This document shows positions 1 through 64,000 of a DNA stretch of 64,000 nt, piece by piece (within the stretch, counting starts at the first letter, position 1; each line of letters opens with the position of its first letter). The DNA is from Saprospiraceae bacterium (GTDB taxonomy: Bacteria > Bacteroidota > Bacteroidia > Chitinophagales > Saprospiraceae). The position numbers were made by a program, and so were the translations under genes. Location of the stretch: positions 1 to 64,000 of the forward strand of contig JAQXDE010000066.1 in assembly GCA_029251525.1 (NCBI GenBank), written 5' to 3'. The notes under the pieces were generated by a model that ran no database searches, had not been told where the DNA came from, and saw only the letters and a program-made list of their open reading frames with translations.

Positions 1-965
1 TTCTCAAAAAACGTCTCCACGAATTTCTTTTTATTAAAAATAGCCAAGTCATCAACACCTTCTCCAATTCCGATAAATTTAATTGGAATTTGAAATTGGT
101 CAGAGATTCCAATAGCAACTCCACCTTTAGCTGTTCCATCTAGTTTTGTCAATGCTAGGCAACTTACATCTGTTGCGGCAGTAAATTGTTTACATTGCTC
201 AATTGCATTTTGACCTGTGGTAGCATCCAAAACTAACATTACATCATGAGGAGCACCTTCCATTTTTTTACCTGCAGAATTATAGATTTTAGTCAACTCT
301 CGCATCAAATTCAGTTTAGTATGCAATCGACCAGCTGTATCAATAATAGCCACATCACAATCATTGTTCATCGCATATTGAACCGTTTCATATGCAACAG
401 CAGCAGGGTCAGTATTCATACCTTTTGCAAAAAAATCACAACCTACTCGATCACTCCAAATTTTCAATTGGTCAACCGCAGCTGCACGGAAAGTATCACC
501 TGCTCCAATTACTACTCTATGACCACGTTGAGTGTAAGCATTGGCAAGTTTACCAATAGTGGTTGTTTTTCCAACACCATTCACACCTACAACCATTAAA
601 ACATAAGGTTTTTTGTCAACAGGAGGATTGAAATCTTCAAGCTCCTCTGTATTAGTTTCTGACAATAATTGAACGATCTCATCTCTCATGATCTCATTTA
701 GGTCAGAGGTATTGACATATTTATCTTTAGCTACCCTTGCTTCAATTCGATCAATAATTTTGATTGTCGTTTCCAGACCAACATCAGACGTAATGAGAAC
801 TTGTTCTACTTCATCCAGTACTTCGACATCGATAGTCGTTTTACCTGCAACTGCTTTTTTGATTTTGTCGAAGAATCCTGATTTAGTCTTCTCCAATCCT
901 TTGTCTAATTGCTCTTTCTTTTCCTCTTCAGATTTTTGACCAAATATTTTTTTAAAAAAACTCAT
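1..965 (-). CDS. ftsY: Signal recognition particle receptor FtsY (C-terminus cut by window edge)
   Basis: FtsY is the SRP receptor GTPase that docks ribosome-SRP complexes at the inner membrane for co-translational insertion. About 321 codons are visible; only the last few residues lie off the left edge. The protein starts MSFFKKIFGQ with a short charged N-terminal segment, followed by the helical N domain (about 35-105) and the GTPase G domain. The G1 loop GVNGVGKTTT lies near residues 127-136, followed by GAGDTFRAAA, DTAGR and the TKLDGTAKGG box. The long acidic A domain of E. coli FtsY is missing, as is usual in Bacteroidota. It is the last gene of the rpmB-rpmG-DUF4295 block, but a terminator-like hairpin lies between it and DUF4295. 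Confidence 0.97.
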   Translation of the reverse strand, partial: MSFFKKIFGQKSEEEKKEQLDKGLEKTKSGFFDKIKKAVAGKTTIDVEVLDEVEQVLITSDVGLETTIKIIDRIEARVAKDKYVNTSDLNEIMRDEIVQLLSETNTEELEDFNPPVDKKPYVLMVVGVNGVGKTTTIGKLANAYTQRGHRVVIGAGDTFRAAAVDQLKIWSDRVGCDFFAKGMNTDPAAVAYETVQYAMNNDCDVAIIDTAGRLHTKLNLMRELTKIYNSAGKKMEGAPHDVMLVLDATTGQNAIEQCKQFTAATDVSCLALTKLDGTAKGGVAIGISDQFQIPIKFIGIGEGVDDLAIFNKKKFVETFFE

Positions 966-1061
966 CTATTTTTTAATGATTAAGAGTGAATAATGAGAAT
1001 AGTTTATTCTTTTGACGTTGAACATTAAAAGTTCTACCTAGCTCAATAAAATCTATCAAAA

Positions 1062-1104
1062 ACGAAAAAAGGCTTTCCCCTAAAGATAGAAGAAAAGCCT
1101 TTTT
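1062..1104 (-). terminator. Rho-independent terminator between DUF4295 and ftsY
   Basis: An 11-bp stem, AAAAAGGCTTT (1066-1076) with AAAGCCTTTTT (1094-1104), is followed on the minus strand by a run of six T. It should end or attenuate transcripts from the ribosomal-protein genes before they reach ftsY. Confidence 0.75.
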
Positions 1105-1134
1105 GTGAACTGTTTTAAACGAAAAAAGTTCAAA

Positions 1135-1308
1135 TTATTTTTTAGCGAAAAATTCTTTCACTTTGTCTTTGTGAATCATCACTTGCTTGTAGGTATATTT
1201 TCCGGTTGCTTCGTCTTTGATGCTTTTAACAACTTTAACGAAATCTCTTCCTGAACCTGCATTGGCTGCACGTTGACCTACTCTTGCATTTTTGGATACT
1301 TTAGCCAT
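1135..1308 (-). CDS. DUF4295 family small basic protein
   Basis: A 57-residue basic protein beginning MAKVSKNARVGQRAANAGSG and ending KDKVKEFFAKK. It matches the DUF4295 family, known mainly from Bacteroidota and usually encoded right after rpmG and before ftsY, exactly as here. Its function is not established. The size, charge and constant position beside L28 and L33 suggest a lineage-specific ribosome-associated protein, but that is inference. It was found by translating the gap between rpmG and ftsY. Confidence 0.9.
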   Translation of the reverse strand: MAKVSKNARVGQRAANAGSGRDFVKVVKSIKDEATGKYTYKQVMIHKDKVKEFFAKK

Positions 1309-1383
1309 GATTGATATTTTTTAGTGAAGAAAATAATACAAAGAGTTGTAAAATAACCCTATTAATTAAAATCTTCAAGTCAA

Positions 1384-1572
1384 TTACTTAATTTCTTTAT
1401 GAACAGTATACTTTTTAAGGACTGGATTATATTTTTTTAATTCTAATCTGTCTGGTGTATTCTTTTTATTCTTTTGGGTAATATACCGAGAAGTACCTGG
1501 CTGTCCAGAAGCTTTATGTTCTGTACATTCCAAAATAATTTGAGTCCGGTTACCTTTGCTTTTCTTAGCCAT
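1384..1572 (-). CDS. rpmG: 50S ribosomal protein L33
   Basis: A 62-residue protein starting [20 protein letters not shown] and carrying the family core [25 protein letters not shown]33 binds 23S rRNA near the E site of the large subunit. It has a single cysteine instead of two CxxC pairs, so it is the zinc-independent (C-minus) form. It sits 23 bases downstream of rpmB and is probably co-transcribed from the promoter upstream of tRNA-Arg. Confidence 0.97.
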
Positions 1573-1595
1573 TTTATGAAATATTTAAAATGTGA

Positions 1596-1847
1596 TTATT
1601 TTAATTTAACTCCAACGTTCATTCCTTTACGTTGTGCTTCTTTCAGGTATTCGTAAATTCCTAATTTGTTGATAGTACGTAATGTACTAGTAGCAACTTT
1701 CAACGTCACCCATTCTCCTGTTTCAGGAATGAAAAAACGTTTTTTGATCAAATTTGGAAGAAATCGACGTTTCGTTCTACGATTAGAGTGAGAAACATTA
1801 TTTCCTGCAATTGGACGTTTTCCTGTTAATTGACAAACTCTAGACAT
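1596..1847 (-). CDS. rpmB: 50S ribosomal protein L28
   Basis: An 83-residue protein with the L28 signature MSRVCQLTGKRPIAGNNVSH and SNRRTKRRFLPNL, and a C-terminal segment with STLRTINKLGI. It is a large-subunit protein located near the E site. Only the first cysteine of the possible zinc ligands is present, so like L33 it is the zinc-free type. It is the first protein gene of the minus-strand block, 31 bases after tRNA-Arg. Confidence 0.97.
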   Translation of the reverse strand: MSRVCQLTGKRPIAGNNVSHSNRRTKRRFLPNLIKKRFFIPETGEWVTLKVATSTLRTINKLGIYEYLKEAQRKGMNVGVKLK

Positions 1848-1878
1848 TGTGATTGTGTTAAAAATAATTAATTAAATG

Positions 1879-1952
1879 TGACCTTGGCAGGATTCGAACC
1901 TGCAACCTCTTGATTCGTAGTCAAGTGCTCTATCCAGTTGAGCTACAAAGCC
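1879..1952 (-). tRNA. tRNA-Arg (anticodon ACG)
   Basis: A 74-nt cloverleaf on the minus strand. The acceptor stem GGCTTTG pairs with CAAGGTC (two G-U pairs). The D-arm is AGCTCAACTGGATAGAGC, the anticodon stem is CTTGA/TCAAG with loop CTACGAA (anticodon ACG), and the T-arm carries GGTTCGAATCC. No CCA is encoded. It lies between a strong promoter and rpmB, so tRNA and ribosomal-protein genes probably share a transcript. Confidence 0.95.
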
Positions 1953-1991
1953 AGAAATTTCAAAATGAATCCATTTTATTCAATTGGAGTG

Positions 1992-2023
1992 CAAAGATAA
2001 CTGTTTTTGCTAGTTAAACAAAA
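1992..2023 (-). promoter_or_regulatory. Bacteroidota-type promoter of the tRNA-Arg/rpmB block
   Basis: On the minus strand a TTTTG element (rc of 2019-2023) is followed after 19 bases by a perfect TATCTTTG (rc of 1992-1999) and then CACTCC. This matches the phylum consensus TTTG/TAnnTTTG. Transcription should begin just upstream of the tRNA. Confidence 0.8.
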
Positions 2024-2266
2024 GAAACTTAAGAAAAATAAAGCATTTTTTAACATTTATTTATTGGAAAAAAGGTTCAATTGATAAACTAGCACTAGCT
2101 TTATTTATTTGGTTTTAAAAACAAATTAATTCAAATAAGGTAGGGATTTGTTAAACTAAGATTTTTTTGATAAAAATCGAATCTTTCTTATTTCGATTGA
2201 TAATATAAAAATTCAAATTTTCATTTTAATCAATCTTGCTAGGATGATAGAACTGTTGGTACCGAT

Positions 2267-2281
2267 ACTTAAAGTTTAAGT
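2267..2281. promoter_or_regulatory. Palindrome upstream of the NhaC gene
   Basis: ACTTAAA-G-TTTAAGT is a perfect 7-bp dyad about 85 bases before the antiporter start. It could be an operator, but AT-rich DNA yields such dyads by chance. The rest of 2024-2365 shows no gene and no clear promoter. Confidence 0.25.
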
Positions 2282-2365
2282 CTTAGTTTTTTCACTTTTT
2301 GAGACTATTGGAATTTGATTATATTTACTGCTTTGAAAATTTCACAAAACGAATTTTAAATATTT

Positions 2366-3880
2366 ATGAAAAACCAAGATAATAATCCAAAGGATGAGGA
2401 AATAATTTTTAACAGGGAATTGAATATATGGGAGGCGTTAATTCCTGTCGTTTTATTGATCATGATGTTGGCTTACAATATATATAATGGTGGTGAATTA
2501 TTTGGCCAGTATTCAAATCACTTTATTTTATTGACAGGAGGAGTTATTGCAGCAATTGTAGGTTCGCTTAATAAGGTAGGTATAAGAGCTATGAGTATAG
2601 TAATATGGGAAAACCTCAAAAGCGTAATTACACCAATCTTAATTTTACTATTAGTTGGTTCTTTGGCAGGTACATGGATGATTAGTGGAATCGTTCCTTC
2701 AATGGTTTATTATGGTCTACAAATTTTAAGTCCATCCATTTTTCTTGCTGCATCCGTTATAATTTGTGCTATTATTTCGTTAGGAACAGGAAGTTCTTGG
2801 ACAACATCCGCAACTGTAGGAATTGCATTAGTTAGCATTGCAGGAGCAATGAATATTCCTTTGGGTATGGCAGCAGGTGCAATTATCTCAGGTGCCTATT
2901 TTGGCGATAAAATGTCTCCATTAAGTGACACGACTAATTTAGCTCCTGTAATGGCGGGCGGTGAATTATTCACTCATATTAAATATATGGCATGGACTAC
3001 AATTCCATCAATTTTGGTTACTCTTGTAATCTTTATAGTAATTGGATTTACGATGGATATTGTAGAACCAACTACACAGGATACTTTGATTAGTGATATG
3101 TTAACTAGCAAATTTAATATAACTCCTTGGGTATTTATTGTTCCAGCCATTGTGGTCGGGGCAATTGTTATGAAAATTAAACCTTTAGTAGCATTGACTA
3201 TAGGTGCATTGATGGGAGGAGTATTTGCGGTAATCTTTCAACCTGAGGTGATAAAAGAATTAGTAGGTGTTTCTACATTAAATTTTTTGGCAATTATTAA
3301 AGCGGTTTGGAAATCATTAATTACTAGTACAGAGCTAGCATTGCCATCTACCTCTGAATTTCAAGAATTAGGAAATGACACAAAAGATAACCTAGCAAAA
3401 CTCCTTCAAGGGAAGGGTATGGAGGGAATGATGTGGACAGTTTATTTAATTATAAGTGCCATGTTTTTTGGTGCATTGATGGATGCAATAGGTGCATTGT
3501 CAAGGATTAGTTCAGCATTGTTGAGTTTATCGGATTCTATTTTTGGATTGTTTGCAAGTACTGTAGCAAGTTGTTTAGCTTTAAATATAACTGCTTCAGA
3601 TCAGTATTTAGCTATTGTAGTTCCAGGTAAAATGTTTGCTAAGGCCTATGAAGACAAAGGGTTAGCACCAGAGAATTTAAGTAGAACTTTGGAGGATTCT
3701 GGAACGGTTACATCAGTATTAATTCCTCACAATACTTGTGGTGCATATCAAAGTGAAGTACTTGGCGTTTCAGTTGGAGAGTATTTTATCTATGCCATAT
3801 TTAATTGGTTGAGTCCATTCATGACTTTGTTGTTTGCAGCTTTGAGTATTAAAATTAGAATGTTAACAGATAAAAAATGA
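2366..3880 (+). CDS. nhaC: NhaC-family Na+/H+ antiporter
   Basis: A 504-residue polytopic inner-membrane protein with roughly eleven to twelve hydrophobic segments. The loop GDKMSPLSDTTNLAP (about 180-194) and the preceding GTGSSWTTSATVG are typical of the NhaC/ion-transporter superfamily; the C-terminal half has NITASDQYLAIV and LIPHNTCGA. The family exchanges Na+ for H+, and some members instead carry organic anions such as malate-lactate, so the substrate is uncertain. The gene stands alone and ends in a clear terminator. Cytoplasmic ends are predicted because the N-terminus is charged. Confidence 0.88.
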   Translation: MKNQDNNPKDEEIIFNRELNIWEALIPVVLLIMMLAYNIYNGGELFGQYSNHFILLTGGVIAAIVGSLNKVGIRAMSIVIWENLKSVITPILILLLVGSLAGTWMISGIVPSMVYYGLQILSPSIFLAASVIICAIISLGTGSSWTTSATVGIALVSIAGAMNIPLGMAAGAIISGAYFGDKMSPLSDTTNLAPVMAGGELFTHIKYMAWTTIPSILVTLVIFIVIGFTMDIVEPTTQDTLISDMLTSKFNITPWVFIVPAIVVGAIVMKIKPLVALTIGALMGGVFAVIFQPEVIKELVGVSTLNFLAIIKAVWKSLITSTELALPSTSEFQELGNDTKDNLAKLLQGKGMEGMMWTVYLIISAMFFGALMDAIGALSRISSALLSLSDSIFGLFASTVASCLALNITASDQYLAIVVPGKMFAKAYEDKGLAPENLSRTLEDSGTVTSVLIPHNTCGAYQSEVLGVSVGEYFIYAIFNWLSPFMTLLFAALSIKIRMLTDKK

Positions 3881-3903
3881 TATTTTAATTTTATTATTAA
3901 ACT

Positions 3904-3946
3904 AAAAATGGACAATTAGAAAATTAATTCTGATTGTCCATTTTTT
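3904..3946 (+). terminator. Rho-independent terminator of nhaC
   Basis: A 13-bp perfect stem, AAAAATGGACAAT (3904-3916) with ATTGTCCATTTTT (3933-3945), ends in a T run. Confidence 0.85.
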
Positions 3947-4169
3947 AATTCTGGTTATTGATGAATTAGGTTAAAAATTCATTGGTTAATATCTTTGTAA
4001 CTTCAATCTGAGGTTTTTGTAGGATAAAGTGAATTTTACACCACTTAAAATACAAATTGGATCCAAAAAAATAAATAGCTCTAAATGCTCTAATTTTTTT
4101 TATTGAAAGTCTCATATTATAAAGAAGACCGTCCTGAAAATTGTGGAGCCCGATTCTTATGAGAACTAT

Positions 4170-4595
4170 CTAGCAACCTGGAATATCTATAGAACTGTCG
4201 GCGACTAATAAACCAGTGTCATCAATAATTTCAACACGTAATCCAAATCCACAGACACAATCTACATTTAGTCCATTGGAATAGATATGTTGCTCTGTAT
4301 TTTTGTACCAATTTATGGAAAAAGTACCATTTGAAATGTCAACATCCGGAGAAGAGACTGTCAGGTTGTAGCCACCTGTTGGGCAATTAGTAGATACAAT
4401 TGTGATCGGAAAACTGAGGACACTCATAGGTTTCAAATCAGGATCGGTTAAAGTAATAATACTGGTATTTGTAGACAAATTATTAGTGGCAAATTCTTTG
4501 GTTGCAGTTGGAGCAATATTCTCTTTCTGGCAAGAAGTGAATAAGCTGGAAAAGATAATTAAGGCTATTCCAAGGAGAATTGTTTCATTTTTCAT
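4170..4595 (-). CDS. Uncharacterised secreted lipoprotein
   Basis: A 141-residue protein with a lipoprotein signal peptide: charged start, hydrophobic run, and cysteine at about residue 22 in FTSCQKEN. The mature part is Thr/Ser-rich at first, then beta-strand-like, with PITIVSTNCPTGGYNLTV, NWYKN and a DCVCGFG stretch, and it ends in a cysteine (DIPGC). Four cysteines in the mature domain could form disulfides in the periplasm or at the surface. I do not recognise a family. The pattern resembles short beta-sandwich proteins of Bacteroidota, which is inference. It stands alone, convergent with nhaC. Confidence 0.75.
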   Translation of the reverse strand: MKNETILLGIALIIFSSLFTSCQKENIAPTATKEFATNNLSTNTSIITLTDPDLKPMSVLSFPITIVSTNCPTGGYNLTVSSPDVDISNGTFSINWYKNTEQHIYSNGLNVDCVCGFGLRVEIIDDTGLLVADSSIDIPGC

Positions 4596-4773
4596 ATTGT
4601 AATAAGTTTATGTAAATAGGTTATTATTTTTAAATTTAACAATGTATTTACGAGATTTAATAAATGGTTATTTGATTTTATATTTATGATTCAAGTTTAA
4701 GATAAAATTGTAATTGTCTTGTTTACTTAGTAACTCAGCTATCTTTCAAAATGTTGTTTATATTCATGATTCT

Positions 4774-4789
4774 TGTAAACTAGTTTACA
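4774..4789. promoter_or_regulatory. Perfect 16-bp palindrome, possible operator
   Basis: TGTAAACTAGTTTACA is a perfect dyad in the 490-bp gap between the lipoprotein gene and the decayed amidohydrolase. It has the size and spacing of a dimeric HTH repressor site. It is about 180 bases upstream of the lipoprotein start. No matching TAnnTTTG promoter overlaps it. Confidence 0.35.
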
Positions 4790-5084
4790 TAAAATTTGCA
4801 TTTACTATTTAATTAAATTTGATTTTAGATTAAATCGAAGAGCTGTTCTCAACTAAACATTTGTTTTGATCAATCAAAATTTGCAAACTTCGAATACATG
4901 ACAATTGAAAAAGCTCTTCCCCCTAATTGAACATAAAGGGAGGAGTTTTATAGTCATAATTTTGTTGAATCAATAATGAAAATTATCTTTTGGGGAATTA
5001 GATGGGGGATTGATTGAATATTTTGAGCGGTGTTTTATTGCCGTAGATAATATAAGTGCTATGATGATAATTGTTGTTATCTGT

Positions 5085-6020
5085 TGCGTAGGGTCCTACT
5101 CGTTTTTACATAAATTACATCTTTCATCGCTTTTTCAAAAACAAATTTTCCTTCAGAGATAGTTGGAACCATGTAAGTGCCTCGCTGTTTCATCAACTCA
5201 ATAGTATCTAGGTTCATAAATGTTCCATGTTCGATACTTTGGATCTCTATACCACCTGCACGTTTCGTGCCAAGTGGACCATGGGCATTTACAACAGTTA
5301 CTAATCCATAATCGTCAACTGCTTCGACTAATTCTTTAATTTCTTCTATACTGAATTGAGTAGCTTTCCCATCTTTAGCAGCAGAAAGGACACCTCCAGT
5401 AGAGTTAATTTAAATTACATCTGCACCGTTTTTATATCTTTTCCGATCAGCCTTTTGAGCTTCTTAAGGATTATTAATAACTCCGTCAAGTAGGCCTGGA
5501 TCTTTCATTAATTCTTTTTTCTTACCATTTTTTGTATCGGCATGTCTCCAGTAGTTGCTATGCTTGTTTCGGCAGTATAAATTCTTGAGCCACGAATAAA
5601 ATTTTTACAAATGGCATCTATGAGAGAAATATTTACACCTGTTCCTCCAAGTTATCGAACTGTTGTGATGTTTGCCATCAAAGCCCTTTCACAATACATT
5701 GTAGTTCTAAGCAAAACTTCAGCATTGCTAATTCTAAAACTTTATGAGTATCGAACTGGAGATAATTTACGTTCTATATGTACATTCATATCCATAAATC
5801 CAGGCATAACAGATTGATCTCTTAAATCCATGACTTCAACATATTTAAATGACTTTTCGTAACCATCAACAATTTTTTGATTTGATTTTTTTCGATGATT
5901 ATAGTTTGTTCTTTTTGAGAGACATCACCTTTGCAATGTGAGACCGCACCGCACTGTAGATAAGTGATTTGTGTTTTCCCAAAAAATGAAAAAAAATAAT
6001 AGAGTAGTGATTCGAATGGT
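5085..6020 (-). pseudogene. Decayed amidohydrolase (imidazolonepropionase/dipeptidase-like)
   Basis: Minus-strand translation in pieces gives recognisable amidohydrolase segments. These are an N-terminal part with YLQCG and IIIEKNQIKKIVDGYEKS, the metal-site strand VMDLRDQSVMPGFMDMN, the barrel piece KRYKNGADVI, NSTGGVLSAAKDGKATQFS, and the helix after NAHGPLGTKRAGG with SIEHGTFM. Frameshifts and several in-frame stops interrupt it, for example before INSTGGV. The family HxH metal motif reads NVH and AHAHG reads VNAHG, so metal ligands have been lost. The C-terminal third is absent; the frame ends soon after KAMKDVIYVK. Intact relatives hydrolyse cyclic amide or peptide-like substrates. No intact copy lies in this window. 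Confidence 0.8.
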
Positions 6021-6154
6021 TTTGAACTTGGCTTTATGATTTTTTAGTTAAATGTTTTTAGCTTAAGGTCCAAATAACAAAACCTTTTTTTGAACATTTT
6101 GGATATGTTTTGTGGTTTGTTCCATCTATAATTTTATCTTGTTGATTTTGTAAT

Positions 6155-6640
6155 TTAATAAAATTTTCCAGTACTTATATCACGTTTTATTTTGTCATAG
6201 GATTTCAAAATACCAGTCATAAAAAGATACACTCCCTCATTTAAAATTTGGATTGCGGCAATTGCTCCTCCCACATTAACCGATGCATCAGAATTGGAAA
6301 ATTGTTCAGGTCGCATTGCTCCAGTTAAGACAATTACTTTATTTTTTATTTTGGAGGAAATGAAATTCGCAGTTTCTATCATCGTATCAGTTCCATGAGT
6401 GATGATAAATTTATTAGCAGGGTTTTTATTTATTAAAGTCACTAAATCTTGGCGATCATTATCGGTTATATCTAAACTATCTTTTTGGCATGTAGTCAAA
6501 ATTTCATAATCAAAAGATGGATTTAGTTTTTCCAGAATCCGTCGAGTAGCAGGTTCACCAAATTCAAAGGCATACCCCTTGGTTGACTTAGGGTAGTCTT
6601 TATCAATTGTTCCTCCAGTTTGGATAAAAGCTATTTTCAT
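6155..6640 (-). CDS. Single-domain asparaginase-like protein
   Basis: A 161-residue protein covering only the N-terminal domain of L-asparaginase. It has TGGTID at 8-13 (nucleophile Thr loop), KDSLDITDND at 53-62, HGTDTM at 82-87 and LTGAMRP at 105-111. Full-length asparaginases are about 330 residues and use a C-terminal domain to complete the dimer active site. One-domain versions of about 160 residues form a separate conserved family, so this is not necessarily a truncation; no remnant of a second domain is evident. The substrate is unknown. The start MKIAFIQ is well placed. It lies just downstream of the decayed amidohydrolase on the same strand, but both look independent. Confidence 0.8.
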   Translation of the reverse strand: MKIAFIQTGGTIDKDYPKSTKGYAFEFGEPATRRILEKLNPSFDYEILTTCQKDSLDITDNDRQDLVTLINKNPANKFIITHGTDTMIETANFISSKIKNKVIVLTGAMRPEQFSNSDASVNVGGAIAAIQILNEGVYLFMTGILKSYDKIKRDISTGKFY

Positions 6641-6869
6641 TTGTATAAAAATAAATTTAATGAATAGTATTAATGCAAATTATGGATTTTTGGAGCAAAT
6701 AAAACATTATGACTATTAATAATCGTACTCTTCTTCTTAATATCATAAATCTCCCATTTTCGTTACCTGTTCAAAACTAAGACGTTACTTTGGGAAAGTA
6801 TTTCACGATTACCAATTACAGAGGTTACAGATTACAAGATTAGCATAGATCTTTATTTTTTGAGAAGGG

Positions 6870-6909
6870 AAAAAAAAGTGGTGATAGCGTATTAAACGCT
6901 ATCACCACT
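6870..6909 (-). terminator. Rho-independent terminator of the M16 peptidase gene
   Basis: A perfect 14-bp stem, AGTGGTGATAGCGT (6877-6890) with ACGCTATCACCACT (6896-6909), has a 5-nt loop and is followed on the minus strand by eight T. It is the main content of the 6641-6974 gap. Confidence 0.92.
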
Positions 6910-6974
6910 AATAAATAGATAACTAAGCAGTTGATTTTCCAATCAACAAGTTGGCTAAATACAAATTTATTTTT

Positions 6975-9818
6975 TTAAGGCTTAGCGATTTTTACTTCAC
7001 CACTTGCATCTAAAACAATAATTTCGTAGCCTAATTTTTCTAATCCTGGACGAATAGATTTTTCATCACCTACTACCAAGATGTACATGTTTTCTGGTTG
7101 TAAATATTTTTTAGCCAAGTTATTCAATTCATCTTTCGTTACATCTTTAACGATATTAGTTTGCTCATCAACGAAGGTACGATCTAAATCATAATGAACG
7201 ATTCTTCGCAAAAATCCAGCTTTTTGACGAGGTGTCTCGTAATTTCTGGCATCACGTTGGCCTATAGAACTTTTCATAAATGATAACTCATCATCAGTAA
7301 TTCCACCTTCTTGGTAACCTTTGATTTCGTTGATAAATTCAACCACACTGCTATCAGTAGCGACAGCTTTTACGCCAGCACTTGCTGTAAATGAACCTAC
7401 TTCTTCATCAGCCTGGAATCCTGCTCGAGCACCGTAAGTCCAACCTTTATCTTCTCTAAGATTCAAATTGATTCGACTATTGAAAGCACCTCCCAATGGA
7501 AAATTCATCAAGTAAGACTTGAAGTAGTCACCGGTTACATCATATTTCATATCAGTTAAGTAACCGATTCTGATTTCTGATTGAGGAGCATCTGTTTTGT
7601 CAACGATATAGATTTTTGTTTTTTCCTTTTGCTCTGTAACAGCAGCGGAAGGAATAGTTACTTGTTTTGCTTTCCAATTTTTTAGAAACTGTAATTGAGG
7701 GAGTACTTCTTCTTCAGAAATATCACCTACTACTACTAATTCTGAAACAGACGGAGAGTAATATTTATTGTAAAACGCTTTTACATCATCTAAAGTAATA
7801 TTCACTACTGATCCTTCATCACCACTTGCTGGAATTGCATAAATGTGATCTTTTCCGTAAAGTAGTCTATTGTAAACTTGGCTTGCAGTAACACTTGGAT
7901 TTTTACGACTACTTTTGATTTCTTCCAATTGTTGTTTTTTCAATCTTTCAAAATCTTCCTCTGCAAACAAAGGATTCATTAAGATTTCTTCTGCAAATTT
8001 TAAAGTGGCCGGTAAATTCTTTTTTAAAGAACTTACAAACATAGTTGTAGAACCTCTTCCTGCAAACATACTGACGCTACTTCCAAGTTTTCGAAGTTCC
8101 TCTTGGATTGCTTCTGAAGTGTAATTTTTAGTGGTTTCATTCATCATGTTACCAGTTAACGAGGCTAAACCAGATTTTGATTTGTCAATAGCATCTAATT
8201 TATGTCCTCCATTAATGGTCAACTGCAAAGAAACGGTAGGAATCTCATCACTTTTAGTTCCGATAACTTTCATTCCATTTTTAAAGGTTGATGTCCAAAA
8301 TTCAGGAACTTTAACCACGGGATTAGCTCCTAAACCAGGTTTTTTACTTCTGTCGAATGTATCGCCACTAGCTTTATTGTAAACCATTTTTGAGTAGTCC
8401 GTGGTGGGAAATGGATTTTTCCCTTCTGTTTGAAATACAAAATTATCCTCTTTTGCAGGTTTGGCACCTTCACTTGCCAATACACTGATTAGTACATAAG
8501 GTTGGTCTTTAATGTATTTTTTAAATACACGCATTACATCTTCTTTGGTGATTCCCATGTATCTATCCAACTCAGCACCAATTCCGTTTGGAGTACCTTT
8601 GAAAGTTTGGAAGCTAGCTAATTGAGAAACTTTTCCGCTTACACTTGCCAAGCTATTAATCATACTTGACTCTGTATCTGCTTTGAATTTTTCGATATCA
8701 GCATCAGTCACTCCAGCTGTTTGAAAGTCTTCTAAGATTTGCAATACCTGCGATTCAAAAACTTCTAAGGTTTGACCCGGGAAAGGCAAAATAAACATAG
8801 AGAATTCTCCGGACAATTCACTTGCTGGATTGAAAGAGGAAGCTTGAATTGCTTTTTGAGTTTTTACGAAATTCTTATAAAAATATGAACTTTTCCCGGT
8901 TCCTAAAATTTCAGCTAAGCAATCTAAAGGTGCCTCATCTTTATGAAATCTAGGTACAGTTGGGTAAGTAAAAATTACGGCAGGGAATCTGATATTTTTA
9001 TCTACATAGGAAACGTATCGGTTCTCAGGTAAAACTGGTTTTTCCAATTTCATGTTTTTTACAGCTGGTCCAGCAGGAATATTTCCAAAATATTTCTCTA
9101 CCATTTTGATAACGTCTTTTGGTTTTACATCACCACCTACAGTCAATGTTGCATTGTTTGGACCATACCATCTTAAGAAGAATTTTTTCAAATCTTCTAC
9201 ATTAACTCGATCAAGATCTTCTAACTTCCCGATTGTTAACCAAGAATATGGGTGACCAAAAGGGTATAAAGCAGCTGCTTGTAATTCATTGTAAGGACCG
9301 TACGGCCGGTTGTCATAATTTTGGCCCTTTTCGTTTTTTACCGTTTCACGTTGAACCTCAAATTTCTTCTGAGTTACAGCATCAAGGAAAAATCCCATTC
9401 GATCAGCTTCCAACCAAAGCATCCTTTCCAATTGGTTACTAGGTACAGTTTCGAAGTAGTTAGTTCGGTCACGATTGGTTGTCCCATTAAGCGTTCCACC
9501 TGCTTCGGTAACTGTTTTGAAATGCTCCTCATCTGCAACATTTTCAGAACCTTGAAACATCATGTGCTCAAAGAAATGTGCAAATCCAGATTTGTTTAAT
9601 TCTTCACGAGCTGAGCCTACATGGTAAGTTACATCCACATGAACTAAAGGATCAGAATGATCTTCGTGAATCACCAATGTCAGTCCATTAGACAGTACAT
9701 GTTTCTCGTAAGGGATTACGATTTCATCTCCTTTTTTTTCCACTTTCTCGATCATTCGAGTTTGAGCAAAAATGGATGAAGAGAAAATCAAAAAAGTAAA
9801 AAGTAAAAATTTTTTCAT
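6975..9818 (-). CDS. M16 family zinc peptidase, two-domain (pitrilysin/insulinase type)
   Basis: A 947-residue secreted peptidase. A signal peptide (first 18 residues, ending SSSIFAQ) precedes two M16 halves. The N-terminal half carries the inverted zinc motif HFFEH (81-85) and a downstream glutamate in VQRETVKNEKGQ, so it is catalytic. The C-terminal half lacks a HxxEH motif but retains the LNLREDKGWTYGARAG substrate-binding segment typical of the partner domain. In Bacteroidota such fused proteins act in the periplasm or outside and degrade medium-size peptides. It is single, with its own strong terminator. I see no clear TAnnTTTG promoter in the upstream 280 bases. Confidence 0.93.
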   Translation of the reverse strand: MKKFLLFTFLIFSSSIFAQTRMIEKVEKKGDEIVIPYEKHVLSNGLTLVIHEDHSDPLVHVDVTYHVGSAREELNKSGFAHFFEHMMFQGSENVADEEHFKTVTEAGGTLNGTTNRDRTNYFETVPSNQLERMLWLEADRMGFFLDAVTQKKFEVQRETVKNEKGQNYDNRPYGPYNELQAAALYPFGHPYSWLTIGKLEDLDRVNVEDLKKFFLRWYGPNNATLTVGGDVKPKDVIKMVEKYFGNIPAGPAVKNMKLEKPVLPENRYVSYVDKNIRFPAVIFTYPTVPRFHKDEAPLDCLAEILGTGKSSYFYKNFVKTQKAIQASSFNPASELSGEFSMFILPFPGQTLEVFESQVLQILEDFQTAGVTDADIEKFKADTESSMINSLASVSGKVSQLASFQTFKGTPNGIGAELDRYMGITKEDVMRVFKKYIKDQPYVLISVLASEGAKPAKEDNFVFQTEGKNPFPTTDYSKMVYNKASGDTFDRSKKPGLGANPVVKVPEFWTSTFKNGMKVIGTKSDEIPTVSLQLTINGGHKLDAIDKSKSGLASLTGNMMNETTKNYTSEAIQEELRKLGSSVSMFAGRGSTTMFVSSLKKNLPATLKFAEEILMNPLFAEEDFERLKKQQLEEIKSSRKNPSVTASQVYNRLLYGKDHIYAIPASGDEGSVVNITLDDVKAFYNKYYSPSVSELVVVGDISEEEVLPQLQFLKNWKAKQVTIPSAAVTEQKEKTKIYIVDKTDAPQSEIRIGYLTDMKYDVTGDYFKSYLMNFPLGGAFNSRINLNLREDKGWTYGARAGFQADEEVGSFTASAGVKAVATDSSVVEFINEIKGYQEGGITDDELSFMKSSIGQRDARNYETPRQKAGFLRRIVHYDLDRTFVDEQTNIVKDVTKDELNNLAKKYLQPENMYILVVGDEKSIRPGLEKLGYEIIVLDASGEVKIAKP

Positions 9819-10098
9819 AATTAAAGTTTTGTCAAAATTTAACGTGTATGTTTTTTATTTTAGGATAAAATCAAAATAAATAAAGAATTTTGCTTGAGCC
9901 CTAAAGATAATTCTACTTCATAGAATGACAAAAAGAAATGGAGTTGGTTAACCAATAAATGATGAATTTTAACGAGAGATTAACTATTCAACGTCTTGTT
10001 GACACTTTTTTTTGGGGAATAAAGGGTTAAAAATGCTATATCCGATTTTTAATAAAAAATATTTATTTCCAATCATGATATTTAAATCATGTTCTTAT

Positions 10099-10866
10099 TT
10101 ATTCTTCCATCCATTTTGAATCTCTGGCTGCCTTGTAATCCGTTAAATCATGCATTGAAGGAACAATTGAAATATATCCATTATCTAATGCTTTTACATC
10201 CGATTCATCTGTCAAATCATTACTCACAAAGGAACCTGTGATCCAATAATAATTTTTTCCCATGGGATCTTTTTTTTCTTCAAATTCTTCAACCCAACGA
10301 GAATCAGATTGGTAACAAACTTTCATTCCCTTAATTTTATCTAAAGGTAATTTCGGAATATTTACATTTAAAAGTTTACCTCCTGATAGTCCTTTTTCTA
10401 AAACCATTCGCATCAATTTTTCTATCCAAACTTGAGCAGGTGCAAAATCAGCATCAGCATCAAAATCTAATAAGCTAAAACCAATACTATTCACACCTTC
10501 TAATGAAGCTTCCATTGCAGCTGACATGGTTCCTGAGTACAAAATATTGATGGCTACATTAGAACCATGATTTATTCCAGAAACGCAAAGATCTGGTTTT
10601 CGATTTTTTAGTACCACATATTTACCCAGTTTTACGCAATCCACAGGAGTTCCAGAGCATTCATAAGATTCCACACCTTCAAATATATCTACTTTTTTTA
10701 GGCGCAATGGATCGTGAATGGTGATGGCATGCCCCATTCCGCTTTGAGGAGAGTCAGGAGCTACTACTACAACTTCACCTAATTTTTTGGCAACTTCAAC
10801 TAATGCCTTGATTCCTTTGGCTGTTATGCCATCATCATTAGTAACTAAAATTAATGGTTTTTTCAT
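10099..10866 (-). CDS. surE: 5'/3'-nucleotidase SurE
   Basis: A 255-residue metal-dependent phosphatase that removes phosphate from nucleoside 5'- and 3'-monophosphates and short polyphosphate. The N-terminal LVTNDDGI (Asn-Asp-Asp metal site), SGTPVDCVKLG, SGINHGSN and SGTMSAAMEAS are all present, and the length is normal. It is cytoplasmic and often linked to stationary-phase survival. It is divergent from hemH and has its own promoter 39 bases upstream. Confidence 0.95.
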   Translation of the reverse strand: MKKPLILVTNDDGITAKGIKALVEVAKKLGEVVVVAPDSPQSGMGHAITIHDPLRLKKVDIFEGVESYECSGTPVDCVKLGKYVVLKNRKPDLCVSGINHGSNVAINILYSGTMSAAMEASLEGVNSIGFSLLDFDADADFAPAQVWIEKLMRMVLEKGLSGGKLLNVNIPKLPLDKIKGMKVCYQSDSRWVEEFEEKKDPMGKNYYWITGSFVSNDLTDESDVKALDNGYISIVPSMHDLTDYKAARDSKWMEE

Positions 10867-10904
10867 AAGTTTTTATTTAGGAATAGTCCACCACAAAGAA
10901 AAAA

Positions 10905-10936
10905 CAAAGGTAAGTTTAGGAAAATAGTATCCCAAT
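10905..10936 (-). promoter_or_regulatory. Promoter of surE
   Basis: On the minus strand TACCTTTG (rc of 10905-10912) follows a TTG with a spacer of about 20 bases, within the range for Bacteroidota. The leader would be about 35 nt. Confidence 0.65.
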
Positions 10937-11050
10937 TATTTGAAATATCTTTTTCTTCTTTATGATAAATATGACATATTTTTTACGCTAAGCTAAACAT
11001 GTATTCCCTTACGCTGTTGTATTTTTATTTTTTTTTCAAAAAGATGATTA

Positions 11051-12106
11051 ATGCCAGTTAATTTAAAGTCTAAGATCGGGGTTCTTCTTGTCAATTTAGG
11101 AACTCCTGATGATCCTTCTTATGGTTCAGTTTGGAGATATCTACAACAATTTTTGACTGATGGTCGAGTAATAGATATCCCTTGGTTACCACGTCAATTG
11201 TTGGTTAGAGGTATTATTGCTCCATTTCGATCCAACAGCTCTGCAAAATTATACAAGCAGCTTTGGACAAAAGAAGGTTCACCATTAAAATTTTATGGTG
11301 AACGATTGGCGGAAGGAGTACAAAAAGAGTTAGGTAATGAATATATTGTCGAATTGGCGATGCGCTATCAAAATCCTTCAATCGCCTCTGTTTTGGGTAA
11401 ATTAATGTCTAATCAAATTAGAGAATTGATTGTGATTCCACTATTTCCTCATTATGCCTCAGCATCGACTGGCTCTGTCTATGAGGAAGTGATGCGTTTG
11501 CTATCTAAAAAACAAGCAATCCCTTCATTAAAAATAGTAAATTCATTTCATGACTATGAACCTATGATTGATGTGTTTGTGAAGAATTCCAAAAAATATG
11601 ATTTGGATAGTTACGATCATATATTATTCAGTTATCATGGTTTGCCTCAACGACAAATGAAAAAAGCGGATACTTGTAATCACTGCTTAAAAACAGATAA
11701 TTGTTGTGCAGTATTGTCAGAGAAAAATCAATTTTGTTACTCTGCACAATGTCATGATACAACCTATGCATTGGCAGCAAAGTTAAATTTACCAAAAGAA
11801 AAATATACTATTTGTTTTCAAAGCCGATTGGGAAGAGATCCTTGGATCCAACCATATACAAGCGATATTTTAAAAGTTAGAGCAGATGCTGGAGACAAAC
11901 GATTATTGGTTTTTTGTCCAGCTTTCGTTTCTGATTGTTTGGAAACAACAATAGAAATTTTAGATGAATATCAAGAAGAATTTGAAGAACTTGGTGGTGA
12001 GCATATTGATTTAGTGGATAGTTTAAATGATCATCCAGACTGGATTATTGGTTTGTCGGATTTGGTTCGAGCGCAGGTGGTGGAGAAGCAATCTTCTGTG
12101 GTTTAA
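11051..12106 (+). CDS. hemH: Ferrochelatase
   Basis: A 351-residue enzyme that inserts Fe(II) into protoporphyrin (or coproporphyrin) in the last steps of heme synthesis. Visible motifs are GVLLVNLGTPDDP near the N-terminus, the catalytic-His segment FSYHGLPQRQ, the cysteine-bearing insert DTCNHC...NCCAVL, and CPAFVSDCLETTIEI with the conserved Glu. The start ATG follows an AT-rich stretch. It is a single gene ending in a terminator. Heme demand fits with the cytochrome P450 encoded further along. Confidence 0.95.
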   Translation: MPVNLKSKIGVLLVNLGTPDDPSYGSVWRYLQQFLTDGRVIDIPWLPRQLLVRGIIAPFRSNSSAKLYKQLWTKEGSPLKFYGERLAEGVQKELGNEYIVELAMRYQNPSIASVLGKLMSNQIRELIVIPLFPHYASASTGSVYEEVMRLLSKKQAIPSLKIVNSFHDYEPMIDVFVKNSKKYDLDSYDHILFSYHGLPQRQMKKADTCNHCLKTDNCCAVLSEKNQFCYSAQCHDTTYALAAKLNLPKEKYTICFQSRLGRDPWIQPYTSDILKVRADAGDKRLLVFCPAFVSDCLETTIEILDEYQEEFEELGGEHIDLVDSLNDHPDWIIGLSDLVRAQVVEKQSSVV

Positions 12107-12146
12107 TGATATGCATGATTTATAGAGTATGGAATAACGATATTCT

Positions 12147-12187
12147 AAAAAACGATGTTAATGCAAACTGCACTAACATCGTTTTTT
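12147..12187 (+). terminator. Rho-independent terminator of hemH
   Basis: AAAAACGATGTTA-A-TGCA pairs with TGCA-C-TAACATCGTTTTT (one internal mismatch), followed by a T-rich run. Confidence 0.85.
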
Positions 12188-12218
12188 GTTTTTTTGATTA
12201 ATTTTGTAAAAAAACGAT

Positions 12219-13538
12219 ATGAGAAATTGGATATTAATAATAATTAGTTGTTTTCTTTTTCAGGGAAATAGTTCTGCGCAGAAAGTGGATGATGAGTTTT
12301 TAGCTTTGTTGGAAAAAGGTAGATTAGCTTTTGAAAACAAAGATTACAACAATTGTATAATTTGTTATGAAAAGGCTGCAATAGTTCAACCTCAAAATGC
12401 CTGGTTAAAATATGCTGTCGCTCGATGCTATGACTTTAATAAAAAAAATAGAAAAGCACAAAAAAAAATAACTCAAGCTATTCAGTTTGATTGGGAAGGT
12501 GTGGAAGGTTGGTTAGCGGATAATGAAAGTGATTTTATAAATTTGAGAAAGAGGAAACGTTGTTGGAAAAAAGTTGAAATGGAATTCAAAACTCAAAAAA
12601 CAGGAATGGATTTGACTTTGCGCGAAGAGTTAATTCAAATGGGAGAGGATGATCAAAAATATCGAATTAAAATTCAAGAACTAGCTCAAACAGAAGATAA
12701 AAACTTTACTTCTATCAATGAATTGCGGAGGAAACAATCTGTAATTGATTCAAAAAATTTAACTCGTTGCGAGGAAATTATTGCTAAAAATGGTTATCCA
12801 AGTAAAAAAATTGTAGGCAAAAAAGCTGCTATTTCTATTTTTAGGGTAATTCAACATGCTGCATTAAGCTATCAACAAAAGTATATTCCACTTTTTCAAG
12901 AAGCGGTAGTAAATGGAGATTTAGAAATGAAAACATTTGCTTTAATGATAGATAGAATAGAAGTAAGAAAAGGGCGACCTCAAATTTATGGGACACAAAT
13001 TAGGACAAATACAAAAACAGGTGAGCTTTCTTTTGATAAAATCGTAGATGAAAAAAAAATAAATAAGCGAAGAATTTTTATTGGACTTCCATCAATCGAA
13101 TCCTACGCGAAACAAATTAATATTGAATATAAATATAAAAAACAAAAGTATACTAGTTCTGATTTTAATAAGTTTTCAGGAGGTTGGGATTTAGTCAATA
13201 TTCGAGATGCCGAGACGTTTGAGATTAATTTTTTACCGAAACAAAAATTTTGGGTTGAATTTTTGGCAAAGGGGAGATTGCGATTTAATCGAACGGTTAA
13301 TATTTGTGAAATGAAATATCAAGCTACAGATATTGGGCGATTGGTTTTTACTCCTAATTTAGATTGCACCGAAAATTGTTGTGATGATATAGAGATTTCA
13401 AGAACGTTAAATTATCACAATGTAATTGAATTTGAATTATATAATAATTTATTGTTTTTGATAGACACTAAAGGGAGACTTTGGGAGTTCAAAAGAAAAA
13501 AATACAAAAAGCGACGAATGATGCAAGAAGAAAATTAA
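12219..13538 (+). CDS. Secreted TPR protein with DUF6624-like domain
   Basis: A 439-residue protein with a signal peptide (ending NSSAQ). TPR-like helices follow at about 30-100 (GRLAFENKDYNNCIICYEKA). The central region (about 140-260) has LIQMGEDDQKYR, IDSKNLTRCEEIIAKNGYPS, VIQHAALSYQQKYIPLFQ and GRPQIYGTQ, which match the DUF6624 pattern as I know it. The last third is beta-rich with several cysteines (CEMKY, CTENCCDD). DUF6624 has no proven activity. Codon usage is more A/T- and Lys-rich than in its neighbours. The gene sits alone, convergent with ruvB. Confidence 0.75.
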   Translation: MRNWILIIISCFLFQGNSSAQKVDDEFLALLEKGRLAFENKDYNNCIICYEKAAIVQPQNAWLKYAVARCYDFNKKNRKAQKKITQAIQFDWEGVEGWLADNESDFINLRKRKRCWKKVEMEFKTQKTGMDLTLREELIQMGEDDQKYRIKIQELAQTEDKNFTSINELRRKQSVIDSKNLTRCEEIIAKNGYPSKKIVGKKAAISIFRVIQHAALSYQQKYIPLFQEAVVNGDLEMKTFALMIDRIEVRKGRPQIYGTQIRTNTKTGELSFDKIVDEKKINKRRIFIGLPSIESYAKQINIEYKYKKQKYTSSDFNKFSGGWDLVNIRDAETFEINFLPKQKFWVEFLAKGRLRFNRTVNICEMKYQATDIGRLVFTPNLDCTENCCDDIEISRTLNYHNVIEFELYNNLLFLIDTKGRLWEFKRKKYKKRRMMQEEN

Positions 13539-13583
13539 AAAAATCCCTTCTGGAAATTTAATTTTCTAGAAGGGATTTTTTTT
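13537..13583. terminator. Bidirectional terminator between the TPR/DUF6624 gene and ruvB
   Basis: AAAAAATCCCTTCT (from 13537) pairs with AGAAGGGATTTTTT, ending near 13583. The A and T runs on either side allow it to work for both convergent genes; it touches the ruvB stop codon. Confidence 0.88.
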
Positions 13584-14607
13584 AAAACAGACTTCCGGTT
13601 TTGGTAGGTGGGACTATGCCGAGGTGCACATAGGCTTTTTCCGTGACGAGTCTTCCACGGGGCGTTCGTTGGATATAACCTTCCATAATTAAAAACGGTT
13701 CGTGAACTTCTTCAATGGTTCCAGCTTCTTCTCCGACAGCAGTCCCAATTGTTGTCAAACCAACTGGACCACCTTTAAATTTATGAATGATGGTTGACAA
13801 AATTTTATTATCCATCTCGTCCAATCCACTTTCATCCACATTCAAGGCAGTCAAACCGAATTTTGCAATTTTCACATCAATAGTTCCATCACCCTTTATT
13901 TGGGCAAAATCTCGCATTCTTCTGAGTAAAGCGTTGGCTATACGAGGAGTTCCACGACTTCTTCTAGCAATTTCATGAGCCCCAGTATCCGTTATTGGCA
14001 CATTTAAAATGTTAGCACTTCGTTTAACGATTCCTTCTAATACTTCTACTGAATAGTAATCCAAATGGCAATTGATACCAAATCTTGCCCGCATTGGTGA
14101 AGTTAAAAGACCCATTCGAGTAGTTGCTCCAACTAATGTGAACGGATTGAGTGACAATTGAATACTTCGAGCATTTGGTCCTGAATCAATCATAATATCA
14201 ATTCGATAATCTTCCATTGCAGAATATAAATATTCCTCTACGACTGTATTTAGTCGATGTATTTCATCAATAAAAAGAACATCACCTTCTTCTAGGTTAG
14301 TAAGAAGGCCAGCTAAATCACCAGGCTTTTCCAAGACTGGGCCAGAAGTCATTTTTAAATTGGCTTCTAATTCATTAGAGACAATATGGGACAGTGTTGT
14401 TTTCCCTAGTCCCGGTGGGCCATGCAATAGTACATGATCCAAAGCTTCTTCTCGTAACTTTGCTGCAGCAATAAAAATTTTTAAATTTTCTACAATTTTA
14501 GGTTGACCACTAAAGTCGCCAAGCATTTTGGGACGCAATGCCTTTTCATATTGTTGTTCTTCCGAAGTGAAATTTTCGTCAGAAGGATCGAGGTTTGGAT
14601 TTGACAT
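13582..14607 (-). CDS. ruvB: Holliday junction branch migration helicase RuvB
   Basis: A 341-residue AAA+ motor that drives RuvA-bound Holliday junctions in recombinational repair. The Walker [11 protein letters not shown] lies near 62-71, Walker B is [11 protein letters not shown], and sensor 1 is in LVGATTRMG. The C-terminal winged helix has [19 protein letters not shown] and [10 protein letters not shown]. The length is standard. ruvA and ruvC are not adjacent, which is common in this phylum. Confidence 0.98.
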
Positions 14608-14726
14608 AATTTTATTAATATACCTTGTTTAGTGTGTCATTTTGATTAGGTAATTATAGGTGATATGGTACAATAATTATTAATCTATTTTATTAATTTT
14701 TTTGATTTCCATAGTTTAATTTTTAG

Positions 14727-15341
14727 TTAATCTTTCTCCCAAATTACCAATTCACCAATGTAACTTTTTGTCTTTTCATCGCATTTAGTTCCTCTTGATG
14801 TTGATTCACAAATCAAAGTTCCTTGACAATCAAATATCATATTTTTTTTTGGCCCCAAAAAGTAGTACGCAAAACCATCAATTCTATAATTATATCTAAT
14901 TACTTGGTATGCGTTTGTTTTTTCCATGGTTGTAATCATCCATTCCGTTTCGAAAGGATTAAGAGTATTAATACACTTAATTTTCTCCGGTTTTATTCCT
15001 CCTGTTCCAGGAGGTATGTTCGGGGTATTTTCCAGGAATTCAATACAAGTAATTTCGACCATTTTTCCAGCCATACATATTCCAACTTGGTTGGTTATTT
15101 CTTCGTAATTAAACCTAATATTTTGTCCATCTTTAATTTCAAGATTTTTACTTGAGTATTTTACAGGTTGTAATCTACTACCATCCTCTAAAACAACCAT
15201 AAAACCACAACCATCCAAACCTTTGAAATCTTTAATAGTTCCCATAAATTGACAATCATTACTTTTTTTCCCATTTTTTTGCTTACAAGTTTGACCAGTT
15301 AAAATAAAAAAGCAGGAAAGTAAAATCAATAGTTTATGCAT
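14727..15341 (-). CDS. Uncharacterised exported protein, possible lipoprotein
   Basis: A 204-residue protein with a hydrophobic N-terminal signal. A cysteine at residue 19 (LTGQTCKQK) may be lipidated, but Thr at -1 is unusual for a lipobox. An N-terminal beta domain with GTIKDFKGLDGCGFMVVLEDG and LQPVKY (about 35-105) recurs in small Bacteroidota secreted proteins; a C-terminal part follows NPFETEWM. The mature protein is cysteine-rich. I cannot assign a function. It lies downstream of ruvA-less ruvB's start and points the same way as ruvB with a 119-base gap, so co-transcription into ruvB is possible. Confidence 0.65.
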   Translation of the reverse strand: MHKLLILLSCFFILTGQTCKQKNGKKSNDCQFMGTIKDFKGLDGCGFMVVLEDGSRLQPVKYSSKNLEIKDGQNIRFNYEEITNQVGICMAGKMVEITCIEFLENTPNIPPGTGGIKPEKIKCINTLNPFETEWMITTMEKTNAYQVIRYNYRIDGFAYYFLGPKKNMIFDCQGTLICESTSRGTKCDEKTKSYIGELVIWEKD

Positions 15342-15407
15342 GTTTAATTATTTTTATAATGTCCAAACAGAATTGAATATTTTTTCACAAAGAAGTAAAT
15401 AAATGAT

Positions 15408-15415
15408 TACTTTTG
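15408..15415 (+). promoter_or_regulatory. TAnnTTTG promoter element far upstream of icd
   Basis: TACTTTTG followed by CACCG is a perfect -7 element of the Bacteroidota type. I find no TTG at the usual distance upstream. It lies 370 bases before the isocitrate dehydrogenase start, with a hairpin in between. Confidence 0.5.
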
Positions 15416-15421
15416 CACCGT

Positions 15422-15590
15422 TTTTGGGTAAATGAGTTCATATTTCGAAAGTGCAAATTAACAATTCATATTCGTTTTTTGTCTTTTTTTCAAAAAATAG
15501 AAATCAGGAATGATTTTAAATAACTAACCAAAAACAAAACTTAAATTTCTAGGTAAATATTTTTATGTTTTTTTTAATTTAAGTTTTTAT
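15422..15590 (+). ncRNA. Candidate small RNA or long leader upstream of icd
   Basis: A promoter-like TACTTTTG at 15408 and a terminator-like stem at 15536-15587 bracket about 165 bases with no open frame worth noting and no plus-strand gene upstream. The arrangement fits either an independent small RNA or an attenuated leader of icd. No conserved RNA family was recognised. Confidence 0.3.
15536..15590 (+). terminator. Terminator-like hairpin inside the icd upstream region
   Basis: AAAACTTAAATT (15536-15547) pairs perfectly with AATTTAAGTTTT (15576-15587) across a 28-nt loop. The arm ends in T5. It is AT-rich and so only moderately stable. Confidence 0.4.
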
Positions 15591-15780
15591 CAATAAAAAA
15601 GGGTGTAGTTAAAATTACAATTGTAAAGTAACAAGTTGTGCGTGTCCAACATGATACTAATTCCTTTCCATCGAATGAAGAAATATCGAACCAAAAATAT
15701 GTTTAGCTACTGTTAAGAATTTTAGATGTAGCTATGATCAATTCTTTGGTTTAAATAAATAAATTTTAAAAAATAAATAA

Positions 15781-18000
<2,220 letters not shown>

Positions 18001-18103
18001 TTCTTTGTCTCATGAATTCTAACGTTCTATTGACGTTTTTTTCAATTGGCAAATTGTTTCATTAAATTGAAAGATTTATTTTATTGAGTTTTGTAAAATA
18101 TTC

Positions 18104-18137
18104 AAACCCCTTTCTTTTCGAGGAAAGGGGTTTTTTT
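18104..18137 (+). terminator. Rho-independent terminator of icd
   Basis: AAACCCCTTTC (18104-18114) pairs with GAAAGGGGTTT (18123-18133), followed by a run of T. Confidence 0.93.
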
Positions 18138-18220
18138 ATTAAGAAAAACTCTTTTGTTGGGTGGATAAATTTTATTTTCGCATAACTTAAAGATTAAGTT
18201 TTTAGAATTAATTAAAATGC

Positions 18221-19387
18221 TTGAACGTGTCGAATCAAATTATCAATTCAAATTATAAAGTTGGAATCCTTGGTGGAGGTCAATTAGGAAAAATGCTTGC
18301 TCTTGCAGCTCATAATTGGGATGTGGAAATGTGGGCGCTCGATGCTTCTAGAGATTTTCCAACAGGAAAAGTTTGCAATAATTTTGTTGAAGGAGACTTT
18401 AAAAATTATGAGGATGTTTTGGCTTTTGGAAGAGATAAGGATGTGATTACTGTTGAGATTGAAAGTGTTAATGTAAAAGCATTGTTAAAATTACAGGAAG
18501 AGGGAAAAAAGGTTCATCCACGACCACAAGCTTTGCAAATTATCAAAGACAAAGGTTTGCAAAAACAGTTTTATGTGGACAATGATCTACCTACTTCACC
18601 TTTTAAGTATTTTGAAAATGAACAGGATATTCAGGTAGCAATTGGCAATGGAGAATTGCAATTTCCATTTGTTCAGAAAGCTCGGCAAGGAGGTTACGAT
18701 GGAAGAGGAGTTGCTGTAATTAAAAATGAATCTGATTGGGATAAAATATTGCCGGTTAAATCTATTGTGGAACCATTGGTGGATTTCAAGAAAGAGTTAA
18801 GTGTGGTGGTAGCTCGGAATGAATCAGGAGAAGTGAGAAACTTTCCAGTTGTGGAAATGGAATTTAATCCTGAAACGAATATGGTGGAGTTTTTAGTTTG
18901 TCCCGCAGAAGTTTCAAAAGAAGTGGTTGAATTGGCAAATAGAATTGCAATCGCCACGATTGAGGCTTTTGATATTTGTGGATTGTTAGCGGTGGAAATG
19001 TTTTTGACTCAGGATAATCAGATATTAATAAACGAAGTGGCACCGCGCCCACATAATAGCGGGCATCATACGATTGATGCATGCATCACTTCTCAATTTC
19101 AACAACACCTGAGAGGAATCATGAATATGCCACTCGGTAATACTGATGTAAAAATGCCAAGTGTGATGGTAAATTTGTTAGGGGCAGATGGGTATACTGG
19201 GCATGCAGTTTATGAAAATATGAAACAATGTATGGCAGTTGAAGGTGCAAAATTTCATTTGTATGGAAAAAAGATTACAAAACCTTTTAGAAAGATGGGG
19301 CATGCTACGATTTTGAATCGAGATATTGAAAAGGCGAAAGAGGGGGGGAGATATGTGATGAAGACATTAAAAATTTGTACGAAATAG
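18221..19387 (+). CDS. purK: 5-(carboxyamino)imidazole ribonucleotide synthase PurK
   Basis: An ATP-grasp enzyme that carboxylates AIR to N5-CAIR in purine synthesis, working just before PurE. Motifs are VGILGGGQLGKMLALAA, QKARQGGYDGRGV (ATP binding) and NEVAPRPHNSGHHTIDAC (metal and substrate). The frame opens with TTG at 18221; GTG at 18227 is an alternative. No ATG exists in frame before the glycine-rich loop, so the start is non-ATG. An out-of-frame ATG at 18217 gives a 13-codon overlapping mini-frame. purE follows after 24 bases. Confidence 0.95.
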   Translation: MNVSNQIINSNYKVGILGGGQLGKMLALAAHNWDVEMWALDASRDFPTGKVCNNFVEGDFKNYEDVLAFGRDKDVITVEIESVNVKALLKLQEEGKKVHPRPQALQIIKDKGLQKQFYVDNDLPTSPFKYFENEQDIQVAIGNGELQFPFVQKARQGGYDGRGVAVIKNESDWDKILPVKSIVEPLVDFKKELSVVVARNESGEVRNFPVVEMEFNPETNMVEFLVCPAEVSKEVVELANRIAIATIEAFDICGLLAVEMFLTQDNQILINEVAPRPHNSGHHTIDACITSQFQQHLRGIMNMPLGNTDVKMPSVMVNLLGADGYTGHAVYENMKQCMAVEGAKFHLYGKKITKPFRKMGHATILNRDIEKAKEGGRYVMKTLKICTK

Positions 19388-19411
19388 TCTTTGAAGAATT
19401 AAGAAAATTTT

Positions 19412-19951
19412 ATGAAAGTAACTAAAAATAAAATGATAAAACCACAAATATCCATAATCATGGGTTCCGATTCTGACCTACCTATCATGCGCCAAGCCGC
19501 TGACTTTCTTACAGAAATGGGAATCGCATTTGAACTCACTATCGTGTCAGCACATCGAACTCCTGATCGCTTAGTTGAGTTTTCAAAAAAGGCACATAGT
19601 CGAGGTGTCAAAGTAGTCATTGCAGGTGCAGGTGGAGCGGCTCATTTACCAGGGATGGTTGCATCACTTTCGCCATTACCAATAATAGGTGTACCGATTA
19701 AATCATCGAATTCGATTGATGGATGGGATTCTGTTTTATCAATTTTGCAAATGCCAAGTGGTGTTCCTGTAGCAACAGTTGCTTTAAATGGAGCAAAGAA
19801 TGCTGGAATTTTGGCTGCTCAAATTTTAGGTTCAAATGATAAAGTAATTCAAAAGAAAATTTCTGCTTACAAAAAGAAACTATTAAAAGAGGTCGCAAAA
19901 AAATATACCAAATTAGAAAAGATTGGATATCAAGATTATAAGAAAGATTAA
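19412..19951 (+). CDS. purE: N5-carboxyaminoimidazole ribonucleotide mutase PurE
   Basis: A 179-residue class I PurE that converts N5-CAIR to CAIR, the partner reaction of PurK. The core motifs IMGSDSDLPIMRQAADFL, VSAHRTPDRLVEFS and GAGGAAHLPGMVASL are intact. A second ATG eight codons in (19436) would remove the lysine-rich lead and give a length closer to other PurE proteins. It forms a two-gene operon with purK and ends in a terminator. Confidence 0.96.
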   Translation: MKVTKNKMIKPQISIIMGSDSDLPIMRQAADFLTEMGIAFELTIVSAHRTPDRLVEFSKKAHSRGVKVVIAGAGGAAHLPGMVASLSPLPIIGVPIKSSNSIDGWDSVLSILQMPSGVPVATVALNGAKNAGILAAQILGSNDKVIQKKISAYKKKLLKEVAKKYTKLEKIGYQDYKKD

Positions 19952-19959
19952 TCCTTTGG

Positions 19960-20002
19960 AAAAAGGTTTGTTGGTTATTAGATTAATAGCAAACCTTTTT
20001 AT
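19960..20002 (+). terminator. Rho-independent terminator of purKE
   Basis: AAAAAGGTTTG (19960-19970) pairs with CAAACCTTTTT (19990-20000) across a 19-nt loop. Confidence 0.8.
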
Positions 20003-20107
20003 TGAAATAATCAACCTAATGAACTAATTTTCAAATGAGTGTGTTTGAAACCGAATTAAAATAAAGCGCTACTTCGCATTTTCCAAAGATCAAACAACTC
20101 GAATTCC

Positions 20108-21334
20108 ATGTATCAAAATCTACGTCAACTTTATATTGATTCTTTTTCAGGATTAACCAGAGACATTTGGTTACTATCTTTCATTACATTTGTTAATCGA
20201 TCAGGGTCAGTTGTCTTTTTTTTCCTATCTATTTATTTAGCGGTTGAGTTGAATTTTTCTAAAATAGACATCGGTTATATCATGGCAAGTCATGGAGCAG
20301 GTTCCGTTGCAGGCGCATTTGTCGGTGGTTGGTTGACTGATAGGGTAGGATATTATCGAGTAATGTTTTGGTCGTTATTATCAGTTGGATTTTTATTCTT
20401 TGCTTTCTCTTTAGTAAAAACATTTTGGATGTTTTGTTTGATGGGATTTTTGACAAGTGTAATTGGAGATGCATTTCGACCTGCAGGGATGGCTTCTATT
20501 GTTGCTTACGGCGGCGAAGAATTAAAAACTCGATCTATGTCGCTATATCGTTTAGCCATAAATTTAGGAATCGGATTGGGTTCAGCTATTGCAGGAATTT
20601 TGGCGGGATTATTCGGCTATCGAGTTTTATTTTTTGTGGATGGAGTGACTTGTATTATAGCTGCTCTTTTATTTATTTATTTGATGAAAGAGGAAAAGGA
20701 AGTCGAAAAAAAAATAAAACATAAAACTCCCAAAATTATTCGTCATTCTGCTTACCAAGATGGCTGGTATTTGATATTTGTTTTATGTTGGTTTCTCAAT
20801 GCAATAGTATTTATTCAAATTTTTCATGTGCTTCCTCTTTTTTGTAAAGAAGTATTAATGATGAGTGAAACAGGTGTTGGAGTGTTGTTGAGCTATAATT
20901 GTGTTTTAATTGCAATTATTGAAATGCCATTAGTTTATATTCTTGCCAAAAAAAGAGATCAGATGGGTTACATTATTTGGGGAGTAATTTTGATTGCTAT
21001 GTCTTTGGTGATTTTTAATATTATGGGCTTCAATATTTATGCAGCTGTAATGAGTATGACTTTGTTTTCAATTGGAGAGATTATTAATTTTCCTTTATCG
21101 AGTTCACTTGCGTTGGGAAGAAGTAATCCAAATAATCGTGGCCAATATATGGGGTTATATTCAATGGCTTTTTCTGTAGGGTTGATTATTGCTCCGCTTC
21201 TAGGATTTAGAATTGCTGAAAGTTATGGCTATGCGGTGCTATGGAATTTTATGGGAGTATTGGCAGGAATCGCCACAATAGGATTATTGTATTTGCGGAA
21301 AAAGCAAATAGTAACTTTAGCCATAGAGAGATAG
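20108..21334 (+). CDS. Major facilitator superfamily transporter
   Basis: A 408-residue membrane protein with about twelve hydrophobic segments. The signature loop between TM2 and TM3 reads GGWLTDRVGYYRVMFWS, and TM1 begins SFITFVNRSGSVVFFF. A basic central loop (KEEKEVEKKIKHKTPK) separates the two six-helix halves. The set of residues is like MdtH/YfcJ-type drug or metabolite exporters, but the substrate cannot be told. It is preceded by the purKE terminator, so it has its own promoter, which I cannot locate. It converges on yajC. Confidence 0.85.
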   Translation: MYQNLRQLYIDSFSGLTRDIWLLSFITFVNRSGSVVFFFLSIYLAVELNFSKIDIGYIMASHGAGSVAGAFVGGWLTDRVGYYRVMFWSLLSVGFLFFAFSLVKTFWMFCLMGFLTSVIGDAFRPAGMASIVAYGGEELKTRSMSLYRLAINLGIGLGSAIAGILAGLFGYRVLFFVDGVTCIIAALLFIYLMKEEKEVEKKIKHKTPKIIRHSAYQDGWYLIFVLCWFLNAIVFIQIFHVLPLFCKEVLMMSETGVGVLLSYNCVLIAIIEMPLVYILAKKRDQMGYIIWGVILIAMSLVIFNIMGFNIYAAVMSMTLFSIGEIINFPLSSSLALGRSNPNNRGQYMGLYSMAFSVGLIIAPLLGFRIAESYGYAVLWNFMGVLAGIATIGLLYLRKKQIVTLAIER

Positions 21335-21342
21335 GTAATGTT

Positions 21343-21440
21343 AAAAAAACGATTTAAGGTCAAGGAAATGATAGGTTACTTATATAGGATAATTGTCAAG
21401 ATTTCAAATCCTTGCTCTTAAATCGTTATAATTTTTTTGA
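21343..21440. terminator. Long hairpin between the convergent MFS and yajC genes
   Basis: AACGATTTAAG (21348-21358) plus CAAGGA pairs with TCCTTG plus CTTAAATCGTT (21417-21427), with one 2x2 internal loop and a 42-nt apical loop. A run of T on the plus strand and a run of T on the minus strand lie outside it, so it probably stops both genes. Confidence 0.7.
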
Positions 21441-21441
21441 A

Positions 21442-21768
21442 TTACTTTTTTTCTTCAGCAGGCGAATGATACGCATCTGTTAATTCTTTAGAAACTGCGC
21501 CTCGAGTGATTCTTATAAAAGTTTTAGTGTCTACTTGAAGTTGAATTTCTTTATCGTCAATCTTATTGATTTTCCCAATCATTCCACTTTTTGTGACGAC
21601 TTCTAACCCTTTCTCTAACTCAGTAATAAAGGTTTGTTCTTCTTTTGCCTTTTTAGATTGAGGGCGAATAAAGAAGAACCAGAATATAATTACCATTGTT
21701 ATCAATAGTAGATTGGGAAGTAAAGAATCTGGGGTAGCTGCTTGTAAAATTATCATATTTAAAATCAT
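21442..21768 (-). CDS. yajC: Preprotein translocase subunit YajC
   Basis: A 108-residue protein with one N-terminal membrane helix (LLPNLLLITMVIIFWFFFIRP) and the family motif FFIRPQSKKAKEEQ, followed by a small beta domain with LEVVTKSGMIGKI. It is an accessory of the SecDF complex. It lies 41 bases downstream of the DUF1573 gene on the same strand, an order common in Bacteroidota, and they probably form an operon. Confidence 0.95.
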   Translation of the reverse strand: MILNMIILQAATPDSLLPNLLLITMVIIFWFFFIRPQSKKAKEEQTFITELEKGLEVVTKSGMIGKINKIDDKEIQLQVDTKTFIRITRGAVSKELTDAYHSPAEEKK

Positions 21769-21809
21769 AGTATTTGTTTTTCTATTTTATAATGTTAAAA
21801 ATTCAAAAG

Positions 21810-22328
21810 TTAATGGTTGTGTCCTTCGTGATTACCCTCTCCACTGTTGACAAAGCCCTTGATATGAATTACAGTTTCTCTTGGGTATGTGTTTGCGATA
21901 ATTGTAATTGGTTTTGTTTGAGTACCTATTAAGTTATGTGAATCAAATGCCACATTAATTTTTCCACTTTTCCCTGGTTTGACATAATTCTTGGTGAATT
22001 TTGGGACAGTACAGCCACAAGTTGAACGAGCATCAGAAATTAACAAAGGTACTTCTCCCGTATTGGTAAATTCAAAAGTGTATTCTTTTTTATCGCCCTC
22101 CTTCATTTCTCCAAAGTCGTGAAGTACTTTTTTGAAAGTAATTTTAGGAACAAAATCAGGATCAATTTCTTCTTCTGCCGAAACTGGATTTCGAATAATA
22201 TTAGCAATGTCTTCTTGCTCCATCTGTTTCACCGCATCATTATCTGTATTCGTCGTTGTTACTTCGTTGCAAGTAAAAAGAATAATTGTACTAAAAATTA
22301 AAATTAGCCATTTTTTCATATCCATCAT
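21810..22328 (-). CDS. DUF1573 lipoprotein
   Basis: A 172-residue protein with a lipoprotein signal (LFTCNE, cysteine near residue 20), a linker rich in acidic residues, then an immunoglobulin-like DUF1573 domain at about 65-160. The hallmarks are HDFGEMKEGDKKEYTFEFTN, ISDARSTCGCTVPKF and KPGKSGKINVAFDS. The C-terminus ends GEGNHEGHNH, a short histidine-rich tail that could bind metal. The protein should sit in the periplasm on a membrane anchor. Its role is unknown; the linkage to yajC is widespread in this phylum. Confidence 0.88.
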   Translation of the reverse strand: MMDMKKWLILIFSTIILFTCNEVTTTNTDNDAVKQMEQEDIANIIRNPVSAEEEIDPDFVPKITFKKVLHDFGEMKEGDKKEYTFEFTNTGEVPLLISDARSTCGCTVPKFTKNYVKPGKSGKINVAFDSHNLIGTQTKPITIIANTYPRETVIHIKGFVNSGEGNHEGHNH

Positions 22329-22354
22329 TTTTTAAAATAATTTTAAAACGAATG

Positions 22355-22362
22355 CAAAATTA
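22355..22362 (-). promoter_or_regulatory. Probable promoter element of the DUF1573-yajC operon
   Basis: TAATTTTG followed by CATTCG on the minus strand (rc of 22355-22362) is a perfect TAnnTTTG, about 27 bases before the start codon. The -33 TTG is not clear. Confidence 0.45.
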
Positions 22363-22433
22363 TATTTTTTACCCAATAAAAGCAGAAAATAGGATTTGAA
22401 TTTTGAGCTTTCTTTTTAATTGGGAGTTGGTTT

Positions 22434-22463
22434 TTGGATAATTTTTTTTTAAGATTACCTTCG
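22434..22463 (+). promoter_or_regulatory. Probable promoter of aroK
   Basis: TTG (22434-22436), 19 bases, then TACCTTCG (22456-22463), one mismatch from TAnnTTTG, 41 bases before the aroK start. Confidence 0.5.
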
Positions 22464-22504
22464 TTTAGGATTTCATTGCACATTAAATTAAGATATAGAC
22501 TTTC

Positions 22505-23020
22505 ATGCGATTATACCTATTAGGTTTTATGGGAAGTGGGAAAAGTTTTTCAGGCAAAAAGTTGGCTGAAAAATTTGATATGTCTTTTATTGATTTGGAT
22601 GATTACATCGAAGCTAAAGAAGGAAGTACAATTCGTGAAATTTTTGAAGAAAAGGGAGAGAATTATTTTCGTGAAATTGAAAAAACATGTTTACATGAGA
22701 TGGGAGAGAAAGAAATGACTATTATTTCGACAGGAGGAGGCACTCCATGTTTTTTTGATAATATAAAATGGATGAATGAAAATGGTGTAACTGTTTTTTT
22801 AGAAACTTCAGTTGAGATTTTATCTGATCGATTATTTGATGAAATGCAAAAACGTCCTTTACTCAATGGTCTTTCAAAAGAAGAGTTAAAGCATTTTATT
22901 CAGCAAAAACTGGAAGAAAGAGACCCCTTCTATCATCAAACCCAAATATTGTACAAACAAAACGAGAGGAATCAGGATGTGGCTGAAGAATTAAGGAAAT
23001 ATTTTTTTAAAATGATTTAG
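22505..23020 (+). CDS. aroK: Shikimate kinase
   Basis: A 171-residue P-loop kinase that phosphorylates shikimate in chorismate synthesis. Walker A is GFMGSGKS (about 8-15), the shikimate site has FIDLDDYIE and STGGGTPCF, and the lid is MQKRPLL. Length is normal. aroE, the preceding enzyme of the pathway, is about 9 kb away in this window, so the pathway is not clustered. A perfect hairpin terminator follows. Confidence 0.95.
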   Translation: MRLYLLGFMGSGKSFSGKKLAEKFDMSFIDLDDYIEAKEGSTIREIFEEKGENYFREIEKTCLHEMGEKEMTIISTGGGTPCFFDNIKWMNENGVTVFLETSVEILSDRLFDEMQKRPLLNGLSKEELKHFIQQKLEERDPFYHQTQILYKQNERNQDVAEELRKYFFKMI

Positions 23021-23079
23021 TGTATTACTAAAAGAATAAACCATTTGAGTTAGTAAAAGTGTTTCGACTGCCAGAAATT

Positions 23080-23118
23080 AAAAATGGACTTTGAAATTAA
23101 TTTTCAAAGTCCATTTTT
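23080..23118 (+). terminator. Rho-independent terminator of aroK
   Basis: A perfect 17-bp stem, AAAAATGGACTTTGAAA (23080-23096) with TTTCAAAGTCCATTTTT (23102-23118). Confidence 0.93.
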
Positions 23119-23190
23119 AATATTCTTGAAATGTCAGGTCTTCTATTCTTACAATGTATCAATTAAAGACTCATATTCAAGTTTTGGTGA

Positions 23191-24102
23191 TTATTCGTCA
23201 CCCAATGCTACAACAAATCCTAAAATCTTCTTATTCTTCTTTAAGTCTTTTTTATAGGAATTTGCTTGCTCACGAGTTTCAAATTGACCCAAAATTATTT
23301 TATAAATATTTTTAGCACCAGCATCTTTTTCAGTACTTATTAAAATATTTGAAAACCATTTACCTTGCAAATCAGCTACTTTTTTTAAAACACCGTTATA
23401 GTCAGAAAGAGATGCAACTTGAACTCCGAAACCTTCCTTTCTAGGTTTCAAAATTGAAATTTGTAATAATTCTGCATTTTTGAAATCTGAGCCATTCATC
23501 ATTGGAAGGGCACTTTTAGCGGTAACTTTACTGATGTTTTTAGGAGCAGGTTTTACAATTGGAGCCTCTTTTTTGGGAACAGTCGTAGTCTTAACAGGTG
23601 CTTTTTTGACGGGCTTTTGGGTGTCTACAGCTCTCGCATTATTTCTCTTGATTGTTTCCTCTACAGACTTTCTAGTATTAGATGGAACGGAATATTTATC
23701 TGGAGTTTTAGTGCCCTTAGTTGCTAATTCTTGTGATTTAGTATTTACTAATTCAACTTTTACCTGAGCAATTCCATCCTGAATCAACCCAATATTTGTG
23801 GCTGCAGCTCTTGATAAATCAACAATTCGTCCTCTGATGTATGGACCTCGATCAATGACTTTTACTACTACAGATTTCTTATTTCCCAAATGAGTTACTT
23901 TTAACATTGTGCCATAAGCATAGTCATTATGAGCACAAGTCATTTTATTTTTATCATATTTGGTGCCGCTTGCTGTTTTTTTACCGTGGTAAGCATCTGA
24001 ATAATAGGAAGCTTGTCCAAACTGATCATCTTGTGCAGCCATCGCAACTGAAAATCCAATTAGGAGGAACATTGAAAGCGTAAGTTTGAAATATGTTTTC
24101 AT
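23191..24102 (-). CDS. rlpA: RlpA-like septal ring lytic transglycosylase with SPOR domain
   Basis: I start this at 24102 (MKTYFKLTLSMFLL), where a signal peptide ending AMAAQ begins, not at the longer open frame that reaches 24279, whose first 59 residues have no secretion signal. The protein is 303 residues. A double-psi beta-barrel RlpA domain (about 27-115) has GQASYYSDAYHGKKTASG, YGTMLKVTHLGN, VKVIDRGPY and GRIVDLSRAAA, including the catalytic Asp. A Lys/Pro/Thr-rich linker follows, then a SPOR domain (about 225-300) that binds denuded peptidoglycan. The protein should trim glycan strands at the septum. Confidence 0.9.
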   Translation of the reverse strand: MKTYFKLTLSMFLLIGFSVAMAAQDDQFGQASYYSDAYHGKKTASGTKYDKNKMTCAHNDYAYGTMLKVTHLGNKKSVVVKVIDRGPYIRGRIVDLSRAAATNIGLIQDGIAQVKVELVNTKSQELATKGTKTPDKYSVPSNTRKSVEETIKRNNARAVDTQKPVKKAPVKTTTVPKKEAPIVKPAPKNISKVTAKSALPMMNGSDFKNAELLQISILKPRKEGFGVQVASLSDYNGVLKKVADLQGKWFSNILISTEKDAGAKNIYKIILGQFETREQANSYKKDLKKNKKILGFVVALGDE

Positions 24103-24511
24103 TATGAAACTGTTTTTAATTATGAATTTCTTGAAATTAAGTTTATTGATCAACAAGCCAAAACTTTCCATCAGAGGAAGCTGTTTAAGAGTATATAACT
24201 CAACAGTCAAAATGCCATTGATTATATGATTCAATAAGCACCAAATTTTGTATTTTTGTAGCTTGAAAAATGGAATCAACTGTTTAGTAATAAAATGTAT
24301 TACAAACTAGTATGTTTTTTGAGAATAGTTGAGTAAAGGATTAGATTAATTTAACGAGTACTATACGTTATAAATTATTTACAAATATCTTTTTATTTTT
24401 TGAAAAAACTAGTTGAAAGCAACAAAACAATAATTTTTTTAATATTAAACAATATTTTCTAACAAATAAATGACCTATAAAAGCTCCTTTCAAGGGCTGG
24501 GGGTTCAAAAT

Positions 24512-25618
24512 ATGAGTAAAAAAGGAAGAGTTTTGGTAGCCATGAGTGGTGGAATTGATAGTACAGTCGCAGCTATGATGTTGCACGAAGAAGGCTATGA
24601 GGTGATTGGTGTCACCATGAAGACATGGGATTATGCTAATGCTGGAGGAAATAAAAAAGAAACTGGATGTTGTAGTTTGGATTCAATCAATGATGCTCGA
24701 ATGGTAGCAGTAAATATGGGGTTTCACCATTTTATTGTTGATATTCGAGATGAATTTGGTGATTACGTAATTGATAACTTTGTTGATGAGTATTTGGCAG
24801 GTCGTACTCCTAATCCATGCGTTTTGTGTAATACACATATCAAGTGGAGTTCTCTTTTGAAACGAGCAGATGCTTTAGATTGCGAATTTATAGCAACTGG
24901 TCATTATGCTAAAATTAAGGAAGAAAATGGTCGGAAATTTATAACTAAGGGCAAAGATGAACGTAAAGATCAGTCTTATGTCCTTTGGGGTTTGAGTCAA
25001 GAATGTTTGGATCGAAGTCGGTTTCCTTTAGGTGGTTTTACAAAACCTGAAGTTCGTAAAATGGCTTTTGATTGGGGATATACTGATTTGTCAAAAAAAG
25101 GAGAGAGCTACGAAATTTGCTTTGTTCCCGATAATGATTATCGTGGATTTTTGACGCGTCGTGTAGAAGGATTGGAAGAAAGAGTAGCAGGTGGAGAGTT
25201 TATTAGTCCAAAAGGAGAAATTCTAGGAACACATAGGGGATATCCTTTTTATACTGTTGGTCAACGAAAAGGTTTGGGTAAGGCATTTGGAGAGCCAATG
25301 TTTGTAACTGAAATTCAACCCCAAACTAATCGAGTTGTGTTAGGACGAATTGATGATTTAATTAGAAATGGAATGACTGTTTCCCAAATCAATTCTATGA
25401 AGTATGAATCTATCCCAAATGGAATGGAGGCGGTTACTCAAATTAGATACAACGATCCAGGTGTATTAGCAAAGATAAAAAATGAAGGGAGTGACAAAAT
25501 TGAAGTAGAATTTTTAGCTAACGTTAGGGGAGTTGCACCTGGACAATCTGCTGTTTTTTATGAAGGAGATGATGTGGTAGGAGGAGGATTGATATACGGT
25601 AGTTTTTTGAATAAATAA
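24512..25618 (+). CDS. mnmA: tRNA-specific 2-thiouridylase MnmA
   Basis: An enzyme that thiolates U34 of Lys, Glu and Gln tRNAs. The PP-loop VAMSGGIDST lies near the N-terminus, the catalytic cysteine is in NPCVLCNTHIKW and the partner cysteine in YEICFVPD. I choose the ATG at 24512 (MSKKGRVLVAMSGGIDS), which gives the usual N-terminal length of 368 residues; an in-frame ATG at 24470 would add 14 residues. The insert with GCCSLDSINDARMVA is typical of Bacteroidota. The gene diverges from rlpA across a 409-base gap in which I see no strong signal. Confidence 0.96.
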   Translation: MSKKGRVLVAMSGGIDSTVAAMMLHEEGYEVIGVTMKTWDYANAGGNKKETGCCSLDSINDARMVAVNMGFHHFIVDIRDEFGDYVIDNFVDEYLAGRTPNPCVLCNTHIKWSSLLKRADALDCEFIATGHYAKIKEENGRKFITKGKDERKDQSYVLWGLSQECLDRSRFPLGGFTKPEVRKMAFDWGYTDLSKKGESYEICFVPDNDYRGFLTRRVEGLEERVAGGEFISPKGEILGTHRGYPFYTVGQRKGLGKAFGEPMFVTEIQPQTNRVVLGRIDDLIRNGMTVSQINSMKYESIPNGMEAVTQIRYNDPGVLAKIKNEGSDKIEVEFLANVRGVAPGQSAVFYEGDDVVGGGLIYGSFLNK

Positions 25619-26071
25619 TCAGCAAAAGTAAATTTACCTTTCACCGAAAAATTCATTATTTTAATTAAAAAAGAAAATAAATTAAATCCGATTATCACCT
25701 ACTTCAATACCTATTTTGAAATTCATAATTATATTTCATTTGCAGGGTGAAATTTAAGTTTCCAAGATTATACAATCTTTTTTGAATTTAGAGATTAATT
25801 CTGTTTTATGAATCAAAATTTTTTCAAAATTGGGTATTTACTTATAGACCATTTAAGGTAATGAATTGATGAAATTGATTGCTTGATTAACCTTTTAGAT
25901 TGTTGAAAAAGGAGAGAATTAAAAAAAATATTTGGCATGGTGGACAAATAAATGGTCTAATTAGTTGAAATAATTGGAGTATTTTTTGCAATCATAAGTT
26001 TTTGTTTTACTTGAAAAAATTAAAACAGATACTAGTTTAATTTTTCCATTTTAATACATCGGTTTTAAATT
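25619..26071. other. Gene-free intergenic region
   Basis: A 453-base AT-rich gap with no convincing open frame, RNA or terminator. The only structure is an inverted repeat, TAGACCATTT (25845-25854) with AAATGGTCTA (25950-25959), too far apart for a terminator. Confidence 0.5.
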
Positions 26072-26884
26072 ATGAAAAATAGAATAATATTAATCTTGGC
26101 AACAGTAATTATGAGTTTTGCTCAGTTCTCTTGTAACGAGAATACAGTAGCTGAAGATTTGATGCTCAAAAAAGGTTTTGATTATTATCCACTCGAAATA
26201 GGAAAATATATCATATACCAATTAGACTCTATTATTTATCGAGGTTTGACAGGAAGTGATTGTCTTTTCATCCAGGATACAGCGAGCCATTTTTTAAAGG
26301 AGGAAGTTGTTGATATTTTTGAAGACAACTCAGGGAAGGTAAACTATATCATAGAAAGGTTCATTAGTCAAGATTTAAATGGCCCATGGCAAGTTTCAGA
26401 TGTTTGGAACACAAAAAAAACTGAGACTCAAGTTGAACGAGTAGAGGAAAATTTAAGGTTTATAAAAGTTGTTTTTCCAGTAAGTCAAGGTAAAAGTTGG
26501 AATGGAAATACTTATTTCCGAGATACAGCAACTGTTATTGGTGGTGAAACTATTGATTTTTATAAATATTGGTCAGATGAATACAATTACGAATCAGTAG
26601 ATCTCCCAGAGGAATTTAATGGAATTATGTTTGACTCAGTTTTGACTGTATTCCAATCTGAACCTAGTGAAAATAAAATTAATCACCGAGTTTCAATAGA
26701 AAAATATGCTCGAGGAGTTGGTTTGATTTATAAAGAAATGAAGATCTTGGATACGCAATGTGCTATTTCAAGTTCAGCATGCGATGGAGATGACTCAGGT
26801 TTATTGTATTGTAATAATATTCCTTGGGAGGAAAAAGCAGAGCGAGGATTAATATTACGGCAAGTAGTGGTGGAACATAACTAA
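26072..26884 (+). CDS. Uncharacterised lipoprotein
   Basis: A 270-residue protein with a lipoprotein signal (AQFSCNE, cysteine near residue 21). After it comes DYYPLEIGKYIIYQLDSI, a start shared by many Bacteroidota surface lipoproteins of the unknown 'FYPLEIGKYW' type, and then beta-strand-rich sequence with Trp-rich positions (GKSWNGNTYF) and late cysteines (DTQCAISSSACDGDD). The role is unknown. It is isolated, ending in a strong terminator. Confidence 0.75.
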   Translation: MKNRIILILATVIMSFAQFSCNENTVAEDLMLKKGFDYYPLEIGKYIIYQLDSIIYRGLTGSDCLFIQDTASHFLKEEVVDIFEDNSGKVNYIIERFISQDLNGPWQVSDVWNTKKTETQVERVEENLRFIKVVFPVSQGKSWNGNTYFRDTATVIGGETIDFYKYWSDEYNYESVDLPEEFNGIMFDSVLTVFQSEPSENKINHRVSIEKYARGVGLIYKEMKILDTQCAISSSACDGDDSGLLYCNNIPWEEKAERGLILRQVVVEHN

Positions 26885-26897
26885 TTTGAAATTTTGA

Positions 26898-26936
26898 AAA
26901 AAACGGGAATAAGTAAAATACTTATTCCCGTTTTTT
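26898..26936 (+). terminator. Rho-independent terminator after the lipoprotein gene
   Basis: An 18-bp stem with a 3-nt loop, AAAAAACGGGAATAAGTA (26898-26915) with TACTTATTCCCGTTTTTT (26919-26936). Confidence 0.93.
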
Positions 26937-26957
26937 CTTTTTGGAAGCTAATTGTTT

Positions 26958-27392
26958 TTAACTTGAGTGATCAGCCACAATTAGCCATTTTCCTTTTATT
27001 TTTTTCAATATGAGTAAAAAATGACCTTTTAAATTTCCAAGATCAGCGTCTCGTTTGAGGTGCCATTTCCCCACGACTGAAATCACTTTTCTACTTCTTT
27101 TATCCAGATTAATAATATCAAAAGTTAAAAAACCCATAGTTTCTTTTGACGGATAACTTTTTTTGTATCGATCAAGCGTATTTTTCCAGCCGTAAGTTAT
27201 ACCTTTAGATCCAATGAATTGTAGCTTTTCAGACTTCCAATAAGTAGTCATAAATCCGTCAATGTCACCACGATTCCATGCTTCAGACTGAGTAGTCATC
27301 AATTCTTTTATTTTATTAAAATCATTATTTTGGGAGAAAATGATTTGAGTTGACAGTAGTGTAAGACTAAAAAGTAAGATTATTTTCTTCAT
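26958..27392 (-). CDS. DUF4440/SnoaL-like secreted protein
   Basis: A 144-residue protein with a signal peptide ending IIFSQ, followed by an NTF2-like fold. Telltale segments are LMTTQSEAWNRGDIDGFMTTYW, GSKGITYGWKNTLDRYKKSYP and WLIVADHSS. DUF4440 proteins bind small ligands or act as isomerases; the ligand here is unknown. The start overlaps the end of the upstream membrane-protein gene by 26 bases, which implies translational coupling and a shared job. Confidence 0.85.
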   Translation of the reverse strand: MKKIILLFSLTLLSTQIIFSQNNDFNKIKELMTTQSEAWNRGDIDGFMTTYWKSEKLQFIGSKGITYGWKNTLDRYKKSYPSKETMGFLTFDIINLDKRSRKVISVVGKWHLKRDADLGNLKGHFLLILKKIKGKWLIVADHSS

Positions 27393-28269
27393 TGTTTTGT
27401 TTTTTATCTTTAATCCAATAAAAGTAATAAACTACCATTGGAATCAAAAAATGAGGCATTCGATAAATAGCCTCGTGAACCCACATCATCAAAGTATCTT
27501 CCATCATATCGAAATAAAAATGACCAATTATTCGAGCTGAAGTGGTTGCTAATCCCCAAAAAATAGCATACATCAGCATCCATTTTCTAATTTTTCCATT
27601 GATGAAAATTCCTATTGCCATAACAAAATCTAATATCCCGGCAAAATTTAGGAAATGAATAGCAGTTGATTCTTTCACACCTAAAATGGTCATTACCATT
27701 TCTGTAAAATGTCCAGGTCTTGGATAATAATTTATTGCATATAGTCCATGAGAAATAAACGTTATTGCAATGGCAATTTTCATAGAAAAAATTAATTGAT
27801 CAGTTATCTTTTGACCTTTCCACAAATAAAAAAGAAAAATAGGTGACCCAAATTGTAAACTGTATTCCCAAAATTGACCCCATTGAAAGAATTTTTCCTT
27901 ACAATATAAAAATGCCAAAATCACTAAACTTGCAGCTCCTAACCATAAAATATATGTCAACAATCGCGGGATTTTTTTGATAAAAATTGTTAATAAAGCA
28001 CACAAAATATAGAACCATCCATTCGCTTTTATGATATTTTGAATACTTTCATCTATCTCTGAACTCGTGATAAAATCGTCATAAGAAATATTGGAAAACC
28101 AAGGTAAGATGGAGTTCATCCAATTTTCATCCCACAATAAAGTACGGAAAGGCGCATCCCAAATAATGTGTTGCCATGCTCGTCCCAAGAAAACAGAAAT
28201 AGTGGCCAATTGAACCAATAAAATTATATGTTGAAATTTATTTGAGGACACGAAGGAGGAATTTTTCAT
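27367..28269 (-). CDS. Uncharacterised multi-pass membrane protein
   Basis: A 300-residue hydrophobic protein with about seven to eight membrane segments (for example IILLVQLATISVFLGRAW, FYILCALLTIFI, LIFSMKIAIAITFISHGLYA and LIPMVVYYFYWI). Conserved-looking charged and aromatic residues sit between helices (RAWQHIIWDAPFRTLLWDE; YPRPGHFTEMVM; HEAIYRMPHF). I do not recognise a family; the histidine and arginine placements could suit a redox or lipid-binding role, but this is speculation. It is translationally coupled to the DUF4440 gene. Confidence 0.75.
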   Translation of the reverse strand: MKNSSFVSSNKFQHIILLVQLATISVFLGRAWQHIIWDAPFRTLLWDENWMNSILPWFSNISYDDFITSSEIDESIQNIIKANGWFYILCALLTIFIKKIPRLLTYILWLGAASLVILAFLYCKEKFFQWGQFWEYSLQFGSPIFLFYLWKGQKITDQLIFSMKIAIAITFISHGLYAINYYPRPGHFTEMVMTILGVKESTAIHFLNFAGILDFVMAIGIFINGKIRKWMLMYAIFWGLATTSARIIGHFYFDMMEDTLMMWVHEAIYRMPHFLIPMVVYYFYWIKDKKQNNEENNLTF

Positions 28270-28331
28270 TATATCTAATAGGTTAGTAGAGAAAGTAAAA
28301 CGAATTGAGTTTAAACAAGAAATTTTATTTT

Positions 28332-28923
28332 TTAGCCATAGTTTTCATCAATTTGTTTTCTCGAATTTTTTAAGGATTTGATATAATTTTCAATAGTCAT
28401 GACCCTCAATCCAACATGATAGTCCCAATCTTCTGAGAGGTTTTTAAGTTTGGTATCCTTTAAATGATTGTAAATTGATTTCCTTGTAACTGTTGACGTT
28501 GAGTTATTTCCTTTTTCTCCAGCCCATTTTCTTATTTTAAATGAGTTTTCCATTAACAAAGTAAGATTTACCAATACTCTTTCTTTTCTAGTGGTGTATA
28601 CAGATTTAATTTCTTTTAGTACCCTATGGTTTTTAATCAGCACTAAATTTCCTAAGTTGATAAGACTTTTGAAATAAATGTTCTCTGGAACCCAGGTAAT
28701 CATCCACTGGTACATATTGTTGTAATTGGCTTGTGTATTCCAATAACTAAGCGAACCATTGATATTAATTAATCTCTTGAGTTAAAGTTAATATAGAGTC
28801 ATTTGTACTTTAAATAGTTTCATTTTTTAAAGTGCACCTTTCAACACAATATAAGGCGAGAATCCCAATAAATTTTGGAAGAGTTTCAATTCCCAGTTGC
28901 TTAATTTTTTTTATTTCCTTCAT
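28332..28923 (-). pseudogene. Broken gene of unknown family
   Basis: The last 127 codons from 28715 are open (ending DENYG). Upstream of that ATG the same frame reads LININGSLSYWNTQANYNN after a stop, and a second frame from an ATG at 28923 reads MKEIKKIKQLGIETLPKFIG, LALYCVERC, stop, STNDSILTLTQEIN, stop. The pieces join into one helical protein only if a one-base frameshift near 28760 and a nonsense codon at 28810-28812 are repaired. The intact gene would encode about 195 residues, rich in Lys and helical. Function unknown. Confidence 0.6.
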
Positions 28924-29444
28924 GTATCTTTTAGTGAAATAATAAATTTAAAGTTAGATGTTTTGAATGAAACAAATTCATTTTTTGTTTTTTAAATTTC
29001 TATACTAAACATGATGATCGCAGTCTTGTAAACGGACAAAATTTTTTTTAATATTCCGAATTGTGGTTAATTTTTTTGTTTATTCTCTTTTTCTATTTTA
29101 CCTTTTTTCACTATCTGGTTAATTATGTGTCAATAAGTATAAAAGCAAATCCAACGTATGTGTTCATACTTACTTTGATTATTGATGTATCTATGAAATT
29201 TAACAGTGAGACTAAGTTAATTAGGTTTTTGGAATATTTTTGAATCAGTTTTGAGCATCAGTTTTAATTTAGGCAGTATCACTTTTTAAAATTTAAAAGC
29301 GAAATAAATCGAAGTTAAATATTTTGAATTACAAAGTATACTACTTCTATTTTCTTTAGTAAATATAGTATCAAATCAAGTACTTAAAATATTCAAAATA
29401 TGAATTATATAAAATTTAAAGAATTTTATTCGAATGGATATTAT
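28924..29444. other. Gene-free AT-rich region
   Basis: No supported gene or terminator. A plus-strand frame of 60 codons (29061-29243) is hydrophobic and Phe-rich, as random AT-rich DNA tends to be, and is left out. Confidence 0.5.
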
Positions 29445-30899
29445 TTAGGGAATTCTTTTCAAGGTTTCCAATAAATATTTCCAAAATTTTTGAACAGAAC
29501 TAATTTGAACCTTTTCATCAGGAGAATGGGCTCCTCGTATATTTGGGCCGAATGAAATCATTTCCATTTCTGGATAATTAGTACCTAAAATTCCACATTC
29601 TAAACCTGCATGACAAGCATTGACATCTGCTTTTCCATCAAACATTTCTTGGTATAAGTTACTCATTATTTTTACAATCTCTGCTCCTGGTTTCGGCGTC
29701 CATCCTGGATAAGCACCACTGTAACTTACATTTGCGCCGATTAACTCAAATGTGCTAGAAATGGAATTTACTTCGTCTATCTTTTCACTATCAACTGAGC
29801 TTCTGGTTAAACATAGAACTTTATATTTTCCATTCTCGACTAATACTCTAGCAACATTATTAGATGTTTGAACAAGGTCCTTAATATCAGGGCTCATTCG
29901 GTATATTCCATTTGGACAAGCATAAATACTTCTTAACATATTTAGGTGAGCTGAAATTGGAATCAACGTTTTAATATTTTCAGAGGGTTCGATTTGAAGA
30001 GTTAATTCAGGGTCAGTAGTTTGATATTCTTTTTGGAAAATATCTAAATATTTACCAACTAACTTTACAAGTTCATTTTCATTGTCTTTATCAACAGTAA
30101 CGATAGAAAAAGATTCTCTTGGAATTGCATTTCGTAATCCACCTCCATTTATAGAGTGTATGCGAATGTTTAATTTCTTGGTGGCTTCCAACAAAAATCG
30201 ATTCATCAATTTATTTGCATTCCCTTTACCTAAGTGGATTTCCATTCCAGAATGCCCTCCTGCCAATCCTTTTAAAATAACTTTCCAGGCTCTTTGAGGT
30301 GCAGCTAAGTTATCGATATCGTAAGTTCCATCGGCAGTTACATCAATTCCACCAGCACAACCAATCGTTAATTCGTGATCATCTTCCGTATCTAAATTTA
30401 ACATGATTTTTCCATTAAGGTATCCTCCTTTAAGTCCTAAAGCCCCTGTCATACCAGTTTCTTCATCAATTGTAAAAAGTGCCTCTAAGGGAGGATGTGG
30501 AATATCAGTAGATTCTAAAAGAGCCATAATTGTCGCTACACCAATTCCATTATCTGCACCAAGAGTAGTTCCATCAGCCCTAACCCAATCTCCTTCGATT
30601 AACATTTTGATGCCTTCTGTATCGAAATCAAATTCTGTGTCTGTATTTTTTTGATGAACCATGTCAAGATGACTTTGCATAACTATAGTGGTTCTGTTTT
30701 CCATTCCAGCACTTGCAGGTTTTTTGATAATTACATTTCCGATGTCATCAACAGTGGTTTCTAGTCCTAATTTTTCTCCAAAATTTTTGGCAAATTCAAT
30801 GACACGTTTTTCCTTTTTCGAAGCGCGCGGAACAGCGTTAAGGAGGGCAAAGTTTTTCCAAAGAGATTTAGGTTCAAGGTTTTGGATATTGGCTGACAT
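29445..30899 (-). CDS. pepD: Aminoacyl-histidine dipeptidase (Xaa-His dipeptidase)
   Basis: A 484-residue M20C metallopeptidase that splits Xaa-His dipeptides such as carnosine. The metal-site segments are MQSHLDMVHQ, LGADNGIGVA, IDEETGMTGALGL and NLDTEDDHELTIG, with a late HAGLECG. A lid/dimerisation domain lies at about 210-390. The protein is cytoplasmic with no signal. It stands alone with a promoter 31 bases upstream. Confidence 0.95.
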   Translation of the reverse strand: MSANIQNLEPKSLWKNFALLNAVPRASKKEKRVIEFAKNFGEKLGLETTVDDIGNVIIKKPASAGMENRTTIVMQSHLDMVHQKNTDTEFDFDTEGIKMLIEGDWVRADGTTLGADNGIGVATIMALLESTDIPHPPLEALFTIDEETGMTGALGLKGGYLNGKIMLNLDTEDDHELTIGCAGGIDVTADGTYDIDNLAAPQRAWKVILKGLAGGHSGMEIHLGKGNANKLMNRFLLEATKKLNIRIHSINGGGLRNAIPRESFSIVTVDKDNENELVKLVGKYLDIFQKEYQTTDPELTLQIEPSENIKTLIPISAHLNMLRSIYACPNGIYRMSPDIKDLVQTSNNVARVLVENGKYKVLCLTRSSVDSEKIDEVNSISSTFELIGANVSYSGAYPGWTPKPGAEIVKIMSNLYQEMFDGKADVNACHAGLECGILGTNYPEMEMISFGPNIRGAHSPDEKVQISSVQKFWKYLLETLKRIP

Positions 30900-30929
30900 G
30901 AATTTTTATTTATAGTTTTTAAAAGATCA

Positions 30930-30937
30930 CAAAGATA
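30930..30937 (-). promoter_or_regulatory. Promoter element of pepD
   Basis: TATCTTTG followed by TGATC on the minus strand (rc of 30930-30937), 31 bases from the start codon. A -33 TTG is not seen at the usual distance. Confidence 0.5.
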
Positions 30938-30970
30938 TAAAATGTGGTCTAGGTTTTAGTTGAAAACTGT

Positions 30971-31792
30971 TTATGATTTGGTCAATTCTTTCTTTAAAAT
31001 TTCTAAATTATTCTTGTGGGTTGATACCATATTTTTAGAAAAATTATATTTTTTGAGAAATAAATCAAGGTTGAAAGGAGTTTTGTTTTTTATGGAATAA
31101 ATTAAATCATTGATATATTTTTCTGACTCAACTATTCTATTCAGCATCTCTTTTTTATTTTTCGAATATTTCCCATGGCCTGCGATTAATATTATTGGCT
31201 CAAATTGTTCCATTAATTTCTTAGCTTTTTTTAAAGTTTCTAAATATAAAAATCCACTTACATAAATAAATGGAAACTCGACTTCACATAAATAATCTCC
31301 AACTATAAATATCCCTAAGCTTGGTATCATGGTAAAAATTCCGTCTGAATTATGACCAATGGCTTTACAGAAAATGAATTCGACCTCCTCTATTTTTATT
31401 TTCTGAAAATCACATGAGACCATAATATCGACAGTTGGATATTCGATTGGGTAGTTGCGAAGGATATAATTTTCATCATCGAAGTTATTGATTTGTGCAA
31501 TGGTTTTTTCTTTGTTGGGATTATTTTTAAAAGCTTCAGAGGCAATGACCTTTGCTTCAGGAAATGCACGATATCCGATGATGTGATCGTAATCGGAGTG
31601 AGTAAATAGTAGGTAGACTGGTTTAGAATATCTTATTTTGCTTACATAGATTTGGATGGTTTCAATTTCAATGGGCAACCAATTTGGGTCAACGATAAGG
31701 ATAAGTTTTTCTAAATTAATGACGGTAGAAGTGGTTTGGTAAAGTGCACTTTCGAAGATAGTGGTGGTGGAATCTTGGTATTGTATTTTCAT
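30971..31792 (-). CDS. Metallo-beta-lactamase-fold hydrolase
   Basis: A 273-residue protein with the MBL motif THSDYDHIIG (HxxxDH with Asp in place of the second His), a later GHNSDGIFTM, a metal-binding Asp in GDYLCE, and AGHGKYSKN. The His-to-Asp change in the first motif is common in divergent members and suggests a mono- or unusual di-metal site. Glyoxalase-like and other small-thioester hydrolases share this layout. Substrate unknown. The gene diverges from aroE across 220 bases. Confidence 0.85.
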   Translation of the reverse strand: MKIQYQDSTTTIFESALYQTTSTVINLEKLILIVDPNWLPIEIETIQIYVSKIRYSKPVYLLFTHSDYDHIIGYRAFPEAKVIASEAFKNNPNKEKTIAQINNFDDENYILRNYPIEYPTVDIMVSCDFQKIKIEEVEFIFCKAIGHNSDGIFTMIPSLGIFIVGDYLCEVEFPFIYVSGFLYLETLKKAKKLMEQFEPIILIAGHGKYSKNKKEMLNRIVESEKYINDLIYSIKNKTPFNLDLFLKKYNFSKNMVSTHKNNLEILKKELTKS

Positions 31793-32012
31793 AAATTGAA
31801 TTGTTTTGATGGAATACGGATGCCACTGATTTTGAAGGTAAAAGCAAATTGTATAATTAAAAATATTTTGAATATTTTAGTATCAATAGTGATCTTCAAA
31901 TTCGTTAAAATTTGTATGTTTGGTAGTATCTGCATTCCAATAAATCAATATCAGAATTTCATTTTGATTATCTAAATTGCAGTCTCTTTTTTTTAATGAA
32001 AAAACAATAAAA

Positions 32013-32774
32013 GTGTCCAAAAAAAAGCGAGAATTTACTCTAATAGGTTTTCCACTTTCTCATTCTTTTTCCCAAAAGTATTTTTCGGAGAAATTTGCCA
32101 AAGAGCAGTTATTTAATCACGAATATTTTCTTTCTCCTATGGAAAAGGTAGAAGATTTGCAAAAATTAATTGCAGGTCATCCAAATTTAGCCGGGATAAA
32201 TGTAACTATTCCTCACAAAGAAAAGGTATTACCATATTTAGATGAAGTTTCACAAGAAGCTGAAATTATTGGAGCGGTTAATACGATTAAAATAAAAGAA
32301 GGAAAATTAATTGGTTATAACACTGATGTGTATGGTTTTGAAAAATCATTATTAGACTTGTTAACTCAAAAGTATCAAAAAAATACAGTTAAGAATGCCT
32401 TAGTTTTAGGAACAGGGGGAGCTGCAAAAGCAGTAGTTTTTATTTTAAAAAAACTAGGGATTGTACCAATTTTGGTTTCTCGAAAAAAAGGAAAGGGAGA
32501 TTTAATTTATGATGATTTAGATACAAGTATTTTTGACGAATGTCTATTGATTGTAAACACAACACCGCTAGGAATGTTTCCATATAGTGATAGTTGCCCC
32601 AATTTGCCTTTTCATAGGATTAATGAGAAATATCATTTGTATGATTTAGTTTATAATCCCGAAAAAACAGTATTTTTGAAGCTAGGAGAAAAAAAGGGAG
32701 CAGCGATCAAAAATGGCTTGGAAATGCTACATTTGCAAGCAGAAAAATCATGGGAAATTTGGAACGAAAAATGA
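32013..32774 (+). CDS. aroE: Shikimate dehydrogenase
   Basis: Reduces 3-dehydroshikimate to shikimate with NADPH, the step before AroK. The substrate motif GFPLSHSFSQ, NVTIPHKE, GAVNTI and NTDVYGFE are followed by a nucleotide-binding GTGGAAKAV and NTTPLGMFP. The frame opens at TTG 31977, but GTG at 32013 gives MSKKKREFTLIGFPLSHS, the usual N-terminus, and I use it (253 residues). A 4-codon mini-frame ATG-AAA-AAA-CAA-TAA (31996-32010) ends 2 bases before the GTG. Confidence 0.93.
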   Translation: MSKKKREFTLIGFPLSHSFSQKYFSEKFAKEQLFNHEYFLSPMEKVEDLQKLIAGHPNLAGINVTIPHKEKVLPYLDEVSQEAEIIGAVNTIKIKEGKLIGYNTDVYGFEKSLLDLLTQKYQKNTVKNALVLGTGGAAKAVVFILKKLGIVPILVSRKKGKGDLIYDDLDTSIFDECLLIVNTTPLGMFPYSDSCPNLPFHRINEKYHLYDLVYNPEKTVFLKLGEKKGAAIKNGLEMLHLQAEKSWEIWNEK

Positions 32775-32836
32775 TTGGATAGTCCATATTTCATGAAATT
32801 AGCTAACAATTAAAATATAAAAAGTTAAACTTTACT

Positions 32837-34045
32837 ATGAGTAAAACCAATAAGAATTTAACCCCCCAAAAGTCAATTTTAGATTTTTCCAATACTGAAA
32901 TTGCTTTTGCCTATAAGACTAATAGGGAGTTAAAAAAAGCAGGATGGTTGTTTAGTTTGATGAATAAAACCTGGTTGGTAAATCCACTTTCTGATTTAGG
33001 TTTGCTAGCAATTAAACTGCATGTCCCTTTTACAAAATCGATAGTCAGAGAGACCATGTTTAGGCAATTTGTAGGGGGAAGAACATTATTTGAAAGTACC
33101 CCCTCAATAGAAAAATTATATGAGTTTAATATTTTATCAGTATTAGATTATGGTGCTGAGGCTAAGACCACGGAGCATGAATTTAATAAAACGATGAATG
33201 AAAATATTAGAGCTATTGAGTTTGCTAAAGTAAATCAAAGTACTCCGGTTGTCGTTTCTAAAATTTCAGGAATAGCTCGATTTGGTCTTTTGGAAAAAAT
33301 TCAAAAAGATAGATCAGGGCTACCGAAATCTGTGTTGGTAGAATATCGTAATGTATTAAAAAGGATAGATTCGATCTGTTATGCTGCATCAATTAACGGT
33401 GTTTCTGTAATGATAGATGCGGAGGAAAGTTGGATTCAAGATACAATAGATCATATCGCAGATTTAATGATGAAACGATATAATCAAGAAAGAGTAGTAG
33501 TTTATAATACTTTTCAAATGTATAGACATGATCGGTTGAAATTTTTGACCAACTCATTTGACAAAGCTCAAGAACAAAATTATTTACTTGGTGCAAAACT
33601 AGTGCGAGGAGCTTACATGGAAAAGGAAGGAAAACGAGCTGATGAGCATGGTTATCAAACACCTATTCAATCAAGTAAACAAGCAACGGATGACGCTTAT
33701 AATATGGCATTGCGTTTTTGTATAGATAATTATCAATCGATTGCTTCGTGTGCAGCAACTCATAATGAAGAGAGTTCTCGACTTCAGGCTGAAATGATTG
33801 ATGAAAAAGGCATTCAAAAAGATCATCCACATCTTAATTTTTGCCAACTCTATGGGATGAGTGATAACTTAACTTTCAACCTAGCCAACTCTGGATACAA
33901 TGTAGCTAAGTACATGGTTTATGGTCAAGTAAATGAGGTTTTTCCTTATTTGACTAGAAGAGCAAAAGAGAATACATCGGTTAGTGGAGATATGAGTAGA
34001 GAGTATGGGTTGATAAAAAGAGAAATGGATCGAAGAGGAATTTAG
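32837..34045 (+). CDS. Proline dehydrogenase
   Basis: A 402-residue FAD enzyme that oxidises proline to pyrroline-5-carboxylate. It is a monofunctional PRODH, without the P5C dehydrogenase half of PutA. The barrel motifs VSVMIDAEESWIQD, VYNTFQMYRHDRLKFL, KLVRGAYMEKE and CAATHNEES, plus the C-terminal YLTRRAKENTSV substrate segment, are all seen. It follows aroE by 62 bases on the same strand, but the two have no metabolic link. The convergent hairpin before ndk ends it. Confidence 0.93.
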   Translation: MSKTNKNLTPQKSILDFSNTEIAFAYKTNRELKKAGWLFSLMNKTWLVNPLSDLGLLAIKLHVPFTKSIVRETMFRQFVGGRTLFESTPSIEKLYEFNILSVLDYGAEAKTTEHEFNKTMNENIRAIEFAKVNQSTPVVVSKISGIARFGLLEKIQKDRSGLPKSVLVEYRNVLKRIDSICYAASINGVSVMIDAEESWIQDTIDHIADLMMKRYNQERVVVYNTFQMYRHDRLKFLTNSFDKAQEQNYLLGAKLVRGAYMEKEGKRADEHGYQTPIQSSKQATDDAYNMALRFCIDNYQSIASCAATHNEESSRLQAEMIDEKGIQKDHPHLNFCQLYGMSDNLTFNLANSGYNVAKYMVYGQVNEVFPYLTRRAKENTSVSGDMSREYGLIKREMDRRGI

Positions 34046-34050
34046 GAAAC

Positions 34051-34091
34051 GGTGAATGGTTAACAGAAAACACTAAAGCTAACCATTCACC
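34051..34091. terminator. Hairpin between the convergent proline dehydrogenase and ndk genes
   Basis: A perfect 12-bp stem, GGTGAATGGTTA (34051-34062) with TAACCATTCACC (34080-34091), loop 17 nt. No T run follows on either strand, so it may be an mRNA end stabiliser instead of a classical terminator. Confidence 0.5.
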
Positions 34092-34097
34092 ATTAAA

Positions 34098-34517
34098 CTA
34101 GAACATTTCGATAGCAGAAAAGTGGAAAGCCGCTTCTTTCTTTGCATTTCGATCAGAATCAGCTCCGTGAACTGCATTTTCTCCGATGCTCTTAGCATAT
34201 TTTTTACGGATAGTACCTTTAGCCGCTTCTTTCGGATTGGTAGCACCAATTGTTGCCCGGTAATCTTCAACTGCATTCTCTTTTTCCAGAACAGCAGCAA
34301 CTATTGGTCCGCTTGTCATGAATTCAACTAGCTCTCCAAAAAATGGACGTTTTTTGTGAACACTATAGAAAGCTTCTGCAGATGCTTTCGTTAATTGAGT
34401 TTTTTTCATTGCTACAATTCTGAAACCTGCTTTGTTGATGTGATTCAAAATAGCTCCGGTATGTCCAGCTTTAACTGCATCCGGTTTAATCATTGTAAAG
34501 GTGATTTTACCTGCCAT
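34098..34517 (-). CDS. ndk: Nucleoside diphosphate kinase
   Basis: A 139-residue enzyme that moves the gamma phosphate between nucleoside triphosphates through a phosphohistidine. The pattern [35 protein letters not shown] and ENAVHGADS (catalytic His) is complete. Length is standard. It has its own promoter. Confidence 0.98.
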
Positions 34518-34622
34518 GATAATTTGTTAAAATTTTTATTAAAAATAAAATGAATTCAGAAATTAAACCCTTGAATTTTAATACAGTTACAATTATTCAA
34601 AGGCATTTTTAAAAAAACGATG

Positions 34623-34655
34623 CAAAAGTATAATTAAATCCCTAAATTTTGTCAA
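34623..34655 (-). promoter_or_regulatory. Promoter of ndk
   Basis: TACTTTTG followed by CATCG on the minus strand (rc of 34623-34630), with TTG (rc of 34653-34655) 22 bases upstream. The leader would be about 100 nt. Confidence 0.6.
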
Positions 34656-34758
34656 TTTCGCACTCCAGTTTTTTGATTCTTTGAAAAAAATATTTTTTGG
34701 AAAAGATCAAGCAAATTTTATAACAGACAATTTCAAAGGAATTCCGATAAAACCTGAC

Positions 34759-35766
34759 ATGGAAAATATTAAAGAATTAAAAAATATACTCTCTATACCG
34801 AGGGATATTGTTATCACTTCACATAGAAATCCTGACGGAGATGCTATTGGCTCCTCCCTAGCTCTGTATCATTATTTAATTCGAAATGGGCATACGGTTA
34901 AAGTAATGTTTCCATCTGAGTATCCTGCTAATTTTGCTTGGATGCCAGATGCAGATAAAATATTAATTCATGATATCGAGCCCGAGGACTGTAATGGATA
35001 TTTGAAGAAAGCAAATATAATCTTTAGTCTAGATTATAATGCTTTGGAACGAGTAGATAAGATGGGAGAGATAATAGGTGTTTCAAGTGGCGTAAAGGTT
35101 TTAATCGATCATCACTTATATCCTGAAAATTTTGCGGAGTATGTATTGTCAGATACAACTGCAAGTTCTACTTGTGAATTGATCTATGATTTTTTAGTGA
35201 TGATGGATGAAAAGAAAGGAATTGACCTGACGGTAGGTGAATGTATGTTTACAGGAATATTAACAGATACAGGCTCTTTTAAATATAGTACATCTCCTAA
35301 GTTGTTTCGTATTGTTGCTGATTTGTTAGAAAGGGGAGTAGATGATTATGTTTTGCAGGATCTAATCTTCAATAGTATGACTGAAAAGCAGCTGCGAATA
35401 ATGGGGCATATATTGAATAATCGGATGGAGATTTTGCCAGAATATAAAACTGGGATCATCACTTTGACTAAAAAAGATTACGAAGATTTCAATATTCAGC
35501 GGGGGGATACAGAAGGTGTAGTTAATCAAATATTGATGATGAAAAAAGTAAAGGTGGCAGTATTTATACATGAACAACCAACGATAGTAAAGTTATCAAT
35601 GCGCTCAAAAGGTGACTTTTCAGTTCAAGAAATTTGTCGAAAATACTTTAGAGGTGGTGGACATAAAAATGCATCAGGTGGAGCATCTTATTCAGGGTTG
35701 AGTGCAACTGTGAATAAATTCAAAAAACTTTTACCGGAGTTTAAAGAACAATTGGATGCATTGTAA
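34759..35766 (+). CDS. nrnA: DHH/DHHA1 phosphoesterase, NrnA-like (oligoribonuclease/pAp phosphatase)
   Basis: A 335-residue protein with the DHH N-terminal motifs SHRNPDGDAIGSSLAL, FSLDYN, LIDHH and TDTGSF, and the C-terminal DHHA1 GGGHKNASGG. NrnA-type enzymes degrade oligoribonucleotides to mononucleotides and hydrolyse pAp. The frame opens earlier at TTG 34681, but the ATG at 34759 gives an N-terminus (MENIKELKNILSIPRDIV) like those of family members. It precedes an FKBP-family gene on the same strand by 135 bases. Confidence 0.88.
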   Translation: MENIKELKNILSIPRDIVITSHRNPDGDAIGSSLALYHYLIRNGHTVKVMFPSEYPANFAWMPDADKILIHDIEPEDCNGYLKKANIIFSLDYNALERVDKMGEIIGVSSGVKVLIDHHLYPENFAEYVLSDTTASSTCELIYDFLVMMDEKKGIDLTVGECMFTGILTDTGSFKYSTSPKLFRIVADLLERGVDDYVLQDLIFNSMTEKQLRIMGHILNNRMEILPEYKTGIITLTKKDYEDFNIQRGDTEGVVNQILMMKKVKVAVFIHEQPTIVKLSMRSKGDFSVQEICRKYFRGGGHKNASGGASYSGLSATVNKFKKLLPEFKEQLDAL

Positions 35767-35901
35767 TGGTAATTTGAATATTGAAAAAGGATTTTATTAG
35801 TATTGATTATATTACTTCGAACGGAATAAAAATAATTTAGTCAAAATCCTTAAAGATTAAATTATTTTGCAATATTCAAAAAAGTATTAAATTTTGAATA
35901 C

Positions 35902-37149
35902 ATGAAGCGTATCAAATCTATTTTTTCTATATTTCTTCTTCTAATAATTTCATCTTGTGAAAATAGCGATGGGCTAATTTCTTCTAATTATTCTAACAAA
36001 TTTATTGTTAATGAAGAAGGTGAGCCACCAGAAATTGGAGATCTTGTTAAATTTAGTGAGACTGTTTTCTTGAATGAGAAAGAAATTTTTTCTACCAGGA
36101 AGTTTGGATTGAAAGAAATTGTTTTACCTCACCCTGGAATTTTGATTCGGCCATTGCCTCCGAATTATGAAATACTGTTTAAGATGTCCAAAGGGGATAG
36201 TGTAATGGTGGTTCAAGAGTTAAAAGATTTAAATAATCTTCCTAAAGGATTTACGACTGAAGGGCAGTTAAAATATGTTATTAAAATAATTGAGATCACT
36301 TCTAAAGAAAAATTAGTAACTACAACAAAAATAAATAAGACTACCTCGAACTATCCTTACCAAATTTTGAAAAAAACCGGAAATATAGTTGCTCAACCTG
36401 GTGATCGAATTCGATATCGAGAATATCGATTTGTCAATAATGAATTGGAAAAAGAGACTCCAATGGATCAACCATTGCAAGCATCTTTGCCACCTAGGAA
36501 TACGGTTCCAAATCCACCCCCTGGAAATTATGAAGCTTTATTGTTAGGTGGAATTGGGGATAGTTTACATTTAGGACAATTGCTAGCTGGAGTAGATCGA
36601 CTACCAAAAGGATTAAAGGAAACCGATACTATAAATTATAGGATTCAAATCGTAGATGTTTTTACTCCTGGTGAATTTGAGATTGACAAAATACTTCAAA
36701 AAGCAAATAGCCTACAACTCAAAAAAGAGACGATTGCAAGAAAAAAGGAAGTGGAGAAAATAACTTTAGCGACTATTGAAAAATTTAATAATGGTGAACT
36801 GGAAGATGATTTAAATTATACTCATTCAGGTTTGAAGTATATTTTGCATCAAAAAGGTAAAGGGAAAAAAGTGACTCCTCTACAAAAGGTAAAAGTTCAA
36901 TATATGGGTTTTTTGTCAGATGGAAAAGTATTCGATACCTCTTTTGATGATGGAAACCCTATTGTATTCCCATTGGGTGCAGGAAAAGTTATTAAAGGTT
37001 GGGATGAAGGGATTTCAAAATTAACAGTAGGTTCTAGTGCTACTTTTTTTATACCTTACCAACTGGCTTATGGTATAGCAGGGTGGCCTGGAAAAATACC
37101 TAATAAAGCTGATTTAGTTTTTTACATTGAACTAATAAGTAGTTACTGA
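35902..37149 (+). CDS. FKBP-type peptidyl-prolyl isomerase lipoprotein, three-domain
   Basis: A 415-residue lipoprotein (signal to ISSCEN, cysteine about residue 19). Three FKBP-like domains follow. The first (about 45-135) and the second (about 160-255) keep the fold pattern GDxVKF...GDSVMV...LPKGF...YVIKI but lack the catalytic-pocket residues. The third (about 315-415) is canonical, with KVQYMGFLSDGKVFDTSFDD, GKVIKGWDEGI, IPYQLAYG and LVFYIELIS. A Lys-rich helical linker joins domains two and three. In the periplasm it should act as a foldase or chaperone; the two degenerate domains may bind clients. This three-part form is unusual. Confidence 0.85.
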   Translation: MKRIKSIFSIFLLLIISSCENSDGLISSNYSNKFIVNEEGEPPEIGDLVKFSETVFLNEKEIFSTRKFGLKEIVLPHPGILIRPLPPNYEILFKMSKGDSVMVVQELKDLNNLPKGFTTEGQLKYVIKIIEITSKEKLVTTTKINKTTSNYPYQILKKTGNIVAQPGDRIRYREYRFVNNELEKETPMDQPLQASLPPRNTVPNPPPGNYEALLLGGIGDSLHLGQLLAGVDRLPKGLKETDTINYRIQIVDVFTPGEFEIDKILQKANSLQLKKETIARKKEVEKITLATIEKFNNGELEDDLNYTHSGLKYILHQKGKGKKVTPLQKVKVQYMGFLSDGKVFDTSFDDGNPIVFPLGAGKVIKGWDEGISKLTVGSSATFFIPYQLAYGIAGWPGKIPNKADLVFYIELISSY

Positions 37150-37436
37150 TATCAAAATTGAAAAAAGAGTTTAAAGATTTATTTTTATCAAAAATATAAA
37201 AATTGCATTTCGAAATGAGATTCAATTTCTCTTTTTTACAAATAATGCACTCGAATTAATTAAAAGCGATTCGGAATTATTTATTAGTTCAATAATAATT
37301 TTGAGTACTCTTCAATTTTCATGTCAAATAGAAGTTTCGAAAAAATGAAATTAATATAAATTTAGTTTAAATAATTTCAATAAAATATTTTTTAACAAAA
37401 AGAAATACACACTTTATAAGTGTTGTTATAAAAATT

Positions 37437-38517
37437 ATGACTCAAGACCAATACAAAGAATTGGAGGAAAGATTGGGCGTTCTAAGGAGGTATCTTTGAC
37501 GTCGATCAACGACTTTTAGAAATTGAAGATAAAGAACAACTAACTCTCGATCCTGACTTTTGGAAAGACTCCAAACGAGCTGAAATTATTATCAAACAAA
37601 TCAAAGGGCATAAGAATTGGGTATCCAACTATAATAAAACAAAGTCAGAAATTGATGAACTTGAAGTGCTCTACGAGTTCTACAGAGAAGAAGAAGTTAC
37701 CGAGGATGAACTTGATGTTCAATATGATAAAACCCTTGCTGCTATTGACGATTTAGAGTTTCGATCTACTTTGAATAAAGAGGAAGATGAGCTGAGTTGT
37801 TTGTTGGAAATTAATGCAGGAGCAGGTGGAACGGAAAGTTGTGATTGGTCAGAAATGCTCCTTCGAATGTACATTATGTGGGCAGAGAAATCAGGTTATA
37901 AAGTAAAGCAACTTAATCGGGTCGATGGAGATGTCGCTGGTGTTCGAAGTGTTGAGATTGAAATCAAAGGCGACTTTGTATATGGATTACTAAAAGGAGA
38001 AAATGGTGTTCATCGACTCGTTCGAGTGAGTCCATTTAATTCTCAAGGAAAAAGGATGACTTCTTTTGCTTCCGTTTTTGTTCATCCGTTGATTGATGAT
38101 AGTATTGAAATTGATGTAAATCCTGCAGATTTAGATTGGGATACTTTTCGGGCGAGTGGAGCAGGAGGTCAGCATGTTAACAAAACAGAATCTGCAGTCC
38201 GATTAAGGCATTTGCCATCAGGCTTAGTCGTTGAATGTCAGGAAGAACGATCACAACATCTTAATAAAGAGAAAGCAATTAAAATGTTGAAATCTAGACT
38301 TTATGAATTGGAAATTAAAAGATTAGCAGCTGAAAAAAATAAAGTTGAAGCAGGAAAAATGGCAAACGAATGGGGTTCACAAATTCGGAGTTATGTTCTT
38401 GATGATCGGCGGGTAAAGGACCATCGCTCTAATTTTCAAAATAATAATACGGACGCAGTTTTGAATGGAGACTTGGATGGTTTTTTAAAGGCTTTTTTAA
38501 TGGTGGACGCCGTTTGA
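37437..38517 (+). CDS. prfB: Peptide chain release factor 2, with +1 programmed frameshift
   Basis: RF2 recognises UAA and UGA and frees the peptide. The first 20 codons from ATG 37437 end at AGG-AGG-TAT-CTT-TGA-C (stop at 37497-37499). This is the conserved RF2 site: a Shine-Dalgarno-like AGGAGG, a slippery CTT and a UGA stop; +1 slippage continues with DVDQRLLEIE. The second frame runs from 37498 to the stop at 38517. It includes the class-specific SPF loop (RVSPFNSQG) and the GGQ motif (ASGAGGQHVNKTES). High RF2 reads UGA and so stops at the frameshift, making an autoregulatory loop. Confidence 0.97.
37481..37500 (+). promoter_or_regulatory. prfB programmed +1 frameshift signal
   Basis: TCTAAGGAGGTATCTTTGAC carries the internal AGGAGG, the CTT slip codon and the in-frame TGA. 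It matches the arrangement in E. coli and most bacteria. Confidence 0.95.
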
Positions 38518-38587
38518 TAATAGTTTTTTTTAATGAAGTTTGTATAATGGTTAATGTCACACTGGAATTAGGTAGTGTTATTCACCA

Positions 38588-38899
38588 CTATATATGTACC
38601 ATTGAATAAATCCATTTTTCATATTCTTTGTTGGCTTCTACTTCAATCTTTATGATGCAGGGCACTTCGTAGGGGTGAATCTCAGATATTTCTTTTTGTG
38701 AAATCTCCCAATTTTCAGGAGTTGTTTTGATGATAGAAACATATTCTTGTTCATTTTCGATAGTTCCATTCCACCAGTACATACTTTTTATTGGAAAAAT
38801 GTTAGCGCAGGCAACCATTTTTTTTTGTAGTAAATGATTAGCTAATTTTTGTGCATTTTCTTTGGAAGGGTGAGTAGTATAAATGATAATAAAGCTCAT
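38588..38899 (-). CDS. cutA: CutA1 family divalent-cation tolerance protein
   Basis: A 103-residue trimeric small protein of the CutA1 family. The fingerprint YTTHPSKENAQKLANHLL, KKMVACANIFPIKSMYWWNG, EYVSIIKTT and HPYEVPCIIKI is complete. The family was linked to copper tolerance, but its function is still debated. It lies 10 bases downstream of rimM on the same strand, so it is probably co-transcribed with it. Confidence 0.93.
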   Translation of the reverse strand: MSFIIIYTTHPSKENAQKLANHLLQKKMVACANIFPIKSMYWWNGTIENEQEYVSIIKTTPENWEISQKEISEIHPYEVPCIIKIEVEANKEYEKWIYSMVHI

Positions 38900-38909
38900 T
38901 TTTTCAAAT

Positions 38910-39440
38910 TTAAATATCTAAGATTCCTTCAGGAAGATTCATGTAAATGTATTGTTTTTCTTTGTCGATTTTTTCAATTAGGTTTTCATTGATCGGGATG
39001 AAAATTTCATTCTTATTGTGAGAAATTACTGCCATCTCTTGTTGAGGAAATTCAATCACTTCTATAATTCTTCCAAGCTCACCTAGTTCTAAATCCACAA
39101 TAGTAAATCCTGCTAAATACCCAAAAAGTAGATTTGATTGGTCTTCAAATTCCAATTCTCTTTCTTCTTCTTTTAGAAGATTGGCCGGTTGCAAAAAAAT
39201 TTCTTTGGAGCTTAAAAGGTGAGCAGCTTCTTTGGAGTCGATATCTTCTAACTTAATAATTAATTCATTGTCAAGTTTTGCTTCCTCTACAAAATAAGGC
39301 AGATGTCTTCCTTTGATAGAGAGAAAGATAACGGGTGTTTTTAATAAATCTTCTAAATATTCATCTTCCACTAAAACTTTAAGTTCTCCTTTAAGTCTAT
39401 GCTCTTTTTTTGTAAACCCAATACTAATGTATTTTTCCAT
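38910..39440 (-). CDS. rimM: 16S rRNA processing protein RimM
   Basis: A 176-residue factor for 30S assembly, especially the 16S head. The N-terminal RimM domain has IGFTKKEHRLKGELKV and the C-terminal PRC-barrel has GELGRIIEVIEFPQQEMAVI and IFIPINENLIEKID. It is normally next to rpsP and trmD in other phyla; here the neighbour is cutA. Length is normal. Confidence 0.93.
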   Translation of the reverse strand: MEKYISIGFTKKEHRLKGELKVLVEDEYLEDLLKTPVIFLSIKGRHLPYFVEEAKLDNELIIKLEDIDSKEAAHLLSSKEIFLQPANLLKEEERELEFEDQSNLLFGYLAGFTIVDLELGELGRIIEVIEFPQQEMAVISHNKNEIFIPINENLIEKIDKEKQYIYMNLPEGILDI

Positions 39441-39518
39441 GATTGCAAAAATAGGTTACAATATTTTTTCTTCCCATTATTTTATTGTTTTTTTAGAAAA
39501 AAATTAAACCCTAAAGAC

Positions 39519-40841
39519 ATGAAACCAAAAAAATCACATATACACTTTCGCCTTACCTTTCTATTTTTGAATATGATAGTGATATCATTATTTTATTTTT
39601 CTTGCAAAAAAGATCAACCAGCTCCTGGAATAGTACTCCCAAATCATTCAGCAATTGATTCTACGATAAACTTTTTTGTTCAAAATGGTTCGTATCCGTT
39701 TCTTTATGCTCGCTTAGAGAATAAAAATGGTTCAGTTATTTATGAGCATTCAGCAGTAAATTCCAATATTTTAGGTGATCAAAAAATTGATGGTGATTCA
39801 TGGGTTCGGATTTGGTCAATGAGTAAAATTATTACGATTTCGGTCGTACTGGATTTAATTGAAGAAGGGATTTTAAAATTTAATGACCCGGTTTCTAAAT
39901 TTATTCCTGAATTTAAAAATCTAGAAGTGGCAGTTACTACAGAAGGAAAACCAATTACTGATTTTTCTTCAAAAGATTTGGATAAAGTTTGCCCGTTGAA
40001 ATTTGTCCCCAATGATTCTGTTATGACTATTTTACATCTTCTCAATCATAAAGCTGGATTTTATTATGCAGTAACCGGATATGAATGTTTGGATTCCATG
40101 TTGGCAGAACAGAATGTCCCTACTTCAATAAATACGCAAGAGATGATTGATCGGATGGCAAAACTACCTTTGATTCATCACTCTGGAAGTGGTTATTTTT
40201 ATGGAACGAATACAACTGTTTTAGGTTTTGTGGCAGAGCGAGCAACTAAAAAAAGTTTAAAAGAATTAGTAGCTGAACGAGTGACAGAGCCTATGAATAT
40301 CAAAGGCTTACAATATGGTTTACCAACTCAAGCAAAATTACCGCCTACCGTTTCAGGCAAAGATTCCATTTTGCGAATGGCTCACGCAGGTGAACTTGAT
40401 ATCTTTGGCCCAAATGTTCCTGATTACAAACCAGACCATGAATTGTTTTTAGGGGGAGAAGGGATGGTTGCAACAGCTGATGGGTACACTGATTTTATTC
40501 GAATGCTGTTGAATCGTGGAGAATTAAATGGGCATCGACTTTTGGAGGAATCAACCATCGAAGATCTGCATTCGCCGCACACTTTTATAGATAATAAATA
40601 TGGTCATAATGGCTACAACTTATGGGTAAGTGGGGATTCAATGAGATTAAAAGGAATAGGGGATGCGGGACTTTGGATAGGAGGCGGATATGAAGGAACT
40701 CACTTTTGGGTTGATCCCAAAAGAGAATTTGTAGGGGTAATTATGACTCAAATGTTTGGAGTGCCACGAAGAGGTCAAGGTCGAGATGATAAAATAAGAG
40801 GTGAAATTTATCGGCAACTTTTTGCTTTGGAAAAAAAATAA
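39519..40841 (+). CDS. Serine hydrolase lipoprotein, beta-lactamase/class C-like
   Basis: I start at ATG 39519 (MKPKKSHIHF); the open frame extends to 39399, but that lead overlaps rimM and has no signal. The 440-residue protein has a lipoprotein signal (FYFSCKKD, cysteine near 29) and the penicillin-binding/EstB-type catalytic pair S100-x-x-K103 in WSMSKI. It also has NHKAGFYYA (the usual YxN-like loop) and GGYEGTHFWVDPKREFVGV, typical of class C-like esterases and D-amino-acid peptidases. A substrate cannot be told. It should act in the periplasm. Confidence 0.88.
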   Translation: MKPKKSHIHFRLTFLFLNMIVISLFYFSCKKDQPAPGIVLPNHSAIDSTINFFVQNGSYPFLYARLENKNGSVIYEHSAVNSNILGDQKIDGDSWVRIWSMSKIITISVVLDLIEEGILKFNDPVSKFIPEFKNLEVAVTTEGKPITDFSSKDLDKVCPLKFVPNDSVMTILHLLNHKAGFYYAVTGYECLDSMLAEQNVPTSINTQEMIDRMAKLPLIHHSGSGYFYGTNTTVLGFVAERATKKSLKELVAERVTEPMNIKGLQYGLPTQAKLPPTVSGKDSILRMAHAGELDIFGPNVPDYKPDHELFLGGEGMVATADGYTDFIRMLLNRGELNGHRLLEESTIEDLHSPHTFIDNKYGHNGYNLWVSGDSMRLKGIGDAGLWIGGGYEGTHFWVDPKREFVGVIMTQMFGVPRRGQGRDDKIRGEIYRQLFALEKK

Positions 40842-40913
40842 ATCACCTGAAATTTTAAATTAACGGTTTCTTCTTTTTCATTTTTTACCAATAAAAAAAA
40901 CTCCTCGCGGGCA

Positions 40914-42806
40914 TTAATCGTCAAGAATTTTGAAGGAATTCAGGAATTTGTTGATTTCTCTTTCGGTTAATTTTTTGCCAACTGTTCCATGTTGGATAAA
41001 ATAATATCTGGTTTTATACCAAAAGGCAATTGCATTGACACAGATATCGTTTCCATCGTCAGGAATAAGATATTCCCCTCGTTGAGCAAGGTATCCGTTA
41101 ATTTTAAATGTCTTTTGACTTAAAATTCTTTCTTTATCATTACCAACTATACCTAGAAAAATATTATCGTAAAAGGTCATAAGAACCTCTGTCGAAATAG
41201 AGTCGGAGTGATCTTCAGGTGGGAAATCTTCAAATTGGGCAAATAGGAATAATTCATTTCCATCTTCATCAAAATTTTCGCTCATGTAATAAAGTGGATC
41301 TGTATTTTTGGGTGCTTCACCTTCCGAGGCGTTTCGTCTTCCTGTAGTTTTTCCAAGCATAGAGATGGAGAAATTCCCTTCCTCAGAAATTAAAGTTTCC
41401 CATTCTTTAGACGGTAATTTTGTTAAAGTTGTTTTCTCCAAATCATAATGTTCTAACTTAAATGAGTTAAAAAATTTTTTTAATCCTGCATTTTTTTCGA
41501 TGTTTCCTTTTGTTATTACTTGAAGTAAAAACAATCGATTCTTGCGAAGTAAAGCGACGTATTTAATTGTTGCCAATCCATTATAGGCACTAAAATCTGC
41601 TGTTTTTGCAACAAAGTTATCGAGTTTCATTTCACCACGTTTAATAATTTTCCCTTTGACTCCAGTTGTAGCTCCTCTTAATGATTTATCATAATACTCA
41701 TCTAATTCAGCTTTTGTCATAGTTTCTGAATTGATTTTTTCAATTGGGTAATCAGTTATAGCAATTCCATAAGCTAGGTTTTCATCTTCTGCGGGCATCT
41801 CGGATATATAAAATTGTATATTAAGAATACCTATTTCAGAAACTTTGTCCATTTCTTGAGATTCTGGTTGGTTTGGCAAATCAATTGAGAACCCAGATTC
41901 GTCAGGTGCAAGAGTTACCCAGCTTCCATTTTTATTAATCTCGGGTAAGGCTATAGTTTTAGGTGCAATAATTGGATTTACCTCAAATCCTTTTTTTCTC
42001 AACAAATCAATCACACCACCTTCAAGAGGTAAATGTCCAGTTCCGATTGCAATGAAAGTTGATTGACGATTAACAAAAAGATCAATCGAATCAGCCATCG
42101 TTTTATTTCGATCCCAAATAAATGCATCTTCCATTTTTTTAAAACCACTATCACTAAACATAATTTCTATCAGAGCATCCATATCCTCTTTGGCATAAGC
42201 ATTCACTATTTTGTCACTCATACCTTGATAGGTGTCCCATTCATTAGCAACATCGAGAAGATACTCTGCAGGAACATTTTTCAATAGATCAATTTGAAGT
42301 TGCACCGGTTCTACACTAAATGTTTTTTTGTTTTTGCTTTTGGCATATTGATATAAAAAATTGTCCACATAAGTATCCATATCACTTTTGAAAAGTTTCA
42401 TAGTTGCCATGGAGACAATAGACATTGGAGTGAAAATTTTCAGACCATCCAAATTTAAATCAAATGTTTCTTTGAAGAATTTTTTTAGATAAGCATACTC
42501 TTTTTCGGAGAGCACTTTATCTATAGTTTGTCCATCATCTAAATAGATGCTGTTTCCTAAAGTTGTAGTATTTTCAGGTGTAGCTTCTATTTCCATGGTA
42601 AAGGCATCGCACTCATTAATTTTGGCAAAAACAGAATCATTAAAATTAAAAACTCGTTTATCACTTAGATGGACTGTTCCAAATAAATAAGAAGATTCTT
42701 CTAATCCATTTCCAGAAATTTCCCAAAGAAGAGATTGAGCCTGTATAGTTGATAAAAAAAAGAGGAAAGAAATGATTAATAAAGTAAGCGTTTTGGATCT
42801 ATTCAT
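40914..42806 (-). CDS. TraB/GumN family protein with duplicated C-terminal domain
   Basis: A 630-residue secreted protein. A signal peptide ends IQAQ. The TraB/GumN domain (about 25-290) has YLFGTVHLSDKR (GTVH at about 43-46) and the second conserved GTGHLPLEGGVIDLLRKKG, the metal-site-like GxxH motifs of the Tiki/TraB superfamily, some of which are metalloproteases. After about residue 290 come two similar beta-rich segments, each opening like 'WVTLAPDESGFSIDLPNQP' and 'WETLISEEGNFSISMLGK' and each containing KFFNSFKL/KFLNSFKI at the end; this looks like an internal duplication. Function unknown. Confidence 0.8.
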   Translation of the reverse strand: MNRSKTLTLLIISFLFFLSTIQAQSLLWEISGNGLEESSYLFGTVHLSDKRVFNFNDSVFAKINECDAFTMEIEATPENTTTLGNSIYLDDGQTIDKVLSEKEYAYLKKFFKETFDLNLDGLKIFTPMSIVSMATMKLFKSDMDTYVDNFLYQYAKSKNKKTFSVEPVQLQIDLLKNVPAEYLLDVANEWDTYQGMSDKIVNAYAKEDMDALIEIMFSDSGFKKMEDAFIWDRNKTMADSIDLFVNRQSTFIAIGTGHLPLEGGVIDLLRKKGFEVNPIIAPKTIALPEINKNGSWVTLAPDESGFSIDLPNQPESQEMDKVSEIGILNIQFYISEMPAEDENLAYGIAITDYPIEKINSETMTKAELDEYYDKSLRGATTGVKGKIIKRGEMKLDNFVAKTADFSAYNGLATIKYVALLRKNRLFLLQVITKGNIEKNAGLKKFFNSFKLEHYDLEKTTLTKLPSKEWETLISEEGNFSISMLGKTTGRRNASEGEAPKNTDPLYYMSENFDEDGNELFLFAQFEDFPPEDHSDSISTEVLMTFYDNIFLGIVGNDKERILSQKTFKINGYLAQRGEYLIPDDGNDICVNAIAFWYKTRYYFIQHGTVGKKLTEREINKFLNSFKILDD

Positions 42807-42872
42807 TTTATATATTATTTGTTGAAAAGTTACCCCAAATTAACCTTAATTTCGTTTTCAAAAAAATCCATA

Positions 42873-43949
42873 ATGAAAGGTAATAAACCATCTAAAAAGA
42901 AAGTCTCGTTCCATGTTCAGAAAGAATTGAATTTGTACTTGGATGCCTATAATCGCAATATCAAATTGCCTTTGCAATATGAAGATTTATTACGATTTAC
43001 GACTGCAGTACCATTAATGGATAATGATGAAAATGATACTTTTTGGGAGACGGTTTATTTTTGTGAATCTGACACTAGAGAGCTGCACAAAGCGATGCAA
43101 GAAATTTATGCATTACTGAAAACGGATGGAGATACAAATGTGATGGAACACCTTTCAGTAGCAAGAATTGATTATTGTACTTTTGGAAATAGTAAACCTT
43201 TTCGAGTCAGAATTATCAATCGGTTCAATGATAATTATGACCATTTTTATGTGAAAAGAGCAGATGCTTCGCGAATTTACGGATTAGAATTAGAGTACCT
43301 TTTGTCACCAAATGCTATTCAGTATTTTGTAGATGGAGAAACTTTGATCGAGGAACATGTGGCTGGTATTCCAGGTGATGATTTCATGAAAAATAATATG
43401 AATGAGTCTCTTTTTAACAAGACGAGGATCGCCAAAGAGTTTATCAAATTTAATGAACGTTGTTTTGTTCGACTTTTGGGAGATATGCGTTCTTATAATT
43501 TTGTGGTAGATATTACGCCGGATATTGAAGGATCTCAGTATCGAATTAGAGCGATAGATTTTGACCAGCAAAGTTATGAAGGAAGAAAAAGTTTTTACAT
43601 GCCTCAGTATTTTAAAGAAAATAATCCAATAATATTTTTAGGAATAGAACACATGGGGCCGGAGGTGGTGACACAATACCAAATGGAGGAACGGAGTCTA
43701 ATTGCTGTTCGAGCTAAAGCAGAACGGACTCGACTCAATGATCTTTTTGAAGTGATGGTGGAGGATGAAATTTCGTTTCCAAATAAAGTGGAGTTACTAA
43801 AAAAAGATCTTTCAGTTCATCATAAAAATGATGTTTTTATGAAATGTAGAAATATGGGTGAAATTGTATTAACGAATATTCAATTGTTACTTAAAAAAGA
43901 ATTTAAGCAGAGTTTGATTTATTTTGATGAGTTGGAAATAGACGATTAA
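42873..43949 (+). CDS. Uncharacterised protein with kinase-like motifs
   Basis: A 358-residue cytoplasmic protein (start ATG 42873, MKGNKPSKKKVSF, preferred over 42819 since the added lead has no conserved look). I do not recognise a named family. In order it shows FYVKRADAS (lysine near 128, beta-3-like), LIEEHVAGIPG (159-169, like a kinase hinge), LLGDMRSYNFVV (201-212, fits the HxD-x4-N catalytic loop with Asp204 and Asn209) and IRAIDFDQQ (225-233, fits the DFG metal site). This order suggests an APH/ABC1-type kinase fold. No HGD histidine is seen, so activity is uncertain. Helical C-terminal tail. Confidence 0.65.
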   Translation: MKGNKPSKKKVSFHVQKELNLYLDAYNRNIKLPLQYEDLLRFTTAVPLMDNDENDTFWETVYFCESDTRELHKAMQEIYALLKTDGDTNVMEHLSVARIDYCTFGNSKPFRVRIINRFNDNYDHFYVKRADASRIYGLELEYLLSPNAIQYFVDGETLIEEHVAGIPGDDFMKNNMNESLFNKTRIAKEFIKFNERCFVRLLGDMRSYNFVVDITPDIEGSQYRIRAIDFDQQSYEGRKSFYMPQYFKENNPIIFLGIEHMGPEVVTQYQMEERSLIAVRAKAERTRLNDLFEVMVEDEISFPNKVELLKKDLSVHHKNDVFMKCRNMGEIVLTNIQLLLKKEFKQSLIYFDELEIDD

Positions 43950-43978
43950 ATCAGGGAGACTCTCTAAGTTCTTTAAAT

Positions 43979-45403
43979 CTACTTCATCATTTTATCTAGA
44001 AAATCTTTGATCATATCATCTAAATCGCCCTTGCCCTGAAGTTCGCCTATCATACCATACATCGCTGCAGATCTTTTTCCTCCAACATCAGAGTGTTTGC
44101 TGGCTAACTTTTTAATTTTCTCAAAAAGAGGTTTTGGCAACATTCGTTGCATCGTCTTGATTGCTTGTAATTGAACATTTTTCCCCAATTTATTCAATGA
44201 TAATTTTTTAGCTTTCTGCACTGCAATTTTTAAATCTTCGATAGTTTGATCGATTACCTTTTCATGTGCAGGATTGATGGAAAAATGTAAACTAGGTGGC
44301 ATCTGTTGACGATCAATTTGCCAACCTAAAATCCCCATTTCATCGCCTACTTCGTAAATGTCTAAACTGTTAGAAGTAATTGCAAAAAGTGTTGCTTCAG
44401 GTGTAGTTAAAATATCTATTTCAGGAATTTCTCGAATTGCATTTTGTAATTTTTGAGTTGTGTTCATACAAGATTTTGCTAGTTTCAAATAACCATCATA
44501 TCCGACAAATTTTAGAGCAGCATAGGCTGCTGCAATTGATCCACCAGGACGAGTTCCTGTCATGGTCGGTGAGGCATAAATACCACCGGTCCATGCTGTA
44601 TAAGTATAGAATTGATGTTTTCGTAGTGCTGAATTTTTGTATAAAATAACGGATGCTCCTTTGGCTGCATAGCCATATTTATGAATGTCAGCAGATATAG
44701 ATGTCACTCCTTTTACGGAGAAATCGAATGCTGGTATTTTGTAATCCAACTGTTTTAGAAATGGTAACATAAAACCTCCAATGCAGGCATCTACATGGAA
44801 AAGTAAATCGTGCTTTTCTGCAATTTGACCGATAGCCTGAATTGGATCAACTACACCTTGTGGGTACGAAGGAGCAGAGGCAACAAGTAAAACTGTATTT
44901 TTAGAAATTAAGTTTTCCATTTTTTGTGCATCTACTCGAAAGTCCTTTTCTGTTGGGCATAGTACAATACTTAAATTGAAATAATGAGCAGCTTTGAAGA
45001 AGGCAGGATGAGCAGTTGCGGGTATAATTATTTCAGGATTGGCAGTTAATTTTTTATTTTTTTTCCCCCACTCCCTTGCTGTCTTGACTGTCATTAAGAT
45101 AGATTCTGTTCCTCCGGTGGTCAGACTTCCAACTGTTTCATTGTTACCTCCAAAAAGATGAGCAGACATCGAAACGACATCATTTTCCATGTTCCGCAAA
45201 CTTGGAAACGCAGATGGATTGAGCGCATTTTCTGAAAAAAATAATTGGTAAGCTTTTTTTACTACGTTTAAAATTTCTTCTCCAGGATAATAAACGTAGG
45301 CAAAGTTTCTACCATCTCGCCAATTTAAATCGTCTTTTCGTAAGGCATTCATTTCTGCGAACAACTCAGTTTCGGAAAGGCCTTTAGGTGGTATTTTTTT
45401 CAT
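43979..45403 (-). CDS. PLP-dependent lyase/decarboxylase, sphingosine-1-phosphate lyase-like
   Basis: A 474-residue fold-type I PLP enzyme. GSLTTGGTESILM (phosphate loop), HVDACIGGFMLPF (Asp for the pyridine nitrogen) and SADIHKYGYAAKGASV (Schiff-base Lys) are typical of S1P lyases and related aspartate/glutamate decarboxylases. FPSLRNMEND near the N-terminus and TGTRPGGSIAAAYAAL fit S1P lyase best. That enzyme splits phosphorylated sphingoid bases, which would suit a sphingolipid-making Bacteroidota. It lacks the membrane anchor of eukaryotic forms. A C-terminal extension (about 420-474) is Lys-rich. Possibly a decarboxylase instead. Confidence 0.82.
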   Translation of the reverse strand: MKKIPPKGLSETELFAEMNALRKDDLNWRDGRNFAYVYYPGEEILNVVKKAYQLFFSENALNPSAFPSLRNMENDVVSMSAHLFGGNNETVGSLTTGGTESILMTVKTAREWGKKNKKLTANPEIIIPATAHPAFFKAAHYFNLSIVLCPTEKDFRVDAQKMENLISKNTVLLVASAPSYPQGVVDPIQAIGQIAEKHDLLFHVDACIGGFMLPFLKQLDYKIPAFDFSVKGVTSISADIHKYGYAAKGASVILYKNSALRKHQFYTYTAWTGGIYASPTMTGTRPGGSIAAAYAALKFVGYDGYLKLAKSCMNTTQKLQNAIREIPEIDILTTPEATLFAITSNSLDIYEVGDEMGILGWQIDRQQMPPSLHFSINPAHEKVIDQTIEDLKIAVQKAKKLSLNKLGKNVQLQAIKTMQRMLPKPLFEKIKKLASKHSDVGGKRSAAMYGMIGELQGKGDLDDMIKDFLDKMMK

Positions 45404-45432
45404 GATTATTTAGTCTGTTGAAATATGTTTAT

Positions 45433-45630
45433 TTACCTTAAGTAATTAAAATAGTTTTGTTTAATCGTTCTCTGCTTTTTGTCGGCCCACGGTTGTTTAT
45501 TGAGATGTACTTTCATCCCAGGTTCTTGACCTGTAACTACGATTTTAGAATTTTGTGCAGCAGTCAAAATATGTTTTGCTCAGTGTGGTATATTAGTTTT
45601 ATAGCATTTGCAATGCTTTTATTTTTTTAA
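45433..45630 (-). pseudogene. Remnant of an unidentified gene
   Basis: The minus strand has a frame that reads KHILTAAQNSKIVVTGQEPG, then MKVHLNKQPWADKKQR and ends NYFNYLR, preceded after a frameshift by KSIANAIKLIYHTEQNIF. The pieces resemble the C-terminus of a normal protein, but no start or complete frame exists. It fills the gap between the PLP enzyme and the M50-TPR gene. Confidence 0.35.
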
Positions 45631-45663
45631 TAAAACAAGTAATTCGTGAGTCATTTTATTGTT

Positions 45664-46839
45664 CTAAAATTTATTTTCTCTGGTTGTCTCAATCAAATAT
45701 TCAATTCCATGAAAATCAATTTCCATGTCTTTCGCCTTTTGAAAATGATCATGAGCTTTTTCCATTTGATTTATTTTTTGAAAATAGTAACCTAAGTGGA
45801 GATAAACAAAGGAATTTGAATCATTTAGAGATTTAGATTTTTTGATATCCACAAAGCCTTCATCTGTTTGTCCCAGCCGAACTTTTGCAAGTCCACGGTT
45901 ATTATAAGCATGAGCAAAATTTGAATCATGTAAAATAGCTGTATTCAAATCGTGAATGGCTTTTTCATATTCTCCCAATTGAAGGAAGGTATAACCACGA
46001 TTATTTAAGGCATTTGTATCTCGGAAATACTTATAGAGATATTTGTTGAGTGAAATTATTGCACTTGCAAGTTCGCCTTTTTTCATTTGTAAATAACCGA
46101 TATGTGCAAAATCACTTATTTCAATTTGTCTTTTTTCAAAAAGAATATTGAATTGTTCGAGGGCATTATCATATTCTTGAGCATCAGTGTAACTGTCAAT
46201 TAGACGAAGACGAATGTTTTTTTTATTATATCCGCGATCAATTAAATTTTTAAATATTGAAATAGCATTGTCATATTTTTTTTCGCGAAAAGAAATAATA
46301 CCTTCAAAATAACTAGCAGGCAAATTTCTCTCTTGAATTGTCATGCTCAATAGTTTTCCATCATTATACCCCACAGACCCATCAAACATTATTATTCCAT
46401 TTTTAGAGGGAAAAATATTTACAATAAAATCCCAAATTGAAGACACTATAAAACAAGTGAAAATAAGATGAATTAAATCACTCCAATCATTAAAAAGAAG
46501 TAATAATATCAATACCACTCCGATGAACAAACTGAAAATAGGACCACCCAGAATAATGATAAGTTTTTCCCAATAATTTGAAACTGTATTGTGTTTACAA
46601 AGTCCGATATTCCAATGTAAAAAATCAAATTTGAAAAATGTTTTCAACCTACCAATAGTAAAATGAGAACTGTTTTCTTCATCGCCATAAGATCCGATAT
46701 GAATCTGGACATCTTCATTGGTGAAGGCTAATGCTGGCAGGGCATGCCCTATTTCATGGATGAATGTAGTTAAGATTCTTGCAAAAACAAGTCCAATGAT
46801 CCAGGCAATGGCCAACAAAATTCCAAAAAGAGTTCCCAT
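45664..46839 (-). CDS. M50-like membrane metalloprotease fused to TPR repeats
   Basis: A 391-residue fusion. The N-terminal half (about 1-160) is membrane-embedded and carries HEIGH at 28-32 (HExxH in a transmembrane helix, as in site-2 proteases), ILGGPIFSLFIGVVL, and NIFPSKNGIIMFDG (141-154), a variant of the NxxPxxxLDG third-ligand motif. The second half (about 165-385) has about six TPR units, such as ALEQFNILFEK, ASAIISLNKYLYKYF and NALNNRGYTFLQLGEYEKAI. TPRs on an M50 protease suggest partner or substrate docking on the cytoplasmic side. No PDZ domain is seen, unlike RseP elsewhere in this window. Confidence 0.78.
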   Translation of the reverse strand: MGTLFGILLAIAWIIGLVFARILTTFIHEIGHALPALAFTNEDVQIHIGSYGDEENSSHFTIGRLKTFFKFDFLHWNIGLCKHNTVSNYWEKLIIILGGPIFSLFIGVVLILLLLFNDWSDLIHLIFTCFIVSSIWDFIVNIFPSKNGIIMFDGSVGYNDGKLLSMTIQERNLPASYFEGIISFREKKYDNAISIFKNLIDRGYNKKNIRLRLIDSYTDAQEYDNALEQFNILFEKRQIEISDFAHIGYLQMKKGELASAIISLNKYLYKYFRDTNALNNRGYTFLQLGEYEKAIHDLNTAILHDSNFAHAYNNRGLAKVRLGQTDEGFVDIKKSKSLNDSNSFVYLHLGYYFQKINQMEKAHDHFQKAKDMEIDFHGIEYLIETTRENKF

Positions 46840-47053
46840 AAAAGGCAGATTGATGAAAATTTAAAACACCAGTTTATTTAAGAAAAAAAGATTGAAAATA
46901 AGTTTTGACAAGTGCTATGCAAACCTTTGATAATTAAACTTTGTTTTAATTTTCGTTTTCATATTTTTATTAATTTTAAAGAAACAAATTAATTATTAAA
47001 TCCCGAAAATTGCCACAGGCAAATATTACAAATATCTTACTCACATAAATATT

Positions 47054-49300
47054 ATGAATAGATTTCTCCTTACAGTTATTATTTTTTTATTTATCGGACA
47101 TGAAGCTGACGCTCAGAATATTCGAAGGCTGGATGTTGGATTTATGAAGGATGGTTTAGATTTACAAAATCCATTTGCTGGAGGGTTGAACTCCCCACAA
47201 ATAAATGCAGTCGACCTGAATAATGATGGGCTGTTAGATGCCCACTTCTTTGACAAAGCAGGTGAAGTGCACTTGACATTTTTAAATAATGGGTCAACGG
47301 ATGGGGCAGCTTATGAATTTGCACCTGAATTTGCTGAAAATTTCCCTGATACCAAAGGCTGGGTTTTGCTCAGAGATTATAATGGAGATGGAATCATGGA
47401 TATGTTTTCTTATTCTGACAACCCTGGAATCCAAGGAGTAAAAGTTCATAAAGGGAGCTATGAAAATGATAAAATTTCTTTTACTCGACTCTTCCATGCT
47501 GATGGTCCACACAATCTCCTTTCATTTTTAATTCCGAATGGAACGTATCCTCAGATTGCAATTACCGATGAAGATTTGCCAGCGATTGATGATATTGATA
47601 ATGATGGAGATTTAGATATTTTGACTTTTGATATTGGTGGTGCGACTGTGGAAATGTTTAAAAACTTATCTGTAGAAATGGGATATGGGCTTGATAGCTT
47701 GAAATTTGAATTATATGACGACTGTTGGGGTAATTTTAAAGAAGCTGGATTAAGCTCTGAAATTCAATTAGGAACAGATACCGATATATGTCCATCACTA
47801 TGGAACCCAACGGTAGAAACTCGTCATTCAGGTTCGACGATTTTGAGTTTTGATGATAATAATGATGGAGACAAAGAAATTATTTTGGGAGATTTGAGTG
47901 GTGTTTCTTTGGTTTATTTGGAGAATGGAGGAGATTCTATAAATTCATTTTTGGTTGACTTCGATCCAACTTATCCAAGTTACGATCAACCAGTAGATAT
48001 GCCGATTTTTTTAGCCAGTTTTTATTTGGACATGGATAATGATGGGAACAAAGATTTAATCGCAGCACCAAATAATTTTAAGTCATCAGAGGATGATCAA
48101 AATATTTGGTTCTATAAAAATGTAACTGATAATAAATTTCCAGAATTTGAATTTCAACAAAACGACTTTTTAGTTGAAACGATGATAGATAATGGTTCAG
48201 GGGCGAATCCTGCTTTTGCTGATGTGAATGGGGATGGATTGATAGATATGGTTGTTGGAAACAAAACCTATTTTTTACCCCAAGGACAAAAGGATTCACG
48301 TCTTTTTTTTTACGAAAATATTGGAACGGAGGTTACACCTAAATATAGGTTAGCAGATGATAATTACTTAGGATTAAATCAATATAATACATCTAGTAGT
48401 TATTTTAATTTTTCGCCAACATTTGGAGATTTAGATCATGATGGAGATTTGGATTTACTGATAGGAGAGGAGACTGGAAAGTTATTGTATTTTGAAAATT
48501 CAGCAGGTGCAGGGAATCCATTTATTTTTAGTGGAATAGCTGATTTGAATTATCAAGGGATAGATGCTGGTCAAGGAATTAATCCGCAGATTATTGATGT
48601 TAACAGAGATGGTTTAAATGATTTACTAATTGGTTGGAGGTTGGGTAAAGTAATTTATTACCCTAACACGGGAAGTTCAAGTGATCCACAGTTTGAGCCA
48701 GATCAATTTATGGCTCCGAATATTGCTACGTTTGGGGGAATTGATACTCGGGTTATTCCGGGTTATGACGGTTCCGCTTCGCCAACCATGATTGATATAG
48801 ATGGAGAATATTTCATGTATGTTGGAACTCAGCGGGGTCGTATTGAAGTGTATGAAAATATCGATGGGAATTTGGATGGAGAATTCACTATGGTCGATTC
48901 TACTTTCGGCGGAATTCGAGAAGGACAAGTTACTCACATCGATATTGCTGATATTAATGACAATGGAAAAATGGATTATATTATTGGGAATAGTAGAGGA
49001 GGTCTTGGGTTTTTTACATCCGATTCATCAGTTCCTACCAATAATTTATACAATGATAACTCGTTGAGTATCAAAATATTACCAAACCCCACAAATGATT
49101 TTGTTTACTTTGAAGTAGATGGGTTTAAGGAAGGTGAGACGGAACTACGAGTGATTAATTCAGTTGGAAAAGTTGTATTGGAAAAATCACTACCTTACTG
49201 GAAGTCTGGAGTTGATTTAAGTCGATTTCCTGCAGGAATATATTTTTGTGAAATTGTAATAGGGGAGAATAGAGGATTAATAAAATTGATTAAAAATTAA
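47054..49300 (+). CDS. FG-GAP/VCBS repeat protein with T9SS C-terminal sorting domain
   Basis: A 748-residue secreted protein. A signal peptide (MNRFLLTVIIFLFIGHEADAQ) leads to a series of FG-GAP/VCBS repeats of the DxDxDGxxD kind (DLNNDGLLD, DYNGDGIMD, DIDNDGDLDI, DVNGDGLIDM, DLDHDGDLDL, DVNRDGLNDL), likely a calcium-binding beta-propeller. The last about 75 residues form a T9SS type A sorting domain (ILPNPTNDFVYFEV, INSVGKVVLE, DLSRFPAGIYFCEI). The protein is therefore exported across the outer membrane and probably anchored or released at the cell surface. A strong hairpin follows. Confidence 0.93.
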   Translation: MNRFLLTVIIFLFIGHEADAQNIRRLDVGFMKDGLDLQNPFAGGLNSPQINAVDLNNDGLLDAHFFDKAGEVHLTFLNNGSTDGAAYEFAPEFAENFPDTKGWVLLRDYNGDGIMDMFSYSDNPGIQGVKVHKGSYENDKISFTRLFHADGPHNLLSFLIPNGTYPQIAITDEDLPAIDDIDNDGDLDILTFDIGGATVEMFKNLSVEMGYGLDSLKFELYDDCWGNFKEAGLSSEIQLGTDTDICPSLWNPTVETRHSGSTILSFDDNNDGDKEIILGDLSGVSLVYLENGGDSINSFLVDFDPTYPSYDQPVDMPIFLASFYLDMDNDGNKDLIAAPNNFKSSEDDQNIWFYKNVTDNKFPEFEFQQNDFLVETMIDNGSGANPAFADVNGDGLIDMVVGNKTYFLPQGQKDSRLFFYENIGTEVTPKYRLADDNYLGLNQYNTSSSYFNFSPTFGDLDHDGDLDLLIGEETGKLLYFENSAGAGNPFIFSGIADLNYQGIDAGQGINPQIIDVNRDGLNDLLIGWRLGKVIYYPNTGSSSDPQFEPDQFMAPNIATFGGIDTRVIPGYDGSASPTMIDIDGEYFMYVGTQRGRIEVYENIDGNLDGEFTMVDSTFGGIREGQVTHIDIADINDNGKMDYIIGNSRGGLGFFTSDSSVPTNNLYNDNSLSIKILPNPTNDFVYFEVDGFKEGETELRVINSVGKVVLEKSLPYWKSGVDLSRFPAGIYFCEIVIGENRGLIKLIKN

Positions 49301-49309
49301 TCGAATATT

Positions 49310-49357
49310 ATTTATGCCGATAGAAATAAGGAAAACCTTGTTTCTATCGGCATAAAT
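49310..49357. terminator. Very stable hairpin between convergent T9SS protein and YggS genes
   Basis: ATTTATGCCGATAGAAA (49310-49326) pairs perfectly with TTTCTATCGGCATAAAT (49341-49357); inside, a T-G pair and AAGG/CCTT extend the stem to an AAAA tetraloop. There is no long T run outside it. Confidence 0.75.
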
Positions 49358-49366
49358 CCAAACAGA

Positions 49367-50017
49367 TTATCTCGCTCCAAACAATAAACTACCTATTCTC
49401 ACCATCGTACTTCCTTCCTCTATAGCAAGTTCAAAGTCTCCAGACATTCCCATTGAAATTTCTTTAAAGTTGTCATCACTTTCAAAAAAACCTTTCTTTA
49501 AAGCTTCAAAAATATTTTTTAATGTTTGAAATTCATTTCGAACTTGGTTTTTATTTTCTGTAAAAGTAGCCATCCCCATCACACCTGCTACCTTAATGTT
49601 TTTCGCATTTTTATAAAAGTCACTATTCAAAATTTGCTGAGCTTCTGATAAATCAAGCCCAAATTTAGTGTCTTCTTCTGCAATATGAAACTGCAATAAA
49701 AACTCAATTATACGATCATGTTTTTTTGCTTGCTTATTTATTTCTTTCATCAATTTAAGGCTTTCTACGGAGTGAATCAAAGTAATGAAAGGAGCGATAT
49801 ATTTTACCTTATTTGATTGTAAATGTCCGATAGCATGCCATTCAATATCTTTCGGTAAAGCCTCATATTTCCATGTTAACTCTTGAACTTTATTCTCACC
49901 AAAAACTCTTTGCCCTTGATCGTACAATTCTTCAATTGCCTTTGCAGGTTTAGTTTTGGAAACAGCTACAAGTTTTGTAGTGGTAGGAGATAGTTTCTTT
50001 AAGATTTCTTTTAACAT
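49367..50017 (-). CDS. PLP homeostasis protein, YggS family
   Basis: A 216-residue PLP-binding protein that controls pools of pyridoxal phosphate and related amino-acid metabolism; it has no known catalytic activity. PLP lysine is K21 in VAVSKTKP. Other fingerprints are VFGENKVQELTWK, IEWHAIGHLQSNKVKYI, SVESLKLM, GVMGMATF and ISMGMSGDFELAIEEGSTMVRIG. Length is normal. Confidence 0.96.
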   Translation of the reverse strand: MLKEILKKLSPTTTKLVAVSKTKPAKAIEELYDQGQRVFGENKVQELTWKYEALPKDIEWHAIGHLQSNKVKYIAPFITLIHSVESLKLMKEINKQAKKHDRIIEFLLQFHIAEEDTKFGLDLSEAQQILNSDFYKNAKNIKVAGVMGMATFTENKNQVRNEFQTLKNIFEALKKGFFESDDNFKEISMGMSGDFELAIEEGSTMVRIGSLLFGAR

Positions 50018-50226
50018 AAAAAAATGTGAAGTTGATAAAATATATAACTAAGTTGCTGAAAATAAGTAATTTAAAATGGAATAATGGTCAATTGTAAATG
50101 ATAAATCCAAGTAACAGATTTTGGTTTTTATGAAAATATTAACAAGTTAAAACCTACTAAGTTCGACATGTTCTTCGTTTTTTTAATTATCTCTCTTTTA
50201 AAATAATAATCAAACCATTTGCATTT

Positions 50227-50433
50227 ATGAATAATTTTCGATTTCAGCGGGCAGAAAAGGTTACAAGAAGAAAAGCAATAATATTCACTATCGTTTTTCA
50301 TGCATTACTTTTTGGTGGGATAACTTTTGGAGCAGATATAGCTGATATTATTACAACCACCGTGAAAGAATATTTCCAACCTAAAAACCTAAACGTTAAG
50401 AAAAAAGGCCCTTTGGCTAAAAACAAAAAGTGA
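50227..50433 (+). CDS. Small single-pass membrane protein
   Basis: A 68-residue protein: a basic N-terminus (MNNFRFQRAEKVTRRKA), one membrane helix (IIFTIVFHALLFGGITFGA), and a Lys-rich tail (KKKGPLAKNKK). The N-terminus resembles the start of TonB-like or other cytoplasm-in membrane proteins, but no periplasmic domain follows. Function unknown. I accept it for its start, composition and TM design, though it is short. It converges on the deoxynucleoside kinase gene. Confidence 0.65.
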   Translation: MNNFRFQRAEKVTRRKAIIFTIVFHALLFGGITFGADIADIITTTVKEYFQPKNLNVKKKGPLAKNKK

Positions 50434-50484
50434 ATAATTACCAGAGGCAATTATTCACTTTCAGTCTTTTGGTTTATTTTTCAT

Positions 50485-51129
50485 TTAAAATAGGCCATGT
50501 AATTCTGCGGAAACCATATTTATTACCTTTCCTAAATCTTCAGGGTTATTTTTAAAATCCATCGTATTCACATCAATCACTAATAATTTACCTGCAGTGT
50601 ATCCTGAAATCCAATCTTCGTAACGTTGATTTAATCTTTTTAAATAATCTAAGCTCATATTACCTTCATAATCTCTGCCTCTTGATTGAATATGAGAAAC
50701 TAAAGTCGAAATATTTGCTTTCAAATAAATCAATAAATCAGGAGCTTGAACTTGTGAAGTCATCGTCTCAAATAGGTCAGAATAATTATCAAAATCACGT
50801 GTTGTCATCAATCCCATATCGTGCAAATTGGGGGCAAAGATAGAAGCATCTTCAAAAATTGTTCGATCTTGAATGACTGTTTTATTTCCATTCAGAATAT
50901 TCAATATTTGTCTATATCGACTATTGAGAAAGTAAACCTGTAAATTGAAAGACCACCGCTTCATATCACCATAAAAATCATTGAGGTAAGGGTTATCATC
51001 AGTAGATTCATATTGAACTTCCCATCCAAAGTTTTTGCCTAATTGAGTACATAATGTGGTTTTCCCAGCGCCAATATTTCCAGCAACAGCTACATATTTG
51101 ACTTCTTTTTTTGTTTCCTCTGGCTTCAT
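50485..51129 (-). CDS. Deoxynucleoside kinase
   Basis: A 214-residue P-loop kinase of the dAK/dGK/dCK group for purine or pyrimidine deoxynucleoside salvage. Walker A is AGNIGAGKTTL near 16-26. Other motifs are YESTDDNPYLNDFY, NLQVYFLNSRYRQ, QDRTIFEDASIF (the ERS-like base/sugar site) and the lid SRGRDYEGNMSLDYLKRLNQRYE. The specificity cannot be read from the sequence. No neighbour is clearly linked. Confidence 0.9.
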   Translation of the reverse strand: MKPEETKKEVKYVAVAGNIGAGKTTLCTQLGKNFGWEVQYESTDDNPYLNDFYGDMKRWSFNLQVYFLNSRYRQILNILNGNKTVIQDRTIFEDASIFAPNLHDMGLMTTRDFDNYSDLFETMTSQVQAPDLLIYLKANISTLVSHIQSRGRDYEGNMSLDYLKRLNQRYEDWISGYTAGKLLVIDVNTMDFKNNPEDLGKVINMVSAELHGLF

Positions 51130-51273
51130 TGTTATCTTTTAAAAATTTGTGTATTATGTTTTTGCCTAGAGTTGATAAACTTCTAGTTTGGCTAATATAT
51201 TGCGAAAATACAATTCCTATATTTAATTTTGGTATGTGAAGGTTTAAAGTTTTCCACTAAATTTTTCTTTGAC

Positions 51274-51301
51274 AATATCCAATATCCAATATCTAATATC
51301 G
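51274..51301. repeat. Four-copy 7-bp tandem repeat upstream of gatC
   Basis: AATATCC, AATATCC, AATATCT, AATATCG lie head to tail. The rest of the 51130-51530 gap shows no gene. Such heptamers could be a variable-number tract or an array of protein sites. Confidence 0.6.
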
Positions 51302-51530
51302 ATTGAATTAAAAAATGATAATTAAAAAAATGATTTTGAGAGGAATCGGAGAGTAGTTTAAATATGTTTGATCATTTAGAAGTTGTCAATAATTTGTTAA
51401 GCTTAAAAATTCAAGGTGAGCTTTTTTAATTTTGTATTTTAAAAAAGCTTAATTTGCGATTTTCTTTTAATAAATGATCTGTATAATGCGATTGACAGAT
51501 AAAAACCTATCAATCATCTAATATTTTAAA

Positions 51531-51818
51531 ATGAAAATCAATCAATCATTAATTTCGAAACTAGAACATTTAGCTCGCTTGGAATTGTCAAATTCCGAAA
51601 AAGAGGAAATTCAGAAAGACCTCAATAATATCCTTCAAATGGTTGAAAAAATGAATGAGCTAAATACCGATGATGTTGAACCACTTGTTTATATCAATGA
51701 ACAACAAAATGTGTGGAGAGAAGATAAGATAGCTAATCAAGTGGATCGCAAAGATGCACTTCGAAATGCGCCAGATAAAAATGAACAATTTTTTAAGGTG
51801 CCGAAAGTTATTAAGTAA
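51531..51818 (+). CDS. gatC: Asp-tRNA(Asn)/Glu-tRNA(Gln) amidotransferase subunit C
   Basis: A 95-residue subunit of GatCAB, which amidates mischarged Glu-tRNA-Gln or Asp-tRNA-Asn. Features are a helical N-terminus (SKLEHLARLELSNSEKEEIQ), the family segment ILQMVEKMNELNTDDVEPL and an AP-rich C-terminus (RNAPDKNEQFFKVPKVI). gatA and gatB are not adjacent, which is common. It is followed after 32 bases by the ABC ATPase. Confidence 0.93.
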   Translation: MKINQSLISKLEHLARLELSNSEKEEIQKDLNNILQMVEKMNELNTDDVEPLVYINEQQNVWREDKIANQVDRKDALRNAPDKNEQFFKVPKVIK

Positions 51819-51850
51819 ATAAACTAAAATTCAATCAATAAAAAGATAAA

Positions 51851-52561
51851 ATGAATCCAATTATTTCAGTTAAAGAATTGAGGAAAACGTACATTATGGG
51901 GGTGGAAGAAATCCATGCCTTGAAGAGCGTTTCTGTAGATATTAGGAAAAATGAATACGTTGCATTGATGGGACCTTCGGGGTCAGGAAAATCAACATTA
52001 ATGAATTTGTTAGGTTGTTTAGACACCCCAAGTAGTGGGAATTATTTTTTGAATGATATTGATGTGAGTGAAATGACTGATGGCGAACTGGCTGAGGTTC
52101 GAAATAAAGAAATTGGATTCGTTTTCCAAACTTTTAATCTTTTGCCCAGATTATCTTCTTTAGATAATGTAGCATTACCTTTAGTCTACGCAGGGTTAGG
52201 TAAAAAAGCAAGAAAAGAGAAAGCAAGAATGGCATTGAATGCAGTTGGTTTAGGAGATCGAATGGATCATCGACCTAACGAATTATCAGGTGGTCAACGG
52301 CAAAGGGTTGCTATCGCTAGAGCATTGGTAAATGATCCTGCTATTATCCTTGCTGATGAACCCACAGGAAATTTGGATACCAAGACTTCTGTTGAAATTA
52401 TGGAGATTTTTGAAAGATTACATGAACAAGGAAATACCATTATTTTAGTTACGCATGAACCTGATATAGCAGAACATGCACATCGAATTATTCGCTTGAG
52501 AGATGGATTGGTTGAATTAGATGAGCTAAACGAGAAAATAGTTCGAACGGCAGAAAGATAA
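51851..52561 (+). CDS. ABC transporter ATP-binding protein, LolD/MacB-type
   Basis: A 236-residue ATPase with Walker [11 protein letters not shown]-loop [22 protein letters not shown], signature [15 protein letters not shown], Walker [13 protein letters not shown] and H-loop VTHEPDIA. The Q-loop and D-loop patterns match LolD/MacB ATPases, which work with a FtsX-like permease in lipoprotein release or export. No permease lies next to it here. It is in the same strand as gatC, so the two may share a transcript. Confidence 0.92.
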
Positions 52562-52598
52562 ATCAAGTCTAAAAATTACGATTGTAAAATAAATTGAG

Positions 52599-52633
52599 AG
52601 CGAGTTTGAACAAAAATCAAATTCGCTTTTTTA
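52599..52633 (+). terminator. Terminator after the ABC ATPase gene
   Basis: AGCGAGTTTGA (52599-52609) pairs with TCAAATTCGCT (52617-52627, one G-T pair), then a T run. Confidence 0.8.
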
Positions 52634-52659
52634 ATACTTAGATTTAATTGTTTACTTTG

Positions 52660-53115
52660 ATGAATAAATATTTTTCAAACAAAAAACTAGAATTAGCCAT
52701 TAATCAAATTGAAAAAAAAAATATTCTAACGGAGATGTGACAGTTCTATGGGAACCTGGAAAATGTATTAATTCAGCTAAGTGATTTAAAAAAATACTAG
52801 AAGTTTTTGATTCAAAGGCAAAACCTTGGATTAATATTGAGGGAGCAGATACGAATTTGATATGGAATCAAATGAAAGATTACCCTTCATTTTCTTTATC
52901 TATTTTAGAAGTTGAAAAATCAGAATAATAGCTTTTGTCAATTTATCAGGTAGGTTTTATTGAAAATCAGCCAATAATAATTGATGGAGAAAGAAGGTTT
53001 ATTACAAGCAGGTGGAATTTATTTTAAAAAATAAAAATACTGCCTGTTGCCATTGTGAATCATATTATTGAAAACTATATCGTAATTGGTTGACCACAAG
53101 TACAAAATTTATTGA
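52660..53115 (+). pseudogene. Decayed YjdI-like / CDGSH iron-sulfur protein gene
   Basis: Frame pieces read MNKYFSNKKLELAINQIEKK (from 52660), a shift in a run of A at 52712-52720, then YSNGDVTVLWEPGKCINSAK. This matches the Fer4_19/YjdI divergent 4Fe-4S domain start (Y-S-N-G-x-V-T-V-x-W). The next codon, a Cys in the family, is TGA (52782-52784), a nonsense change. FKKILEVFDSKAKPWINIEG follows, with KDYPSFSLSI where the family has a second Cys. Later frames end at several stops, with a CCHC piece where CDGSH-like cysteines might sit. Two cluster cysteines are lost. Confidence 0.72.
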
Positions 53116-53150
53116 CTAAAAAATTATACTAAAAATATTAACTAAATATA

Positions 53151-53702
53151 ATGGCATTTAAAATTTATACAAAAACAGGTGACTCAGGTGAAACAGGTTT
53201 GTTTGGTGGAAAACGATTACCAAAGAGTCATCAACGAATTGAAAGTTACGGAACAGTTGATGAATTGAATTCATGGATTGGACTTGTACGAGATTTGACA
53301 GAATTTCCAAAGACTGAAGGTGTATTGGAGAATGTACAAAATCGATTATTTGAAATCGGTTCAAATTTAGCAACTGATCCATCCAAGGCTATGAATATCC
53401 CAACAGTTAAAGAATCGGCTATTTCTCTTTTAGAAGAAGAAATTGACCGAATGGAATCAGATTTACCTCCTTTGAAAACTTTTATTTTACCAGGTGGACA
53501 TCCGATAGTTTCTCAGATTCATATTGCAAGATGTGTTTGTCGAAGAGCAGAAAGAGGGGTAGTAGGGTTGGCCTTGAATGAAGAAGTACCTGATATTTTG
53601 ATTCAATATTTAAATCGTTTATCGGATTATTTGTTTGTGCTTTCTAGGTGGGTAGGAATGAAACTTGATGCGAAAGAACTTCCATGGATTCCAGCGAAAT
53701 AG
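53151..53702 (+). CDS. Cob(I)yrinic acid a,c-diamide adenosyltransferase (PduO type)
   Basis: A 183-residue enzyme that adenosylates cob(I)alamin to coenzyme B12 (adenosylcobalamin). The ATP site opens with KIYTKTGDSGETGLFGGKRL and SHQRIESYGTVDELNSWIGL, and the family RCVCRRAERGVVGL helix and the C-terminal LNRLSDYLFVLSRW are intact. It is a homotrimer in the cytoplasm, so the organism uses B12-dependent enzymes. I see no cobalamin riboswitch upstream. The gene is single. Confidence 0.94.
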   Translation: MAFKIYTKTGDSGETGLFGGKRLPKSHQRIESYGTVDELNSWIGLVRDLTEFPKTEGVLENVQNRLFEIGSNLATDPSKAMNIPTVKESAISLLEEEIDRMESDLPPLKTFILPGGHPIVSQIHIARCVCRRAERGVVGLALNEEVPDILIQYLNRLSDYLFVLSRWVGMKLDAKELPWIPAK

Positions 53703-53747
53703 TTATTTTTTGTGAACCGTTAACTTTTACCGTTCGCGAAGGATAAC

Positions 53748-55100
53748 TTATCTTTTTGTTATATCCACTTGAATACCATTTTTTGGTTGAAGAGTAACGT
53801 AAGGCATTGCTTCAATTTTCTGATTAGCCACAAGTTTAAAATCATATCTTTTTAGTAATTCTAAAATAACTAGTTGCATCTCCATCATTGCAAAGTTATT
53901 TCCAATGCAAAGCCTTGGACCACCTCCAAAAGGCATGTAAGCAAAGGAAGGTTTTCCTTTCATATTTTCTTTTTCAAATCTCTCTGGTATAAAATCTTCC
54001 GGATTTTTCCAATAACTCTTGGAGTGATGCAATCCGTAAATATAAATAGCAAGCATCCCATCTTTAGGAATATGATAACCTTTGATATCATCAGGTTCAT
54101 TGGCTAATCGATCAGTAATCCATGCTGGAGGATAGATTCTCATCGTCTCCTGAATAACCTGAGTAGTGTATTTTAATTTTGGAAAATCAGAAAATTCAAC
54201 TTTACGGTTACCAACAACTTCTTTATATTCATTCCGAATTTTTTCAATAGAATCTGGATTTTTACAGAGTAAATAAAATGCCCATGCAAGTGCATTAGCT
54301 GAAGTTTCATGGCCTGCAACAAAAAGAATTAATGACTCATCGAGTAGCTGCTGATCAGTCATTCCCTCGTTGGTATCTTCATATCGAGTACCCAAGAGCA
54401 TATCCAAAAGATCATTATAAGACTTTCCACTTGCCCTTCGTTCTTGAATGATTCTCAAAATAATTGCTCTTGATTCTTTTGAAATTTTGAATTGACGTTT
54501 AGATTTTCCGGTCAAATAAAACCAAGGAGCTAGATAGGGTTGTCGAAGCCTTTGAACAATATATTCTTGAATTTCTTGAATATTATCAGATAGTGTAATC
54601 AATTCTTGATTACTCACACTTGTGGTGAAAAGTGATCTGGCAACTACTTGGAAAGCTATTTTAGTCATTTCAACAGAAAGGTCAAAAGCATGATTTGAAT
54701 TAGCTAACTTATCCAAATCAATACACGATTCTTGTACCACTTTTAACATGATATCTGAAAGGGCGGCTAGCTTGGCTTTGTGAAATCCGGGCTGAATTAA
54801 ACGTCTTTGTCGTAACCAATAATTTCCATCACTAGTCAGTAAACCTTGTCCTGCAAATTGAGCAATCATCTTTGTCTGAATTTCAGATTTACGATAATTG
54901 CGATTGTTTTTCTGCATAACATATTGTACTATCTCCGGATCAGTTGTGAATATAGCTTTTGAAAACCCACCCATGTACATGGCAAAAATATCTCCTTTTT
55001 CTTCCACAAATTCATTTAAAACAGGAAGTGGATTCTTTACGAATCTAAAGGCATTAGCTAAAGTATTTCGACGAGGAATGAGCGGAATCTTCTTACCCAT
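53748..55100 (-). CDS. Cytochrome P450
   Basis: A 450-residue bacterial P450 with all core motifs. The I-helix is FVAGHETSANALAWAFYLL, ExxR is in QETMRI, PERF is in FIPERFEKENM and the heme loop is FGGGPRLCIG with Cys398. No N-terminal membrane anchor is seen. The sequence from VLNEFVEEKGDIFAMYMGG is of the CYP102/CYP4-like clade, which often works on fatty acids, but the substrate is not known. No redox partner lies adjacent. Start at MGKKIPLIPRRNT. Confidence 0.95.
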   Translation of the reverse strand: MGKKIPLIPRRNTLANAFRFVKNPLPVLNEFVEEKGDIFAMYMGGFSKAIFTTDPEIVQYVMQKNNRNYRKSEIQTKMIAQFAGQGLLTSDGNYWLRQRRLIQPGFHKAKLAALSDIMLKVVQESCIDLDKLANSNHAFDLSVEMTKIAFQVVARSLFTTSVSNQELITLSDNIQEIQEYIVQRLRQPYLAPWFYLTGKSKRQFKISKESRAIILRIIQERRASGKSYNDLLDMLLGTRYEDTNEGMTDQQLLDESLILFVAGHETSANALAWAFYLLCKNPDSIEKIRNEYKEVVGNRKVEFSDFPKLKYTTQVIQETMRIYPPAWITDRLANEPDDIKGYHIPKDGMLAIYIYGLHHSKSYWKNPEDFIPERFEKENMKGKPSFAYMPFGGGPRLCIGNNFAMMEMQLVILELLKRYDFKLVANQKIEAMPYVTLQPKNGIQVDITKR

Positions 55101-55216
55101 AATTAGTTCAATTTAAATTGAGTTTTTAATCGTTGTAAAAATTGATGACTATCTCAAATTTAATAATTATTGCTATAAAAATTATAGGTAGTAAATATGA
55201 TTTTAAAATATAGATT

Positions 55217-55260
55217 TTGACAAACAAAATATTTGTTATTTTCGTGAGAAAATACTCACG
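55217..55260 (+). promoter_or_regulatory. Promoter and initial hairpin for the MORN-repeat gene
   Basis: TTG (55217-55219), 17 bases, then TATTTTCG (55237-55244, one mismatch). The predicted start of RNA is followed or overlapped by CGTGAG-AAAATA-CTCACG (55243-55260). If used, the leader is about 240 nt. Confidence 0.4.
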
Positions 55261-55496
55261 TCACTTGATTAATTTTTTTAAAACTAAAAAATACTTTTTA
55301 GTTTCTTTTGAAAATAAATATCTATACTAGAGGCTTTGGTATAAAACTTGTTCTTTTTGATTTAACGAGAATTGTTTTCAACCCCGAAAAAAACACCGAC
55401 TTGTTGACATGGAAATTTAATCCCTTCTCTTTTTCCAAAAACTATCTCCCCACTACTAATTTTTCTAATACATATTATTTTATTTAACCATAATAA

Positions 55497-56492
55497 ATGA
55501 GAAATTTCAATAATTTATTTCTACTAACCGTTTCTTTATTTTTGTCAAATTATTCGACTCAAGCCTCTGCCAACACATTTAATCCAAGTTCAAGATTTTT
55601 TGCAGAAATATCATTTTCAAATAGCCCTTGTGGTAAAAGAACTAAATATTGTAAAGGGGAAATTGATTTCAAAGATGGTAGTTCTTATAAAGGAGAATTT
55701 CGTTACGGAGATCCACACGGATTAGGAATCTATAAGTGGAGTGACGGTGAAATATATGAGGGACAATTTGTAAAAGGATTAAGACATGGGAAAGGAAAAC
55801 ATATCTTTAGTAATAATGACGAATATGAAGGCGAATGGATTTATGGAATGATGCATGGAGAAGGTATCTACAAATGGGAAAATGGAGGCCAATATCGAGG
55901 AGAATTTGTGGAGGGGTTGATGCAAGGAAAAGGAATGATTATTTTAATTGATGGAGAAACCTATGACGGTGAATGGAAGAATGGGTTTGCTGATGGTAAG
56001 GGGACCTATACTCGGATAGATGGAAGTAAATATAAGGGAAAAAGTAAAAAAGGGGAGCGGCATGGTTCCGGAAGAATAGTTTGGAAAACTGGAGATTACT
56101 TTATTGGAAAATGGAAATACGGAAAAATCAACAAAACAGGGACTTTTCACTATAATAATGGAGATCAATTTATCAGTATATGGGATGAAGGTGAGATGAC
56201 TGGGAAGGCTACCTATAAATTTCGGAATGGAAAAGAAATCAAAGGTGACCTTAAAGAAGTGGAAAGACAAGTGAAAGGCAATGAGGAAAAGATGGAGGAA
56301 ATAATGCCTAACCTTGGATTGACTTGGTATGCAATCGCTTTGGAGTATATAGTTGCAAGGCGATATGATTTAGCGATGGAGAATTTAAAATTATCTCAGC
56401 TGTATGTTCCGAGGTCTTCTGATTTGAATAAGTTAGTTTATGAACAGATCCAAATTGTGCAGAAAAAACTAGACGAAATAGAGGGACTCTAA
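55497..56492 (+). CDS. Secreted MORN-repeat protein
   Basis: A 331-residue protein. A signal peptide (end QASA) is followed by eight or so MORN repeats of 23 residues (about 55-250), such as YKGEFRYGDPHGLGIYKWSDG, YEGQFVKGLRHGKGKHIF and YEGEWIYGMMHGEGIYKWENG. The last 65 residues form helices (NLGLTWYAIALEYIVARRYDLAMENL) like a TPR. MORN repeats bind lipid or protein. It lies on its own and ends in a terminator. Confidence 0.88.
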   Translation: MRNFNNLFLLTVSLFLSNYSTQASANTFNPSSRFFAEISFSNSPCGKRTKYCKGEIDFKDGSSYKGEFRYGDPHGLGIYKWSDGEIYEGQFVKGLRHGKGKHIFSNNDEYEGEWIYGMMHGEGIYKWENGGQYRGEFVEGLMQGKGMIILIDGETYDGEWKNGFADGKGTYTRIDGSKYKGKSKKGERHGSGRIVWKTGDYFIGKWKYGKINKTGTFHYNNGDQFISIWDEGEMTGKATYKFRNGKEIKGDLKEVERQVKGNEEKMEEIMPNLGLTWYAIALEYIVARRYDLAMENLKLSQLYVPRSSDLNKLVYEQIQIVQKKLDEIEGL

Positions 56493-56548
56493 TTCAATAT
56501 TTTTTTACAAAAACTTTAATAAACAACCATCCAAAAACAAGTTTAAAT

Positions 56549-56577
56549 AAACTGCGCAGATATTCTGCGCAGTTTTT
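56549..56577 (+). terminator. Terminator after the MORN-repeat gene
   Basis: AACTGCGCAG (56550-56559) with CTGCGCAGTT (56565-56574), then a run of T. Confidence 0.93.
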
Positions 56578-56882
56578 CTTGTATAATTTGTTTGGTGATT
56601 TTTTTTGATGTTATTTTAAAAAAAAACATCAAAATACAAGGTTTTTTGCAATCCCTTTATATTGTCTTTGGCTCTAATAATCAACTTTTTTTGTGAAGTA
56701 AGAAAATCAAGGTTAAATTAAAAGGCAGAGGCAATTAAGTGTCAAATGATTCAGAAAATCGATTTTATTTACAAGGAGGTGGACTATGAAATTAAGCCTA
56801 ATAATTTATTTTTAATTTTTTGAAGTTATCGAGGGGAAATATTATTAAAGATAGATAAACAATTATCCATGTTCTTTTTTTA

Positions 56883-57041
56883 TTGGTAGAAAGGATTCTT
56901 GAAAAAGTGAATTCTCTTTTTGAAAGATCAAAATGGAAATTATTTCTTTTGAAAAAAATCCCATTTTTTGGTGAACAGTTTTTGAATGACAGGAGTTATA
57001 ACAATTCTGTTTTAAAGTTCTTCCCTACTAAAATTACATAA
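56883..57041 (+). CDS. Possible 52-codon ORF or gene remnant
   Basis: The only protein-like frame in the 56578-57126 gap begins at TTG 56883 and reads LVERILEKVNSLFERSKWKL, then KKIPFFGEQFLNDRSYNNSV, ending PTKIT. It has a balanced composition (Glu, Lys, Asn, no homopolymers). It has no ATG and no known family. The 5' side is stopped by a TAA about 12 codons earlier. It may be a remnant. Confidence 0.25.
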   Translation: MVERILEKVNSLFERSKWKLFLLKKIPFFGEQFLNDRSYNNSVLKFFPTKIT

Positions 57042-57126
57042 TTTAATTTTTTAAAATGGTTAAAAATAATTTTCAATGACTTATTGGAATTTAAAAATAT
57101 AAATGTTTCATTAAAAAAGAAGTTTC

Positions 57127-57786
57127 ATGATTAGGAAAAGATATCTCCTCTTACTAATAATAATTGCATTTTTTATTCCTAGGTCTATGTTGTCGTTGGT
57201 CTTAATTGATTCTTGTAATAACGACATTCCTGCAGTTTCTAAACTGGAAATCAATAAAATATTTGTTGGGAAATATAAGATTCAATGTTTAAAAGCACTA
57301 ATGTTTTATCCTGAATTAAAAAATGTAAATATTGAATTTCGAGAAGCAGAAATTGGAACAACCTTAGCAGCTCGTCCTGTAATAACTAGTTTTTTCAATA
57401 CCGATTATGAAAGAAAATATGAGGTGATTTTTAATAATGCAACTCATTGTGAGGTGCCATTCTCGGATTTGCCAGAGGAAGGGCAAATAGGAATTTTAGG
57501 GCATGAATTGGCTCATATTTTAGATTATGAAACTAAAAGTTTTGGCCAATTGTTGGTCACTGGTTGTTTTTATATAAATGCCCATAGTATTCGAAATTAC
57601 GAACGAGGAATTGATCTAGTTACAGTTGAACGAGGACTTGGTGAAAAATTGTATGATGCTTATTACTACATTCTAGAAGAATCAGAAGCATCCTTAAGAT
57701 ATAAAAATTTTAAAAAATTCACTTATTTAGAACCACATGAGATTATGGAGGTTTTGCAAAAGACAAGGATTCGGATTAAGTTCTGA
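57127..57786 (+). CDS. Putative HExxH metalloprotease-like protein
   Basis: A 219-residue protein with a single N-terminal hydrophobic segment (RKRYLLLLIIIAFFIP), serving as a signal or anchor. GHELAHILDYE (125-135) carries HExxH with Glu127, so a zincin-like active site is likely; EASLRY further on may give a third ligand. Preceding VNIEFREAEIGTTLAARP and VIFNNATH resemble the beta-strand edge of zincins. I know of no family name. It is isolated and ends at 57786. Confidence 0.65.
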   Translation: MIRKRYLLLLIIIAFFIPRSMLSLVLIDSCNNDIPAVSKLEINKIFVGKYKIQCLKALMFYPELKNVNIEFREAEIGTTLAARPVITSFFNTDYERKYEVIFNNATHCEVPFSDLPEEGQIGILGHELAHILDYETKSFGQLLVTGCFYINAHSIRNYERGIDLVTVERGLGEKLYDAYYYILEESEASLRYKNFKKFTYLEPHEIMEVLQKTRIRIKF

Positions 57787-58081
57787 ATTCAACCTGTCTT
57801 TGAATTTTCTTTTAATCGATTTTGTAAAAATAGGTTTTATCAAATCTTTGATTTAAAAAATCTTTTGGAATAGTTATACCAACTTAATCGTAACAAAAAA
57901 ATATTTCATTTTTTCATTTTCATTGGAGTAACTAAATGAGTTGGATTATTTTACGATTTAAACTTTTATTTTCTTTTTGGTACTTATAAATTTCACCATA
58001 TTTGATCAATAGAATAAACTGTTTTCGGATAGTATTGCCTCAAATTGATAGTGTTTTTTGTTGTTAATTCCACCACCTTTT

Positions 58082-58310
58082 TACTTACCACTAATATTAT
58101 CAATATCTGTTGACCAAGTCCAATATTTGCTTATAATGGCTTGTTTAGTCTCGCCTCATCAAGTGGCATAGTCCTTTGCGTTGGCGTGTAAGAATCTTGT
58201 ATTTTCCATTTAGCTTCATTATAAAAAGTTCTTTCTTTGATCACTCTTGTGCGTTCAGAAGTTCTAATACAATATTTTTATCTTTTAGATCGCAAAGTCA
58301 GACAGATTAA
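58082..58310 (-). pseudogene. Remnant of an unidentified gene
   Basis: Minus-strand pieces in alternate frames read DLKDKNIVLELLNAQE, then RVIKERTFYNEAKWKIQDSY and PLDEARLNKPL, and KYWTWSTDIDNISGK before a stop. They look like one protein broken by at least two frameshifts. The rest of the 57787-58555 gap holds nothing I recognise. Confidence 0.3.
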
Positions 58311-58555
58311 CTTTTGTAAAGTTTCCAGATTTTATATTTCAAAAACTGGTAGAAAAATTTTATTTCAATTATCGTTTCAAGGTAAAACTAGGTTTCGTGT
58401 GGATAGGAGGGGGAACTGATATGGGCTGAAATTGAAACAATTTAAATAGTTGGTATAAATAGAATGAGAAGACTATTTTTTAAAGTGCATATTTTTATTT
58501 TGGATGGTAAATTATCTTTTATAGTAGTAATTTCAATTTATACACTGTATTGGTT

Positions 58556-58598
58556 CAACAAAAATGCACTATGGTAAAATTTTCACCATAGTGCATTT
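58556..58598 (-). terminator. Terminator of the ECF sigma gene
   Basis: AAATGCACTATGGT (58562-58575) with ACCATAGTGCATTT (58585-58598), a perfect 14-bp stem; on the minus strand a T5 run follows. Confidence 0.88.
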
Positions 58599-58621
58599 AA
58601 AGAGAAGACGATTTTATTTAC

Positions 58622-59146
58622 CTAATTGAAGGCAAATTTCTGAGCATACTTTTTTTCAATTTGATGTTTTAACTCTTTCCTAGCAAAAAATATTTTGCTT
58701 TTAACAGTTCCTATAGGAAGGTTGAATTTTTCTGCAATTTCTTGGTATTTATATCCCTCATAATGCATTAAAAACGGTACACGTAGACCTTCGTCTAAAT
58801 TTCCAATTATCTCTGTTAATTCATCCATCATTATGTTACTATCACCCTCGTTTGCTATTACATGTTTACCAGAATTAATATAGTAATTGTTATCAGTTGA
58901 ATCCATTATAACATTTGTTCTAACTTTTTTCCTGTAATCATTAATAAAAAGGTTTTTCATGATTGTGAAAACCCATGCTTTAAAGTTAGTTCCCGTTTGA
59001 AACTTGTTTTTGTAGGTTAGGGCACGGAAGGTAGTTTCTTGATATAAGTCTTTTGCTCTTTCCTTATCCTGAGTTAATTTGTAAGCAAATGCATTTAGCA
59101 TGTGGGAAAGTTGGTCATACTTTGATTGAAATTCTATAGTTGTCAT
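58622..59146 (-). CDS. ECF RNA polymerase sigma factor
   Basis: A 174-residue sigma-70 family protein with only regions 2 and 4. Region 2 (about 10-78) has DKERAKDLYQETTFRALTYK and FKAWVFTIMKNLFINDYRKK; region 4 (about 110-165) has LDEGLRVPFLMHYEGYKYQE and LPIGTVKSKIFFARKEL. It directs RNA polymerase to special promoters. No anti-sigma gene of the usual kind lies next to it; instead the divergent gene encodes a sigma region-2-like protein. It has its own terminator. Confidence 0.95.
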   Translation of the reverse strand: MTTIEFQSKYDQLSHMLNAFAYKLTQDKERAKDLYQETTFRALTYKNKFQTGTNFKAWVFTIMKNLFINDYRKKVRTNVIMDSTDNNYYINSGKHVIANEGDSNIMMDELTEIIGNLDEGLRVPFLMHYEGYKYQEIAEKFNLPIGTVKSKIFFARKELKHQIEKKYAQKFAFN

Positions 59147-59186
59147 CTTCTTTTTTTTATGGTATTAATGATTTAATATCTTGTTA

Positions 59187-59235
59187 TAAAGGTATATTTT
59201 TTGTTTAACAATAACAAAGAAAAGGTTAAACAAAA
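59187..59235 (-). promoter_or_regulatory. Sigma gene promoter flanked by an inverted repeat
   Basis: On the minus strand TTTG (rc of 59215-59218), 20 bases, then TACCTTTA (rc of 59187-59194), one mismatch from consensus. The repeat TTTTGTTTAAC (59199-59209) / GTTAAACAAAA (59225-59235), a perfect 11-bp dyad with a 15-bp spacer, overlaps the promoter, so it may be an operator or autoregulatory site. Confidence 0.45.
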
Positions 59236-59400
59236 TAAAAATATTTTTTTTGTCATCTATTTTAAATAGATTATTGTGAGGTATAAAGTGTTGTAAATCA
59301 GTTACTTATAACGTAAATGGTTTAAAATATTATTCTTTAAATTTTCATTGACTTTTGCAATTTTTAAACAAAAATACTTAGGTGACGTTGGTTTAATATT

Positions 59401-59637
59401 ATGAAGAACGAAATTTTTTTTCAAAATCTAAGTCAGAATCGAAGCCTTATACAAGAAATTGCAACAGAATTATCGAATGATTTTGTTATTGCACGTTTTC
59501 TTTATCGGGAGACAACTCATCAAGCAATGATGAACAAGGCCTTTCTAAACGAAGAGACTTTCAAGGAATGGCTGATAACAACTGTTAAAAGAATTTATTA
59601 CAAAATTTCACAAAATGAATATTCAACTAAAAACTAA
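59401..59637 (+). CDS. Stand-alone sigma region-2-like small protein
   Basis: A 78-residue protein. ATELSNDFVIARFLYRETTH and FKEWLITTVKRIYYKISQN align with AYKLTQDKERAKDLYQETTF and FKAWVFTIMKNLFINDYRKK in the ECF sigma encoded divergently 254 bases away. The shared pattern is L-x-x-D, A-x-x-LYxETT, and FKxW-x-x-T-x-x-K. The region-4 half is missing, and it ends soon after region 2. The overlap of 23 bases with the SRPBCC gene implies coupled translation. It may bind core polymerase or antagonise the sigma factor, but this is inference. Confidence 0.7.
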   Translation: MKNEIFFQNLSQNRSLIQEIATELSNDFVIARFLYRETTHQAMMNKAFLNEETFKEWLITTVKRIYYKISQNEYSTKN

Positions 59638-60055
59638 AGTTGATGGAAATTATAGAAAGATAATAAGGTTGTTCGATCGGAAACTTTTTGAAGCTTTGAA
59701 GCCTTCATACGGGAAAATGGAAATTGTTGAATTTACAGGTTCAAAAAAAGGAGATAGAGTGCACCTTAGGTTTTTGAGTCCATTCAAAACGGAGTGGATT
59801 AGTGAAATAACTGAAAATGGTGAAGATGAAAATCAGTCGTATTTTATTGACGAGGGAATAAAAGTTCCTTTTCCGTTAACTTCATGGAAGCACAAACATA
59901 TCGTCCAAAAAATCTCGGAAAATGAAAGTTACATAATAGATGATATGACCTTCAAGGGATTTGGTTTTTTGTTTACATTACTGTTATATCCAGCTCTTTA
60001 TATTGCATTTTATCCTAGAAAAAATATTTATAGAGCCTACTTCAAAGGCTTTTAA
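59615..60055 (+). CDS. SRPBCC-like ligand-binding protein
   Basis: A 146-residue protein of START/Bet-v-1 type: MEIVEFTGSKKGDRVHLRFL, WISEITENGEDENQSYFID and WKHKHIVQKISENESYIIDD are the beta-strand set seen in cyclase/dehydrase SRPBCC proteins of Bacteroidota. A hydrophobic C-terminal segment (FLFTLLLYPALYIAFYPRK) could reach the membrane. It is coupled to the sigma-like gene upstream and is 20 bases from the DUF2177 gene. It probably binds a lipid or pigment. Confidence 0.78.
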   Translation: MNIQLKTKVDGNYRKIIRLFDRKLFEALKPSYGKMEIVEFTGSKKGDRVHLRFLSPFKTEWISEITENGEDENQSYFIDEGIKVPFPLTSWKHKHIVQKISENESYIIDDMTFKGFGFLFTLLLYPALYIAFYPRKNIYRAYFKGF

Positions 60056-60075
60056 TTAAAAATAAAAATTTAAGA

Positions 60076-60483
60076 ATGAATACTGCTTTTTACTTAAAAT
60101 TATACGCCTTGACTGTACCAGTATTTTTCTTGATCGACCTAATCTGGCTTGGTTCATTAGCCAAAAAGTTTTACGGGAACAACATAGGTCATTTACTTTC
60201 TGATAAAGTAAACTGGAAAGCTGCATTGGCTTTTTATTTCATTTATATAATAGGAATTCTCTTTTACTCAGTTGTACCAACATTAGAAGATGGCGATTGG
60301 CAAAGAGCTTTTTTGTTAGGGAGTACTTTTGGTTTTTTTACCTACGCTACCTATGATTTAACTAATCTCGCTACATTAAAAAACTGGTCAATAAAAGTAG
60401 TTCTTGTTGATATAATTTGGGGTATGTTTCTTTGTGGATCAGTAGCAGCTGCAGCTTTTCAAATAGGGAAATGGTTGCTTTGA
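60076..60483 (+). CDS. DUF2177 family membrane protein
   Basis: A 135-residue protein with four membrane segments. The family marks are PVFFLIDLIWLGSLAKKFY, WKAALAFYFIYIIGILFYSV, GFFTYATYDLTNLATLKNWS and VVLVDIIWGMFLCGSVAAA. The function is unknown. It is the last gene of the three-gene cluster divergent from the ECF sigma gene. In other bacteria DUF2177 and SRPBCC genes turn up beside light- or singlet-oxygen-response genes, which I recall but cannot check here. Confidence 0.9.
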   Translation: MNTAFYLKLYALTVPVFFLIDLIWLGSLAKKFYGNNIGHLLSDKVNWKAALAFYFIYIIGILFYSVVPTLEDGDWQRAFLLGSTFGFFTYATYDLTNLATLKNWSIKVVLVDIIWGMFLCGSVAAAAFQIGKWLL

Positions 60484-60855
60484 TTTTTTCCTATTTTATT
60501 TATTTCTACAAATTTTTTTAAGCCATACCTACTATTATGCCCCCCTTAAAGATAGCTTAGATAATTTCTATCTCCATTAAAACTCAAAAATTTATATTTC
60601 AATCTTAAATTATTCTATCCAAAAGGCATCAAATAGAATATATATTGGGACGCCCTTCCTTAAGGTAATTTTAGAAGGTGTAAAAAGAATTTAAAGATTT
60701 TATCTGAAAAGCATTTTTTTGAATATGAAAATTTGATAGGAAATTTTAAATGTATTGATGATTTAAAAATTTTTCGAAATCTAAAAACTATTAGGACAAT
60801 AGATGGAAAATAAATTGGCAGCTTTGGATTTCTTTATGTTGTTGTGCTTCTTCCA
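60484..60855. other. Intergenic region with a protein-like fragment
   Basis: No supported gene. One plus-strand frame (60664-60813) reads LKILSEKHFFEYENLIGNFK then CIDDLKIFRNLKTIRTIDGK before a stop, with VILEGVKRI in a second frame just upstream. This may be the end of a decayed gene. Confidence 0.3.
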
Positions 60856-61197
60856 TCAGAAAGTATCTTTTGCATGAGCTTCCAAATATTGAAGAATGGA
60901 ATCTCGGTCATATAAAATTAATTTTCGAGTAGGTTGGGAATATCGAATGGTACCTTCGTCTCGCAGTTTTTGGAGCGTTGTACGAGAAGTTATTCTAAGT
61001 AATTTCATTGCTTCTTCATCACTAATCCATTTGTCGTGTTGTATGTTGCTTTTTTCTTTCATGCGACCCACGACCTCTTCCACCAGAGCATAAAACGCTT
61101 CTGATTCCAAACAAATAACATTTAAACTACTTCCAAATTCCGCCAAAAGGTAAAAATAAGAAATACTATTAAGGGTTTCTAGTAAGATGGAAGACAA
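60856..61197 (-). CDS. Helix-turn-helix protein of the excisionase type (HTH_17)
   Basis: A 113-residue protein. The C-terminal half is a winged-HTH of the excisionase family: WISDEEAMKLLRITSRTTLQ, KLRDEGTIRYSQPTRKLILY and DRDSILQYLEAHAK. The first half is helical (LEAFYALVEEVVGRMKEK-like). In Bacteroidota such proteins are found in mobile elements and toxin-like loci, but also alone as housekeeping genes. It lies 125 bases from tRNA-Leu, a common place for integrated elements. No integrase lies here. Confidence 0.8.
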   Translation of the reverse strand: MSSILLETLNSISYFYLLAEFGSSLNVICLESEAFYALVEEVVGRMKEKSNIQHDKWISDEEAMKLLRITSRTTLQKLRDEGTIRYSQPTRKLILYDRDSILQYLEAHAKDTF

Positions 61198-61225
61198 AAA
61201 ATAGGAAAAGAATTAAGGTAGGAAA

Positions 61226-61247
61226 ATGTTGTACCTATGTTGTACCC
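61226..61247. repeat. Two tandem 11-bp repeats upstream of the HTH gene
   Basis: ATGTTGTACCT followed directly by ATGTTGTACCC, with ATG next. The core TTGTACC recurs at the 3' end of tRNA-Leu (about 61318-61325). It could be a HTH operator or an attachment-site trace. Confidence 0.5.
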
Positions 61248-61321
61248 ATGAAAAGAAAGCGAGAATAGGTGTAAATTAAAAAAGCCCGTAAATAATTGAT
61301 TTACAGGCTTTTAAGTTTTTG

Positions 61322-61403
61322 TACCCCCGGGGGGAATCGAACCCCCACTCCCGAAGGAACTGGATTTTGAATCCAGCGCGTCTACCAGTTCCGCCACAAG
61401 GGC
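61322..61403 (-). tRNA. tRNA-Leu (anticodon CAA)
   Basis: An 82-nt class II tRNA. The acceptor GCCCTTG pairs with CGGGGGT (G-U pairs allowed). The D-loop has GAACTGGTAGACGC, the anticodon stem is CTGGA/TCCAG around loop TTCAAAA (anticodon CAA), the variable arm is TTCCTTCGGGA and the T-arm carries GGTTCGATTCC. CCA is not encoded. Confidence 0.93.
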
Positions 61404-61448
61404 AAGAGTACACTTCGCTTTAACGTAGACTAAAAGGCTTACCATTTT

Positions 61449-61973
61449 CTAAAGCGACGCAAATTTATTTAAATTTTCTTTAATTCGCAATAAATAACGC
61501 TTTTTCAAAAAATAATTTTTGATTGCGTCTAATTCAACTTCTTTTGGAGCAGCATCATTATAATTTTCGATATATGGATTTACTTCTTCAAGAAGAATAG
61601 ATTCCAATTTTTTTAAACTATTTTGGATTTTATCAAAATTATTTTTGTCGAAATCAAACTCCAATTCCATTAAATTTTCGTTGATTTCCATCATCTCCAT
61701 TAGGAACTCTTGAGGAATTTTATTTTTTCCTTCTTCACCTAAAACCTCTTTTAATTCAAGGATATATTTCATCCGTTTATCAAAATTGGAAAGTGTTTTA
61801 AATGCATTATTATTGAGGGTCGATAGTTCTAAAACCTCCATTTGTTTCTCCTTAGATTCTAAAGTAAAAAAATCCGGATGAAACTTTTTACTATTGCTGT
61901 AAAACGCTTTTTTTAATTCCGCTTCATTCAAATTAAAGCTTACTGGTATTTTGAAAAATTCAAAGTAGTTCAT
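61449..61973 (-). CDS. hscB: Fe-S cluster assembly co-chaperone HscB
   Basis: A 174-residue J-domain protein that helps HscA (Hsp70) release Fe-S clusters from IscU. The J domain (about 1-70) carries HPD in SKKFHPDFF and the C-terminal helical domain (about 80-174) is typical of HscB. It starts NYFEFFKIPVSFNLNEAEL. It is right after rseP (14 bases), thus in one operon with it. The other isc genes are not adjacent. Confidence 0.92.
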   Translation of the reverse strand: MNYFEFFKIPVSFNLNEAELKKAFYSNSKKFHPDFFTLESKEKQMEVLELSTLNNNAFKTLSNFDKRMKYILELKEVLGEEGKNKIPQEFLMEMMEINENLMELEFDFDKNNFDKIQNSLKKLESILLEEVNPYIENYNDAAPKEVELDAIKNYFLKKRYLLRIKENLNKFASL

Positions 61974-61987
61974 AATTCATAGAAAGT

Positions 61988-63325
61988 TTAGCGAATAAAA
62001 ACATTCCATATATCTAATCCTAAAATTGAAATCATTAGGATAACTAAGAAGACAAACCCTCCAATAGTCGCGTATTCCATAAATTTATCATTTGGCTTTC
62101 GGCCGCTAATTACTTCGTATAATAAAAACATGACGTGACCACCATCTAAAGCAGGAATAGGTAATAAATTCATAAAAGCAAGAATCAACGAAAGAGTTCC
62201 GGTCAAAGTCCAGAATTTTTTCCAATTCCAAATTGGCCCATATGCTTGTGCAATAGAAAATACACTTCCTAGGTTATCTTTAGCAGCTAATTTTCCTGAG
62301 ATCATTTGACCAATCGCTTTTGCCTGGTCGGTCAATGCGCCCCAACCATTTTTGATTCCTAGTGGAATAGATTCTGCAAAACCATATTCTATTTTCTTTG
62401 TACCAAGTGCATCGAAGGGATTTTTAAATGCAACGCCAATTTTTCCGTTCTCACTTGTTTTCAGACTGATTTCTTTAGTCTCATTTTTTCGAAGAATAGA
62501 AAGGGTAATTTCTTGTCCTTTTAATTTCTCAAGCTCATTGATTAATTGATAAGAATATGGAGTTTTTAAGCCATTGATCCCTACCACTTGATCATCGGGG
62601 AGAATTCCAGCTTTTTCGGCAGGATTCCCCTTGGTTGCTTTTACAACTATAAAAGGTGTTATTACATCAAATACGGCATACTGTCGATTAGCCTTATTTC
62701 CAAGAGTACTTGAAACATCTTCTGGCAGTTGAATTATTTCTGTTAAACCATTTCTTTCTACTTCTAAAGTTTTTGATTGATTGATAATTATTTCTTTTCT
62801 GAATAGTCCTGGATTTACTTTTTCAAATGGAATGCCTCCAATTTTCATGATCTTATCACCATCTTTTAATCCCAGAGAAAGTCCGATGGTATCCGCATGA
62901 ATTCCATATACTACATTTTCTCTAGGAATATATTCTTCTCCCCAAGTGTAAAGAATCCCGATGAAAATGAGTAAACCTAGAACGAAATTAACGGTGACCC
63001 CACCTAGCATAATGATTAATCTTTGCACAGCAGTTTTACTTCGAAATTCCCATGGTTGAGGTTCTTGTTCTAATTGCTCCGTATCAAAGCTTTCGTCAAT
63101 CATACCAGATATTTTCACATAACCACCAAGAGGCAGCCAACCAATTCCATATTCAGTTCCACCCTTAGTAAATTTAAATAGGGAAAAATAAGGATCAAAA
63201 AAAAGATAAAACTTCTCTACTCTTGTTCCAAATAATTTTGCCGGTAAAAAATGACCGCCTTCGTGAAGCACAATTAAAATGGACAAACTTAAAATCAGTT
63301 GTCCTACCATTACCAATGTACCCAT
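61988..63325 (-). CDS. rseP: Site-2 protease RseP
   Basis: A 445-residue intramembrane zinc metalloprotease that cleaves anti-sigma factors and signal-peptide remnants. HEGGH is at residues 21-25; the third ligand motif is NLLPIPALDGGHV in a late helix. One or two PDZ domains (about 115-310, with GLKDGDKIMKIGG and AGILPDDQVVGING) lie in between. It is first in a two-gene operon with hscB. With the ECF sigma gene in the same window a regulatory link is conceivable, though not shown. Confidence 0.95.
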   Translation of the reverse strand: MGTLVMVGQLILSLSILIVLHEGGHFLPAKLFGTRVEKFYLFFDPYFSLFKFTKGGTEYGIGWLPLGGYVKISGMIDESFDTEQLEQEPQPWEFRSKTAVQRLIIMLGGVTVNFVLGLLIFIGILYTWGEEYIPRENVVYGIHADTIGLSLGLKDGDKIMKIGGIPFEKVNPGLFRKEIIINQSKTLEVERNGLTEIIQLPEDVSSTLGNKANRQYAVFDVITPFIVVKATKGNPAEKAGILPDDQVVGINGLKTPYSYQLINELEKLKGQEITLSILRKNETKEISLKTSENGKIGVAFKNPFDALGTKKIEYGFAESIPLGIKNGWGALTDQAKAIGQMISGKLAAKDNLGSVFSIAQAYGPIWNWKKFWTLTGTLSLILAFMNLLPIPALDGGHVMFLLYEVISGRKPNDKFMEYATIGGFVFLVILMISILGLDIWNVFIR

Positions 63326-63441
63326 CTATATTTTTTTATATTTGTTGAAAATTTCTGTTGAAAGTATTCTATTTATCTTCATAGACTACCTAGATTTATA
63401 ATTTAAACAGATTCCATTATAAATATGTTTTAAATCGAGTG

Positions 63442-63472
63442 CAAAAGTACTATTTAGATCAAGAGTTTCAAA
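63442..63472 (-). promoter_or_regulatory. Promoter of the rseP-hscB operon
   Basis: TTTG (rc of 63469-63472), 19 bases, then a perfect TACTTTTG (rc of 63442-63449) and CACTCG. The leader would be about 110 nt. Confidence 0.75.
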
Positions 63473-63536
63473 GTTTAATTACAGGAGTTGATTTTTAAAC
63501 AACCTCACCAATCTTGAGTGGTGATTAAAGAAAAAT

Positions 63537-64000
63537 ATGCAGCTTTTTTTTACAAAAAATATCAAAGGGAATATTGCCACTTTCGAAACAGAGGAGGCAC
63601 GTCATATTCAAGTTTTACGGAAGAACGTAGGAGATGTACTTCAATTCGTTGATGGAGAAGGAGGAATGTACAAAGGAGAGATTATTGAGTTGCATAAAAA
63701 GCAATGTTTGCTAAGTATCCTTGAACACATCCCTTTGTATAATGAACGAAAAGTGAAATTGCATATTGGCATCGCTCCAACCAAAAATATCGCTAGACTT
63801 GAATGGTTTTTAGAAAAAGCGACTGAAATTGGGATTGAAGAAATCACTCCGATTTTGTGTGATAGATCTGAAAGAAAAAGAATTAGAACTGATCGGTTGG
63901 AAAAGATTACAATGTCTGCAATGAAGCAATCACTTAAAGCATTTTTACCAAAGTTGAACGAGTTAACCAACTATCAAGATTTCATCAAAAAACGAAATGA
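63537..64000 (+). CDS. rsmE: 16S rRNA (uracil(1498)-N3)-methyltransferase RsmE (cut at window edge)
   Basis: The first 154 codons of RsmE, which methylates U1498 in 16S rRNA with SAM. It starts MQLFFTKNIKGNIATFE, followed by HIQVLRKNVGDVLQFVDGEG (PUA-like domain). The SPOUT domain starts at KLHIGIAPTKNIARLEWFLE and KATEIGIEEITPILCDRSER. The rest is off the right edge. It diverges from rseP. Confidence 0.95.
   Translation, partial: MQLFFTKNIKGNIATFETEEARHIQVLRKNVGDVLQFVDGEGGMYKGEIIELHKKQCLLSILEHIPLYNERKVKLHIGIAPTKNIARLEWFLEKATEIGIEEITPILCDRSERKRIRTDRLEKITMSAMKQSLKAFLPKLNELTNYQDFIKKRN

Follow-up and report, generated by a model that had tools for sequence, protein, structure and literature searches.

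A conserved stand-alone homologue of sigma region 2, encoded divergently from an ECF sigma factor in Saprospiraceae, is a candidate sigma mimic

To our knowledge, only a few sigma mimics and split sigma factors are known, namely PhyR, RsoA and the phage pairs. In bacteriophage T4, the split sigma is made up of gp55 and gp33, the region-2 protein is separate from region 4, and the pair is active in phage late transcription. PhyR acts in the alphaproteobacterial general stress response. Its sigma-like domain has degenerate core- and promoter-interaction regions and acts as a decoy for the anti-sigma factor NepR; the phyR gene mostly lies divergent from nepR-ecfG, and its expression comes under the same response (PMC8103513). 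A second source divides PhyR into a sigma2-like part, a sigma4-like part and a receiver domain, and describes for CnrH-CnrY a sigma4 that is buried against sigma2 (PMC4598750). PMC8103513 also describes RsoA as the sigma2 part of the SigO-RsoA pair, and a table row of PMC10141391, where the domain order is reversed, lists RsoA with a value of 9.00, taken as kDa. Finally, light regulation of carotenoid genes through LitR-LitS-crtE is described in PMC12705666. Sigma mimicry by PhyR and the split sigma SigO-RsoA are already described in the open PMC literature. Within that literature, outside which most subscription papers lie, we found no account of a sigma2 protein that stands alone and has degenerate contacts, nor of a regulon defined by the palindrome described below.

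Here we analyze a locus in a 64,000-nucleotide stretch of DNA from a Saprospiraceae bacterium (contig JAQXDE010000066.1; hereafter the window), in which a 78-residue open reading frame (the 78-mer) is divergent from an ECF sigma factor gene (Table 1). Like PhyR, the 78-mer has a predicted sigma fold in which the residues expected to contact core polymerase and DNA are degenerate. Unlike PhyR, it consists of sigma2 alone, with neither a sigma4-like part nor a receiver domain (members of its family are 74-97 aa long), and no NepR-type partner was seen near it.

Table 1. Features of the divergent locus, in positions of the window.
Feature	Position	Strand	Evidence or context
ECF sigma factor (174 aa) with both region 2 and region 4	58622..59146	-	Sigma70_r2 3.1e-13, Sigma70_r4_2 1.3e-13
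Operator-like palindrome TGTTTAAC-N15-GTTAAACA	59202..59232		Between the two divergent genes; upstream of both starts, by 55 nt for the ECF and 168 nt for the 78-mer
Single half-site TTTAAACA	59363..59370		30 nt upstream of 78-mer start; identical in G004, two bases differ in G001
78-aa stand-alone sigma region-2 homologue (putative binding-dead sigma2 microprotein)	59401..59637	+	Homology, predicted fold, tree, residue counts
START/SRPBCC-fold protein (P0003), 146 aa	59615..60055	+	Start overlaps 78-mer by 23 nt; predicted fold
DUF2177 membrane protein	60076..60483	+	PF09945 5e-47

A homologue of sigma region 2 and its neighbours

The four open reading frames that a sequence-only reading had placed at this locus were all reproduced at the same positions, and the motifs that it had pointed out, LYxETT and FKxWxxTxxK, occur in register in both the 78-mer and the neighbouring ECF. 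The reading took the 78-mer for a sigma region-2 paralogue without region 4, and this holds: the C-terminal end of the protein falls after region 2, BLASTP aligns it with the divergent ECF at 5e-6 (33% over 52 residues), and a search of its own whole genome at E<=10 returned, besides this neighbour, only two matches, both ECFs. On the other side, the 78-mer alone gave zero Pfam matches at E<=10; of the 15 family members, 8 matched Sigma70_r2 at E<=1 (best 2.3e-7). Among NCBIfam models, SigY matched the 78-mer at 0.0036, far under its cut-off of 194 bits, and a profile built from ten relatives of the 78-mer matched sigma factors of known structure, with 5uxx_A as the best (8.1e-7).

The structure of the 78-mer alone was predicted by AlphaFold with a pLDDT of 94 and a pTM of 0.81. 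The model superposes on SigH region 2 (VIA Z 12.7, rmsd 1.2 over 76 residues) and also matches RpoE-NepR (5uxx, Z 12.2), PhyR-NepR (2lfw, Z 8.2) and the gp55-dependent complex 7d7c_F (Z 5.9), all values within the range, under about 13, in which a VIA Z for helical bundles may reflect a common arrangement. Because of this and because Foldseek gave weak E-values throughout (0.022 at best, none <=0.001), it is the sequence evidence that carries the homology. Measured against what defines an ECF, region-2 homology and the fold are present, and region 4 and the invariant Asp and Gln of AxDLxQE are absent. The 78-mer is a conserved gene and a homologue of sigma region 2, which confirms the observation made in the sequence-only reading; its interpretation is partly supported, as set out below.

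As described earlier, the divergent ECF lies on one side of the 78-mer and a co-oriented START-fold/DUF2177 pair on the other. The first gene of this pair had been called an SRPBCC gene. It does overlap the 78-mer, and its predicted START/SRPBCC fold agrees with that name (helix-grip fold, pLDDT 95; Foldseek best 5.9e-6, TM about 0.6), but Pfam and NCBIfam give no match to such a family, and the sole profile signal of the 146-aa protein is a sub-threshold AbbA match (0.046). Reading of the neighbouring open reading frames revealed no NepR-like or other anti-sigma gene, in keeping with the earlier remark that a classical one is missing. Among 100 relatives searched, close orthologues of the 78-mer in the same order (ECF / 78-mer / START-fold / DUF2177) were found in G004 (72%) and G001 (68%). 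The gene order expected from the earlier reading is kept in three of the five genomes of genus g1. In the three remaining genera that carry such a gene, we saw none of them next to an ECF. Two g1 genomes, G002 and G003 (the latter a 66% complete assembly), are without the 78-mer, a START-fold match and a close ECF orthologue and keep only 67-68% or more distant ECFs; therefore, the cassette seems to have been gained or lost as a unit.

One explanation for this arrangement is that the sigma2 fold has been co-opted: the 78-mer would be a small adaptor that partners the START-fold protein or serves a membrane process and plays no part on any sigma factor. The overlap of the two genes, by 23 nt in the window and G004 and by 17 nt in G001, favors such a recruitment, as do the only START-fold pairing found outside g1, in G616, where a homologue lies downstream of the stand-alone gene at a distance of about 62 nt, and the non-sigma context of the stand-alone genes in genus g34. 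However, of the 28 among the 100 relatives with a START-fold match, just four also carry a stand-alone gene, which in G037 lies at a different place in the genome; the START-fold gene does not adjoin the stand-alone gene in those g101 and g34 contexts that were read; and in three genera stand-alone genes share the palindrome with ECFs. We consider an adaptor without a sigma role unlikely and favor a sigma mimic that acts on the divergent ECF.

Spread of the stand-alone family and its residue changes

Stand-alone genes of the 78-mer kind, encoding 74-97 residues, were identified by a profile search in 15 or more of the 398 genomes of the bacterial family, a lower bound because the search scored just 14 first-look candidates per genome. 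They are distributed over four genera: nine of nine g34 genomes, two of two g101 genomes, three of five g1 genomes, and G616, the sole carrier among the eight g96 genomes listed. Every genome with a stand-alone gene is a draft assembly (G616 with 5% contamination). Matches at contig ends in G175 and G313 were left uncounted because they could be cut full-length ECFs, and weak short matches such as G020:C49 and G037:C120 are outside the counts. All 15-member counts exclude a 74-aa open reading frame in G049, in which LYQET is retained and whose long branch falls among the ECFs; this region-2-only frame (L112:4793-5017, G049:C372) has a 4-nt overlap with a gene that reads as patatin-like. In eight of nine g34 genomes the stand-alone gene lies, by reading, between acylase-like and MoxR-like genes; in G324, also of g34, the contig ends on one side of it. 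A search of genome_contigs gave four loci from Saprospiraceae MAGs and, in a Bacteroidaceae MAG, one match of 22 residues; in viral_contigs, nothing matched the peptide pattern of the family. In a region-2 tree of 106 rows, built by a quick method from 74 columns and containing long branches, the 15 stand-alones fell on one side of a branch with an SH-aLRT of 99.

The stand-alones were compared with 94 full-length reference ECFs, which are the distinct sequences among 140 phmmer matches and were mostly gathered by similarity to the stand-alones, so that they do not constitute a survey. D33 and Q36 of the AxDLxQE motif and Y70, the region-2.4 tyrosine, are present in 94 of 94 ECFs and in none of the 15 stand-alones. 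N53 and I67 are each kept in one stand-alone, N68 in three and K55 in five. On the other hand, F6, A21, L24, A31, L34 and Y35 are found in all 15, and E37 of the LYxET motif, T38, A42, W57 and M62 in 14. New constraints are also apparent at Q18 (15/15 stand-alones vs 15/94 ECFs) and K44 (14/15 vs 19/94), and a new residue, Q41, occurs in 12 of 15 stand-alones and in none of the 94 ECFs. The mean net charge of the region is still positive, at +2.5 compared with +4.4 in the ECFs. We take D33 and Q36 to correspond to sigma70 D403 and Q406 and to contact the beta' clamp helices, and N64-R71 to lie within region 2.3-2.4; the lost residues would be those that contact core polymerase and DNA. With these putative contact residues gone and fold residues retained, the 78-mer resembles a binding-dead sigma2, for which the PhyR sigma mimic is a nearer parallel than a core competitor or an RsoA-type split sigma. 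In region 2.4, however, the residues are only partly lost, with N64 kept in six and R71 in seven of the 15 stand-alones.

In the sequence-only reading, the truncated sigma was proposed to compete for core polymerase, or to bind the -10 element, as a sigma antagonist; on core polymerase it would occupy the beta' clamp and so competitively inhibit the ECF. The retained sigma2 fold, the presence of E37 in 14 of 15 members and the charge that is still positive (+2.5 vs +4.4) are in line with this proposal, but D33, Q36 and Y70 are gone from all 15 members, N53 and I67 from 14 each and N68 from 12, and among the stand-alones seen LYQET is kept only in the excluded outlier from G049. The loss of ECF-invariant residues speaks against competition for core and leaves the proposed mechanism, including binding of the -10 element, unsupported; we rate it as quite improbable. 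The 78-mer may yet be an antagonist by another route.

We think it very unlikely that the 78-mer provides region 2 of a two-subunit sigma factor like SigO-RsoA, with region 4 coming from a partner. The likeness is to RsoA of Bacillus subtilis, which is a separate region-2-only protein of similar size (PMC8103513, PMC10141391). RsoA and SigO start transcription together, however, whereas the 78-mer family has lost conserved residues that would be expected to face core and promoter DNA, and the neighbouring ECF already has a region 2 of its own. Among the PF08281 matches listed for four genomes, the weakest of which are outside the list, no region-4 partner of the 78-mer was recognized: the short frames were a 111-aa frame in G000, the second half of a broken ECF, and a 57-aa frame in G111, which may still be a candidate. 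Within the scope of these listed matches, a split sigma with such a partner was set aside. The T4 pair is represented by the gp55-dependent complex in the fold list of the 78-mer (above), but the T4 proteins form an active sigma, and the family pattern had no match in viral_contigs. Separately, we observed in G000 (L238:2709-3275, G000:C25) an ECF that is split into adjacent region-2 (76 aa) and region-4 (105 aa) frames, which is either a broken gene or an assembly error.

The stand-alone genes look to be under purifying selection, judging from dN/dS values of 0.075 and 0.090 in g1 (two of three pairs gave a value and the third was saturated), 0.081 in g101 (one pair) and 0.092 to 0.322 in g34 (13 of 36 pairs gave a value), all read against a dS that is high (1.1 to 4.0) or saturated. 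That the 78-mer is a decaying remnant of a duplicated ECF, as the absence of region 4 and the loss of key residues could suggest, is scarcely credible and was rejected, being contradicted by the dN/dS of 0.075-0.090 in g1, where measurable, and 0.081 in g101, and by a conserved length, new near-invariant residues and presence in nine of nine g34 genomes.

The palindrome and a CarH-like MerR protein

The operator-like palindrome in the divergent intergenic region (Table 1) is also present at the locus in G001 and G004, and in g1 it lies 167-168 nt from the 78-mer, nearer to the ECF. The single such site in the window, TGTTTAAC-N15-GTTAAACA, is read on both strands; 0.04 matches are expected by chance, and 1 of 100 shuffles reached 2. 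The half-site TTTAAACA may be a chance occurrence. Across eight genomes, the pattern TGTTTAAY-N12-17-TTAAACA was found 22 times in the forward and 25 times in the reverse direction (26 sites), vs 2 and 6 with a reversed-pattern control; the same contrast within the genome of the window alone was no more than 4+4 vs 2+2. Upstream of ECFs of the neighbour's family (n=92, those of the 94 with enough upstream DNA), the palindrome was often present, with 28 exact sites and 49 at one mismatch, vs means of 0.05 and 0.3 and maxima of 1 and 3, respectively, in dinucleotide shuffles. It also lies upstream of the stand-alone gene in two genera besides g1, at 27 nt in G616, 53 nt in G111 and 54 nt in G203. 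Within 300 nt upstream of the nine g34 stand-alones, no palindrome was found, either exact or with one mismatch. By eye, stand-alones of g34 (L111, L113, L114, L115, L116) share a different upstream block, in which a CACA-TTTTGTG-like palindrome is followed by a TCTATATACGTT-like sequence.

We read 23 of the 26 sites, leaving out G001:C389, G001:C501 and G004:C87. Sites are found at ECFs of the neighbour's family in g1, g101 and g96; in G000 and G004 there is also one at an ECF of a different kind. They also occur at crtI/crtB-like genes, in G001 as judged by Pfam (Amino_oxidase, SQS_PSY) and in G002 and G003 by reading, where the longest frame starts at the site; at a CarH-like MerR gene in G616; and at fasciclin-domain genes, identified by Pfam in G000 (L205) and by reading in G004, G203 and G616 (L211, L216, L218). 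In addition, one site (L209:3639-5427, G001:C344) is located between an ECF paralogue (64%) and a divergent rhodopsin gene; a gene that reads as bestrophin-like follows. The sites at G000:C14, G004:C21 and G002:C338 had no nameable gene link.

The candidate reader of the palindrome is the CarH-like MerR protein, because in g34 its gene adjoins the ECF in five of five genomes searched, four of which have a site at that ECF with no or one half-site mismatch, and because the palindrome lies upstream of the MerR protein's own gene in G616 and upstream of one of the two copies in G081. At those g1 and g101 loci that we read, the MerR gene has no site closer than about 1.5 kb even when two mismatches are allowed, which argues against autoregulation there. 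The MerR protein of G000 (L225, G000:C61:134230-135117) combines a MerR domain (MerR_1, 5.6e-15) with similarity across the B12-binding region, as expected of a CarH relative. It matches CarH itself at 1.9e-12 over residues 2-218 (5c8d), B12-binding_2 at 0.0002 (21.9 bits vs a cut-off of 23) and NF052513 at 1.1e-21 (77 bits vs a cut-off of 400). When aligned to CarH, however, it has Asn and Gln in place of two histidines that we take to be the cobalamin ligands, and both histidines are missing from the orthologues in all 11 genomes of the family in which both sites are readable (L221-L231). Both are kept in the G081 copies (L232, L234). G203 has a further paralogue (L235), encoded immediately upstream of a crtI-like gene, that also keeps both, and a paralogue in G616 (L236) keeps the first histidine. 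The CarH branch without cobalamin histidines is possibly B12-independent. The crt-like and rhodopsin neighbours suggest light as a possible signal, although the MerR protein is without the CarH cobalamin histidines. As in LitR-LitS and CarH regulation, the crt-like genes here may share one regulon with an ECF gene and a CarH relative of the MerR family; the MliR paper deals with a different MerR protein. The differences are that the MerR orthologues of this locus have neither cobalamin histidine (11/11) and that the available part of PMC12705666 mentions no sigma2 microprotein.

A proposed mode of action

Taken as a sigma mimic, the 78-mer probably acts by mimicry and not by transcription initiation. 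It would descend from an ECF of the neighbouring kind and would have given up the surfaces that face core RNA polymerase and promoter DNA, with the fold retained. It may then bind a partner that recognizes the sigma2 fold, for which an anti-sigma, region 4 of its own ECF and the START-fold protein are candidates, and this binding would adjust the output of the ECF encoded from the shared intergenic region, either as negative feedback or as an anti-anti-sigma effect. The proposal is based on predicted fold, homology, conservation, selection, residue loss and a palindrome common to three genera. Nevertheless, the link to an ECF is not universal, since none of the nine g34 stand-alones has the palindrome and their gene context is different. 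We give an even chance to the full explanation, in which a conserved sigma2-only family has lost its contact surfaces and a sigma mimic tunes the ECF of the same intergenic region. We are more tentative, and place our confidence somewhat below even, on whether a binding-dead sigma2 microprotein that stands free and shares a CarH-like operator with the ECF controls that ECF by mimicry with neither a receiver domain nor a split-sigma partner, and would as such be a new class of regulator.

If the proposal is true, sigma2 alone, with its polymerase and DNA faces erased, would be reusable as a signalling module and would provide a candidate layer of control for ECFs that have no linked anti-sigma. 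It would also tie a sigma2 microprotein to a carotenoid/CarH-like regulon in the Saprospiraceae.
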